Source: an uncultured Eubacteriales bacterium (lineage in GTDB: Bacteria > Bacillota > Clostridia > Christensenellales > CAG-138). Taken from it: a stretch of 42,148 nt of DNA. Of the stretch, positions 1-42,148 are shown piece by piece. The DNA lies in the NCBI GenBank assembly GCA_902761365.1, contig CACWJZ010000015.1, positions 1 to 42,148 of the forward strand, read 5' to 3'. The notes beneath the pieces were generated by a model, which made no database searches, was not told the origin of the DNA, and was given only the letters and a program-made list of their open reading frames with translations. Position numbers and translations under genes: made by a program. How positions within the stretch are numbered: position 1 is the first letter of the stretch; each line of letters begins with the position of its first letter.

Positions 1-906
1 GTCGCCGTAGGTGAAGTCCATCTCCTTGCCGCCCACGATGGCGGGCAGGTTTTCGAGATCCTTGGGCACGGTCCAGTCCAACGTGATGTTGGAGAAGGGT
101 GCCTGGGTGCCCCAGCGGCTGGGCGTGTTCACGCCGTAGATGAAGCTCTGCACGCACTGCTTCACTTCCTTCTGGGACAGGTTGTCCACCTTCACGAAGG
201 GTGCGAGATACGTGTCGAAGCTGGAGAAGGCCTGAGCGCCGGCCCACTCGTTCTGCATGATACCCAGGAAGTTGACCATCTGGTTGCAGAGGGTGGAGAG
301 GTGGCTGGCCGGGGAGGAGGTGATCTTGCCGGGCACGCCGCCAAGGCCCTCCTGGATGAGCTGCTTCAGGCTCCAGCCCGCGCAGTAGCCCGTGAGCATG
401 GAGAGGTCATGGAGATGGATGGCCGCGCTGCGATGGGCTTCGGCGACCTCAGGATCGTAGATCTCGGAGAGCCAGTAGTTGGCGGTGATGGCGCCGGAGT
501 TGGAGAGGATGAGACCGCCCACAGAGTAGGTGACGGTGGAGTTCTCCTTCACCCGCCAGTCGGCGATCTTCAGGTAGTTGTCCACCAGGTCCTTATAGTT
601 GAGGAGGGCGGAGTTCACGTTGCGGACCTTCTCCCGCTGTTTGCGGTAGAGGATGTAGGCCTTGGCCACGTCCGCATAGCCGGACTCGGACAGCACCTTT
701 TCCACGCTGTCCTGGATGTCCTCCACGGCGATGCAGCCGTCCTTGATCTTGTTCTCGAAGTCGGCGGTCACATGGAGGGCCAACAGGTCGATCACGCTGG
801 GATGGTAGGCCTTGTTGAGGGCCACGAACGCCTTGGTGATGGCGCCGGTGATCTTGCTGATGGTGAACTCGGTGATCTGTCCGTCGCGCTTTTTGACTTG
901 GTACAT
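1..906 (-). CDS. nrdD: Anaerobic ribonucleoside-triphosphate reductase, N-terminal part (cut by window edge)
   Basis: Class III ribonucleotide reductase makes dNTPs from NTPs without oxygen, using a glycyl radical installed by NrdG. The visible 302 codons begin MYQVKKRDGQITEF, a typical ATP-cone regulatory domain (about residues 1-95). The barrel follows, with NYKDLVDNYL and the conserved segment IHLHDLSMLTGYCAGWSL; a Cys in this region is part of the substrate-site chemistry in characterised members. The C-terminal glycyl-radical loop lies outside the window. The ATG at 906 is preceded by an AGGAGA Shine-Dalgarno. The gene follows nrdG on the same strand after a 192-bp gap that holds a promoter and three NrdR-type boxes, so it can probably be transcribed independently of the upstream operon. 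Confidence 0.95.
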   Translation of the reverse strand, partial: MYQVKKRDGQITEFTISKITGAITKAFVALNKAYHPSVIDLLALHVTADFENKIKDGCIAVEDIQDSVEKVLSESGYADVAKAYILYRKQREKVRNVNSALLNYKDLVDNYLKIADWRVKENSTVTYSVGGLILSNSGAITANYWLSEIYDPEVAEAHRSAAIHLHDLSMLTGYCAGWSLKQLIQEGLGGVPGKITSSPASHLSTLCNQMVNFLGIMQNEWAGAQAFSSFDTYLAPFVKVDNLSQKEVKQCVQSFIYGVNTPSRWGTQAPFSNITLDWTVPKDLENLPAIVGGKEMDFTYGD

Positions 907-983
907 GGGTCTCTCTCCTGTCACGATATTTTCAAAACTTGGCGGGGCACAGGGCAAGAACGCCACAGCCCCCGAGCATGGCT

Positions 984-1013
984 ACTCTACCATATCTTGT
1001 GGTGCTGTGTCAA
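984..1013 (-). promoter_or_regulatory. Candidate nrdD promoter
   Basis: Read on the minus strand, TTGACA (1013-1008) and TAGAGT (989-984) are separated by 18 bp. The -35 abuts NrdR box 2 and box 1 lies in the spacer, so a repressor bound there would block RNA polymerase. The -10 matches the consensus in only four of six positions. Confidence 0.5.
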
Positions 1014-1057
1014 TATCTTGTGTTGTTTGTTAACAAATCACACAATATCTTGTATTT
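988..1057 (-). promoter_or_regulatory. Three NrdR-type boxes upstream of nrdD
   Basis: The core ATATCTTGT occurs at 992-1000, 1013-1021 and 1045-1053. On the minus strand it reads ACAAGATAT and extends to ACAAGATATTGTGT at the most upstream copy. This resembles the known NrdR box (ACAnnATATnnTGTGT-like). The spacings are 21 and 32 bp, about two and three helical turns, as expected for cooperative NrdR binding on one DNA face. Assignment to NrdR is inferred from motif, phasing and gene; nrdR itself is not in the window. Confidence 0.7.
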
Positions 1058-1098
1058 ATACGGAACGGTATACAGAGGCGAAACGCCAAAAAGTCAGA

Positions 1099-1788
<690 letters not shown>

Positions 1789-1800
1789 AAGGATTCTCCT

Positions 1801-2742
1801 TTAGACCGTGTATAGGATGTTGAGGTTCCGCACGTCCCCGTCCTCGATGCCGTCGTTGACGGAGTAGGCGTGCTTTTCGAGGTCGCCGCAGATGGCCTTG
1901 GTGAGGCCCTGGTTTTGCAGCTCGTCGATGATGTCCGCGGCGGTGCTCTCGATCATGTCGTACTTCGATTCGGCCAGCTCTTCGTCGTTCCCCGTGGTCA
2001 AGAGGTATTCCAGGGTCTCCGCCGTCAGAGCCAGCCTGGGAAGCTGCCGCAGTGCCCGAAAGCTCCACTTGTAGTAGGGGGCGTAGGTCCGGTTCAGGAG
2101 GAAGACCACCTCCATGCAGCTCTTCACGAACTCGTTGACCGCCAGCTGGGCCGCCGCAGGCTCCCCGTGCTTCAGACACCGGAGGTAGTTATACTGCCCC
2201 GCCTGGGCCATAAGGAGCAGATGGCCGCTGAGCCGCTTTTTGCGCACGTCCTCCGGCATGGCCTTCAGGGCGGCCCGGATGACGCTGACCTCGCCGAGAT
2301 CGTCCCGGAAGAGCTCGCCGCCCGTGGCCTCCAACAGCGCCTGCTGGGGGAGCTTCAGCCACTGGTCCACGGTGAGCACGCCGTCGGGGGCGCCCACCTT
2401 CTCGGTGAAGAAGTCCGCGGTCCGCAGGACCCCGTGCCGGGCCCCGCCCACGGGGGCGAGGGCGCTGCGCTTCAATCCCATGAATTTCTTGGGCAGCTTT
2501 GCATAGGCCCGTTCCAACAGGAAAGCGGTCCGCCGGTCCACCAGGCTCTCCTCCGGCAGCAGCAGGCAGAACCCGGGCTCGAAGTCGTGGTCCCGGCTCA
2601 CTTCATCGTCGAAGCCCAAACATTCGGACCCGCTGCCCATGAGGCCCACGGCCACCAGCCTTTCCATCTCGGGGAATTGCTCGTGGAGCATGGGCGCGCC
2701 GTATGCCTCGTAGAAAGCCCGGGAAAGCTCAAGCCCGTTCAT
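1801..2742 (-). CDS. DUF4037 protein, nucleotidyltransferase-like
   Basis: A 313-residue protein of the DUF4037 type. The N-terminal region LVAVGLMGSGSECLGFDDEV, then SRDHDFEPGF, resembles a nucleotidyltransferase-fold active site (GS followed by D-x-D-like acidic residues), but no substrate can be named. The chosen start is ATG at 2742, which lies inside the end of the upstream TPR gene (14-nt overlap); upstream in-frame codons belong to the TPR gene's region and give an Arg/Trp-rich non-protein-like sequence. TPR plus DUF4037 is, to my knowledge, a recurrent pair in Firmicutes. Being 12 bp from nrdG suggests co-transcription; a role connected to nucleotides is only speculation. Confidence 0.75.
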   Translation of the reverse strand: MNGLELSRAFYEAYGAPMLHEQFPEMERLVAVGLMGSGSECLGFDDEVSRDHDFEPGFCLLLPEESLVDRRTAFLLERAYAKLPKKFMGLKRSALAPVGGARHGVLRTADFFTEKVGAPDGVLTVDQWLKLPQQALLEATGGELFRDDLGEVSVIRAALKAMPEDVRKKRLSGHLLLMAQAGQYNYLRCLKHGEPAAAQLAVNEFVKSCMEVVFLLNRTYAPYYKWSFRALRQLPRLALTAETLEYLLTTGNDEELAESKYDMIESTAADIIDELQNQGLTKAICGDLEKHAYSVNDGIEDGDVRNLNILYTV

Positions 2743-3559
2743 AGATCGCCTTGGCCCTTTCGTTGAGATCGCCGGCCACCAGGAAGTAGCCGTAGTAGTC
2801 GAAGGTGGGGGCGCACTTCTCGCACACGAAGGCGTAGTACCCGTCCCGGGGCAGAGCGGGATCGTCCAGCAGGGCGGCGGCCTTGTCCAGGTATTGGCCG
2901 ATCTTCTGCTCCCCTTTCTCGAGCCCGTGCTCCAGCTCCACCGCATTGGCCAGATTGAGGTACGTGATGGCCTGTTCCAGGGCTCCGTGCTCCACCCGGC
3001 CCATGATGTCCAGAGCCTTCAAAAAGGCTTCGTAGGCCTCCCCAAAGCGTCTGAGGGCCATATAGGCAAGGCCCATGTTGTTGTACAAGCCGCCCAGCCG
3101 CCCGTCGTTCTCGGGGAGGTTCCCTTCGTAGATGGCCTTGGCCTTCTCGAACAGCTCGATGGACCGCTCCGGCATGCCGAAGGCATCGTAGACCGTGGCG
3201 GCGTTCACGTAGGCGGTGCCGGCGGAGAGGGTGCCTTCAAAGCCCAGCTGGTCGATCAGGTTCAGGCTCTCGTTGGCGTTCAGGATGGCCTGCTCTTGGT
3301 TGCCGACCTTCCGGTAGTGGCCCATCATCTCGCCCCGGACGAAAAACTCGCCCCGCAGGTCCCCGTTCTCTTGGGCTTCGGCCAGCCAGTAGTTGAGGTG
3401 CCGCTCCGCCCCCGCGTAGTCCCGGCGGCTCATGTACTCGTCCAGCTTCTCCCGGACCCGCCGCTGGGGGATGGGCGCAGGCCGGTCCTTGTCCATGCAC
3501 AGGACGCAGTTGGGCTCCTCATAGTCCTCCCGGGAGATGGGGCCGAAATGATTCGTCAT
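2729..3559 (-). CDS. Tetratricopeptide-repeat protein
   Basis: A 276-residue cytoplasmic protein with no signal peptide. The N-terminal segment contains CVLCMDKDRP, a possible short metal or redox motif. From about residue 45 it is built of TPR helices, clear in AYVNAATVYDAFGMPERSIE and in LYNNMGLAYMALRRFGEAYE. TPRs mediate protein-protein contact. RBS AAGGAGAAGCCT precedes ATG at 3559, 13 bp after the DUF2284 gene. The gene overlaps the following DUF4037 gene by 14 nt, which suggests translational coupling and perhaps a complex between the two products. Specific function unknown. Confidence 0.8.
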   Translation of the reverse strand: MTNHFGPISREDYEEPNCVLCMDKDRPAPIPQRRVREKLDEYMSRRDYAGAERHLNYWLAEAQENGDLRGEFFVRGEMMGHYRKVGNQEQAILNANESLNLIDQLGFEGTLSAGTAYVNAATVYDAFGMPERSIELFEKAKAIYEGNLPENDGRLGGLYNNMGLAYMALRRFGEAYEAFLKALDIMGRVEHGALEQAITYLNLANAVELEHGLEKGEQKIGQYLDKAAALLDDPALPRDGYYAFVCEKCAPTFDYYGYFLVAGDLNERAKAIYERA

Positions 3560-3572
3560 AGGCTTCTCCTTG

Positions 3573-4136
3573 TTATTCGTTCTCCGGCAGCAGCAGCCCG
3601 CCCAGCAGGATGATCTGCTCCGGCAGTCGGTTCCCTCGGGCCCACTGCAGGGTCTCTTCCAAATACTTCTCCAGCGCGCCGCCGCAGTCCCCGCCCAGGG
3701 CCTCGATGGAATACCGCATCCTGTCCGGCGTCCGGCAGGGCTTGCCCTCCCTCCGGGCGCAGACGGAACACCACTCGCATTTTCCGGGGAACAGGGCCAG
3801 GCTCCCGGGGACCTCAGCCTCCCGCCTGAGCAGCGTCCGGGCCATGTCCTCCTTGATCTTCGGCAGCTCCCTTTCCTCGAAGGCCCGCCGCTCCCCGGGG
3901 AACAGCCTGCCCTTGGTGAAGACCAGCTTCCGGGCGTACAGGCGGATGGCGCCGTACCGCATCCACAGCGTCATGGGGTCGAACTCGAAGGGCGGGCAGG
4001 ACCAAAACTGCCCGCAGTTGGGGCAGTCCCGGCAGTACCCCAAAAAGCGGGGCACGTCCACCAGCGTCTCCCGGAATTCCTTCAGGGGGACGGTCCGCTC
4101 CAACGTGGTGCAGGTGTACAGCTTCGCTTCTTCCAT
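3573..4136 (-). CDS. DUF2284 predicted metal-binding protein
   Basis: A 187-residue protein rich in cysteine pairs: GYCRDCPNCGQFWSCPPF near residue 35 and CEWCSVCARREGKPC near residue 120. This pattern is characteristic of DUF2284 proteins, thought to bind metal or an Fe-S cluster. It is the first gene of the five-gene run that ends with nrdD. A promoter-like TTGTCA-N17-TAGCAT ends only six bases before the ATG, and no convincing Shine-Dalgarno is seen, so the message may be leaderless or the true start may differ. A role in Fe-S handling for the radical enzymes is inference from context. Confidence 0.8.
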   Translation of the reverse strand: MEEAKLYTCTTLERTVPLKEFRETLVDVPRFLGYCRDCPNCGQFWSCPPFEFDPMTLWMRYGAIRLYARKLVFTKGRLFPGERRAFEERELPKIKEDMARTLLRREAEVPGSLALFPGKCEWCSVCARREGKPCRTPDRMRYSIEALGGDCGGALEKYLEETLQWARGNRLPEQIILLGGLLLPENE

Positions 4137-4142
4137 ACGCCT

Positions 4143-4171
4143 ATGCTACCATGCGCGGGGGCGTTTGACAA
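4143..4171 (-). promoter_or_regulatory. Promoter of the DUF2284-TPR-DUF4037-nrdG operon
   Basis: Minus strand TTGTCA (4171-4166), 17 bp spacer, TAGCAT (4148-4143). The -10 ends six bases before the start codon, so transcription would begin at or next to the ATG. Confidence 0.4.
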
Positions 4172-4203
4172 GCATTCTTCACGCTTCGTTTTCAATCCTG
4201 CTC

Positions 4204-4232
4204 TTGTGTTTTTTGCACTGAGGTGCGATAAT
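4204..4232 (+). promoter_or_regulatory. Candidate asd promoter
   Basis: TTGTGT, a 17-bp spacer and GATAAT, ending 34 bp before the asd start codon. The spacer contains a small GCAC/GTGC hairpin. Fair match to the housekeeping consensus. Confidence 0.45.
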
Positions 4233-4266
4233 ATATAAAATCCAAACCGAAAGGCAGGAAAGAGCC

Positions 4267-5265
4267 ATGAAGGAAATGAACGTGGGCGTCCTGGGTGCCA
4301 CCGGCGCGGTGGGCCAGGAGATGCTGAAGATATTGGCGGAGCGAAACTTCCCCGTGAAGAGCCTTCGCCCCTTAGCCAGCGCCCGGAGCGCCGGCAAGAC
4401 GATCCTGTTCCAGGGGGAGAACGTGCCCATTGCGGAGGCCAGGGAAGACGCCTTCCGGGGCCTCGATTTGGTCCTGGGCGCGGCGGAAAACGACATCGCC
4501 CAGCGCTTTGCCCCCCACATACTGGACGCGGGGGCTGTGTTTGTGGACAACTCCAGCGCCTTTCGCCTTCGGGAGGACGTGCCCCTCATCATCCCGGAGA
4601 TCAACCCGGAGGACGCGAAGTGGCACAAGGGCATCATCGCGAACCCCAACTGCACCACCATCGTGACATTGGTGGCCGTGGCGCCCCTGGCCAAGGAGAG
4701 CCCCATCGAGACCATGATCGCCTCCTCCTACCAGGCGGTCAGCGGCGCGGGCCTGGCCGGCATGCGGGAGCTCACGGAGGAGATCGCGGCGGGCCTTAAG
4801 GGCGAGCCCTATGAGCCCAAGGCCTTCGCCCACCAGATCGCCTACAACGTGATCCCCCAGATCGGCTCCGAGCAGTATCTTGGCTACACCAGCGAGGAGA
4901 TGAAGATGCAGAACGAGGGCCGCAAGATCCTCCATCTGCCCGAGATGCAGGTGAGCTGCACCTGCGTGCGGGTGCCGGTCCTGCGCAGCCACAGCGTGTC
5001 CGTGGTCCTGCGCACCAAGGAGAAGATCTCCGTGGACCGGGCTCGGGCCCTCATCGCCGCCGCTCCCGGCTGCAAGCTGGTGGACGACCTCAAGAACCAC
5101 GTCTATCCCATGCCCCTCGATACCTCCGACCAGGATCTGGTCTTTGTGGGCCGCATCCGGGAGGATCTCACCTCCCCCCGGGGCCTGAACCTGTGGTGCT
5201 GCGGCGACCAGGTCCGCAAGGGCGCCGCCACCAACGCGGTCCAAATCGCGGAGCTGCTGCTCTAA
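4267..5265 (+). CDS. asd: Aspartate-semialdehyde dehydrogenase
   Basis: Reduces aspartyl phosphate to aspartate semialdehyde, the branch-point step to lysine/diaminopimelate, threonine and methionine. The 332-residue protein starts MKEMNVGVLGATGAVGQEML with the NADP-binding GATGAVG motif. It has the active-site segment IIANPNCTTIV (catalytic Cys) near residue 130, and further conserved stretches SYQAVSGAGLAGM and RVPVLRSHSVSV. Length is normal for the family. RBS AGGAAAGAGCC precedes ATG. Monocistronic: divergent from the nrd operon, with a strong terminator 20 bp after the stop. Confidence 0.96.
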   Translation: MKEMNVGVLGATGAVGQEMLKILAERNFPVKSLRPLASARSAGKTILFQGENVPIAEAREDAFRGLDLVLGAAENDIAQRFAPHILDAGAVFVDNSSAFRLREDVPLIIPEINPEDAKWHKGIIANPNCTTIVTLVAVAPLAKESPIETMIASSYQAVSGAGLAGMRELTEEIAAGLKGEPYEPKAFAHQIAYNVIPQIGSEQYLGYTSEEMKMQNEGRKILHLPEMQVSCTCVRVPVLRSHSVSVVLRTKEKISVDRARALIAAAPGCKLVDDLKNHVYPMPLDTSDQDLVFVGRIREDLTSPRGLNLWCCGDQVRKGAATNAVQIAELLL

Positions 5266-5284
5266 GACCCCATAAAAACGAAAG

Positions 5285-5321
5285 AAGAGCAAGGCTTTTA
5301 TTGAAAAGCCTTGCTCTTTTT
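5285..5321. terminator. Bidirectional intrinsic terminator between asd and lysR
   Basis: A perfect 15-bp stem, AAGAGCAAGGCTTTT (5285-5299) with its complement at 5304-5318 and loop ATTG. A-rich and T-rich flanks on both sides fit termination of the two convergent genes. Confidence 0.9.
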
Positions 5322-5324
5322 GTA

Positions 5325-6209
5325 TTACAGCTTCGGATGCTGCCGCTTGACCTGGTTCACCACGTAGTCCGCGAACAGGCGGGTGGCGGGGCTCTGTCGG
5401 CCCGATTCCGTCACGGCCAGGGCGATGGTGCGGCTGGCCTGGGGCTTGAGCTCCAGAGCGGCGATATTGTCCCGGCGGCCCTGCAGCAGCAGCTCCGGCA
5501 TGATGGCGATGCCCAGTCCCTTCTCCACCATGGCGATGATGGCGTAGTCGTCCTTGGTGACGAAGCGCACGTTGGGCCGGATGTCCTCCGCGTCCAGGGC
5601 CCGGCGCAGGTCCTGGTCCGAGCTTTCCAGGAGGGAGATGAAGGATTCCTGCTTGGCGAAGCTGATGGGGAAGCAGGGGAGGTTGGCCAGGGGATGGTCC
5701 TTGGGAAGGATCACCAGCAGCCGGTCTTTCATGAGCGGCGTCACCTCTCCCGGCGCTCGGGTGGGCAGGGATACGAACCCCAAATCCACGGCGCCCTCCT
5801 CCAGCCACTGCTCCACGTCGTGGTAATCCCCATTCAACAGCTTGAAGCGGATGTGGGGGTGCTCCTCCTGAAACCCTTTAAGGATGGCGGGGAGCCAGTG
5901 GACGGCCACGGAGGTGAAGGTGCCGATGCGGATGGTGCCGGTGGACAGACCGTGGATGGAGGACACGGTCTCCTGCAGCCGCATCTCGGCGGACAGGATG
6001 GCCCGCACCGAGGGCAGGACCTTCTTGCCTTCCGCGGTGAGTCGCACGCCCGCCCGGCTCCGGTGGAGCAGGGAGAAGCCAAAGCGCTCCTCCAGGGAGG
6101 AAAGGGCATGGCTCACGGCGGACTGGGTGAGGCCCAGATCCTGGGCGGCCCGGCTCACGCTTCCGGCTTCCACGGTGTGGAGGAAGATCTCGTATTTCTG
6201 GATGCTCAT
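5325..6209 (-). CDS. LysR-family transcriptional regulator
   Basis: A 294-residue regulator. The N-terminal winged HTH is clear: FLHTVEAGSVSRAAQDLGLTQSAVSHALSSLE (residues about 8-39). A periplasmic-binding-protein-like effector domain follows (TIRIGTFTSVAVHWLP onward). ATG at 6209 is chosen because GTGAGG stands seven bases upstream; an in-frame ATG at 6245 would add 12 residues not typical of LysR N-termini. It is divergent from putP, which is the usual arrangement for a regulator and its target. A TGAA-N5-TTCA dyad lies between the genes. Effector unknown; proline or an amino acid is a guess from context. Confidence 0.9.
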   Translation of the reverse strand: MSIQKYEIFLHTVEAGSVSRAAQDLGLTQSAVSHALSSLEERFGFSLLHRSRAGVRLTAEGKKVLPSVRAILSAEMRLQETVSSIHGLSTGTIRIGTFTSVAVHWLPAILKGFQEEHPHIRFKLLNGDYHDVEQWLEEGAVDLGFVSLPTRAPGEVTPLMKDRLLVILPKDHPLANLPCFPISFAKQESFISLLESSDQDLRRALDAEDIRPNVRFVTKDDYAIIAMVEKGLGIAIMPELLLQGRRDNIAALELKPQASRTIALAVTESGRQSPATRLFADYVVNQVKRQHPKL

Positions 6210-6220
6210 TTTTGCCTCAC

Positions 6221-6235
6221 ATGAAATAAATTCAT
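6221..6235. promoter_or_regulatory. LysR-type T-N11-A operator
   Basis: ATGAAATAAATTCAT is a perfect 5-5-5 inverted repeat containing TGAA-N5-TTCA, the classic T-N11-A geometry of LysR sites. It sits just upstream of the lysR start, in the lysR-putP divergent region, fitting autorepression and control of putP. Confidence 0.6.
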
Positions 6236-6316
6236 ATAAATTCAAAGATGGATAACCTCTCGTACATCATACAGGAAAAAACAATAAAAATCAAGAAAAA
6301 AGGAAGAAATAAACAC

Positions 6317-6345
6317 TTGATTTCACATCGTTCGTGTCCTATACT
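6317..6345 (+). promoter_or_regulatory. putP promoter
   Basis: TTGATT (6317-6322), 17 bp, TATACT (6340-6345). Close to the sigma-70/sigma-A consensus, 52 bp before the putP start codon. Confidence 0.65.
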
Positions 6346-6397
6346 ACAGAAAATCTATGACAGAGCATGAACAGAACTCATGCAACAGGAGGCAACG

Positions 6398-7927
6398 ATG
6401 CTAACGAAAGAATGGATCATGTTGGGGACCATCCTGGTCTATGTGGCCCTGATCGTGGGGGTAGGCATCCGCTTTAGCCGCCGGGCGGGGAAGGGCGCCG
6501 ACGCCTTCTTCCTGGGCGGCAGGTCTCTGGGCCCCTTCGTCACCGCCATGAGCGCGGAGGCCAGCGATATGTCCGGCTGGCTCCTCATGGGCATGCCGGG
6601 GTTGGCGCTCCTGTGCGGCACGGCAGAGGCTTTCTGGACCGCCCTGGGCCTGGCCATAGGCACCTACCTCAACTGGCTCATCGTGGCCCGGCGGCTCCGA
6701 CGGTACACCGTGCTCACGGGCTCCATCACCGTCCCCGACTTCTTTTCCCGCCGGTTCCGGGACGACAAGCACATCCTCTCCACCCTGGCGGCGGTGATGA
6801 TCATCATCTTCTTCGTGCCCTACACGGCCTCCGGGTTCGTGACCTGCGGCAAGCTCTTCTCCACCCTCTTCGGCATGGAGTACCGCCAGGCCATGCTCCT
6901 GTCCGCGGCCATCATCGTGGTGTACACGGCCCTGGGTGGCTTCCTGGCGGCCAGCGTCACGGACTATCTGCAGTCCATCCTCATGACCTTCGCCCTGCTG
7001 GCGGTCATCGGCTTCGGGCTCTCCTATGCGGGCGGCCTGGGCAACGTGATGACCAACGCCCGAGCCATTCCCCAGTACCTGAGCCTCACCGCTGCGGCGG
7101 AGCAGGGGGCGGGCAGCTTCGGGTTTTTGCCCATCCTGTCCACCATGGCCTGGGGCCTCGGCTACTTCGGCGTGCCCCACGTGCTGCTCCGGTTCATGGC
7201 CATCCGCAAGGAGGAGGAGCTGAAGCTGGCCCACCGGATCGGCTCCGTGTGGGTGGTGATCTCCATGGGCGCCGCCATCGTCATCGGCATCGTGGGTCGG
7301 GCGCTGATGGATCAGGGGCTGGTGGGCCCCTATGTTAGCACCTCCGAGAGCGAGACCATCATCGTGGCCATCGCCCACATCCTCAGCGGCAACGGCCTGG
7401 TCCTGGCCATCCTGGCGGGGCTCATCCTGGCGGGCATTTTGGCGGCCACCATGTCCACCGCCGATTCCCAGCTGCTGACGGCGGCTTCGGCGGTGTCGGA
7501 GGACCTGTTCAAGGGCGTCTTCCGCTGGCGCATCGGGGAGAAGCAGAGCCTGTGGATCGCCCGGGGCACGGTGGTGGCCGTGTCCATCCTGGCAGCCATC
7601 CTGGCCTACGATCCCGACAGCTCCGTGTTCAAGATCGTGTCCTTCGCCTGGGCGGGCTTCGGCGCCGCCTTCGGGCCCCTGATGCTCTTCAGCCTGTTCT
7701 GGAAGCGGACCACCCTTCAGGGCGCTGTGGCGGGGATGGTCACCGGCGGCGCGACCATCTTCCTGTGGAAGTTCCTCATCCGGCCCAACGTGGCCTTCCT
7801 GGACTTCTACGAGCTCCTGCCCGCCTTTCTGCTCTCGGCCCTGGTCATCTATGTGGTCTCCCTGGTCACGGCTGCCCCCAGCGCGGAGATCCAAGCTGAG
7901 TTCGATCAGGCGAATTCTGTTGGCTGA
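6398..7927 (+). CDS. putP: Sodium/proline symporter
   Basis: A 509-residue sodium:solute symporter (SSF family) of the PutP type. Diagnostic early segments are FFLGGRSLGPFVTAMSAEAS and DMSGWLLMGMPG in TM2, the Na+/proline-binding region; about 13 hydrophobic segments follow across the whole length. ATG at 6398 is preferred to the in-frame ATG at 6380 because AGGAGG lies six bases before it, inside the longer form. Likely imports proline with sodium across the cytoplasmic membrane for carbon/nitrogen or osmoprotection. Probably controlled by the divergent LysR regulator. Confidence 0.93.
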   Translation: MLTKEWIMLGTILVYVALIVGVGIRFSRRAGKGADAFFLGGRSLGPFVTAMSAEASDMSGWLLMGMPGLALLCGTAEAFWTALGLAIGTYLNWLIVARRLRRYTVLTGSITVPDFFSRRFRDDKHILSTLAAVMIIIFFVPYTASGFVTCGKLFSTLFGMEYRQAMLLSAAIIVVYTALGGFLAASVTDYLQSILMTFALLAVIGFGLSYAGGLGNVMTNARAIPQYLSLTAAAEQGAGSFGFLPILSTMAWGLGYFGVPHVLLRFMAIRKEEELKLAHRIGSVWVVISMGAAIVIGIVGRALMDQGLVGPYVSTSESETIIVAIAHILSGNGLVLAILAGLILAGILAATMSTADSQLLTAASAVSEDLFKGVFRWRIGEKQSLWIARGTVVAVSILAAILAYDPDSSVFKIVSFAWAGFGAAFGPLMLFSLFWKRTTLQGAVAGMVTGGATIFLWKFLIRPNVAFLDFYELLPAFLLSALVIYVVSLVTAAPSAEIQAEFDQANSVG

Positions 7928-7938
7928 GCATGATAGAC

Positions 7939-7974
7939 GCGCCGTTTTTTTTAATTGAACCGAAAAAGCGGCGC
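7939..7974. repeat. Hairpin downstream of putP
   Basis: GCGCCG plus T-run (7939-7949) pairs with AAAAA, a bulged G, and CGGCGC (7963-7974). No T-run follows on either strand, so it is not a standard intrinsic terminator; it may serve as a 3' stabiliser or termination aid for putP. Confidence 0.4.
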
Positions 7975-8042
7975 AAAAAGAAAAGCCCAAGAAGGGATCC
8001 TGGACTTTACAATTCAGCAACTTATCTTCTTAAAGGTCTTTC

Positions 8043-8078
8043 AGCTGCACCCTTTCTTGAAAGAAAGGGTGCGAAGCT
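8043..8078. repeat. Perfect inverted repeat between putP and tcdA
   Basis: GCACCCTTTCTT (8047-8058) and its exact complement (8061-8072) with a two-base centre, framed by AGCT on both sides. It is followed by a GC-rich stretch with gcgctg and cagcgaagcg, which looks like part of a dispersed repeat. No gene is seen in 7928-8155. Confidence 0.55.
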
Positions 8079-8155
8079 GAGCGCTGCCTGTGGCAGACGC
8101 AGCGAAGCGGAGCACGGGCAAAACAACGAGAAACCAAACAAAGTGCAGGTTTCGA

Positions 8156-8884
8156 CTATGTTTTGCCCAGGGTTTGCGTGCTTTTAATAATATCCTTGAT
8201 CACTTCTCCCGCCAAAACCAGCCCCGCCACGGCGGGCACGAAGGCCGTGCTGCCGGGGGTAGCCCGGCGACCGGTGGGCTCGTCCGTGGGGGCGGGGGAG
8301 AGGGCCGGTTCCGTGGAGTAGACCACCTTCACGTGGTCGATGCCCCGCTTCTTCAGCTCCCGGCGCATGACCCGGGCCAGGGGGCATACGGAGGTCTCGC
8401 TGATGTCCGCCACCCGAAAGGCCGTGGGGTCCAGCTTGTTCCCGGCGCCCATGGAGGAGATGATGGGCGTCCCCGCCGCCTTGGCCGCCTCGATAAGCTG
8501 GAGCTTGCCGGCCACGGTGTCGATGGCGTCCACCACGTAATCGTATGCAGAAAAATCGAATTGAGAGGCCGTCTCCGGCAGGTAGAAGATGGGCCAGGTC
8601 CGCACCGCGCAGTCCGGGTTGATGCTCAGCACCCGGGCCTTGGCCGCGTCAACCTTCAGCATCCCCAGGGTGTCCCGGGTGGCGATGATCTGCCGGTTCA
8701 GGTTGGACAGGACCACCCGGTCGCTGTCGATGAGGTCCAGGGCGCCGATGCCGCTGCGCGCCAGGGCCTCCACCGCGTGGCCGCCCACGCCGCCGATGCC
8801 GAACACGGCCACCCGCGCACGGGCGAGACGCTCCATGGCCTCGTCCCCCAGCAGCATCTGGGTCCGGGAAAACATGTCTTCCAT
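8156..8884 (-). CDS. tcdA: tRNA threonylcarbamoyladenosine dehydratase (E1-like)
   Basis: An E1-like enzyme that adenylates and cyclises t6A37 in tRNA to ct6A. The 242-residue protein carries the nucleotide-binding motif VAVFGIGGVGGHAVEALARS near residue 25, DLIDSDRVVLSNLNRQIIA near 50, and DYVVDAIDTVAGKLQLI near 115. CPLARVMRRELKKRG and the C-terminal STAFVPAVAGLVLAGEV are typical of TcdA/CsdL. RBS AGAGGA precedes ATG at 8884. It is the last gene of an HD-XdhC-tcdA run, 107 bp after XdhC. Assignment is secure at family level. Confidence 0.92.
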   Translation of the reverse strand: MEDMFSRTQMLLGDEAMERLARARVAVFGIGGVGGHAVEALARSGIGALDLIDSDRVVLSNLNRQIIATRDTLGMLKVDAAKARVLSINPDCAVRTWPIFYLPETASQFDFSAYDYVVDAIDTVAGKLQLIEAAKAAGTPIISSMGAGNKLDPTAFRVADISETSVCPLARVMRRELKKRGIDHVKVVYSTEPALSPAPTDEPTGRRATPGSTAFVPAVAGLVLAGEVIKDIIKSTQTLGKT

Positions 8885-8972
8885 AGCCTAATTCCTCTTT
8901 TCGTGTCCGGCAGTTTTGCCGGTTTCGCTTGCGAAATGGCTGCGCCGGTCCGCAGCAAAGGCATACACTGCA

Positions 8973-8997
8973 ATGTGAAAAATCCTGTTTTTCACAT
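8973..8997. repeat. Hairpin overlapping the xdhC-like stop codon
   Basis: ATGTGAAAAA (8973-8982), loop TCCTG, TTTTTCACAT (8988-8997). The right arm contains the TGA stop of the minus-strand gene. The coat gene at 10808 ends in a hairpin of the same design (TGAAAAA-N5-TTTTTCA). Confidence 0.55.
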
Positions 8998-9894
8998 ATC
9001 CTCGATCAGCACGTCCATGGTGCCGCCGCAGACCATGCCCTCCATGGCCGCCACGTCGTTGGTCATGTCCACGGTGACCACCTGGCTTCTGCCCGTGCCG
9101 ATCAGCCGCCGGGCCGCCAGAATGGCCTGGTTCTCCCCGCAGCCGCCGCCGATGGTCCCGGCATTGTTCCCCAGCTTGTCCGTGCCCATGAGGGCGCCGC
9201 CCTTCACCGGCGTGGAGCCCTTGGTGGAGAGCACCAGCAGCAGGGCCGCGGGATGACTGTCGTCACGGAGGAAGCGCAGGGTGTCCAAGTCCGTATTCTG
9301 CTGGGGCAGAACGCCTTCGCCCGCGGGCAGGGCGTGGCGGGCCGCGATCAGCTCCGCCAGGATGGACACGGCGATCTCCGCCGGGGTCACCGCCCCGATG
9401 GAAAGGCCGATGGGCGCGTGGACCCGCCCGATGCGCTCTTGGTCATAGCCCTCTTCCGTCAGCAGCGCAAAGAGCCCTTTCACCCGGCGATGGGAGCCGA
9501 TCATGCCCAGATACCGGGGTTCGTTCCCCCGGAGCAGGTATTTCATGCAGGTCACGTCGTCCCTGTGGCCCCGGGTCAGCACGCACACGAAATCCCCCGC
9601 GCCGATGCTCAGCCGGGGCAGAGCGTTCTCAAAGCTGTCGCAGATGACCTCTTTGGCCTCCGGGAACCGGGTGTAGCTCGAGAAGGCGGGCCGATCATCC
9701 GCCACGCTCACCGCGAAGCCCACCTTCAGCGCCGCCTCGTAGAGGGCCAGCGACACGTGGCCGCCCCCCAGGAGGATCAGCCGCTCCGGGGGCAGGAACC
9801 GGCGGGTGTAGACCCGTTCGCCCACGGTCCGGGTCAGCGTCGCCTCCCGGCCTTCGGTCACCGCGTTCAAAATGTCCTGGAATTCCTTACGCAT
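8992..9894 (-). CDS. XdhC/CoxI-family molybdoenzyme accessory protein with reversed domain order
   Basis: XdhC-type proteins help insert or sulfurate the molybdenum cofactor of xanthine-dehydrogenase-like enzymes. In this 300-residue protein the Rossmann (XdhC_C) part comes first: RLILLGGGHVSLALYEAA near residue 40, SVADDRPAF, TRGHRDD, LGMIGSHRR, APIGLSIGAVTPAEIAVSI. The XdhC_CoxI part follows from about residue 220: LVLSTKGSTPVKGGALMG and AGTIGGGCGENQAI. Canonical XdhC has the opposite order. The ATG overlaps the HD gene's stop by 8 nt, implying coupling. No molybdenum hydroxylase is in the window. Confidence 0.82.
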   Translation of the reverse strand: MRKEFQDILNAVTEGREATLTRTVGERVYTRRFLPPERLILLGGGHVSLALYEAALKVGFAVSVADDRPAFSSYTRFPEAKEVICDSFENALPRLSIGAGDFVCVLTRGHRDDVTCMKYLLRGNEPRYLGMIGSHRRVKGLFALLTEEGYDQERIGRVHAPIGLSIGAVTPAEIAVSILAELIAARHALPAGEGVLPQQNTDLDTLRFLRDDSHPAALLLVLSTKGSTPVKGGALMGTDKLGNNAGTIGGGCGENQAILAARRLIGTGRSQVVTVDMTNDVAAMEGMVCGGTMDVLIEDM

Positions 9895-10456
9895 CCCGCT
9901 GCGCCTCGTACGCCTTCATGGCGTCCAGGGTGTCGGAAAGGAGCTGCTCGAGGGGCCAGCCCAGCATGTCCGCCCCCTGCTCGATCACGTCCCGGGAGCA
10001 TCCGGCGGCGAAGTTCAGGGTCTTATACTTCTTCTTCAATGACTTCAGGCTCACCTCGCCCACCCGCTTGTTGGGGTGGATCAGGGCCACGGCCCCGATG
10101 AGGCCGGTGAGCTCGTCCGTGGCGAAGAGCACCTTCTCCATCTCGTGCTCCGGCTTCACGTCGTTGTGATGGCCGTAGCCGTGGCTGATGATGGCCCGGA
10201 TGAGCCGGGGGTCCAGATCGAGGCCCTCCATGATCTCCTTCGTCTTGTGGCAGTGCTGCTCCGGCCACTTCTCGTAGTCCAGGTCATGCAGCAGCCCCAC
10301 CAGCTTCCAGAAGTCCTTCTCCGCGCCGTAACCCAGCTTGTCCGCGTACCAGCCCATGACCGCCTCCACGGTCTCGCCGTGCTGCAGATGGAAGGGCTCC
10401 TGATTGTATTCTCGAAGCAGGTCCCAGGCCTCCGCCCGGGTGATCTCTCTTGCCAT
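9887..10456 (-). CDS. HD-domain hydrolase
   Basis: A 189-residue HD-superfamily metal-dependent phosphohydrolase. The hallmark motifs are visible: LQHGETVEAVMGWYA, LVGLLHDLDYEKWPEQH (HD) near residue 57, and IISHGYGHHNDVKP near 90. A C-terminal helical half is typical of predicted HDIG proteins acting on nucleotides. ATG at 10456 is preferred because AAGGAGG stands eight bases upstream; a TTG two codons earlier lacks that spacing. The gene overlaps the XdhC-like gene by 8 nt. Substrate unknown; the pairing with XdhC suggests purine or cofactor metabolism, as inference only. Confidence 0.85.
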   Translation of the reverse strand: MAREITRAEAWDLLREYNQEPFHLQHGETVEAVMGWYADKLGYGAEKDFWKLVGLLHDLDYEKWPEQHCHKTKEIMEGLDLDPRLIRAIISHGYGHHNDVKPEHEMEKVLFATDELTGLIGAVALIHPNKRVGEVSLKSLKKKYKTLNFAAGCSRDVIEQGADMLGWPLEQLLSDTLDAMKAYEAQRDA

Positions 10457-10539
10457 ATCCAAGACCTCCTTGCCATTGGGATTCTGGCCTATTATAGGAA
10501 GAAAAGGGGGCGGCTGTCAATTCCCGATCCATGCAAAAG

Positions 10540-10559
10540 CCCTCTCTTCTCAGAGAGGG
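10540..10559 (-). terminator. Possible weak terminator hairpin
   Basis: CCCTCTCT (10540-10547), loop TCTC, AGAGAGGG (10552-10559). On the minus strand it is followed by CTTTTGC, a short T-tract. It may end transcription coming from the coat-protein gene before the HD operon. Confidence 0.35.
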
Positions 10560-10598
10560 TAAATCATCATAGGTGTGATTCGCGCGGTAAAATCAGGC

Positions 10599-10760
10599 TC
10601 ACCGGGCAACACAAGCGAGGTGTAGCCGAGCGAACTCGATCAACGGGGGAAGAACGCGCGGCTGTTAATCTGTGAGATTCAGCGACATGTGCGGTGAATC
10701 TCACACCTTGCAGGCCCCGCCGCTCGGTACGCCGTAGGCGTATAGGCGGGACCTGGAAGC
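10599..10760 (+). repeat. Structured repeat element C, copy 1
   Basis: About 160 bp closely matching, in inverted orientation, 24556-24715. Shared blocks are CACCGGGCAACACAAGCGAG, GTGTAGCCGAGCGAACTCG, GGGGGAAGAACGCGC, ACATGTGCGG and GGCGGGACCTGGAAG. The stem GTGAGATTC/GAATCTCAC (10671-10703 region) covaries with GTGAGATCC/GGATCTCAC in the other copy. A second stem (GGCCCCGCC with GGCGGGACC) encloses TACGCC-gta-GGCGTA. No ORF is conserved between copies. Confidence 0.75.
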
Positions 10761-10777
10761 CCCGCCGCAGCGGACAC

Positions 10778-10810
10778 TGACAGTTGAAAAACGCAGTTTT
10801 TCAACTGTCA
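10778..10810. repeat. 14-bp perfect hairpin at the end of the coat-protein gene
   Basis: TGACAGTTGAAAAA (10778-10791), loop CGCAG, TTTTTCAACTGTCA (10797-10810). The last bases are the stop codon of the minus-strand coat gene. It also closes element C1; C2 ends in a different but equally long hairpin. Confidence 0.6.
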
Positions 10811-11263
10811 AGCGCACATGCCATGACAGACCATGTAATCGTAGAGCATCTGCCCGTGCTCCTGCTCCTCCTTCTGGATGTGGTTCAGGGCCTCCCGGGC
10901 GCCGGCGTCGGTGAACTCGAAGATGCAGGTGTCGTACACGCTGGACACGTGCTTTTCCGTGTCCAGGGCATCCTTGAGCAGGTACTCGTCGGTCTTGCTG
11001 TCGGATTTCTTCGTGGCCTTCCCGTTCCCGGGCTGGCTGCTCTGCCCGCCCTGGCTGCCGCCCGACATCATGGGTACCGTGCCCTGCATCAGCTGGTTGA
11101 TGGTCTCCAAATGTTCCTCCTCCTTGGTGCGGATGGTCAAAAACAGGTCCGCCAGCGCCTGGTCCTCGGCCTTCTGGGCGTACTGGCCGTACTTCTCGAT
11201 GCAGATCTCCTCCGAAGTCTTGAGGTCCTGCAGCAGCATGGATTCCTTTTGTGTCAGTTTCAT
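10808..11263 (-). CDS. CotF-like spore coat / ferritin-like protein
   Basis: A 151-residue two-part helical protein. The first half, MKLTQKESMLLQDLKTSEE and CIEKYGQYAQKAEDQAL, and the second, LLKDALDTEKHVSSVYD and IQKEEQEHGQMLYDYM, resemble the coat-F/ferritin-like four-helix family. A flexible Gly/Ser/Gln linker (SGGSQGGQSSQPGNG) joins them. ATG at 11263 is chosen because GAGGTG stands nine bases before it; ATG at 11272 would abut the Shine-Dalgarno. CotF-type proteins sit in the spore coat. Divergent from azlC. The stop codon lies inside a hairpin. Confidence 0.7.
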   Translation of the reverse strand: MKLTQKESMLLQDLKTSEEICIEKYGQYAQKAEDQALADLFLTIRTKEEEHLETINQLMQGTVPMMSGGSQGGQSSQPGNGKATKKSDSKTDEYLLKDALDTEKHVSSVYDTCIFEFTDAGAREALNHIQKEEQEHGQMLYDYMVCHGMCA

Positions 11264-11350
11264 TGTTTTCATCACCTCGCCCATAGGATGGCCGGAGGAG
11301 AAAACCGCCATGCAGTCCCGATAAAACCGGTGCTTTTTTGCGCTTTTCTC

Positions 11351-11379
11351 TTGCAATCCGCGCTCCGCTGTCGTATACT
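11351..11379 (+). promoter_or_regulatory. azlCD promoter
   Basis: TTGCAA (11351-11356), 17 bp, TATACT (11374-11379), 27 bp before the azlC start. Confidence 0.65.
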
Positions 11380-11406
11380 GTCCCATATTTTCACGGGAGG
11401 CGCATC

Positions 11407-12117
11407 ATGGAGGCGTACGGCTACAGGGAGGGACTCAGGGACGGGCTGCCCATCGGCCTGGGGTATCTTTCCGTGTCCTTCGGCTTCGCCATCTGGGCGG
11501 TGAAGCAGGGCATCCCGGGCCTCACGTTGATCCTCCTGTCCGGCACCAATCTGACCTCCGCGGGCCAGGTGGCGGGCGTCACGGTCATGGCGGCGGGCGG
11601 GCTGCTCATCGAGCTTGCTTTGACGGAGTTCATCATCAACCTGCGCTATGCCCTCATGAGCGTCACCCTGACCCAGAAGCTCTCGCCCACCTTCAGCCTG
11701 TGGCAGCGGATGCTGGCGGCCTTCTTCGTCACCGACGAGATCTTTGCCGTGTCCTCCACCCGCAAGGGCCTCCTGACCTTCCCCTACATGATGGGCCTCG
11801 GGTGCCTGCCCTGGATCGGCTGGACCTTGGGCACGGCCCTGGGCGCCTTCGCGGGGGAGCTGCTGCCCGCCGCCCTCTCCGCCGCCCTGGGCATCGCCAT
11901 CTACGGCATGTTCATGGCCATCATCGTGCCGGGGGCCCTGGAGGAGCAGGGGGTGCTGCTGGCCATCCTGGCCGCCGTGGGCCTGGGCCTGGCGCTCCGG
12001 TATGTGCCCCTGTTCCGCTTCCTGTCGGAGGGCTTTGTCATCATCATCAGCGCCGTGTGCGGGGCCTGCGTCGCCGCCTGGCTAAAGCCCGTACAGGCGG
12101 GGGAGGGGGACGCATGA
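11407..12117 (+). CDS. azlC: AzlC-family branched-chain amino-acid exporter, large subunit
   Basis: A 236-residue membrane protein beginning with GYREGLRDGLPIGLGYLSVS, a typical AzlC opening, followed by about seven hydrophobic segments (for example TNLTSAGQVAGVTVMAAGG and PWIGWTLGTALGAFAGELLP). With AzlD it forms an exporter for branched-chain amino acids or analogues. RBS GGGAGG is six bases before ATG. The last codons overlap the azlD start (ATGA), indicating translational coupling. Confidence 0.92.
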   Translation: MEAYGYREGLRDGLPIGLGYLSVSFGFAIWAVKQGIPGLTLILLSGTNLTSAGQVAGVTVMAAGGLLIELALTEFIINLRYALMSVTLTQKLSPTFSLWQRMLAAFFVTDEIFAVSSTRKGLLTFPYMMGLGCLPWIGWTLGTALGAFAGELLPAALSAALGIAIYGMFMAIIVPGALEEQGVLLAILAAVGLGLALRYVPLFRFLSEGFVIIISAVCGACVAAWLKPVQAGEGDA

Positions 12118-12422
12118 AGCTGTATCTCTACCTGCTGGTCATGGCCGGCGTCACCTATCTTATCCGCATGCTGCCCCTTGCCTTCTTCCGCAAGAAGATC
12201 ACCAGCCCCTTTTTGCTGGGGGTCCTGCACTACATGCCCTTCGCGGTGTTGGGGACCATGACCGTCCCCGCCATCTTCACCTCCACCGGCGAGCCCATCT
12301 CCGCCGTGGCGGGCTTTTTGGTGGCCCTCCTCCTGGGCCTCAAGCGCCGCTCCCTCATCGAGGTGGCCCTGGCCGCCACCGCCGCGGCGTATGTGACCTC
12401 CCTGCTTTTGCAGGCATTTTGA
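12114..12422 (+). CDS. azlD: AzlD-family transport subunit
   Basis: A 102-residue protein with three to four hydrophobic segments. It opens MKLYLYLLVMAGVTYLIRML and contains PLAFFRKKI, HYMPFAVLGTMTVPAIF and the C-terminal AATAAAYVTSLLLQ, all characteristic of AzlD. It is the small partner of AzlC, with a 4-nt overlap (ATGA). Length is normal for the family. Confidence 0.92.
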   Translation: MKLYLYLLVMAGVTYLIRMLPLAFFRKKITSPFLLGVLHYMPFAVLGTMTVPAIFTSTGEPISAVAGFLVALLLGLKRRSLIEVALAATAAAYVTSLLLQAF

Positions 12423-12435
12423 CTTTTCTCCACTC

Positions 12436-12504
12436 GTAGGGGCGATTCATGAATCGCCCGCCCAAGTTACGTTCAAAAGCGGGCCGATCGTGATCGGCCC
12501 CTAC
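12436..12504. repeat. REP pair R1/R2 (head-facing-out BIME-like unit)
   Basis: R1 (12436-12459) is a GTAG head plus the perfect 20-bp palindrome GGGCGATTCATGAATCGCCC. R2 (12481-12504) is the same design inverted: GGGCCGATCGTGATCGGCCC plus CTAC. They are 21 bp apart, between azlD and the merR promoter. Confidence 0.85.
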
Positions 12505-12546
12505 AACACCACTGCAAAATCCTGGCGTCCCTCCGAAAAAAAAGAC

Positions 12547-12577
12547 TTGACCCTGACGTAACGTCAGGGTTTATACT
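12547..12577 (+). promoter_or_regulatory. MerR-type operator-promoter
   Basis: TTGACC (12547-12552) and TATACT (12572-12577) are separated by 19 bp, the long spacer typical of MerR activation. The spacer carries the perfect dyad CCCTGACGTAACGTCAGGG (12551-12569). The following gene is the regulator itself, so autoregulation is expected. Confidence 0.9.
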
Positions 12578-12601
12578 TATGCGCGAAGGGAGGCGATGGC
12601 C

Positions 12602-13333
12602 ATGATGACGGTCCATGAGGTCAGCGAGCTCACCGGCGTCAGCGTCCGGGCCCTGCACCATTACGACCAGCTGGGGCTGCTGAAGCCCGCGGCGGTCACC
12701 GAGGCGGGGTATCGGCTGTACGACGAGGATTCCCTCGTCCGGCTCCAGAGCATCCTGCTCTTTCGGGAGCTGCAGTTCCCGCTGAAGGACATCGGGGCCA
12801 TATTGGACAGCCCCGTCTTCGACAGGAACAGGGCGCTGGACCAGCAGATCCACCTGCTGGAGCTGCAGAAGGAACATTTGGAGAACCTGATCGACTTAGC
12901 CAAAGGTATCAAAGGCATGGGGGTGAAACACTTGACGGATTTTAGAGCATTCGACACCAGGAAGATCGACGAGTACGCCCGGGAGGCCAAGGCGTCCTGG
13001 GGCAAGACGCCCGAGTGGCAGGAGTACGAGCAAAAAGCCCAGGGGCGCACCCGGGAGGACAACGCCGCTCTGGCCCGGGGCATGATGGACATTTTCGCCG
13101 AATTCGGTGCCATCCGGGACCGGGACCCCGCCGCGCCCGAGGCCCAGGCCCTGGTGCAAAAGCTCCAGGGGTACATCACGGAGCATTTTTACACCTGTTC
13201 GGACACCATTTTGCTGAGCCTGTCCAAGATGTACGACGGCGGCGGCACCATGACGGAGAATATCGACAAGGTCGGCGGCCCCGGCACGGGCGATTTTGCG
13301 GCCCGGGCCATCGCGGCGCATTGCAACAGGTAA
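12602..13333 (+). CDS. MerR-family regulator with TipAS-like ligand domain
   Basis: A 243-residue regulator. The N-terminal MerR HTH is VHEVSELTGVSVRALHHYDQ followed by LGLLKPAAVTEAGYRLYDED, then a dimerisation coiled coil with ALDQQIHLLELQKEHLENLI. Residues about 120-243 (EWQEYEQKAQGRTREDNAAL through TMTENIDKVGGPGTGDFAARAI) match the TipAS antibiotic-recognition fold. ATG at 12602 lies eight bases after GGGAGG. It probably senses a drug-like ligand and activates its own promoter, which has the 19-bp spacer. No efflux gene is adjacent. Confidence 0.9.
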   Translation: MMTVHEVSELTGVSVRALHHYDQLGLLKPAAVTEAGYRLYDEDSLVRLQSILLFRELQFPLKDIGAILDSPVFDRNRALDQQIHLLELQKEHLENLIDLAKGIKGMGVKHLTDFRAFDTRKIDEYAREAKASWGKTPEWQEYEQKAQGRTREDNAALARGMMDIFAEFGAIRDRDPAAPEAQALVQKLQGYITEHFYTCSDTILLSLSKMYDGGGTMTENIDKVGGPGTGDFAARAIAAHCNR

Positions 13334-13359
13334 AGGAAAGTCGTTGGCGTTCATCCTTT

Positions 13360-13523
13360 CTGTCATCCTGACCGAGGGAGCGAAAACATACCGGCAGTTT
13401 TCGCGTAGAAGCATAAGCGACCGAGTGGAAGGACCTCTGAACGGAGCGGGGAGAAACGAGATGCTTTCACACCGTATGAGCTTTTGCGATCAGAGATCCC
13501 TCGACTAACGTTCGGGATGACAG
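13360..13523. repeat. MITE-like element with CTGTCATCC terminal inverted repeats
   Basis: The 164-bp sequence begins CTGTCATCCTGACC-GAGGGA and ends with the inverse TCCCTCGAC...GGATGACAG. Its interior (gagggagcgaaaac, gcgaccgagtgg, ggacctctgaacgg) recurs at 20069-20155. No protein is encoded, so it looks like a small non-autonomous mobile repeat. Confidence 0.65.
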
Positions 13524-13565
13524 GATAACGGGCAAGTTACGCCATTCAAAGGAACGCAGGTACAG

Positions 13566-13594
13566 TTGCGCTGAAGAGCAAAAAGCGGTATACT
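13566..13594 (+). promoter_or_regulatory. Promoter of the macro-domain gene
   Basis: TTGCGC (13566-13571), 17 bp, TATACT (13589-13594), 28 bp before the start codon, followed by RBS AAGGAGG. Confidence 0.6.
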
Positions 13595-13622
13595 CATCCT
13601 ATCAACAACAAGGAGGGCGGGT

Positions 13623-14711
13623 ATGCCTCTTTTATTGGTGCGCAACGACATTACGAAGATGACCGTGGACGCCATCGTCAACGCGGCCAATCCTTCGCTC
13701 TTAGGCGGCGGCGGGGTGGACGGCGCCATCCACCGGGCCGCGGGGCCGGAGCTGCTGGCGGAATGCCGGACGTTGGGCGGCTGCCAGACCGGGGACGCGA
13801 AGATCACCGGCGCCTACCGATTGCACGCCCAATACGTCATCCACACGGTGGGGCCCATCTGGCGCGGGGGCGGGCACGGGGAGGAGCATCTTTTGCGTTC
13901 CTGCTACCGCCGTTCCCTGGCGCTGGCGGCGGACCGCGGCTGCGAGACCGTGGCTTTTCCCCTGATCTCCAGCGGCGTCTACGGCTACCCCAAGGCGGAC
14001 GCCTTTCGGGTGGCCACCGAGGCCATCAGCGCCTTTTTGGCCGATCACGATCTCACGGTCTACCTGGTCCTCTTCGACAAGGCGGCCTATCTTCAGGGCG
14101 ACCGCTTTGGGGATGTTCAGAGCTTCATCGACGACGCCTACGCCGAAACAGAGCTGAAGCGCCCCCGGAACCTGTATTCCAACCGCTGGGCACAGGAGCC
14201 CCGGGACAGGCTGGCGGACACGGGCGAGTTCCGCATTGTCAGGGAGGAGGACGCCTGCCCGTATGAGGCGGCCCCATCCGCTGCGTCCAAGGCCCCCCGG
14301 AAGAGGCCCAAGCCCCTGGCCCGGATGGAAAAGGCGACGGACCGGGACCTGGACGATATGCTCCGACAGCTGGACGAGGGATTTTCCACCACATTGCTGA
14401 AGCTCATCGATCAGAAGGGCCTGACCGACGTGCAGTGCTACAAGAAGGCGAATATCGACCGGAAGCTCTTCTCCAAGATCCGGTCCGACCCCCGCTACAA
14501 GCCCTCCAAGACCACCGCCGTGGCCTTCGCCCTGGCGCTGGAGCTCACCCTCCCCGAGGCTCAGTCCCTCCTCTCCCGGGCGGGCTACACCCTCTCCCAC
14601 AGCTACCTTAGCGACATTCTCGTGGAATACTGCATCCGGCAGAAGCAGTACGATGTCCTTGCCGTCAACGAGCTCCTCTTTTCCTACGACCAGCCCCTTT
14701 TAGGCAGTTGA
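13623..14711 (+). CDS. Macro domain protein with C-terminal helical/HTH-like domain
   Basis: The 362-residue protein starts with a complete macro domain (residues about 1-155): [41 protein letters not shown] and [13 protein letters not shown] are the ADP-ribose-binding signatures. It could hydrolyse or read ADP-ribose or O-acetyl-ADP-ribose. After a basic linker ([10 protein letters not shown]), residues about 240-362 ([20 protein letters not shown] and [20 protein letters not shown]) look like an XRE-like helical domain. Strong RBS AAGGAGGG. A VWA gene follows after 298 bp, with a promoter-like -10 between, so co-transcription is uncertain. Confidence 0.85.
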
Positions 14712-14763
14712 TTTCAGGCTGTCAAGAAAGTGTGCCAGAAGCCGTTTTGTCCGTGCCCGAGCT

Positions 14764-14775
14764 ATAGTGCACTAT
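14764..14775. repeat. 12-bp perfect palindrome
   Basis: ATAGTGCACTAT between the macro gene and foldback F1. Could be an operator; no other support. Confidence 0.3.
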
Positions 14776-14780
14776 GCGAT

Positions 14781-14891
14781 GGGCCGGGAAAACGGCTAAT
14801 TTGCGACAGTTCAATTGGGAAAGGACGCCATTATGCGTCCTTTCTACCTCTGCTCTTTCTTTAGTATTCCTTGTCGCAAATGGCCTGGCCC
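14781..14891 (+). repeat. Three-tier foldback element, copy F1
   Basis: Nested perfect stems: ATTTGCGACA (14799-14808) with 14872-14881, and apical GAAAGGACGC (14819-14828) with 14835-14844, plus a short outer GGGCC/GGCCC. Copy F2 (16581-16706, inverted) has the same order of blocks with compensatory changes in both stems. It may stop transcription from the macro gene, but there is no T-run. Confidence 0.7.
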
Positions 14892-14956
14892 TTTATCGAC
14901 AGCCTGATTTGTCGCCCGTCAAGCGACCAAACCCACCATCGGATAGCCTATACTGT

Positions 14957-14986
14957 GGTCACAGGGTCAAAAGATCCGGTGACCAT
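14957..14986 (+). promoter_or_regulatory. 5' leader hairpin and -10 of the VWA gene
   Basis: TATACT at 14949-14954 is a good -10, but its -35 region is poor. Immediately downstream TGGTCAC and GTGACCA pair around an inner GGGTC/GATCC stem, forming a hairpin 20 bp upstream of the RBS; it may be an operator or an mRNA leader structure. Confidence 0.35.
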
Positions 14987-15009
14987 TTTTGTTTAGGAGG
15001 TACAGAGCT

Positions 15010-15654
15010 ATGAAGAAGGGTTTGACGGAACTGGTGTTCATTTTGGACGAGAGCGGCAGCATGAGCGGTATGGAGGCGGACACCATCGGCGGCTTCAACA
15101 GCATGATCGACAAGCAGCGCCGGGAGGCGGGGGAGGCCTATGTGTCCACGGTGGCCTTTGCGAACGAGAGCCGGGTGATCCACGACCGGGTGCGCCTCGA
15201 TGAGGTGGCGCCCCTGACCCGGCGGGACTATACCCCCGGCGGCTGCACGGCCCTGCTGGACGCTTTGGGCGGGGCCATCCATCACATCGGGAACGTGCAC
15301 AAGTACGCCCGGGCCGAGGACGTGCCGGAGCACACCGTCTTCGTCATCACCACCGACGGCATGGAGAACGCCAGCCATCGGTACGGCCGCCGGGAGGTGA
15401 AAGACATGGTGGAGCGGCAAAAGGCCCGGTACGGCTGGGAATTCCTGTTCCTGGGGGCCAACATGGACGCCATCGCCGCCGCGGAGGACATCGGCATCCA
15501 GAGGGATCGGGCGGTGAAGTATGTTTCCGACGCCCAGGGCACGGAGCTCAACTATCGGGTGGTCAGCGACACCCTCTGCAAAATGCGCATGAGCCGCCCC
15601 GTCACCGCCTCCTGGAAGGCCGAGATCGAGGAGGACGAAGCGAAAAGGGGATAA
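15010..15654 (+). CDS. VWA-domain protein with intact MIDAS
   Basis: A 214-residue cytoplasmic von Willebrand factor A domain protein. The metal-ion-dependent adhesion site is complete: FILDESGSMSGME at residues about 8-20 (DxSxS), a Thr in the loop around TPGGCTALLDALG, and VITTDGMENAS. It has no signal peptide or membrane segment. RBS TTAGGAGG is nine bases before ATG at 15010. VWA proteins usually bind partner proteins through Mg2+, often with an ATPase; no MoxR-type ATPase is nearby. A functional link with the preceding macro-domain gene is a guess. Confidence 0.87.
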   Translation: MKKGLTELVFILDESGSMSGMEADTIGGFNSMIDKQRREAGEAYVSTVAFANESRVIHDRVRLDEVAPLTRRDYTPGGCTALLDALGGAIHHIGNVHKYARAEDVPEHTVFVITTDGMENASHRYGRREVKDMVERQKARYGWEFLFLGANMDAIAAAEDIGIQRDRAVKYVSDAQGTELNYRVVSDTLCKMRMSRPVTASWKAEIEEDEAKRG

Positions 15655-15666
15655 GGGGACGTTTAC

Positions 15667-15737
15667 GGGCCGGGCAAGCCACGGCTTCTACGGATGTGGG
15701 ACGATACGTAACCGTAGGGGAGGGGCTTGCCCCTCCC
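15667..15737. repeat. REP pair R3/R4 upstream of the transposase
   Basis: R3 (15667-15691) is an inverted, slightly degenerate copy (GGGCCGGGCAAGCCACGGC then TTCTAC). R4 (15714-15737) has the GTAGG head and palindrome GGGAGGGGCTTGCCCCTCCC. They are 22 bp apart. The same two variants recur as R11/R12 at 26310-26381. Confidence 0.85.
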
Positions 15738-15762
15738 GTGTTGCCTGTGGTATTCTGTTCTC

Positions 15763-16284
15763 ATGGAGAAAAAGGAAAAATATCCCAAAAGAAAGCGCAA
15801 TCGCCTGCCCCGATTCGATTACAGCACCCCCGGGGCGTATTTTATCACCATTTGTGCACACGAACACAAATGCGTTTTTTCACGCGTGCAGGTGTCAGAA
15901 CCCGTAGGGGACGGGCTTGCCCGTCCCGTAGTTATCCTTACGAACCTGGGGCACATCGTCGAACAACAGATCGCAGCTATCCCAAATCGATTTCCCACCG
16001 TCTCTGTGGATGCATATGTGATCATGCCCAACCATATACATTTGTTATTATCGTTGCATCAGGATGCGGGACGGGCAAGCCCGTCCCCTACGGTGGGAAA
16101 CATAGTCGGAACGCTTAAATCGCTGAGCGTACGAGCTGCCAAGCCATATCTGGGTGACAAGCCATTGTTTCAGCGCTCCTACTACGACCACGTGATCCGC
16201 GGCGAAAGGGACTACAGCGAAACGTGGGCCTACATGGACGGCAACCCCGGCCGCTGGGCGGAGGATGAGCTGTTCGCCCAATGA
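15763..16284 (+). CDS. REP-associated tyrosine transposase (RAYT, Y1/HUH family)
   Basis: A 173-residue single-stranded-DNA transposase of the IS200-like RAYT group, which mobilises REP palindromes. It opens RLPRFDYSTPGAYFITICAH, carries the HUH motif VIMPNHIHLLL (His91, His93) and the likely catalytic Tyr in FQRSYYDHVIRGERDY (140/141), and ends WAYMDGNPGRWAEDELF. Two exact copies of a 24-bp REP lie in frame inside the gene, encoding VGDGLARP (48-55) and about GRASPSPT (103-110). No Shine-Dalgarno is seen before ATG at 15763; TATTCT ends six bases upstream. Catalytic residues are present, so activity is plausible. Confidence 0.9.
   Translation: MEKKEKYPKRKRNRLPRFDYSTPGAYFITICAHEHKCVFSRVQVSEPVGDGLARPVVILTNLGHIVEQQIAAIPNRFPTVSVDAYVIMPNHIHLLLSLHQDAGRASPSPTVGNIVGTLKSLSVRAAKPYLGDKPLFQRSYYDHVIRGERDYSETWAYMDGNPGRWAEDELFAQ
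15904..16091. repeat. REP pair R5/R6 inside the RAYT coding sequence
   Basis: R5 at 15904-15927 (GTAGGGGACGGGC then TTGCCCGTCCC) and R6 at 16068-16091, its exact reverse complement over 24 bp. The 140 bp between them encode the HUH motif. Both are read through without breaking the frame. Confidence 0.9.
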
Positions 16285-16374
16285 ATCCTTCCAGCATTTT
16301 CCAGCATACCTCCTGCGGATCGGGCCACACTACCATTGTCGGCCATGAGCCGAACAACACCGGGAGGTAAAGAG

Positions 16375-16521
16375 ATGTCTTTCTTCGATGAGTTTGAACG
16401 CTCCTATACCGGCAGCGACAAAAAGGACAAGAAGAGCCGGAACGAGCGCAAGGAACAGGACCGACAGATGGAAACGGAACAGAAGCAGCGTCGGGACAGG
16501 AATGATCCCTACTATGAGTAA
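16375..16521 (+). CDS. Small highly charged protein
   Basis: A 48-residue hydrophilic protein, MSFFDEFERSYTGSDKKDKK, then SRNERKEQDRQMETEQKQRR. It is Lys/Arg/Glu/Asp-rich and predicted to be helical in the middle. It has a good RBS (GGGAGG, nine bases before ATG at 16375) and a strong intrinsic terminator 18 bp after the stop, so it looks like a complete single-gene unit. I do not recognise a family and propose no function. Confidence 0.6.
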   Translation: MSFFDEFERSYTGSDKKDKKSRNERKEQDRQMETEQKQRRDRNDPYYE

Positions 16522-16539
16522 CGACTGAACCCAAACCAG

Positions 16540-16568
16540 AAAAAAGAGGCTGATGAAGCCTCTTTTTT
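16540..16568 (+). terminator. Intrinsic terminator of the small charged-protein gene
   Basis: AAAAAAGAGGCT (16540-16551), loop GATGA, AGCCTCTTTTTT (16557-16568). Classic stem with T-tract. Confidence 0.92.
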
Positions 16569-16580
16569 GTGTCTGGCTGC

Positions 16581-16706
16581 CGATATGGGCATCAGACCAT
16601 TTGCGGCGTCATTATTATTGAAAACAATCAAGGTGGAAAGGGCTCAAACGCCCTTTCTTTTGAATATATTGCCGCAAATTAGCTGCGTTTTCGCTTGCCC
16701 ATATCC
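16581..16706 (-). repeat. Three-tier foldback element, copy F2
   Basis: Three nested perfect stems: GATATGGGCA (16582-16591) with 16696-16705; ATTTGCGGC (16599-16607) with 16671-16679; GAAAGGGC (16636-16643) with 16650-16657. It is related in inverse orientation to F1 and, over its right half, to F3 at 20432-20462. Confidence 0.75.
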
Positions 16707-16873
16707 GAAGCATAGTCGCAGGGCGTCGCTTCGCTTCTTCTGCTCCTTGCTTCGGATGCACTGCGTCTCGCTTCATCCCGCACTGCGGGCGCTCAACTTC
16801 GTGCCCCGCGGTACCATTGTACAGCTTCGGGGCGAAGATAAGCAGCTTCTGTTGCCCATCTTGACAGTCAGAC

Positions 16874-18340
16874 TTATTTTATGATCAATATCCTTTCCTT
16901 CCCGCAGAAGGGCTCGGAGAGCTCCCCGTTCAGCTCCTGCAGGCGCCGCTGGGGGATGCCGAACCGCTTGCCCACGGTGAACAGGTTCTCGTCCGGGTCC
17001 GGGGCGTAGATGAGGATGCCTCGGCCCGGCTGGGTGCCCGGCCCGGCCAGCAGGTCGTCGGTGTAGCCGATGGGGTTTTCGGCGTACTGTTCCCCGGAGA
17101 AGAGCAGCTCCACCCGCCCCTGCAGCACCCGCCCCCGGCCCGTGACCGTGGAGAAGGCCGCGGCGGAAAGGGGCAGCACCAGGCCCCCCTGACCCGGCAG
17201 GGTGAGGGAGAAGGGCACCTCCCCCGTGAAGCTGTGCAGTAGGCCGCTGTCGCACCGGTACACCGTGGTCACCAGGACCACGCCCTCCAGGAGCGTCCCG
17301 CCCTCCGTGGGCTCCAGACCCGTGATGGCGGGCAGGGCTCGGCTGTAGAGGACCTGTTGGACCTCCGGCATATGGTTGGGCACGGCGAGGGGCCCCTCCA
17401 CCGTTTCCTCCTTCAGCACCGGCCCCAGGTACATGAGCCCCGTTTTCTCCTCCCGGTGGCAGAGGAAGGTGCCGCCCTCGTCGTAGGCGTCGTACAAAAT
17501 GCGCATGCGGCTCTCCGCGCCCCCGTAGGCGGACACGGACACGTCCCCGCTCAAAAACAGCGCCTCCCCGTCCGTCCGGGCGGACAGGCCGTTCAGCTCC
17601 GCGTTCAGCGCGGCGCCCTGGCTGGTTTGCCCCTCCAGCTTCACCGTGTCGGTGAAGGGGGTCCGCACCGGCATCTCCCGGAGCCGTCCCTCCGGGTCCA
17701 GCAGCACCAACGAGGAATACAGCTCCCCTTCCAGGGCCATGCCCTCGCCCGTCTGGCGGCTGGACAGGATGCGGACCGTGCCCTTGCTTTCCAACACGTT
17801 GGTGCCCGCCTCCACGCCCAGTTCGTCCCGGACCTGGATGGCCTTGGCCCCCTGCAGCGACCGGCGCCGGGTCACAATGGTCTCCTCCCGGCTTTCGAGG
17901 CCCACCGCGCCGCGGATGGCGGACACGGCCCCCACCTCCCGGGGCAGCAGCAGCCACACCTTCAAGTCCAGGACCGCGCTCAGGCGCAGGCCGTCGTCCT
18001 CCCGGTGGCAGGCGCACTTCAGCAGCTGCCCGTAGATCCGGGGCTGCAGACCGTCCTCTGTGATCCGGGCGCTGATGAGGTGGGTGAACTCCGCCGCCGC
18101 GTCGAAGGAGAACAGCACCCGCTCCCCGGTCTCCGCGATCAGGTGGAGCTGGAGCTGGCCGCTGAGCCGGACCCCCGTTTCGCCCACCCGGACCTCCCGG
18201 ATCTGCAGCTCGGGCGTCACCGATAGCACGCTCCCGGCGGTCCGCCCCTGGGGCAAGGGGATGGCGCTCTCGATGGGCACCTGTTCCTCCAGCTGCATAT
18301 ACAGGGTATCTACGTTGAAACTGACCTTTTCCACATCCAT
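16874..18340 (-). CDS. SipL-like spore-coat morphogenesis protein (SPOCS/DUF3794 + LysM)
   Basis: A 488-residue protein with repeated SPOCS (DUF3794) domains: IRGAVGLESREETIVTRRRS near residue 150, VLYSRALPAITGLEPTEGGT near 335, and an N-terminal copy from about 10 to 110. A C-terminal LysM module follows: DENLFTVGKRFGIPQRRLQE then LNGELSE. In C. difficile SipL binds SpoIVA and anchors the coat. ATG at 18340 has GGGAGG eight bases upstream; an in-frame ATG at 18346 is too close to it. Supports a spore-forming host. Single gene. Confidence 0.85.
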   Translation of the reverse strand: MDVEKVSFNVDTLYMQLEEQVPIESAIPLPQGRTAGSVLSVTPELQIREVRVGETGVRLSGQLQLHLIAETGERVLFSFDAAAEFTHLISARITEDGLQPRIYGQLLKCACHREDDGLRLSAVLDLKVWLLLPREVGAVSAIRGAVGLESREETIVTRRRSLQGAKAIQVRDELGVEAGTNVLESKGTVRILSSRQTGEGMALEGELYSSLVLLDPEGRLREMPVRTPFTDTVKLEGQTSQGAALNAELNGLSARTDGEALFLSGDVSVSAYGGAESRMRILYDAYDEGGTFLCHREEKTGLMYLGPVLKEETVEGPLAVPNHMPEVQQVLYSRALPAITGLEPTEGGTLLEGVVLVTTVYRCDSGLLHSFTGEVPFSLTLPGQGGLVLPLSAAAFSTVTGRGRVLQGRVELLFSGEQYAENPIGYTDDLLAGPGTQPGRGILIYAPDPDENLFTVGKRFGIPQRRLQELNGELSEPFCGKERILIIK

Positions 18341-18476
18341 GGCCATGACCTCCCATAGGGTTTCTTTCCCCACAGCCTATGCCGCCTTGCCGAAAAAAAG
18401 ACCCGGCCAGGCGCGATGGAGGCGGGACATTTTCCATGGCATCCTGTATACTGAACGATACGGAGGACCGCGACGC

Positions 18477-18505
18477 TTGACGGCGGCGGGGCCGGCGCGT
18501 ACAAT
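18477..18505 (+). promoter_or_regulatory. Promoter of the Nudix gene
   Basis: TTGACG (18477-18482), 17 bp, TACAAT (18500-18505), 85 bp before the start codon. Good consensus match in an otherwise gene-free 250 bp. Confidence 0.65.
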
Positions 18506-18590
18506 GGAAACGACAGGCATCCCCGGAAACGGCGCCATAGCCCATGGACGGGTAGCCAGGAAGCGAACAGAAGCATGCGGAGGCAAAGCC

Positions 18591-19160
18591 ATGCAGTATA
18601 AGGGCATTCAAAAGGTATTGGAGGGGAAGTTCATCACCCGCTACGACGTGGAGTACGTGACGGCGGAGGGCCACCCCAAGACCTATGAGATCATCAGCCG
18701 GAACCGGGACATCCAAACCCTGCAGGAGCTGCAGAACCACACGCCGGATTCCGTCGTCCTGATCCTGACGGACGAAAGCGGCCAGCGGCTCCTCATCAAC
18801 CGGGAGTATCGGATGGCCATGGCCCAGTGGATCTACAACTTCCCCGCCGGGCTCATCGACCCGGGGGAGACGGTGGAGGAGAGCGCCCGCCGGGAGCTGT
18901 GGGAGGAGACGGGGCTCCGGCTCGTCCGCATCGACGACGTGCTGGACGGCAGCTACAGCGCCGTGGGCTTTGCCAACGAGCGGAACGCCTGCGTGTTCGG
19001 CGTGGCGGCCGGGACCTTCCAGAAGAGCACCTCGGACGCGGAGGAGATCGTCCCCGGGTGGTATACCCGCTCGGAGCTCAAAGCTCTTCTTCGAACGGAG
19101 CTCTTCGCGGCCCGGACCCAGGCCTACTGCTACGCCTGGGCCAACGGGGCCCCGGTTTGA
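18591..19160 (+). CDS. Nudix hydrolase, ADP-ribose-pyrophosphatase-like
   Basis: A 189-residue Nudix enzyme. The Nudix box is complete: GLIDPGETVEESARRELWEE then TGL at about residues 84-106 (Gx5Ex7REUxEExGU). The preceding NREYRMAMAQWIYNFPAG is like the R-x-P/A-G substrate region of ADP-ribose pyrophosphatases. RBS GGAGG stands before ATG at 18591 (spacing about nine). It would cleave a nucleoside diphosphate linked to X, most likely ADP-ribose or a related sugar nucleotide; the substrate is inference. Confidence 0.9.
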   Translation: MQYKGIQKVLEGKFITRYDVEYVTAEGHPKTYEIISRNRDIQTLQELQNHTPDSVVLILTDESGQRLLINREYRMAMAQWIYNFPAGLIDPGETVEESARRELWEETGLRLVRIDDVLDGSYSAVGFANERNACVFGVAAGTFQKSTSDAEEIVPGWYTRSELKALLRTELFAARTQAYCYAWANGAPV

Positions 19161-19229
19161 AGGACGGACGGGGAGCAAATTGGCTCTCCATCAAGACCCA
19201 TACAACTAGTTTATGGAAAGGAGACGGAC

Positions 19230-19514
19230 ATGATCGTTTTGAACGTGACCTACCGGTGCAAGCCGGACATGCGGGAACCGTTTTTGGAGCGGATTATAGC
19301 GGAAGGGATCGACGTGGCCTGCCGGGCGGAGGCGGGGAATATCCGGTACGATTACTACCTGCCCTTCGACGGCGGCGACGAGCTGCTGCTGGTGGAGAAG
19401 TGGCGGGACGGGGACGCCCTGAAGGCCCATAGCGAGATGCCCCACATGGCCCGCCTCGCCGCGCTGAAGCCGGAGTACGTGACGGAGACCGTCATCGAGC
19501 GCTACGAAGCATGA
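19230..19514 (+). CDS. ABM-domain monooxygenase-like protein
   Basis: A 94-residue dimeric alpha/beta-barrel protein of the antibiotic-biosynthesis-monooxygenase (ABM/YgiN) type: MIVLNVTYRCKPDMREPFLE, GNIRYDYYLPFDGGDELLLV and KAHSEMPHMARL are typical. Some members oxidise quinols, others are heme- or stress-related; no substrate can be assigned. RBS AAAGGAGACGGAC. It overlaps the GNAT gene by four bases (ATGA). Confidence 0.85.
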   Translation: MIVLNVTYRCKPDMREPFLERIIAEGIDVACRAEAGNIRYDYYLPFDGGDELLLVEKWRDGDALKAHSEMPHMARLAALKPEYVTETVIERYEA

Positions 19515-19987
19515 GCACGGAGTTTCGCCCCATCGGGCCGGAGCAGGACGCGGCCATGGCCAACATCGTCCGGGAGGCTCTGAAGGCCCACGGCCTGGAC
19601 ATCCCCGGGACGGCCTATTTCGATGCGTCGCTGGACCACCTGAGCGCGTACTACGACCGCCCCGGCCGCGGCTACTACGTGCTGCTCCGGGACGGGGGCC
19701 TGATGGGCGGCATCGGCGTGGCCGAGTTCGACGGGCTTGCGGGCGGCTGTGAGCTTCAGAAGCTGTACCTGGACCCGTCGGCCCGGGGGCAGGGGCTGGG
19801 GTACGAGATGATCCGTTTCATCGAGGACAGGGCCAGGGAGATGGGCTATGGCTATATCTATCTCGAGACTCACACGAACCTTGCCGCCGCCATCCACGAA
19901 TACGAGCGGGCGGGCTACCGCCGGATCGACCGGCCCGCTTCCGTCATCCATACGACCATGGACCGGTTCTATCTCAAAGCCTTGTAG
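19511..19987 (+). CDS. GNAT-family N-acetyltransferase
   Basis: A 158-residue acetyltransferase. The acetyl-CoA motif A is LQKLYLDPSARGQGLGYEMI (Q/RxxGxG/A type) at residues about 84-103; motif B follows in YIYLETHTNLAAAIHEYERA then GYRR. The start overlaps the ABM gene's stop (ATGA), so the two are translationally coupled. Acceptor substrate unknown. Confidence 0.9.
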   Translation: MSTEFRPIGPEQDAAMANIVREALKAHGLDIPGTAYFDASLDHLSAYYDRPGRGYYVLLRDGGLMGGIGVAEFDGLAGGCELQKLYLDPSARGQGLGYEMIRFIEDRAREMGYGYIYLETHTNLAAAIHEYERAGYRRIDRPASVIHTTMDRFYLKAL

Positions 19988-20068
19988 CGAAGGGACCTGG
20001 GGAATGATCGCAAAAGGCGCTGCCTCCAAATAGCTTTTCATATTTCTGGGCTTTCAGCAAACAGGCTT

Positions 20069-20155
20069 GTCATCCCGACCGAGGGAGCGAAAACGCAAGA
20101 AACAAATTGGCATACAGGCAGGAGCGACCGAGTGGAGGGACCTCTGAACGGCGTT
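20069..20155. repeat. Second MITE-like copy (TGTCATCC family)
   Basis: Begins TGTCATCCCGACCGAGGGAG and shares gcgaaaac, gagcgaccgagtgg and gacctctgaacgg, in order, with 13361-13445. The right terminal inverted repeat is not visible, so it is truncated. Confidence 0.6.
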
Positions 20156-20181
20156 GGCGCAGCGAGGATGAAACTTGCAGC

Positions 20182-20350
20182 GGGCGATTCGTGAATCGCC
20201 CCTACGGAGGGAACGCGAAATTTGCTCATGACGTTGTAGGGGCGGATCACGATCCGCCCGCATGTGAACGATACAAAAACGGGAGGGTCAAGACCCTCCC
20301 CTACGGTGTGTATGCTTACTGTGTTGTAGGGGACGTGGCTTGCCCGTCCC
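20182..20350. repeat. REP cluster R7-R10
   Basis: Four palindromes in alternating orientation: R7 20182-20205 (core GGGCGATTCGTGAATCGCCC), R8 20236-20259 (core GGGCGGATCACGATCCGCCC), R9 20281-20304 (core GGGAGGGTCAAGACCCTCCC), R10 20326-20350 (degenerate). Each has the GTAGG/CCTAC head on one side. The core sequences differ while the arms stay complementary. Confidence 0.85.
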
Positions 20351-20431
20351 GCGCCCCCGTTGTCATCCTGACCGGGGACCGAGCGCCCGGAAAAAGCTCC
20401 GAAGCGCCATTTCTTTTATCACGTTTAGGAT

Positions 20432-20462
20432 CGCCGCAAATGGTCTGGCCCCATATGGGCGG
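20432..20462 (+). repeat. Foldback element half-copy F3
   Basis: GCCGCAAATGGTCTGGCCCC then ATATGGGCGGC matches the right arm of F1 and the reverse complement of the left arm of F2. The left half is missing. It abuts the serS stop codon. Confidence 0.55.
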
Positions 20463-20467
20463 CCGTC

Positions 20468-21751
20468 TTACTCCAAGTGGTCCTTGCCGCCCATGTAGGG
20501 CCGCAGGGCTTCGGGGATGGTCACGGTGCCGTCGGATTGCAGGTGGTTCTCCAGGAACGCGATCAGCATCCGGGGCGGGGCCACCACGGTGTTGTTCAGG
20601 GTGTGGGCGAAGTAGTTGCCCTTCTGCTTGTTCTTGATCCGGATGCCGAGGCGCCGGGCCTGGGCGTCGCCCAGATTGGAGCAGCTGCCCACCTCAAAGT
20701 ACTTCTGCTGCCGAGGGGACCAGGCCTCCACATCGAGGCTCTTGACCTTCAGGTCCGCGAGGTCGCCGGAGCAGCACTCGAGGGTCCTGACGGGGATGTC
20801 CAGAGAGCGGAAGAAGTCCACCGTGTTCTTCCACAGCTCGTCGAACATCCTGGGGCTGTCCTCGGGCTTGCAGACGATGATCATCTCCTGCTTCTCGAAC
20901 TGATGGATGCGGTACACGCCCCGCTCCTCGATGCCGTGGGCGCCCACCTCCTTGCGGAAGCAGGGGCTGTAGCTGGTGAGCCGCTGGGGGAGGCTATCCT
21001 CCTCCAGGAAGGAATCGATGAACTTGCCGATCATGGAGTGCTCGCTGGTGCCAATGAGGTACAGGTCCTCGCCCTCAATCTTGTACATCATGTTCTCCAT
21101 CTCCGTGAAGCTCATGACCCCGTTCACCACGCTGGAATGGATCATGAAGGGGGGGATGTAGTAGGTGTAGCCCCGATCGATCATGAAGTCCCGGGCGTAG
21201 GAGAGCACGGCGGAATGGAGCCGGGCGATGTCGCCGCACAGGTAGTAGAACCCGTTGCCGCTGATCTTGTCCCGGGCCGCGTCCAGCTCGATGCCGTGGA
21301 ACGCCTTCATGATGTCCGTGTGGTAGGGGATGGGATAGTCCGGCACCACGGGCTCACCGAAGCGCTCGATCTCCACGTTCTCAGAATCGTCCTTGCCGAT
21401 GGGCACGGAGGGATCGATGATCTGGGGGATCACCAGCATGCGCTTTTTGATCTCCTCCTTCAGCTCGTCCTTGCGGGCATCCAGGGCGGCGATCTCGTCG
21501 CCGATATGGGCGACCTCCTGCTTGGCAGCCTCCGCCTCGTCCCTCTTGCCCTGGCCCATGAGCATGCCGATCTTTTTGCTGGCCACGTTCCGCTGGTTCT
21601 TCAGCGCGTCGCCGCGGGTGGAAGCCTCCCGCAGCTCCTTGTCCAGGGCGATGACCTCGTCCACCAGGGGGAGCTTCTCGTCCTGGAACTTCTTTTTGAT
21701 GTTTTCCCGCACCAGATCGGGGTCGGTGCGCAGGAGCTTAATGTCGATCAT
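20468..21751 (-). CDS. serS: Seryl-tRNA synthetase
   Basis: A class II aminoacyl-tRNA synthetase charging tRNA-Ser. The 427-residue protein starts MIDIKLLRTDPDLVRENIKK with the N-terminal coiled-coil arm (to about residue 110). Motif 2-like SPCFRKEVGAHGIEERGVYR and ATP-site IHQFEKQEMIIVCKPEDS are followed by motif 3 LNNTVVAPPRMLIAFLENHL. Length is normal. It starts four bases after the argS stop, and its Shine-Dalgarno (GGAAAGG) lies in the last argS codons, so the two are coupled. Confidence 0.97.
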   Translation of the reverse strand: MIDIKLLRTDPDLVRENIKKKFQDEKLPLVDEVIALDKELREASTRGDALKNQRNVASKKIGMLMGQGKRDEAEAAKQEVAHIGDEIAALDARKDELKEEIKKRMLVIPQIIDPSVPIGKDDSENVEIERFGEPVVPDYPIPYHTDIMKAFHGIELDAARDKISGNGFYYLCGDIARLHSAVLSYARDFMIDRGYTYYIPPFMIHSSVVNGVMSFTEMENMMYKIEGEDLYLIGTSEHSMIGKFIDSFLEEDSLPQRLTSYSPCFRKEVGAHGIEERGVYRIHQFEKQEMIIVCKPEDSPRMFDELWKNTVDFFRSLDIPVRTLECCSGDLADLKVKSLDVEAWSPRQQKYFEVGSCSNLGDAQARRLGIRIKNKQKGNYFAHTLNNTVVAPPRMLIAFLENHLQSDGTVTIPEALRPYMGGKDHLE

Positions 21752-21755
21752 ATGG

Positions 21756-23447
21756 TTACATCCTTTCCGGGGCCTGAATGCCCAGCAGATTTAATCCGAT
21801 GGCAATGGTTTGCCGCGCCGCGTCGGTGAGGGCGAGGCGCGCCGTCCGCTCCGCCTCGTCGTCAGCCATGATGCGGATCTCGTAGTAGAACTTGTTCATG
21901 GCGGTGCACACGGCCATGACCGAGCGAGCCACCAGGTAGGGCTCATACTTCTCGCCCGCGGCCTTCACGGCGGCGGGGAAGGCGTCGATGGCCTTCAGGA
22001 GCGCCAGGGAGTAGGGGTCGGAGAGCACCGAGGCGTCCAGCTTGGTCCGGTCGTACCCGCCCGCCTTGCGCAGCACGGAGCAGCAGCGGGCGTGGGTGTA
22101 CTGGGCGTAGGGGCCCGTCTCCCCGTCGAAGTTCAGCACCTTGTCGTAGCTGAAGACCACGTCCTTGATCCGGGAGTTGTAGAGGGCACCCCAGATCACC
22201 GCGCCCACGCCCACGGCCTCCGCCGCGGACCGCTTGTCCTCCAAATCGGGGCTCTTTTCGCAAATGATCTCGTAGGTCTTCTCCACCGCCGCGTCGAGCA
22301 CGTCGTCGAGGTAGAGGACCTTGCCTTCCCTCGTGTGGAAGGCGCCGCCCTCCATGCTCACCATGCCGAAGTTCACGTGGACGCAGTCCTTCACCCAGTC
22401 CCGGCCCATGAGCTCCAGGACCTTGAAGATCTGCTTGAAGTGCAGGTCCTGCTGGTAGGCGACCACATAGAGGAGCTTGGCAAAATCGTAGGTCTCCTTC
22501 CGGTAGCAGGCAGCGGCCAGGTCCCGGGTGGCGTAGATGGTGCTGCCGTCGCTCTTGAGGATGATGCAGGGGGGCATGTTCCACTCAGACAGGTCCACGA
22601 TGGTGGCGCCCTTGTCCAGCTTGCTGATGCCCTTTTCCCTGAGCTCGTCTATGACGGGCTGCATCTTGTCCTCATAGAAGGATTCGCCCGCCCAGCTGTC
22701 GAAGCGGACGCCCATGCGCTCGTAGGTCTTCTTGACCTCCCGAATGGTGGCGTCCTTCATCTGCTTCCACAGGCCCACGGCCTCCTCGTCCCCAATTTCG
22801 ATCCGATGGAACCAGGAGCGGGCTTCCTCGTCCATCTCGGGATGCTCCTCGGCCTCCTTGTGGTAGCGGACGTACAGGTCCACCAGCTCCCGGATGCCGT
22901 ACTGGTCCACGGGCTTGGTGCCCCACCGCTTGTAGGCCACGATCATCTTGCCGAACTGGGTGCCCCAGTCCCCCAGATGGTTGACGCCCACCGGGTCATA
23001 CCCCAGGTGCTTATAGATGCGATACAAGGCGTTGCCGATGGCGGTGCTGGGCAGGTGGTGGAAGCCGAAGGGCTTGGCGATGTTGATGGAGGAATAGTCC
23101 AGCACCACGTGGCGGCCCTTTCCCTCGTCGGAGGCGCCGTAGGCTTCGCCCGCGTCCAGGACCTTCATGAGCACGGCCTGGGCCTGCTGTCCCTTCTCGA
23201 TGAAGAAGTTGAGGTACGGTCCCATGGCCTCCGCCTTCTCGATGCCCGCGGGCAGGACGATCCTCTCCTTCAGCTCCGCGGCGATGGCGTTGGGGGCCTT
23301 ATGGAGGACCTTGGCCAGCTTGAAGCAAGGGAAGGCCACGTCCCCCATGGCGGGGTTCTTGGGCGATTCCAGCAGCCCCTGAAGCTCCTCCAGGGGCAGG
23401 TCCACGCACCCCTGCAGGGCGGCGGCCACAGCTTCCGTATAGTTCAT
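21756..23447 (-). CDS. argS: Arginyl-tRNA synthetase
   Basis: A class I synthetase of 563 residues: N-terminal Arg-tRNA-synt-N domain (1-110), catalytic core with DYSSINIAKPFGFHHLPSTA (about 118-137), VGVNHLGDWGTQFGKMIVAY, the KMSKS-equivalent AFHTREGKVLYL, and a C-terminal DALR domain (YAQYTHARCCSVLRKAG to the end). The HIGH motif reads GFHH where the family normally has H-x-G-H, which is unusual. RBS AGGAGGG precedes ATG. First gene of argS-serS; no T-box leader is visible. Confidence 0.95.
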   Translation of the reverse strand: MNYTEAVAAALQGCVDLPLEELQGLLESPKNPAMGDVAFPCFKLAKVLHKAPNAIAAELKERIVLPAGIEKAEAMGPYLNFFIEKGQQAQAVLMKVLDAGEAYGASDEGKGRHVVLDYSSINIAKPFGFHHLPSTAIGNALYRIYKHLGYDPVGVNHLGDWGTQFGKMIVAYKRWGTKPVDQYGIRELVDLYVRYHKEAEEHPEMDEEARSWFHRIEIGDEEAVGLWKQMKDATIREVKKTYERMGVRFDSWAGESFYEDKMQPVIDELREKGISKLDKGATIVDLSEWNMPPCIILKSDGSTIYATRDLAAACYRKETYDFAKLLYVVAYQQDLHFKQIFKVLELMGRDWVKDCVHVNFGMVSMEGGAFHTREGKVLYLDDVLDAAVEKTYEIICEKSPDLEDKRSAAEAVGVGAVIWGALYNSRIKDVVFSYDKVLNFDGETGPYAQYTHARCCSVLRKAGGYDRTKLDASVLSDPYSLALLKAIDAFPAAVKAAGEKYEPYLVARSVMAVCTAMNKFYYEIRIMADDEAERTARLALTDAARQTIAIGLNLLGIQAPERM

Positions 23448-23522
23448 AGGGTTCTCCCTCCTATGTCGCTCAGATTCATAACTTTAATAGTATAGCAGAT
23501 ACTTTTCCAAAAGGAAACAGAA

Positions 23523-23551
23523 AACGGAGGATTTTTTGAAAAACCTCCGTT
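23523..23551 (-). terminator. Terminator after barstar
   Basis: AACGGAGG (23523-23530) pairs with CCTCCGTT (23544-23551) around an A/T-rich loop; on the minus strand a T-rich tail follows. It separates the barnase-barstar unit from argS-serS. Confidence 0.75.
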
Positions 23552-23571
23552 CTTGCGTGCCAGGGAGCCTT

Positions 23572-23826
23572 TCAGGCTTCGTGCAGTTCTACGCTGAGAT
23601 TCCGATTCCTTTTGGCCGCGTCCTTTATCACAGGCAAAAACCGCTGGGCCGAGGGGGAGGCCGTCCCGGTGAGGATGAGGCGGGTGGGCTCGCCGATGTC
23701 CGTCAAACAGTCGTGCAGCGCGTCCAAATTCCGGCCGAACCAGGCGGGGAAGCGCAGCTCCCCCTGGAGATAGTCGTAGACCGCCTCAGGGGTGCCGAGC
23801 CGTTCAAAATCGCACAAAATCAGCAT
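23572..23826 (-). CDS. Barstar-family ribonuclease inhibitor
   Basis: An 84-residue barstar homologue: LILCDFERLGTPEAVYDYLQ followed by GELRFPAWFGRNLDALHDCL matches the barstar core, including the F-P-x-W/Y-F-G-x-N-L-D-A-L-x-D-x-L signature that blocks the barnase active site. It lies three bases after the ribonuclease gene on the same strand, the classical protector order in the cytoplasm. No signal peptide, as expected for an inhibitor that acts inside the cell. Confidence 0.93.
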   Translation of the reverse strand: MLILCDFERLGTPEAVYDYLQGELRFPAWFGRNLDALHDCLTDIGEPTRLILTGTASPSAQRFLPVIKDAAKRNRNLSVELHEA

Positions 23827-23829
23827 GGT

Positions 23830-24441
23830 TCATTCCTCCCCGTAGAGCAAGGTGAAGCTTTCGTAGTGGTCGTCGGTGTAGTAGATGAGGCCGTCGTTGG
23901 AATAGATGATGCGCTTGGCGCCCCGGGAGCGCTTCCCCACGGTGTCGATGTCGCATTCGTAGTAACTGCGGCCCTTTTTCTTGGGCAGCAGGCCCTCAAA
24001 GTTTCCGAAATAGTCTCCGCCGATGGCTCCGCCGGGAATGTAATCCTCCACCTCGCCACCGGTCCAGCCCAGCTTCCGGGCCTGCTCCTTGGTGATGAAG
24101 TGGGGCGGCAGCTCCCCGTAGAGGTGCAGGTACAGGGCCACCCGGTCCTTGTCGTCGTAGTCCTCCCCGTACTGCACCGGGCTCTCCGTGCCCCGGGGCG
24201 TAGGGGCAGCCGTGGGCTTGGGCGCCTTGGTGGGCTTCGGTGCATCCGTGGGCGCAGGCGTGTCCGCCGGTCCCTGGGGCGTGTCCGGTAGCAGGACGAG
24301 GCTGTCGTCTATGGGCGCTTCCGTAGGCTCCGCCGTGGCAGGCGGGTCCGTCAGCTGGACGAACGCGCTTTGAGCCGGTCGAGAGGCGCAGCCGACCAGC
24401 AGGAGCAGCAGTATGAGCGTCAGGGAGAAAACCTTTTTCAT
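23830..24441 (-). CDS. Barnase-family ribonuclease, exported lipoprotein
   Basis: The 203-residue precursor has a lipoprotein signal (VFSLTLILLLLLVGCAS, Cys at 18), a Pro/Thr/Ala-rich stalk (residues about 40-95, TDAPKPTKAPKPTAAPTP) and a C-terminal barnase domain: DRVALYLHLYGELPPHFITK, EQARKLGW, GGDYFGNFEGLLP (catalytic Glu), GRSYYECDI (Arg), and RIIYSNDGLIYYTDDHYESF (catalytic His). It would cut RNA outside the cell while anchored to the membrane. GAGG precedes ATG at 24441, but a TTGCAC-N17-TATACT promoter ends only six bases upstream. Confidence 0.92.
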   Translation of the reverse strand: MKKVFSLTLILLLLLVGCASRPAQSAFVQLTDPPATAEPTEAPIDDSLVLLPDTPQGPADTPAPTDAPKPTKAPKPTAAPTPRGTESPVQYGEDYDDKDRVALYLHLYGELPPHFITKEQARKLGWTGGEVEDYIPGGAIGGDYFGNFEGLLPKKKGRSYYECDIDTVGKRSRGAKRIIYSNDGLIYYTDDHYESFTLLYGEE

Positions 24442-24447
24442 GTCCTC

Positions 24448-24476
24448 AGTATACACCCCGGGACCCCATTGTGCAA
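24448..24476 (-). promoter_or_regulatory. Barnase-barstar promoter
   Basis: Minus strand TTGCAC (24476-24471), 17 bp, TATACT (24453-24448). The -10 ends six bases before the ATG, implying a leaderless or nearly leaderless message. Confidence 0.55.
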
Positions 24477-24501
24477 CGGGCAGAAAGAGAGTATACTATA
24501 T

Positions 24502-24537
24502 TCAGCCTGACGAAACCATATGGCTTCGTCAGGCTGA
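24502..24537. repeat. 13-bp perfect hairpin flanking repeat C2
   Basis: TCAGCCTGACGAA (24502-24514) and its complement (24525-24537), with ACCATATGGC between. It has the same position relative to C2 as the 10778-10810 hairpin has to C1, but a different sequence. Confidence 0.6.
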
Positions 24538-24555
24538 GGCTCCGCGTTCGCTTCG

Positions 24556-24715
24556 CTTCCAGGCCCCGCCTATACGCTGCGCATACCGGGCAGCGGGACC
24601 TGCAAGGAGTGAGATCCGCCGCACATGTCACCGGATCTCACGGATCAGAAGCTGCGCGTTCTTCCCCCGCCGGTCGAGTTCGCTCGGCTACACCTCGCTT
24701 GTGTTGTCCGGTGAA
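24556..24715 (-). repeat. Structured repeat element C, copy 2
   Basis: Inverse-orientation counterpart of 10599-10760. Read on the minus strand it has CACCGGACAACACAAGCGAG, GTGTAGCCGAGCGAACTCG, GGGGGAAGAACGCGC, the stem GTGAGATCC/GGATCTCAC around ACATGTGCGG, and GGCGGGGCCTGGAAG. Stem differences from C1 are compensatory. Confidence 0.75.
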
Positions 24716-24775
24716 TGCGATATAGGAATAGAAGACAATGGAAAAGATAAGGGTCTAAAAGGAAAGGAGGTCGCC

Positions 24776-25747
24776 GTGCGCAAAGGAGGTATTGTTTTGT
24801 TGACCGTGCTCTTGCTATTGGCGGGCTGTCAGACCCAGCCCAAGCCCCTTCAGCGCACAGATTATCTGCTGGATACGGTGGTCACCCTGACCCTTTATGA
24901 CGCTACAGAGGCAGATCTGGACGCGGCCTTCGCGGAGATACGCCGATTGAACGACCTGCTGGACGCGTATTCTCCCTTCAGCGATCTGGGCTGGCTGCAG
25001 GCCGCCGCAGGGCTGAAACCTGTGACCGTGGCCTCTGAGACCATGGAGCTCCTTGTCTTTGCCAAGGACATGTATGAGCGGACCGGCGGGTATCTGGACG
25101 TGACCGTGGGGCCTCTCATCGATCTGTGGGATATTGGAAACGGGGGCCACTACCCCACGGAAGCGGAGCTGACCGCCGCCCGGGGCCTGCTGGGCATGGA
25201 CGATCTCATTTTGGATGAAGCCAACGGCACCGCGTACCTGGCCCGCCCCGGCATGCGGGTGGACCTGGGGGCCCTGGCCAAGGGGTATATCGCGGATAAG
25301 GTCAAGGCCCTGCTGCTGGATAGGGGCGTCAAAAGCGGCGTCATCGACCTGGGCCGGAACATCCTGCTGAGCGGGGAAAAGCCGGGCGGCGCGGCCTTTT
25401 CCATCGGCGTCCAGAGCCCGACGAACTCCGGGGAGCTGCTGCGGGTCCTGGCCCTCAAAGACAGGAGCCTGGTCACCTCCGGCACCTACGAGCGCTTCTT
25501 CGAGTACGACGGCCAGCGCTATCACCACGTCCTGGACCCCTTCACCGGCTTCCCCGCGGACACGAGCCTTTCCGCCGTCACCGTCCTTTCGGGCAGCTCC
25601 CTCTGGGGCGACGCCCTGTCCACGGCCTGTCTCCTTTTGGGTGTGGAGCAGGGCATGGCCCTCGTCGATTCGATCCCCGACGCCGAGGCCCTCTTCGTCC
25701 GCACCGACGGCACCGTCATCACCACGGCGGGCTTTCCGCAGACATGA
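24776..25747 (+). CDS. apbE: FAD:protein FMN transferase, lipoprotein
   Basis: ApbE covalently attaches FMN to threonine residues of membrane redox proteins such as RnfG/NqrC. The 323-residue precursor starts at GTG 24776, five bases after AAAGGAGG; a lipobox follows (LLTVLLLLAGCQ, Cys at about 18). The catalytic domain shows DTVVTLTLYDA, the segment PGMRVDLGALAKGYIADKVK, GVIDLGRNILLSG, and the metal/FAD site YHHVLDPFTGFPAD. Normal length. Upstream in-frame codons belong to repeat C2. The next gene begins 10 bp later. Confidence 0.94.
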   Translation: MRKGGIVLLTVLLLLAGCQTQPKPLQRTDYLLDTVVTLTLYDATEADLDAAFAEIRRLNDLLDAYSPFSDLGWLQAAAGLKPVTVASETMELLVFAKDMYERTGGYLDVTVGPLIDLWDIGNGGHYPTEAELTAARGLLGMDDLILDEANGTAYLARPGMRVDLGALAKGYIADKVKALLLDRGVKSGVIDLGRNILLSGEKPGGAAFSIGVQSPTNSGELLRVLALKDRSLVTSGTYERFFEYDGQRYHHVLDPFTGFPADTSLSAVTVLSGSSLWGDALSTACLLLGVEQGMALVDSIPDAEALFVRTDGTVITTAGFPQT

Positions 25748-25757
25748 GGAAAAGACC

Positions 25758-26249
25758 ATGAAACGACTGATCTGGTATGACCTGCAGTATTTGCGGAACA
25801 TCGGGAAGGCAGCCTGCTTCTGCGGCGGGCTAATCGCCATACCTCTTTTCATCGTTGGGATGGCATATATAACAACAGATCCCTGGGCATGGCTCCTGCT
25901 TTTGCCCGGCACTGTTGCTGCGACCTTCGTCTGGTGGCTGCTGCGATATGGCCTTCGGGAGCGAGCCGTGCTGAAAGCTGAGGCGGCGGGGCTGACCCTG
26001 CCGGAAGCGTTGCTGCCGGAAACAAGCCGCCGGACCCTGTATGGGAATGAGGAATGGCTGATCCTGGCGGGAAAGCTGGCCGTGCATCGGTCGTTTCTGG
26101 AGCGGGTGACGATCGAGATAACGGATAAAGGCGTTCATTGGGGCCCAACCTATTGGACCGTGTTCCAACTGAAAAACGGGAAGCGGTACAGGATACATGT
26201 GGATTCCGCCAGCACGGGCAGGAAGATAAAGAACTGGTTCGACAACTGA
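25758..26249 (+). CDS. Hypothetical membrane protein
   Basis: A 163-residue protein with two adjacent membrane helices (AACFCGGLIAIPLFIVGMAY and AWLLLLPGTVAATFVWWLLR, about 18-62). A cytoplasmic C-terminal part follows with a PH-like beta-rich appearance: LYGNEEWLILAGKLAVHRSF, VTIEITDKGVHWGPTYWTVF, KNGKRYRIHVDS. RBS GAGGAAAAG. It lies 10 bp after apbE, so is co-transcribed. No family recognised; bacterial PH or YcxB-like domains share this topology, as speculation. Confidence 0.7.
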   Translation: MKRLIWYDLQYLRNIGKAACFCGGLIAIPLFIVGMAYITTDPWAWLLLLPGTVAATFVWWLLRYGLRERAVLKAEAAGLTLPEALLPETSRRTLYGNEEWLILAGKLAVHRSFLERVTIEITDKGVHWGPTYWTVFQLKNGKRYRIHVDSASTGRKIKNWFDN

Positions 26250-26309
26250 AAACGGGATAAATGACAGCCCTTCCGCGCTTGCGAAAGGGCTGAGTTTAGT
26301 GTTTTCAAC

Positions 26310-26381
26310 GGGCCGGGCAAGCCACGGCCCCTACAACGAATAGGCGCGATGACCCATGTAGGGGAGGGGCTTGCCCCTCCC
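26310..26381. repeat. REP pair R11/R12
   Basis: R11 (26310-26334) reads GGGCCGGGCAAGCCACGGCC plus CCTAC; R12 (26358-26381) is a GTAGG head plus GGGAGGGGCTTGCCCCTCCC. Spacing is 23 bp. This is nearly the same unit as R3/R4 before the RAYT gene, evidence of duplication as a pair. It lies between the membrane-protein gene and the alr 3' end. Confidence 0.85.
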
Positions 26382-26388
26382 GTCCTTT

Positions 26389-27558
26389 TTATCCGATCAG
26401 CGGCCGGTGGACGCGGACGACTTCGCCATCCTCCATATACACCCTCGGCACCCGGGGGGTGATGAGGCAGGTGACCTCGTAGCCGATGGTCCCGACCAGG
26501 TCCGCCACGTCGTCCGCCGTGATCTCGTCGTCCCCGTCCCGGCCGAAGATGGTGACGGTGTCGCCCACCTGGGCCTCCGGGACCCCGGTCACGTCGACCA
26601 TGAACTGGTCCATGCACACCCGCCCGATGATGGGGCAGCGCTTCCCGCGGACCAGGACCTGTCCCCGGTTGCTGAGGAGGCGGTTCACCCCGTCGGCGTA
26701 CCCGGCGCACACGGTGGCCACCCGGGTCCCGGGCTGGGCCACGTAGGTGCAGCCGTAGCTCACGGGGGTGGGCGCGGTGACGGTCTTCAAAAAGCTGATA
26801 TGGGACCGCAGGGCCATGACGCCTTTGATCCCGCCGATCAGGCTCAGGTCCACCTCATTGGAGGGCTTGAGCCCGTAGAGGATGATCCCCTCCCGGACCA
26901 TGTCGAATTTGTCGGGCATCTCGATGAGGCCCGCGCTGTTGTCCAGGTGCTTCAGCGGGATCTCGATGCCCCGCCACGCCATGGCGTCGGTGAAATCCTT
27001 GTACCGCCGGGTCTGCTCCCTGGCATAGGTCTTGTCGGCGCAGTCTGCCTTGGCGTAGTGGCTGAACACGCCCAGGAGCTTTCCGCCGGGGAGCCTGGTC
27101 AGGGCTTCGATCTCGTCCAAAGACTGCTCCGTGCAGGCGAACCCGATGCGGCCCATGCCCGTGTCCAGGGCGATATGGTAGGCGATGGTCTTCCCGTGGG
27201 CGGCCCCGTAATCGCACAGGGCCTTGCCGTAGGCGAAGGAAGGTACCGCCGCCTCGATGTCGTATGCCGCGATGGCCTCAAAGTCGCTTTCGGGCGTGGG
27301 TCCCAGCAGGAAAATGGGCGTTTCGATGCCCGCCTTCCTGAGCTCCACGGCCTCGTCCGTCATGGCCACGGCGAACCGGTCCGCCTTGCCCTCCAGGAGT
27401 TTCGCCGCTTCCACGGCCCCATGGCCGTAGGCGTTGGCCTTGATGACCGCCGCCAGGAGCACCTCGTCCGGCAGATGGTGCCGGGCCGCCATGAAATTGT
27501 GGAGCATGGCGCTAAGATCGATCTCGGCCCAGGTCCGCAGCGTGGATTCAACCTTCAT
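26389..27558 (-). CDS. alr: Alanine racemase
   Basis: A PLP enzyme making D-alanine for peptidoglycan. The 389-residue protein has RTWAEIDLSAMLHNF, AVIKANAYGHGAVEAAKLLE (PLP lysine) at about residues 39-58, HIALDTGMGRIGF, HLDNSAGL, and the second-site VSYGCTYVAQPGTRVATVCA followed by GYADGV (catalytic Tyr), then RVCMDQFMVDVT. ATG at 27558 gives the normal N-terminus; its Shine-Dalgarno (GAGG) is distant (13 bases). It lies 107 bp downstream of the PIG-L/LRR gene on the same strand and may share its transcript. Confidence 0.95.
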   Translation of the reverse strand: MKVESTLRTWAEIDLSAMLHNFMAARHHLPDEVLLAAVIKANAYGHGAVEAAKLLEGKADRFAVAMTDEAVELRKAGIETPIFLLGPTPESDFEAIAAYDIEAAVPSFAYGKALCDYGAAHGKTIAYHIALDTGMGRIGFACTEQSLDEIEALTRLPGGKLLGVFSHYAKADCADKTYAREQTRRYKDFTDAMAWRGIEIPLKHLDNSAGLIEMPDKFDMVREGIILYGLKPSNEVDLSLIGGIKGVMALRSHISFLKTVTAPTPVSYGCTYVAQPGTRVATVCAGYADGVNRLLSNRGQVLVRGKRCPIIGRVCMDQFMVDVTGVPEAQVGDTVTIFGRDGDDEITADDVADLVGTIGYEVTCLITPRVPRVYMEDGEVVRVHRPLIG

Positions 27559-27665
27559 ATCTATGTCTATGCCTCGTGTCAACGTTTTTCTTACTGTATC
27601 ACCATCTGCCCCGGGCGGCAAGGGGCTGCCGGAGGCCGGAAAGAATATATCCCCGGAGAGGGGGA

Positions 27666-30600
27666 TCAGTTGTCATAGAAGAAGCTGCGCAGCCACTGAT
27701 ACCGCTCGCCTTCCCGCCAGCCGTCGCCGGTCTCGTCCCGGGTGGTGCAGTTGCAGACGCAGCCGGGAAGAGCATCGATCACGGCCTGGTTCTGGGCCGC
27801 GGAGAGACCGTTCATGGAGAACCAGAGGCGCTTGGCCTGAGTGAACTGCAACAGTGGCGTAACATCCTCCAAATGGATGTTGGCGATGTTGATGTCTGTG
27901 AGATGGGGAAGACCCACCAGGGGCGATACGTCGGGGATGTTGTTCATGAACAGCTCCACATATTGCAGCTCTTGGAGGCAGCTGAGGGCGGAGATGTCCG
28001 TGATCTTGTTGTCCGCCAGGATCAGCAGCTGCAGGTGAGGCAGGTATTGGAGCACCTCCAGATCCTCATTGGTCAGGTAGTTGTGCCCCAGGTCCAGGGC
28101 CAAAAGGTCCGTGCAATATTTGAGGTCCTTCAGATCTCCGGCCTTCAGACGCTTGGTCTTCTTGATCCGGTTGTTCATGGCGTCGCTGTAGTAGGACTGG
28201 GTGTACTTGGATGGATTCTTGGTGGAGAAGGCGATGGCGTCCGTTCGGATGGCATGTTGTCTGAGATGGATCGTCCATACGAACTTCACGTCGGGCCGGG
28301 CGGCCATGAGCACCTCCATCTGCTCGTTGCTGAGCCCGCAGTCGCACATGATCAGCTTCTTCAGGTACGGCAGTTGAGCGATCTCAGATAGCACCGCCTC
28401 GGGAGACTTGAAGACGGTCTTGCTTACGTCCAGCTCCTCCGCGGCGTTGTCCATGACCTGCCCAAACACGGTCACCCGGCGGACGAACACCGTCTCCGGG
28501 TGCTCCGACTGCAGTTGGGCGACAGCCGTATCCGTATCCTCCCTTTCGGGCAGGTACACCTTCTTTAGCGCGGAGAAGGCCCGCAGCAGAGGGATCAGCT
28601 CCTGGACGGAGCAGGAGGCGTTTCGCAAATCCAGCTCCGCAGCGCCCGTTTCCACTTTTTGGCCCAGCAGATCCACGGTCTGCAGGATTTTTAGCTCGGG
28701 GCGTGCCGCCTGGACGGAAAGCACATCCTCCAGCCCCAGGGCGGTGCCGTGCAGGTCCACCGTCTGCAACTCGGGCAGATAGGGCAGGGCAAAGAGCAGT
28801 TCGTCCACGTTGGGCAGATTGGCGTTCGCCAGGGCGATGGATGTTGCTTCTACGGGGAAGTGGGCGTCGCCCACGGGCACGGTATAGGAAACGGTGAGAT
28901 CAGGGTACTGGCCGGACAGAGCCATCACGTCCGCCGGGTCGATGGTCGCTTCCGTCAGGTCCAGGACCCGCAGGCGGGGGAAGGCCGCCAAGCCCTTTTC
29001 CAGCAGCTGGAAGTCGGGGGCCTCCCGCACTGTCAGCGCTTCGTCCGCCATGGTCAAAACCTGATCCCCTACGACCAGGGTGAAGGTCAAGGAGAGATCC
29101 GGTCGGGTCTCCATGAGGGATAGCAGGGCGTCATAGGCGGTACTTCCTGAGGCGTCGACGGCGCTGAGCTGTTCAAAGTAAGACAGCAGCTGCCCATCCT
29201 CCGGGGAGAAGTGGGGCAGCACCAGCTCCGTGCTGTCACAGGGGAAGCGCCCGTCCGTCAGGGGTATGGCCCATAGGATCTGGCAGTCCGCCGGGACCGC
29301 CTGGCGGATGGCTTCATACCAGGTGGGGGTCACCTGTTCGCAGGCCGTTACATCCAGCTTGCGCAGCTCCGGATACGCGGCCAGGGCCGCGGGCTCGGGC
29401 AGGGTCTCCGTGGTGAAGCTGAGCTCGCAGACTGGCGCAGCTGTGGGGGCCGTGGAAGCGGTCGGGGCGGGCTCAGCCACCTGGGGACGGCGCTCGTTCA
29501 CCAACATCAGTGCGGCGCCCAAGGACAGGAGCAGAGCGAAGAGCCACAACAGGATCCGCTGCCACCAGTGTTTGGTCAGAAAGGAGACGCTAAGGCAGAG
29601 GATGGCGGCGATGCCGATGAGCAGCGGCAGCAGCCAAGACAGGAACGATGCTTCTTCCGGGTCCGCGGGCGTTTCTGCGGGGGCTGATGCTTCCGGGTCC
29701 GGTGCTTCGGGGGCCGGCGTATGGGCGGCAGCTGTCTCCTGGGATGCCGGCGTGTCGGTGGGCATCGGCGTGTCCGCAGGCGCAGGCGTATCTTCGGGGA
29801 CCGGCGTGTCGGTGGGCGTCGATGCGTCCGCAGGCGCAGACGTATCTTCGGGGACCGGCGTGTCGGTGGGCGTCGGTGCGTCCGCAGGCGCCGACGTATC
29901 CGTAGGTACAGGCATATCCGTAGACGCAGGCCCGGCCGAGCTGTAGAAGGACGCGGCCTCGATATGTTCAAAGGGATCGTTCAAGCTCGGGGTGTCCAGC
30001 CCTACGGTGGTGTATGCGAGACCGAAGTCGGACAGGCTGTACACGCCCTCGTTCCTGACCGCGTGACGGGAGGGCAGTTGGGATCGGTGGCATTGGAAGG
30101 CGGCCGTGGCGATCTCCACCGGGGTCAGTCCGCCGTATGCGTCGATGGCCTTGGTGGCAGGTAGCTGGATGGGGTTTTCCGGGTACAGGTGCAGATACAG
30201 CTTCTTGATCTCCCAAGTGCCGTACTGTGCTGCGGATTTCTTGTCATAGGTGGAGTCGGCGGCCAGGGGTACTGCCTCCTGGACTGCGTTGGCCAAAATC
30301 ACGTGCTGCCAGTGGCCGTATTCTCCGTTGAGATCGTGGGAAAAGACCACTTCGGGCCGATACTGACGGAACAGGCGCACCAGGTAGCGGACCATGTCCT
30401 TCTGCTGAAACGTGTCCTGATGCTGCTCTCGGTAGCTGGGGGGTATATCGGGGAAGGTGCCCAGGATGGGCGCCTTGCGCAGCCCCATGATCCATGCTCC
30501 GTTGCCGGCCTCGTCCTTGCGGACCCGCTCCCGGGTGGCGGCGTAGAAGATGGAGCCATCCCATCCCTGCTCCACGGTGTACAGGGGAACTATGGCGCCC

Positions 30601-31172
30601 ATGAACAGCACGTCGTCGTCGGGATGCATGGCCACGATCAGATAGTCCAGCTTCTCAGGGGTGGGCTCCCAGGGATGGTAACTGGGGATGACGCCTTCCC
30701 CATAGGCGTACAGGGAACTGAGGTTGATCTCACTCTTGGACACCACTGATATGGACCGGGTCCCCTCCTCCAGGGAAACGATCTGGTTGACGTACCAGGA
30801 GCCGGGCACTTCCTTGAGCAGGGTACCTTCGCGGTCAAACTGTTGGAACGTGAAGGAATCGGCAGCGGGGTAGTCCTTGAATGCCATCCAGATGGTCTTC
30901 ACGGGAATACCCTCTCGCCAGGTCAGGGTCACCCGCTGTCCGTCCTTCAGGATCTGGCTGGAATTCAGATCCGCATCGGTGAGCCGCCAGGTGTAGGCGG
31001 TGGATTTAAGATCGGAGGTGAGGCGGCAGTGGTGGGTCAGATTCTCCGCCACGGGACCTTCCGCTTCGATAGAATAGGCGAAAGGGTCCGTCTCCGCGCG
31101 GGAAACGCGCAGGGAGGGAAGGGCCATCAGCAGTGCAGCGATCAACAAACAGGCAATCAGGGTTTTCTTCAT
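27666..31172 (-). CDS. Surface protein: PIG-L deacetylase + transmembrane hairpin + leucine-rich repeats
   Basis: The 1168-residue protein has a signal peptide (1-26), a beta-rich region (27-170), and a PIG-L/LmbE N-acetylglucosaminyl deacetylase domain (about 173-400) with LIVAMHPDDDVLFMGA (metal ligands His183, Asp186) and SHDLNGEYGHWQHVILA (His287, His290). A Thr/Pro/Asp-rich linker (415-505) holds an 18-residue tandem repeat. Two membrane helices (about 509-532, 538-558) follow, then about ten LRRs (LKKLIMCDCGLSNEQMEVL, LLALDLGHNYLTNEDLEVL and others) to the end. RBS is weak (AAGAAGAG). The upstream lipoprotein gene ends 10 bp before. I know of no such architecture; deacetylation of a surface glycan is inference. 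Confidence 0.85.
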   Translation of the reverse strand: MKKTLIACLLIAALLMALPSLRVSRAETDPFAYSIEAEGPVAENLTHHCRLTSDLKSTAYTWRLTDADLNSSQILKDGQRVTLTWREGIPVKTIWMAFKDYPAADSFTFQQFDREGTLLKEVPGSWYVNQIVSLEEGTRSISVVSKSEINLSSLYAYGEGVIPSYHPWEPTPEKLDYLIVAMHPDDDVLFMGAIVPLYTVEQGWDGSIFYAATRERVRKDEAGNGAWIMGLRKAPILGTFPDIPPSYREQHQDTFQQKDMVRYLVRLFRQYRPEVVFSHDLNGEYGHWQHVILANAVQEAVPLAADSTYDKKSAAQYGTWEIKKLYLHLYPENPIQLPATKAIDAYGGLTPVEIATAAFQCHRSQLPSRHAVRNEGVYSLSDFGLAYTTVGLDTPSLNDPFEHIEAASFYSSAGPASTDMPVPTDTSAPADAPTPTDTPVPEDTSAPADASTPTDTPVPEDTPAPADTPMPTDTPASQETAAAHTPAPEAPDPEASAPAETPADPEEASFLSWLLPLLIGIAAILCLSVSFLTKHWWQRILLWLFALLLSLGAALMLVNERRPQVAEPAPTASTAPTAAPVCELSFTTETLPEPAALAAYPELRKLDVTACEQVTPTWYEAIRQAVPADCQILWAIPLTDGRFPCDSTELVLPHFSPEDGQLLSYFEQLSAVDASGSTAYDALLSLMETRPDLSLTFTLVVGDQVLTMADEALTVREAPDFQLLEKGLAAFPRLRVLDLTEATIDPADVMALSGQYPDLTVSYTVPVGDAHFPVEATSIALANANLPNVDELLFALPYLPELQTVDLHGTALGLEDVLSVQAARPELKILQTVDLLGQKVETGAAELDLRNASCSVQELIPLLRAFSALKKVYLPEREDTDTAVAQLQSEHPETVFVRRVTVFGQVMDNAAEELDVSKTVFKSPEAVLSEIAQLPYLKKLIMCDCGLSNEQMEVLMAARPDVKFVWTIHLRQHAIRTDAIAFSTKNPSKYTQSYYSDAMNNRIKKTKRLKAGDLKDLKYCTDLLALDLGHNYLTNEDLEVLQYLPHLQLLILADNKITDISALSCLQELQYVELFMNNIPDVSPLVGLPHLTDINIANIHLEDVTPLLQFTQAKRLWFSMNGLSAAQNQAVIDALPGCVCNCTTRDETGDGWREGERYQWLRSFFYDN
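29752..29913 (-). repeat. 54-bp tandem repeat inside the PIG-L/LRR gene
   Basis: Three copies (29752-29805, 29806-29859, 29860-29913), each starting GTGTCGGTGGGC on the plus strand and encoding an 18-residue Thr/Pro/Asp/Ala unit (APADAPTPTDTPVPEDTS-like). Copies are nearly identical in DNA, so copy number may vary between strains. Confidence 0.85.
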
Positions 31173-31182
31173 ATACTCTTCT

Positions 31183-32838
31183 TTATCGTCTCAGGGATAG
31201 TTCCTCTGACGCGCCGATCAGGCCGAGACTGCGCGTCAGCCGATCCAAAGCTCTGTCCTCGTTGGCATGCTCCAGAGCCTTGGTGAGCCAGGGCGGGAAA
31301 TCCTCCTTAGGGATGTGGGACGTTCCCTTCCAGATGCGGTTCTTGGGGTTCAATCGCCCCTGGTTGGCATAGACGGCGTCCATGTTGAAGTGCAGCCGCC
31401 CCTGAACGTTGCGGAAGGTCAAAATCAGGAAGGACAGGTGAGGAGCCTCCATCTCATAGAGCAGGAAGGCGTCGGCTTCACCGTCCTTGTCCCGGTCGAT
31501 CCGGTCAACAACCATCTCGTAGTGTTTATTGACTTGGATAAAGTCGCCGCTGCGGAGCTGGTAGTGTTTGATCTTGTTGTCCTTGTGGCGATTGACTTCG
31601 CCCAGGCGGCCGATCTCCCAGCCGGTGCTGCCGTTGCTGATGTCCAGTCCCGCCTGCTTCAGGGCCCAAACGATGGACCCCACGCACTGCATGCCCGTAT
31701 ACCAGTAGGTTCCGTTGCCGTCCTTGGTGGGCCGCTTGAGCTTGGCGCCCCATTGGGGGTTGAAGCCCCAGTCGTCCTTCTCCTGGTACTTGCCGGCGCC
31801 CTGATAGGGGATGGTGTAGCCCAGGGCCGCCATGTGGGATATGGCAGAGACCGCGGAGGTCACCGCGCCCTCCCGGGTGTAGATGCCCGCCTGCGCGATG
31901 TCGGCGGCCACGGCCTCATTCAGCTCCTTGACGGAGGTCCCCGCCGCTTCAGCCATCTCGGCCAGCGGCGTCCGCAGGGCGGACAGCCCCTCGGCCCGGA
32001 TGGGGTAGAGGTAGCCGGAGTTCACGGTGATGGGGTAGGGCTCGCTGACGCGTCCCTCGCTGTCCCGAACGAAGAGGAAGTAATCCCCGTCATACTTGAA
32101 GACCCGGAAGGGATCGCCCGTCACCGGCAGCCAGTCCTTGGACTTCTCCGACGGCGGGGTGCTGAGGCAGGAGAAACAGTACTCCGTGGCAGTGGTCCCC
32201 TCCTGCAGCTCCACGGTCACCACGGCTTTGCAGGCGTAGGCATAGGCGATGACAGGCCCGTCCGCCGCTGCAGCGGGCAGGGTGCCCGGCGCGTTGGGTG
32301 CTTGGGAAAAAGCAGTGTCGGGAGCAGCCGTCAGAACGAGGTCGCTCTGTCCCTTCTGGATCAGAGTCAACGTTTGGCCATCGCAGGTGTAGGGGATCAC
32401 GGTCGTGTGCCCGTCCGCAGCGGTGAGGGTCAGCAGTCCGTCCGAAGCGGCATACAGACCAGCCGCTTCCCGGTCCGGCAGGATCGCTCGGTAACGCCCA
32501 TCGCTCTGGAGGGTCAGAGAGAAACCCGTCTCCCCATAGCCCCAGGTTTGCGCGAGCGGGTCGGGCACGGGCGTCGGGGTAGGTTCCGGGGTGGGTGTCG
32601 GCGTCGGTGTGGGCTCCGGCGTGGGGACCGGGGTGGGCTTTGGCGTAGGAGCGGGGGTGGGCGACGGTGTCAGGACAGGTGCTTCTGTCTCGTTCGCCGC
32701 AATGATCATTTCGGCTGCCGCAGGGGCGGATGTAACCATAGCTGCCTGAGGCGACCTTTCAGGGGCACAGGCCGCCCCTCCCAGCACCAGGGCCAGCAGA
32801 AGGGCGATATATCTCGCTTTCAAATGGGCAGGACCCAT
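31183..32838 (-). CDS. Lipoprotein with papain-like (NlpC/P60- or CHAP-like) domain
   Basis: The 551-residue precursor has a lipobox (LVLGGAAC, Cys24), a Pro/Thr stalk (about 55-95, PTPTPEP-type), a beta-rich region (95-270), and a C-terminal domain with GTYWYTGMQCVGSIVWALKQ (probable nucleophile Cys385) and LRSGDFIQVNKHYEMVVDRI (probable His439), the order expected of NlpC/P60 or CHAP enzymes that cut peptidoglycan peptides. Shine-Dalgarno AAAGGA. It is first in an operon with the PIG-L/LRR gene 10 bp downstream. Family assignment rests on the Cys/His pattern only, so enzymatic activity is tentative. Confidence 0.75.
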   Translation of the reverse strand: MGPAHLKARYIALLLALVLGGAACAPERSPQAAMVTSAPAAAEMIIAANETEAPVLTPSPTPAPTPKPTPVPTPEPTPTPTPTPEPTPTPVPDPLAQTWGYGETGFSLTLQSDGRYRAILPDREAAGLYAASDGLLTLTAADGHTTVIPYTCDGQTLTLIQKGQSDLVLTAAPDTAFSQAPNAPGTLPAAAADGPVIAYAYACKAVVTVELQEGTTATEYCFSCLSTPPSEKSKDWLPVTGDPFRVFKYDGDYFLFVRDSEGRVSEPYPITVNSGYLYPIRAEGLSALRTPLAEMAEAAGTSVKELNEAVAADIAQAGIYTREGAVTSAVSAISHMAALGYTIPYQGAGKYQEKDDWGFNPQWGAKLKRPTKDGNGTYWYTGMQCVGSIVWALKQAGLDISNGSTGWEIGRLGEVNRHKDNKIKHYQLRSGDFIQVNKHYEMVVDRIDRDKDGEADAFLLYEMEAPHLSFLILTFRNVQGRLHFNMDAVYANQGRLNPKNRIWKGTSHIPKEDFPPWLTKALEHANEDRALDRLTRSLGLIGASEELSLRR

Positions 32839-32903
32839 GTCGGTATTTCCTTTCCAACGTATTACAGGAACAGCCTGCTAGTTGCACACATTTCTACAAA
32901 TAT

Positions 32904-32933
32904 ACTATACCCCTTCGCTCCTTTTCTTGTCAA
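32904..32933 (-). promoter_or_regulatory. Promoter of the lipoprotein-PIG-L/LRR operon
   Basis: Minus strand TTGACA (32933-32928), 18 bp, TATAGT (32909-32904). About 65 bp of leader precede the start codon. Confidence 0.65.
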
Positions 32934-33011
32934 GGAACAATGCCTGCCGTCAGCCTCTTTGCCCCGTTCCTGTGTCGCTCAAAAAATATTTCTCTTTTTT
33001 GAAAATTCCTC

Positions 33012-33040
33012 TTGCATTTTCTCTCAGACTTGGCTATAAT
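33012..33040 (+). promoter_or_regulatory. tRNA-Asn promoter
   Basis: TTGCAT (33012-33017), 17 bp, TATAAT (33035-33040), 13 bp before the tRNA 5' end. Confidence 0.8.
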
Positions 33041-33053
33041 ACCTCTCGAACGT

Positions 33054-33125
<72 letters not shown>

Positions 33126-33170
33126 CCCGCTTTCACCCGTTGACCATAAAATGAGGGTTGAAGCACAGAT

Positions 33171-33199
33171 TTACTGTATTTTTACTGTATTTTACTGTC
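33171..33199. repeat. Three helically phased TTACTGT repeats beside tRNA-Asn
   Basis: TTACTGTA at 33171-33178 and 33182-33189, and TTACTGTC at 33192-33199: periods of 11 and 10 bp. Position between the tRNA 3' end and the integrase gene suggests integrase arm-type binding sites of an att region. Confidence 0.55.
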
Positions 33200-33220
33200 G
33201 AGACCGTTCAAGATAAGGGA

Positions 33221-33254
33221 AAAGCCGCAGGTCTTTTATAAAACCTGCGGCTTT
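33221..33254. terminator. Terminator of the integrase gene
   Basis: AAAGCCGCAGGT (33221-33232) pairs with ACCTGCGGCTTT (33243-33254). It lies 24 bp past the integrase stop codon; T-tracts flank both sides. Confidence 0.8.
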
Positions 33255-33278
33255 CTTTGACCCCTGAATCCAGCGTTA

Positions 33279-34430
33279 TTATACGTTCTCGGCCGGTTCA
33301 GCAAGAGAGCGCTGCAGATGGGCGTTCAGCGTCCGGATACCCTCTTGCCGCTTGGCGTCTGTCAAGTGAGTATAGATCATCAGCGTCGTATGGATGTCAG
33401 CATGCCCCGCTATCTCTTGGGTGACCTTCACATCCACGCCCGCCTCATGACACATCGTGATAAAGGTATGTCGGAGCTGATGAGCTGAAAAAGGCTCAAT
33501 AGCGACGACTTTGGGATTGATGCGGCTTCGATCTTTACCGCCGGCCTGAATGTTCAGGAAGTGCATATAGCTGCTCCACGAGGTCTGCCAGGAGGTATCG
33601 GTCATCTGTGTCCCCTGAGCCGAAGGGCATACCATCGTGCTTGTGGCATGCTTTTTTGCCTCTGCTAAGATTTCATATAGAACGTCGATGATCGGAACGT
33701 CCCGGGTGCCGGCTGCGGTCTTTGGCTTTTTGACCCGAGCCTGGTTGTGCGCTTCGAAAGCCACCGATCTCCAGACGTGGATCACGCGTTTGTTCAGATC
33801 CACATCCGTCCATTGCAGAGCCAGCAGCTCTCCTCTTCTCAATCCGGCATACAGCATCACCATGACAGGGACTCCCATGCGGTGCCCCTGATATGTTCTT
33901 TTGACCAAGTCGATCTGCTCCAGGGTGAGAGGCAGTCGCTTTTTCGGTTCAATGGACGGGATCTTTACCCGTTCGAACACGTTTCGCACAAGGATATCAT
34001 TGTCCTGTGCAAGGCGCATGACCTGGGAAGCCACCTGCTTCACATGGCTCATCACCTTAGTGCTGTATCCGGCTTTTGCCATTCGGTTGATGATCGTCTG
34101 CAGATGAGCGTTTCGCAATTCTGTCAGCCGCATATGCTTTAGCTCTGCCAGATGATTCTTGCAGATTGAAACGTATTGCTTACGTACACCCTCCGATATC
34201 GTAGGCTTGTACTCATTGCACAAGAGATCGGCCATCTCTCCGAAGGTCACGTTCTCATAGACCGGCAGCATACCGTGTGCAAGCTTATCCCGATACTCAG
34301 CCACTTTTGCTTCCAGTTCCTTCTGCGTGTGCGCATAGATGACTTTTCTGTCGGGATCCCCGTTGGCTTTTCTGCCGATGGTGAGGCAACGCTGATACAG
34401 GCCGTCCTGCCTCTTTTTTGATCTTGCCAT
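33279..34430 (-). CDS. int: Tyrosine recombinase / integrase
   Basis: The 383-residue integrase has an AP2-like arm-binding N-terminus (RQDGLYQRCLTIGRKANGDP), a core-binding SAM-like domain (VTFGEMADLLCNEYKP to about residue 170) and a catalytic domain with Arg (LYAGLRRGELLALQW), HQLRHTF (H-x-x-R), IAGHADIHTTLMIYTH (His) and the nucleophile Tyr in that segment. ATG at 34430 follows GAGG; a TTG five codons upstream is less likely. The gene faces the tRNA-Asn gene, the probable integration target. All catalytic residues are intact. Confidence 0.95.
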   Translation of the reverse strand: MARSKKRQDGLYQRCLTIGRKANGDPDRKVIYAHTQKELEAKVAEYRDKLAHGMLPVYENVTFGEMADLLCNEYKPTISEGVRKQYVSICKNHLAELKHMRLTELRNAHLQTIINRMAKAGYSTKVMSHVKQVASQVMRLAQDNDILVRNVFERVKIPSIEPKKRLPLTLEQIDLVKRTYQGHRMGVPVMVMLYAGLRRGELLALQWTDVDLNKRVIHVWRSVAFEAHNQARVKKPKTAAGTRDVPIIDVLYEILAEAKKHATSTMVCPSAQGTQMTDTSWQTSWSSYMHFLNIQAGGKDRSRINPKVVAIEPFSAHQLRHTFITMCHEAGVDVKVTQEIAGHADIHTTLMIYTHLTDAKRQEGIRTLNAHLQRSLAEPAENV

Positions 34431-34503
34431 TATTCTACCTCGCAACTAATCCATAAATAGATAATTAAGCAATACCCCTTTTTCGAAGGGACGACAAGTC
34501 TGG

Positions 34504-35358
34504 CTACCGTTCATGCTCATGGCGATGAGCTTTCTCCCGTTCCCGCTGTCGGAGCAGGGACACCAGCTCGTCCTCGATCTCCCGGGGTGTGGCGTCGATG
34601 GGGAAGTACTCCGCAAACCGGTCCATGGACAGGATCAGCCGCTCCCTTTGCTTGCCTTTGCCTGCGTACAGGATGTCCAGGGGCTTCTCAAGGTCCAGCT
34701 CGCCTCGGGCCGCGCAGGCACGCATCTCCTTCGCCTGGGCTACGGAGGGGATCATCCCCTCCGTTTCTATGGCCTGCAGCACGTATCCCTGCTCCTCTTC
34801 GGAAAGATAGGACAGCTCCACACCCGGGATAATGCCCATCCGGTCCTCGTCCACCAGCTCCAGCAGGCCCGGGATCAGCCAGGTCAGGCGGATGTATCTC
34901 TGGACCTGTTTGAATCGCTCTCCGGTCTCCTCCTCCATGGCGCGGACATAATGTCCGCGCTGCAGCAGCGCCTCCATCCGCATCCGGTAGGCGAAGGCCC
35001 GCTCACTGGGGAGGATCTTCTCCCGCTGTCGGTTGGCGTCCACCATCATGAGGGTGGCGGTGTCGTCGTCCATCTCCCGGACGATCACCGGCATCTTCTC
35101 CAGGCCCAGGACCCTGCAGGCTGCCAGGCGCCTGTGGCCGGAGACCATCTCATAGCCTCCTTCCGGCAGGGGCCGGACCACCGCCGGGGTGATCACGCCG
35201 CTGGTCCGGATGCTCTCCTTCAGCGCTTCCATATCAGCGTCCTCCCTGACCTTGAAGGGATGGCCACGAAAGGGACAGATGCTGTCCAAAGTGACAGCCT
35301 GCACCCGCTCGCCGGGCAGGATGACGTCCGGTGTTTTCTGTTTTCTACCATCCATCAT
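34504..35358 (-). CDS. ParB/RepB-like partition or nuclease-type protein
   Basis: A 284-residue ParB-family protein: the ParB/Srx motif appears as VSGHRRLAACRVLGLEKMPV (GxxRRxxA box) preceded by LKESIRTSGVITPAVVRPLP, then an HTH region (EETGERFKQVQRYIRLTWLI). The CTP-binding type of fold is inferred from family. The ATG at 35358 overlaps the mobC stop (ATGA) with GGAGG eight bases before it. No ParA ATPase is present, so it may regulate genes or mark DNA rather than segregate a plasmid. Confidence 0.88.
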   Translation of the reverse strand: MMDGRKQKTPDVILPGERVQAVTLDSICPFRGHPFKVREDADMEALKESIRTSGVITPAVVRPLPEGGYEMVSGHRRLAACRVLGLEKMPVIVREMDDDTATLMMVDANRQREKILPSERAFAYRMRMEALLQRGHYVRAMEEETGERFKQVQRYIRLTWLIPGLLELVDEDRMGIIPGVELSYLSEEEQGYVLQAIETEGMIPSVAQAKEMRACAARGELDLEKPLDILYAGKGKQRERLILSMDRFAEYFPIDATPREIEDELVSLLRQREREKAHRHEHER

Positions 35359-35672
35359 GCCCAGGTCCTCCATGCGGCGCGGATCTTGCTTTGAACATCC
35401 TTCAGGATCTTTTTCGCTTCCGTCAGGTCTTCACTGGTCAGATCCATCCGGTTCGCCCGATACGCGATCTGATTCAGGTTGGTTCCCAGATGACTGATCT
35501 CAGTGACCAGGGACAGAAAGTCCATATTGGGACGTTCCCGAATCTCCTGCCCCGTGATCAGCTTACGGATGACCGTGGAATGATTGATATTGCTGAACCG
35601 GCTCAGCTGCTCCAGCTTTTCATATTCTTTCTCGTTCAGATATACCTGAACGGCTCGTTTGCGTGTACGCAT
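35355..35672 (-). CDS. mobC: MobC-like plasmid mobilization / relaxosome protein
   Basis: A 105-residue protein with an N-terminal ribbon-helix-helix region (AVQVYLNEKEYEKLEQLSRF) and the MobC hallmark FLSLVTEISHLGTNLNQIAY followed by RANRMD. MobC helps open oriT and recruits the relaxase. Start at ATG 35672, with AAAGGA nine bases upstream. The next gene upstream is separated by a 170-bp inverted- and direct-repeat region that looks like oriT. No MobA/relaxase gene is visible in the window. Confidence 0.85.
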   Translation of the reverse strand: MRTRKRAVQVYLNEKEYEKLEQLSRFSNINHSTVIRKLITGQEIRERPNMDFLSLVTEISHLGTNLNQIAYRANRMDLTSEDLTEAKKILKDVQSKIRAAWRTWA

Positions 35673-35707
35673 TTCTTCGTATCCTTTCCCCGCGAAAAGC
35701 GGCATAG

Positions 35708-35836
35708 GGGTCCGGGGCGTACCCGGCAAGCGCGGATGTCATGACAAATGCTATGCTTGCAGAGACAGGCGGCGTCATGACAGATCCCATGCTTGCGGGG
35801 ACAGCGGCGACGCCGCCTGTCATTCACCCCGGACCC
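35708..35836. other. Candidate oriT / origin-like repeat region
   Basis: Nested perfect inverted repeats: GGGTCCGGGG (35708-35717) with CCCCGGACCC (35827-35836), and GACAGGCGGCGTC (35764-35776) with 35809-35821. Two direct 31-bp repeats beginning GTCATGACA (35738-35768 and 35774-35804, about 25/31 identical) share ATGCTTGC and GACAG; each contains the palindrome GTCATGAC. The location between mobC and the replication-type gene suits an oriT or replication/partition site; the exact role is undetermined. Confidence 0.6.
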
Positions 35837-35842
35837 GTTGGA

Positions 35843-36565
35843 TCAGAGCGCCCGGCGGGCGTTCACCATGCAGTCCATGGGCGCGTTGTAGAGGCAGGAG
35901 ATAAGATAGTTCTCCCCGCAGGTGACGGGATCGCAGCGGTTTCCCAGCTGAGCCTCGATGAAGTCGATGTGGTCGATGGTCAGCATCCGGAGCCTGTCCC
36001 GGACAGCGTCCCGGGGGATCTGCTGTTTCTTCACCGTGATCTCTTCCGCCCGGTACATGGTGCGGATGGCCTGATCGATACTCTTGGCAAAGCCCTGGTC
36101 GTAGAAGGTGTCCAGATGGAGCTCCGCCAGTATCCTCTCCAGATCGTTCCCGTCGTCTCCCGTTGTACCGATTGACGGAACGGCTATTATAGTATTGCTA
36201 TCGTTATTCACTTCCGCTCCATTTGCTGCACCACCCTCCAACACGGTTTGCACCGGGGCCGGTGCATCCGGTGAACCGGGGATGCGGAGCGTATAGATGT
36301 TCGCCTGGCGCCGCCGCTTACCGTTCTTGCTCTCGGCATAGCTGGGCGTGACGGAGACGATCCCGGCGCTCTCCAGTTCCCGGAGCGCCTTGCGGACCGT
36401 GTTTTTGCAGCATCCGCAGCAGCGGGCGATGGAAGCTATGGACGGGTAGCAGGTCCCTTCCTTATTGCTGGTCCGGGACAGATAGGTCAGGACCAGCTTC
36501 GCTTTGGAGGAGATGCCCATCTCGAACAAGGTCGTCGTCACGTAAAAGGTCGTCCGCTTCGCCAT
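35843..36565 (-). CDS. HTH/DUF6017 replication-initiator-like protein
   Basis: A 240-residue protein common in Firmicutes integrative elements. The N-terminal winged-helix (HTH_36 type) is SSKAKLVLTYLSRTSNKEGT followed by CYPSIASIARCCGCCKNTVR and KALRELESAGIVSV. The C-terminal DUF6017 region is DAVRDRLRMLTIDHIDFIEA through NYLISCLYNAPMD. Such proteins probably start replication of the excised element; this is knowledge of similar elements, not proof here. It begins one base after the excisionase stop. Confidence 0.8.
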   Translation of the reverse strand: MAKRTTFYVTTTLFEMGISSKAKLVLTYLSRTSNKEGTCYPSIASIARCCGCCKNTVRKALRELESAGIVSVTPSYAESKNGKRRRQANIYTLRIPGSPDAPAPVQTVLEGGAANGAEVNNDSNTIIAVPSIGTTGDDGNDLERILAELHLDTFYDQGFAKSIDQAIRTMYRAEEITVKKQQIPRDAVRDRLRMLTIDHIDFIEAQLGNRCDPVTCGENYLISCLYNAPMDCMVNARRAL

Positions 36566-36566
36566 G

Positions 36567-36764
36567 TCACGCCTCCATCTGCCGGTCCATCCACTGGAGG
36601 AACTGGTCCCGGGGGACCAGGATCCGCTTGCCCACCCGCAGGGTGGGGAACCCCTTGGCGTGGGCCAGGTTATAGGCTCCCACCCGGGAGATGCCCAGGA
36701 AGGCTGCCAGCTCTTCCACGCTCAGGGTGTAGGGGAGCTCGTCCGTGTGAGTGTACTTCTTCAT
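36567..36764 (-). CDS. xis: Excisionase-family DNA-binding protein
   Basis: A 65-residue MerR-like/HTH_17 protein: TLSVEELAAFLGISRVGAYN followed by LAHAKGFPTLRVGKRILVPR and DQFLQWMDRQ is the usual Xis/AlpA pattern. It would bend att DNA and direct integrase to excision, or regulate the element. RBS GAGGAAAAG precedes ATG at 36764. It is first of the recognisable genes xis-rep-(oriT)-mobC-parB-int on this strand. Confidence 0.85.
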   Translation of the reverse strand: MKKYTHTDELPYTLSVEELAAFLGISRVGAYNLAHAKGFPTLRVGKRILVPRDQFLQWMDRQMEA

Positions 36765-36928
36765 GTCTTCTTTTCCTCGCTTTCGTGCTTCACAATTCTT
36801 GCGGTGACTTCTCTCGTTTTCTCACGCGGCGGCTTGGCTGTGATTTCTACGCAATGTCTTTCATCTTCGTTATCTTGCGTGTCTGAATGCGCCAGCGGAT
36901 GTTGATCCGCATAAATAGAGAATAACAA
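36761..36928 (-). CDS. Possible small upstream gene overlapping xis (TTG start)
   Basis: A 55-codon frame from TTG 36928 to a TGA that overlaps the xis ATG (ATGA). The sequence is protein-like and charged (DTQDNEDERHCVEITAKPPR then EKTREVTARIVKHESEEKKT). No good Shine-Dalgarno or ATG is present, so this is tentative. It lies just downstream of the leftward promoter at 36947-36974. Confidence 0.3.
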   Translation of the reverse strand: MLFSIYADQHPLAHSDTQDNEDERHCVEITAKPPREKTREVTARIVKHESEEKKT

Positions 36929-36946
36929 CCATCATTCGCATTCACT

Positions 36947-36974
36947 ATTATACTCGCCTCTTGACAGGAGTCAA
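36947..36974 (-). promoter_or_regulatory. Leftward promoter of the element operon
   Basis: Minus strand TTGACT (36974-36969), 16 bp, TATAAT (36952-36947). Its -35 interlocks with that of the rightward promoter in the dyad TTGACAGGAGTCAA (36961-36974). Confidence 0.7.
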
Positions 36975-36989
36975 TAGAAAATGTATAAT
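36961..36989 (+). promoter_or_regulatory. Rightward promoter of the DUF6076 gene
   Basis: TTGACA (36961-36966), 17 bp, TATAAT (36984-36989): a perfect consensus. Overlaps the leftward promoter back to back, so the two directions probably compete or are co-regulated. The remaining 36765-37095 holds no other clear feature apart from the possible small ORF. Confidence 0.85.
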
Positions 36990-37095
36990 TACAGTATGGT
37001 TCTCGATATTGGTCAACTGTATTATCAATTTATGACAACAGTCGATTTTTCTCGGATCGGTTCTCTATTTTGAGAAAAAAATGGAGGTTTTTTAT

Positions 37096-38253
37096 ATGGT
37101 CCCATTCACGGTGAAGAAGAACGGGAATAAGGTGTGGATCGGTGATTCCGGCAAGATGTATGAACGGGAAGAGATCCTGATCCACTATCTGAATATGGAT
37201 ATGAGCACGCTGGATGGATTGAACAGACTGCTTGCGGAATATAAGAGGAAATGCCGTTATGTGATCCAGTACGCGGCAAACTATAACGAGAACGTACACA
37301 GAGCACAGGGGCTCCTGCTGACACTGGTCAGCTTCTTTAGATTACAACCGCCGTATTCCTGCCTGGATATTCCCCCGCGTATTTGCGACGAGGGAGAATT
37401 GATAGCGCTGCTCAATCAGCATAAGTTCCTGTTCGGGTATGGTCGCACCAATGAATATGTGGATCCCCGGAATGAGGAGGAACGATTCCTTGCGGATGAA
37501 TTTGGTTTTGAGGACGTGGTGACCGGCGAGGCATATCTGCACGCCTTTTATGTGGATGAATTGATCCTTGAGGATGATGAGTATGAGAGCGATGTCATCG
37601 ACCTGAACCGGAAGATCGAGCAGCTATTCGACAGATATATCACTCTGGTCGACGATGCGGTACGCGTGAAAAACGTGTATGCTCCGTTTCTGGACAAATA
37701 CAACAGCGAAGACAAAAAGAAAGCGGTCTACGACCTGTTCCATTTGCCGACACAGCCGGATCAGGGGAAGCAGTTGAACGCTTCCAGCGCAGTGAAGCTG
37801 ATCTACGGCGTAGATGAAAAAGGGGAACTGTGCCGGGTGGCGGAGTATACCTCTTTAGGGGACTTCCTGTATATGGAACTGATGGAGGGGCTTGAAGAAA
37901 ACAGTGTGCCCCGCAAGTGCGCGAACTGCGGCCGGTACTTCCTTCAGCCGGGCGGATATGACACGGAGTATTGCGACAACATCGCGCCAGGGGAGGACAG
38001 GAAGACCTGCAAGGAGGTCGGCGCAAAGAACACCTTCGACCAGAAGGTCAAGACTAATCCGATCTGGCAGCTGCATCAGCGGGCGTACAAGACGCACTAT
38101 GCCCGGATGAAGAAAAAGAACATGACGCAGCAGGAGTTCCTGAATTGGAGCGAAAAAGCGGCAAAGCTCCGCGATCAATGCCTCGCTGGGAAGGTCACGG
38201 TCGAAGCTCTGGAGGCGTTTCTGACAGAAGACCTCAGATATAAGAAAAAATAG
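37096..38253 (+). CDS. DUF6076 protein with C-terminal zinc-finger-like motif
   Basis: A 385-residue protein of the clostridial DUF6076 type. The N-terminal two-thirds is helical and acidic without catalytic motifs that I recognise. Near residue 275 it has RKCANCGRYFLQPGGYDTEY followed by CDNIAPGEDRKTC, a four-Cys zinc-ribbon-like site, then a basic helical tail (HQRAYKTHYARMKKKNMTQQ). ATG at 37096 follows GGAGG by eight bases; an ATG at 37081 overlaps the RBS itself. Codons are less GC-rich than in chromosomal genes such as asd, fitting horizontal origin. Function unknown. Confidence 0.75.
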   Translation: MVPFTVKKNGNKVWIGDSGKMYEREEILIHYLNMDMSTLDGLNRLLAEYKRKCRYVIQYAANYNENVHRAQGLLLTLVSFFRLQPPYSCLDIPPRICDEGELIALLNQHKFLFGYGRTNEYVDPRNEEERFLADEFGFEDVVTGEAYLHAFYVDELILEDDEYESDVIDLNRKIEQLFDRYITLVDDAVRVKNVYAPFLDKYNSEDKKKAVYDLFHLPTQPDQGKQLNASSAVKLIYGVDEKGELCRVAEYTSLGDFLYMELMEGLEENSVPRKCANCGRYFLQPGGYDTEYCDNIAPGEDRKTCKEVGAKNTFDQKVKTNPIWQLHQRAYKTHYARMKKKNMTQQEFLNWSEKAAKLRDQCLAGKVTVEALEAFLTEDLRYKKK

Positions 38254-38339
38254 TCGTTATTGCGTCCGGAGATACAGTTTAGACTTCGATGCGTTTGACC
38301 AGTATAAAATATCGTAAAGATTGAAATGTGGGGAATGGG

Positions 38340-39230
38340 ATGAGAGCGTCACTTCTGAAAAACACGGTCAAAACCTGCTGCGGGATATTCTGTCTGTTGA
38401 TCGCGGTCCACGCCTTTGAAGCCATCGTTTTGCGGATGGACGAGACCTTCTTCGGCGAGAACTTCATCAACAAGCTTTTCGGCATATTCGTTCTTTGGCT
38501 GACCCTGGGGGCCTTGCAGTGGAAATGGCGGGACGTTGGCTTTACGGGCGAGGGCCTGGGGCGAGGTGTCATCATAGGCTTTTCGCTGGCCACCATCGTT
38601 TTCGCTGTTGCCTACGCCGTTGAGGTCATCGTTTTGAAGGCCCGGGGGAATACCGTCCGGGTCGGTTTCTTTACCATGGGGTTCTCCCTGACGGGCGAAG
38701 CCGAGATACATCGGGGCGTCGGCTTCATCCTGATGTGCGTTTTCTTCAATATCGTCAACGTCGTCATGGAGGAGGGTACGTTCAGGGGCTTGTTTTACGA
38801 GATCATCCGAACCGATCGCGCCGCAAAGACCGCCGTTCTGATCCAGGCGCTGTTGTTCGGGATTTGGCATGTGGTTACGCCCCTGCACAACCTGATCGAC
38901 GGGGACATTGATCTTGTCGGGTTTGTCTGGCTGAGCGTCGGATATATCATTCTGGCAGGGATTATGGGGATCAAGTGGTCGCTGATGTACCGGATGACGG
39001 GGAATCTGTATGCGGGCATGGCGGATCACTTCTTCAACAACTGCATCGCGACGAACCTTCTGCATTTGACCACGGAGAGCGGGACGGATGAATGGATGAT
39101 CGTACGCGTACTGATCGCCCAGCTGCTGTCCTCCGCTGTTGTGGCAGCGGTCTGGACGAGATGGAAGAAACAGAATACTGACCATACTAAGGAGGACGAA
39201 ACATGCAACCCTTTGAACCCCTTGTTCTGA
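38340..39230 (+). CDS. CPBP-family intramembrane metalloprotease
   Basis: A 296-residue membrane protein with about eight hydrophobic segments. The ABI/CPBP motifs are VVMEEGTFRGLFYEII (EExxxR) near residue 142, LFGIWHVVTP (FxxxH) near 177 and MADHFFNN (HxxxN) near 230. CPBP proteins cleave prenylated or signal peptides and sometimes give bacteriocin immunity. The start is uncertain (ATG 38340, weak RBS; GTG 38328 possible). It overlaps the next gene by 28 nt, indicating an operon. The substrate is unknown. Confidence 0.85.
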   Translation: MRASLLKNTVKTCCGIFCLLIAVHAFEAIVLRMDETFFGENFINKLFGIFVLWLTLGALQWKWRDVGFTGEGLGRGVIIGFSLATIVFAVAYAVEVIVLKARGNTVRVGFFTMGFSLTGEAEIHRGVGFILMCVFFNIVNVVMEEGTFRGLFYEIIRTDRAAKTAVLIQALLFGIWHVVTPLHNLIDGDIDLVGFVWLSVGYIILAGIMGIKWSLMYRMTGNLYAGMADHFFNNCIATNLLHLTTESGTDEWMIVRVLIAQLLSSAVVAAVWTRWKKQNTDHTKEDETCNPLNPLF

Positions 39231-39772
39231 ACGACGAGACCGTACAAGCCATATACGATCGCTGCCTCGCCAACGACGACACACTGGACGAGGACAGGGT
39301 CCAGAGCATGGCCTTCCTTGGGGTCTGCGGCTATGCACGGGACGTATTCCAAAAGGTGTTTTTCAGCAGGGCCAGGATCGCTGAGGACAGGAAGAACCTG
39401 TATTACCTGTACGGACAGCTTGCAGGTGTCCATGAACCGGAGGACCTGCCCTATGCCCCCCATCCGACCCTCTCCATCGGCGGCTGCATGCGCAACTATC
39501 GGGGCGAAACCTGGTTCCGTGACAGGAAGTCGCTGCTGATGTTACTGACCATCGGCGCGGTCTTTCTCTGCGATACGCCCATCAGCGGGTTTACCAGCAA
39601 GGCCTATGCCGACGGCTTGGACAACAACGTCAACCGCCGCCTGCCCGAACTGCAGAAGCAGCTATCCACCTCCGACGTGACGTTCGTGGGGGAGGACGTG
39701 ATCCCGACGCTCTCTCCCGATGACCCTGCCTTCCCGGCCTGGTGGGAGAGACACAGGGCGGAATGGATATGA
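39203..39772 (+). CDS. Hypothetical protein
   Basis: A 189-residue soluble-looking protein that I cannot assign. It begins inside the CPBP gene with a strong RBS (AAGGAGGACGAAAC before ATG), and its stop overlaps the start of the HEAT gene (ATGA). Features: acidic N-terminus (ANDDTLDEDRVQSMAFLGVC), a mildly hydrophobic SLLMLLTIGAVFLCDTPISG near residue 110 that is too weak to be a sure membrane helix, and a Trp-rich end (PAFPAWWERHRAEWI). The tight overlaps suggest that its product works with both neighbours. Confidence 0.7.
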   Translation: MQPFEPLVLNDETVQAIYDRCLANDDTLDEDRVQSMAFLGVCGYARDVFQKVFFSRARIAEDRKNLYYLYGQLAGVHEPEDLPYAPHPTLSIGGCMRNYRGETWFRDRKSLLMLLTIGAVFLCDTPISGFTSKAYADGLDNNVNRRLPELQKQLSTSDVTFVGEDVIPTLSPDDPAFPAWWERHRAEWI

Positions 39773-40395
39773 GAGCAGGGGAGACGGTGGATTTGAATGA
39801 AGCGGAACTCTATCAAGAGCTTGGTGTTTTGACAAGAGAGAAAAACAGGTGGGAAGAGAGCATCCCGTATGTTTCGTCTCTCTTGAACCATGACTCTGCG
39901 AAGATACAGGCAAAGGCGCTGTGGCTGCTCGGCGAGATGGGTCTTAAGTATCCGCTGACGGTCAAGAACGCCGTTCCTACGATCATTTCGTTTTGTGATA
40001 GCTCCATTCCGCTTTTGCGAGAACGCGCCATCAACGCTCTCGGCAGGATAGGGCGGGGTGACTATCGACTGATCGAATCATACTGGACGAGCCTGTTCCG
40101 CTTCGCTACAGATGAAGAGCCAGAGGTCAGGCTGAGCTTTATCTGGGCGTCAGAGAACATCGCCGCGAATACGCCGGACATATATCAGGATCATATGCCG
40201 GTATTTGCAAAACTCCTCTACGATACAGATGATAAGGTCAGGATGGAGGCACCGGAGATCTTTCGTGTCCTCGGCAAACGCAGGCCGGCGTTTGTCAGGC
40301 CTTTTCTGGACCAGTTGCAAAGGATATCTGGGACCGACAACAACCGCGTTGTACGGATCCACTGTTTAGGTGCGATCAAAGCGTCAATGAAATAA
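39769..40395 (+). CDS. HEAT-repeat protein
   Basis: A 208-residue all-helical protein with HEAT/PBS-lyase-like repeats: SAKIQAKALWLLGEMGLKYP, IPLLRERAINALGRIGRGDY, EPEVRLSFIWASENIAANTP, DDKVRMEAPEIFRVLGKRRP and NNRVVRIHCLGAIKASM, about five units. HEAT proteins bind DNA or partner proteins; no catalytic residues. ATG at 39769 overlaps the previous stop; an ATG at 39763 is possible. Last of the CPBP-hypothetical-HEAT cluster, converging on the first DtxR gene. Confidence 0.75.
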   Translation: MRAGETVDLNEAELYQELGVLTREKNRWEESIPYVSSLLNHDSAKIQAKALWLLGEMGLKYPLTVKNAVPTIISFCDSSIPLLRERAINALGRIGRGDYRLIESYWTSLFRFATDEEPEVRLSFIWASENIAANTPDIYQDHMPVFAKLLYDTDDKVRMEAPEIFRVLGKRRPAFVRPFLDQLQRISGTDNNRVVRIHCLGAIKASMK

Positions 40396-40413
40396 AGGAG
40401 CTGTCAAGATCCG

Positions 40414-40824
40414 TTAGTAGCAGTTCTCACCGCCAACAAACGCTTGCATCCGTTCAAGGGTTTCCTGACTGACGACATGTTCCATTTGGCATGCGTCCTT
40501 ATCTGCGATATCGGCGTCAACGCCCATCCGGATCAGGCAGGCTTTGATGACAGAATGCTTTTCATATACCTGTTCTGCGGTTTTTTGGCCTAATTCAGTC
40601 AAAACGATGAGCTTGTCCTCTTTCATGTTTAAATAAACGCGGTTATGCAGACGCTTCAAAGCGTTGCTGACGCTCGGCTTCGTTACCTTGAGCATTCTTG
40701 CTACATCCAATGAACGCACAAAACCGTTCCTGCGTTGCAGCACCAGGATCGCCTTTAGATAATTCTCCCCGGATTCATGGATCATTGCGGAGTTGGGTCC
40801 TTCCTGGTTTTCATTGTGCATCAT
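40414..40824 (-). CDS. DtxR/MntR-family metalloregulator (first copy)
   Basis: A 136-residue iron- or manganese-dependent repressor. The HTH is FVRSLDVARMLKVTKPSVSN followed by ALKRLHNRVYL; the dimer and metal half is VLTELGQKTAEQVYEKHSVI, MGVDADIADKDACQMEHVVS (Cys and His as metal ligands) and the C-terminal GGENCY. RBS GGAGG precedes ATG at 40824. Its promoter carries the same operator half-sites as the feo promoter, so it is probably autoregulated and a feo repressor. About 40% similar by eye to the next gene. Confidence 0.88.
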   Translation of the reverse strand: MMHNENQEGPNSAMIHESGENYLKAILVLQRRNGFVRSLDVARMLKVTKPSVSNALKRLHNRVYLNMKEDKLIVLTELGQKTAEQVYEKHSVIKACLIRMGVDADIADKDACQMEHVVSQETLERMQAFVGGENCY

Positions 40825-40850
40825 GATGAGCTACCTCCGGCATATTGCAG

Positions 40851-40864
40851 TTAGACAACTCTAA
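40851..40864. promoter_or_regulatory. DtxR-type operator at the first regulator's promoter
   Basis: TTAGACAACTCTAA: inverted TTAGA-N4-TCTAA, the same core as at 41499-41516. It overlaps the likely transcription start of the regulator gene, fitting autorepression. Confidence 0.75.
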
Positions 40865-40893
40865 TCAATACTACATACTTTGATCTGTTTTGT
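40865..40893 (-). promoter_or_regulatory. Promoter of the first DtxR-family gene
   Basis: Minus strand TTGACA (40893-40888), 17 bp, TAGTAT (about 40870-40865), ending just before the operator. Confidence 0.6.
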
Positions 40894-40975
40894 CAATACG
40901 CCGGAGGACAGGGTCAGTTCAGCAGCTCTCCATAGAGAAGGAACGCAATTCTTTAGTTGTTTTTGAGGAAAAAGA

Positions 40976-41010
40976 AAAAAACCGATCTGCTTTGACAAGA
41001 TCGGTTTTTT
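40976..41010 (-). terminator. Terminator of the second DtxR-family gene
   Basis: AAAAAACCGATCT (40976-40988) pairs with AGATCGGTTTTTT (40998-41010); on the minus strand a T-rich run follows. Lies 10 bp beyond the stop codon. Confidence 0.9.
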
Positions 41011-41020
41011 CAAACAAGCG

Positions 41021-41389
41021 TTATCGGTATTCCTGAGCATGTCTGCGGATGGCGTCGAAGCTCTCCACGCTGAGATCGTGCTCGATCTTGCAGGCGTCTT
41101 CCCGAGCGATCTCCGGTTCGACGCCAAGTCCGATGAGCAGCTCCGTAAGGAGCATGTGGCGCTCATACATGCGTTCGGCGATCTCCAGTCCCGGAGGGAG
41201 CAGCAGGATCATGCCCGCGGGGTCGAAGGAGATATAGCCGCTCTCCCGGAGGCGCTTCGTGGCATAGCTGACGCTGGGCTTGGTCACGCCCAGTTTCTCT
41301 GCCACATCAATGGAGCGGATGTAACCCCGTTCCTGCTTCAGCATGAGCATGGCTTCCAGATAGTCTTCCGCAGATTTATGTATCGTCAT
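41021..41389 (-). CDS. DtxR/MntR-family metalloregulator (second copy)
   Basis: A 122-residue repressor related to the first copy: SAEDYLEAMLMLKQERGYIR followed by SIDVAEKLGVTKPSVSYATK forms the HTH; GLGVEPEIAREDACKIEHDL carries the metal-site Cys and His. ATG at 41389 gives the usual MTIHKSAEDYLEAM start; ATG 41395 is also possible and both have weak Shine-Dalgarno sequences. A TTGCTT-N17-TACTAT promoter lies upstream. Unlike the first copy, no TTAGA-N4-TCTAA operator is seen at its promoter, so the two differ in control. Confidence 0.88.
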   Translation of the reverse strand: MTIHKSAEDYLEAMLMLKQERGYIRSIDVAEKLGVTKPSVSYATKRLRESGYISFDPAGMILLLPPGLEIAERMYERHMLLTELLIGLGVEPEIAREDACKIEHDLSVESFDAIRRHAQEYR

Positions 41390-41462
41390 ATTCATCACCA
41401 AATATATAGTATCATCCGTGAAGTAAAAAAGCAAGAAAAACAGCGCGTTCGCAAGTTAGGGG

Positions 41463-41491
41463 TTGACAACTGAGATTAGAGACGTTAAACT
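41463..41491 (+). promoter_or_regulatory. feo operon promoter
   Basis: TTGACA (41463-41468), 17 bp, TAAACT (41486-41491), immediately followed by the operator at 41499-41516. Confidence 0.75.
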
Positions 41492-41498
41492 ATCCGCA

Positions 41499-41516
41499 GG
41501 TTAGATGATTCTAACC
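41499..41516. promoter_or_regulatory. DtxR/IdeR-type iron box in the feo promoter
   Basis: GGTTAGATGATTCTAACC is a perfect 7-4-7 palindrome resembling the IdeR/DtxR box (TTAGGTTAG/CTAACCTAA), placed over the expected transcription start. Metal-loaded regulator would repress feo when iron is sufficient. Confidence 0.85.
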
Positions 41517-41584
41517 ACATTTTCGGAGCGCTGGTTAAAGCCCTTTAACTGGATCGCTCATTGCAACAGAGAGGAGGAAGCTCG

Positions 41585-41797
41585 ATGATGCCCCTGATAC
41601 TGGCGGATACCGGCGAGGAAGCCGTCATCCGGCGCGTGGGCGGCAGCCCGGAGATGAAGAAGCATCTGGAGGATATGGGATTTACGGTGGGCGGCGCCGT
41701 GACGGTACTGAACACCATTGGGGGGAACCTGATCGTGAAGATCAAGGAATCCCGGGTTGCCATCAGCAAGGAGATGGCCCAAAAGATCATGGTTTGA
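41585..41797 (+). CDS. feoA: FeoA-family ferrous-iron transport protein (first copy)
   Basis: A 70-residue SH3-like FeoA: GEEAVIRRVGGSPEMKKHLE followed by DMGFTVGGAVTVLNTIGGNL and KESRVAISKEMAQKIMV. FeoA binds and assists FeoB. RBS AGAGGAGG is seven bases before ATG at 41585. First gene of feoA-feoA-feoB under the iron box. Two separate FeoA units before FeoB are common in Clostridia. Confidence 0.92.
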   Translation: MMPLILADTGEEAVIRRVGGSPEMKKHLEDMGFTVGGAVTVLNTIGGNLIVKIKESRVAISKEMAQKIMV

Positions 41798-41822
41798 AAA
41801 ATGCGATAAAGGAGAGAAACGA

Positions 41823-42044
41823 ATGAAAACGCTGAGAGAAGCAAAGGTCGGCACGACCGTCAAGGTCGTGAAGCTCCATGGAGAAGGGGCTGTGAAGCGC
41901 CGCATCATGGACATGGGCATCACCAAGGGCGTGGAGGTCTATGTGCGCAAGCTGGCGCCTCTGGGGGACCCGGTGGAGGTCAACGTCCGGGGCTATGAGC
42001 TCTCCATCCGCAAGGCGGACGCCGAAATGATAGAGGTTGAGTAA
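41823..42044 (+). CDS. feoA: FeoA-family protein (second copy)
   Basis: A 73-residue FeoA: MKTLREAKVGTTVKVVKLHG, VKRRIMDMGITKGVEVYVRK, PLGDPVEVNVRGYELSIRKA. The GDPxE/x-V-x-x-RGYELS/xLR segment is the classical FeoA signature. RBS AAAGGAGAGAAACG before ATG at 41823, 25 bp after the first feoA. Confidence 0.93.
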   Translation: MKTLREAKVGTTVKVVKLHGEGAVKRRIMDMGITKGVEVYVRKLAPLGDPVEVNVRGYELSIRKADAEMIEVE

Positions 42045-42056
42045 AGGAGAAGTAGT

Positions 42057-42148
42057 ATGGATAAGCAACTGCGCATCGCCCTGGCGGGCAACCCCAACAG
42101 CGGCAAGACCACCCTGTTCAACAAGCTGACCGGTTCCAACCAGTTCGT
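42057..42148 (+). CDS. feoB: Ferrous iron transport protein B, N-terminal fragment (cut by window edge)
   Basis: Thirty codons of the GTPase-coupled Fe(II) transporter are visible: MDKQLRIAL then the G1 motif AGNPNSGKTTLFNKLTGSNQ (residues 10-29). RBS AAAGGAGAAGTAGT before ATG; the start is 12 bp after the second feoA. The rest lies outside the window. Confidence 0.93.
   Translation, partial: MDKQLRIALAGNPNSGKTTLFNKLTGSNQF

What the first reader, a model, noticed from the sequence alone, without database searches (positions are those of the whole stretch)
27666..32838. PIG-L deacetylase fused through a membrane hairpin to leucine-rich repeats, in an operon with a papain-like lipoprotein
The 1168-residue product combines a signal peptide, an apparently intact PIG-L/LmbE site (HPDDD and H-x-x-H), a variable Thr/Pro stalk, two membrane helices and about ten LRRs. 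Its partner, ending 10 bp upstream, is a lipoprotein with a Cys/His domain of NlpC/P60 or CHAP appearance, and alr lies 107 bp downstream. Together they could be a surface system that recognises (LRR), deacetylates (PIG-L) and cleaves (papain-like) cell-wall or foreign glycan. I know of no described system of this composition; the function is inference.
Basis: partly seen in the sequence, partly recalled or inferred. Interest (0 to 1): 0.8.

Follow-up and report, generated by a model that had tools for sequence, protein, structure and literature searches.

The report
Surface glycan-editing enzyme cassette, receptor fused
A Clostridia bacterium, probably from a rumen, carries a predicted surface enzyme that removes acetyl groups from sugars, fused to a receptor-like repeat domain and encoded beside a probable wall-cutting lipoprotein; relatives keep these parts together as neighbouring genes, so this is probably a real but uncharacterised machine for editing surface glycans.

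Summary
The 1168-aa protein has a signal helix, a beta domain, an intact PIG-L site, a disordered Thr/Pro stalk, a two-helix hairpin and a long LRR solenoid. The partner 10 bp upstream is a probable lipoprotein with a Cys-His-Glu domain that profile comparison places near NlpC/P60. The set recurs in relatives: of 38 partner loci with usable flanks, 32 have PIG-L in the same cassette and 2 only a phosphodiester glycosidase (NAGPA). The catalytic Cys is kept in all 34 and lost in the 4 orphans. Elsewhere PIG-L and LRR are separate genes a few bases apart, one ending and the other starting in a membrane anchor, so the hairpin looks like a fusion scar. Best reading: a membrane-anchored envelope-glycan editing cassette: LRR positions, PIG-L deacetylates GlcNAc, the NlpC/P60-like enzyme cuts peptide or amide bonds. 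Anatomy and linkage are shown; substrates, activity and location are inferred. In whole-genome samples it was found in one family only (29 of 103 genomes). My paper searches found no description.

The parts
27669..31172 (-). PIG-L/LRR surface protein, 1168 aa (gene 27666-31172 with stop)
31107..31172 (-). signal peptide / N-terminal helix, residues 1-22
   Evidence: model helix 2-22, hydropathy peak at 10
30702..31028 (-). beta-rich domain of unknown type, residues 49-157
   Evidence: strands in the model; less conserved than the enzyme domains
29946..30656 (-). PIG-L (CE14-like) deacetylase domain, about residues 173-409; HPDDD 183-187 and HxxH 287-290
   Evidence: Pfam PF02585, Foldseek MshB/chitobiose deacetylase, catalytic residues
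29649..29942 (-). disordered Thr/Pro/Ala stalk, residues 411-508
   Evidence: pLDDT under 50 over most of it, composition
29499..29657 (-). two-helix membrane hairpin, helices 506-532 and 536-558, loop TKHWWQR
27678..29426 (-). LRR solenoid, residues 583-1165
   Evidence: Foldseek internalin A 2omy E 4e-9; LRR_4/LRR_8 above cut-off at the C-terminal end
31186..32838 (-). partner, probable lipoprotein, 551 aa (gene 31183-32838 with stop)
31216..32043 (-). NlpC/P60-like domain of the partner, about residues 266-541; Cys385, His439, Glu462
   Evidence: model of residues 91-551 with pLDDT 91.8, hhalign against NlpC/P60, conservation
32904..32933 (-). sigma-70-like promoter site upstream of the partner
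   Evidence: pattern match 11 of 12; not above chance in number

Best explanation
This is a two-gene version of a recurrent cell-surface glycan-editing cassette. The lipoprotein is a surface-tethered NlpC/P60-like cysteine hydrolase (Cys385-His439-Glu462). The second protein places a zinc-type PIG-L deacetylase and a long LRR solenoid outside the same membrane, joined by a two-helix hairpin. In relatives these are two genes a few bases apart, a C-terminally anchored PIG-L and an N-terminally anchored LRR protein, so the hairpin most simply arose by fusing the two anchors. Proposed action (inferred): LRR and the beta domains hold or recognise an envelope substrate, PIG-L removes acetyl groups from GlcNAc in it, and the NlpC/P60-like enzyme cuts an amide or peptide bond in the same polymer, most likely the bacterium's own envelope glycans. 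Some relatives add a NAGPA phosphodiester glycosidase. Shown: anatomy (by sequence and model), active-site residues, conserved linkage, co-loss, loss of the catalytic Cys in copies without the linkage. Inferred: surface location and topology, substrates, chemistry, own versus foreign target.
For: Folds and motifs. Linkage: in 32 of 38 usable partner loci PIG-L is the next gene or one gene (LRR) away, and 2 more have only NAGPA; 4 further loci were dropped as contig ends or fragments. Of the 21 window-type loci with PIG-L, 18 also have LRR (6 fused, one of them frameshifted; 12 separate), 2 reach a contig end on one side without showing it, 1 lacks it. C-H-E is intact in 34 of 34 loci with a neighbour; Cys is lost in 4 of 4 orphans. 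In 12 genomes of the genus the partner orthologue occurs in exactly the 5 that keep the fused protein (one frameshifted) and in none of the other 7, two of which carry a truncated remnant. Distances of partner, PIG-L and LRR correlate over 14 cassettes (Mantel r 0.80-0.91, p 0.0001). In 9 of 9 split pairs looked at, PIG-L ends in a hydrophobic helix plus basic tail and LRR begins with a hydrophobic helix or lipobox. A partner paralogue (L053) is fused to a NodB-type polysaccharide deacetylase. MBOAT and DHHW/AlgX-like genes lie beside the cassette in G005.
Against: No activity, substrate or localisation is measured. The partner itself has no NlpC/P60 match in Pfam; NLPC_P60 is touched by 5 of 18 relatives, best E 0.0062. 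Foldseek of the partner model shows no NlpC/P60 structure in its 50 listed rows; beta-sandwich proteins dominate. A profile search of the PDB gives NlpC/P60 only at E 3.6. In the divergent-pair paralogues and in G028 the PIG-L protein has Asn, Gln or Arg in place of His287, so linkage there need not mean deacetylation. Known PIG-L enzymes mostly act on small GlcNAc conjugates (recalled). The cassette is patchy: 29 of 103 genomes of the family, 7 of 297 sampled in the order, 1 of 391 sampled in the class, the own genome, so it is not general wall machinery. The orphans may be one lineage, and related genomes are not independent counts.
Confidence: 0.6

Rival explanations
1. The same enzymes act on foreign glycans: the cassette is an antagonism or predation device in which LRR recognises a competitor's surface.
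For: Within the genus the beta domain (identity 0.47-0.64) and LRR parts (0.43-0.75) diverge more than the enzyme cores (0.72-0.85), and G008 lacks about 210 residues of repeats. The cassette is patchy. A published survey interprets NAGPA plus NlpC/P60 proteins with variable binding domains in Bacillota as likely conflict systems (PMC12419801, section 31 read).
Against: Both proteins are predicted to be membrane-anchored and no delivery domain appears among their Pfam hits. Immunity genes were not searched for. Faster change of binding domains is common in surface proteins.
Confidence: 0.2
2. The cassette scavenges or processes environmental GlcNAc glycans (fungal chitin, mucin, plant or host glycans) in the rumen.
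For: The closest solved PIG-L folds include chitobiose deacetylases. 5 of 15 named relatives have a ruminant gut site in the title, and 5 more bear RUG names, which I recall as rumen MAGs. A GH5 cellulase gene lies near the G005 cassette.
Against: No shared transporter or glycosidase set was evident among the neighbours I annotated, which were a subset. An NlpC/P60-like enzyme has no obvious role in glycan uptake.
Confidence: 0.12
3. The PIG-L protein modifies a small molecule or antibiotic at the surface rather than a polymer.
For: Weak NCBIfam hits to MshB, Mca and BshB1, far below their cut-offs; Foldseek rows include LnmX.
Against: Predicted surface anchoring, LRR fusion and the conserved NlpC/P60-like partner do not fit.
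Confidence: 0.05
4. The architecture is an artefact: mis-assembly or chance adjacency.
For: The window lies in a MAG-like genome of 69% completeness in 116 contigs.
Against: Full-length fused orthologues occur in G005, G011 and G008 and the set recurs in 32 of 38 usable loci, while PF02585 finds only 3-10 matches per genome of the genus.
Confidence: 0.01

Closest known systems
PIG-L / LmbE (CE14) de-N-acetylases: MshB, BshB1, archaeal chitobiose deacetylase
   Same: Fold, HPDD...HxxH motif, probable zinc GlcNAc deacetylation (zinc role recalled)
   Different: Here predicted secreted, membrane-anchored and fused to LRR, with an extra beta domain; far below the MshB and BshB1 equivalog cut-offs
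NlpC/P60 cysteine peptidases (and CHAP)
   Same: Cys at a helix N-terminus, GD motif, His, acidic third residue (order recalled); profile match 95.7% probability
   Different: Divergent; no Pfam NlpC/P60 hit for the window protein; bond cut unknown
Internalin-type and other bacterial LRR proteins
   Same: LRR solenoid; best Foldseek rows are InlA
   Different: Far below internalin family cut-offs; most of the solenoid consists of 67-residue units; membrane hairpin
NAGPA + TelC (+ NlpC/P60) predicted conflict proteins of Bacillota (PMC12419801; section 31 and search passages seen)
   Same: NAGPA with NlpC/P60 and variable extracellular binding domains
   Different: The term PIG-L does not occur in its main text; TelC was not searched for here; here the parts are separate anchored proteins
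PplD, streptococcal wall-linkage GlcNAc deacetylase (PMC8807736; abstract and outline seen)
   Same: Deacetylation of GlcNAc at a 1-phosphate linkage in the cell wall
   Different: No LRR, NlpC/P60 or NAGPA partner is named in its abstract; NodB-type fold (recalled)

Membership tests
PIG-L (PF02585) | profile score above the curated cut-off | tested here: met
   45.8 bits against 28.2
PIG-L (PF02585) | metal/catalytic motif HPDD and HxxH | tested here: met
   intact in the window; 16 of 16 aligned cassette rows keep H183, D185, D186, H287 and H290; roles recalled
PIG-L (PF02585) | metal-dependent deacetylase activity | not testable with these tools
   needs an enzyme assay
MshB / BshB1 / Mca equivalogs | equivalog cut-off | tested here: not met
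   38.5 of 224.35, 25.8 of 182.5 and 33.4 of 277.15 bits
NlpC/P60 (PF00877) | profile score above the curated cut-off | tested here: not met
   no match for the window protein; 5 of 18 members match at E up to 10, best 0.0062
NlpC/P60 superfamily (wide sense) | profile-profile similarity with the Cys motif aligned | tested here: met
   hhalign 95.7%, E 9e-9 (94.6% and 90.2% for subsets); unrelated controls at most 1.5%
NlpC/P60 superfamily (wide sense) | fold match to a solved member | tested here: inconclusive
   whole-partner Foldseek dominated by beta domains, no NlpC/P60 in 50 listed rows; topology consistent in the model
Internalins | internalin family cut-off | tested here: not met
   about 40 bits against 1050-1600; only the LRR matches
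Bacterial lipoproteins (partner) | signal peptide with lipobox Cys | tested here: inconclusive
   GGAAC in the window, LSAC and LAAC in orthologues, read by eye; Pfam LPAM_1 touches 2 of 18 relatives; distant relatives use other anchors

The most novel reading that the evidence does not exclude
The four recurrent parts form a modular machine that edits the junction between peptidoglycan and a phosphodiester-linked wall polymer: LRR docks on the polymer, PIG-L converts the linkage GlcNAc to GlcN (which would change sensitivity to NAGPA), NAGPA cuts the GlcNAc-1-phosphate bond, and the NlpC/P60-like enzyme opens the peptide stem. Degenerate PIG-L domains fused to NAGPA would then be substrate-binding adaptors.
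Probability: 0.12. Interest if true: 0.78.

Novelty: new variant of a known kind. Interest (0 to 1): 0.58.

Why it matters
It is a linked set of predicted surface enzymes, with an LRR part that may be a receptor, in Clostridia known here only from metagenome-assembled genomes. Linkage, gene fusion, co-loss and loss of the catalytic Cys all point to a functional unit. If the activities are as proposed, it adds extracellular PIG-L deacetylation, guided by LRRs, to the known ways bacteria edit envelopes, and gives a defined gene set to assay.

Tried and rejected
Considered and rejected: alr as a functional partner (a local neighbour only); an internalin assignment (only LRR similarity); chance adjacency or mis-assembly; a mobile-element origin (the integrase gene lies beyond tRNA-Asn; tblastn of the partner in the plasmid collection found nothing; the phage collection was not searched). 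Led nowhere: Foldseek of the whole partner, PDB profile search with the partner, NCBIfam on partner relatives (low-complexity or weak hits), paper searches for the combination. Only the 50 listed rows of each Foldseek search were seen. Lists were cut by the tool. Relatedness of genomes was not corrected for; the 1-in-792 figure for the genus is therefore not a real probability.
Full report
What is there. The large protein runs: signal helix 2-22; beta-rich domain 49-157; PIG-L about 173-409; disordered Thr/Pro/Ala stalk 411-508; helices 506-532 and 536-558; LRR solenoid 583-1165. The AlphaFold2 model has mean pLDDT 84.7 but pTM 0.44, so the placement of domains relative to each other is not meaningful. 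Foldseek finds internalin A (E 4e-9), MshB (E 4e-8) and chitobiose deacetylase (E 3e-7) with the same model. The motif residues H183, D185, D186, H287 and H290 are intact; their roles are recalled from MshB, not tested. With a signal peptide, the topology predicts PIG-L and LRR outside and the short basic loop TKHWWQR inside (inference).

Partner. The model of residues 91-551 has pLDDT 91.8 and pTM 0.90. Cys385 starts a helix, Gly-Asp precedes a strand, His439 starts the next strand and Glu462 lies in the one after; this is the NlpC/P60 or CHAP order (recalled). The link was tested by profile-profile comparison: 27 partner domains (distant paralogues included) against 18 NlpC/P60 proteins from the same group of genomes gave 95.7% probability and E 9e-9; controls (NAGPA, PIG-L, LRR) were at or below 1.5%. 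The 18 were those of 20 fetched loci that showed the DCS-type motif; 2 were dropped. Against it: no NlpC/P60 match in Pfam for the window protein, no NlpC/P60 row among the 50 listed by Foldseek, E 3.6 in the PDB profile search.

Linkage. A scan of genome contigs with the partner found 15 loci, all titled as MAGs of Clostridia, Clostridiales, Bacillota or (one) Bacilli; 5 titles name a ruminant gut site and 5 bear RUG names. All 15 have a PIG-L gene in the cassette and 14 an LRR gene. PIG-L is the next gene or one gene (LRR) away in 32, only NAGPA is found in 2 (G727:C12, G722:C28), and nothing of the set in 4 (G012:C1, G711:C22, G728:C64, G709:C31; G728 has only about 2 kb on one side). Of the 38, 27 are of the window's type and 11 are divergent-pair paralogues; for 7 of those 11 adjacency was read from the coordinates. 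Cys-His-Glu is intact in all 34 loci with a neighbour; the Cys is Asn or Ser in all 4 orphans. The orphans may be one lineage.

Presence and loss. In 12 genomes of the genus the partner orthologue is in G000, G003, G005, G008 and G011, exactly those that keep the fused protein (in G003 with a frameshift). G001 has lost the PIG-L domain and G010 the LRR part, and neither shows the partner orthologue; the other five show neither. Several of these genomes are only 70-77% complete, so single absences are weak.

Origin of the fusion. In 9 split pairs looked at, PIG-L and LRR are separate genes at gaps of -11 to 25 bases, 6 of them 2-5. PIG-L ends in a hydrophobic helix with a basic tail; LRR begins with a hydrophobic helix or a lipobox. 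Joining them gives the hairpin. A second fused form lies in G723:C72, in another genus of the family, cut by the contig end; fusion either occurred twice or is older, which I did not resolve.

Paralogues and NAGPA. The same genomes carry PIG-L-like proteins with a C-terminal NAGPA domain (4 checked with Pfam, 3 of them with a membrane hairpin before it). In 5 of 6 such fusions examined the PIG-L motif is lost; L023 keeps it. NAGPA lies in the cassette in 8 of the 31 loci whose flanks I searched for it. On 6 further contigs with the divergent pair, NAGPA matches lie about 3-6 kb from PIG-L by coordinates (G001:C4, G003:C13, G004:C45, G007:C31, G010:C45, G011:C26), in genomes with 8-12 NAGPA matches each. 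The divergent-pair PIG-L proteins, and that of G028, have Asn, Gln or Arg at position 287. A partner paralogue is fused to a polysaccharide deacetylase.

Rates and range. Identity to the window in four orthologous cassettes: partner domain 0.72-0.85, PIG-L 0.76-0.82, C-terminal LRR 0.64-0.75, upstream LRR 0.43-0.62, beta domain 0.47-0.64. At E up to 1e-8 the partner family is in 29 of 103 genomes of the family, 7 of 297 sampled in the order, all of the same family, 1 of 391 sampled in the class, which is the own genome, and on no plasmid record.

Literature. Searches listed no paper on PIG-L with LRR and NlpC/P60; the library is open-access only. I read section 31 of PMC12419801: a NAGPA + TelC system with occasional NlpC/P60, interpreted as a conflict system. 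Of PMC8807736 (PplD) and PMC12613277 (C. difficile pig-L knock-out) I saw abstract and outline; the latter reports reduced virulence, less biofilm and more oxidative sensitivity after loss of pig-L. Of PMC4000134 I saw one search passage, a reference.

Verdict. The composition is new to me and to the searches made; the enzyme families are known, so I call it a new variant of a known kind. Function as an envelope-glycan editing cassette is the best reading at 0.6; own wall versus foreign target is open.

Noticed in passing
window 23572-24456 (-): Barstar (23572-23826) next to a barnase-type ribonuclease with a lipoprotein-like start (23830-24456): a likely toxin/immunity pair.
   Followed up: partly
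window 33053-36764: tRNA-Asn followed by tyrosine integrase, ParB-like and HTH genes: probably an integrated element next to the cassette; an integrase with the same start lies beside the truncated PIG-L gene in G010 (L063).
   Followed up: no
L078:1065-3653, L075:8157-10679, L067:10199-12817, L074:5244-7418: PIG-L-like proteins with a C-terminal NAGPA domain and a degenerate PIG-L motif, suggesting pseudo-deacetylase adaptors; hydropathy shows the hairpin in the first three, not in L074.
   Followed up: partly
L053:1246-3435: Partner paralogue fused to a NodB-type polysaccharide deacetylase, with a PIG-L gene beside it by coordinates.
   Followed up: no
L070, L169, L170, L171: Orphan partner copies in genus g2 with the catalytic Cys changed to Asn or Ser.
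   Followed up: yes
L168:8749-12261: A second PIG-L - hairpin - LRR fusion beside a partner copy in another genus, cut by the contig end.
   Followed up: no
window 16874-18373 (-): SipL/SPOCS-domain protein, hinting at a spore-forming ancestry.
   Followed up: no
L059:3881-6795: MBOAT plus DHHW/AlgX-like pair, convergent with the PIG-L/LRR gene in G005; genes with similar starts flank the remnant in G001 (L062).
   Followed up: no
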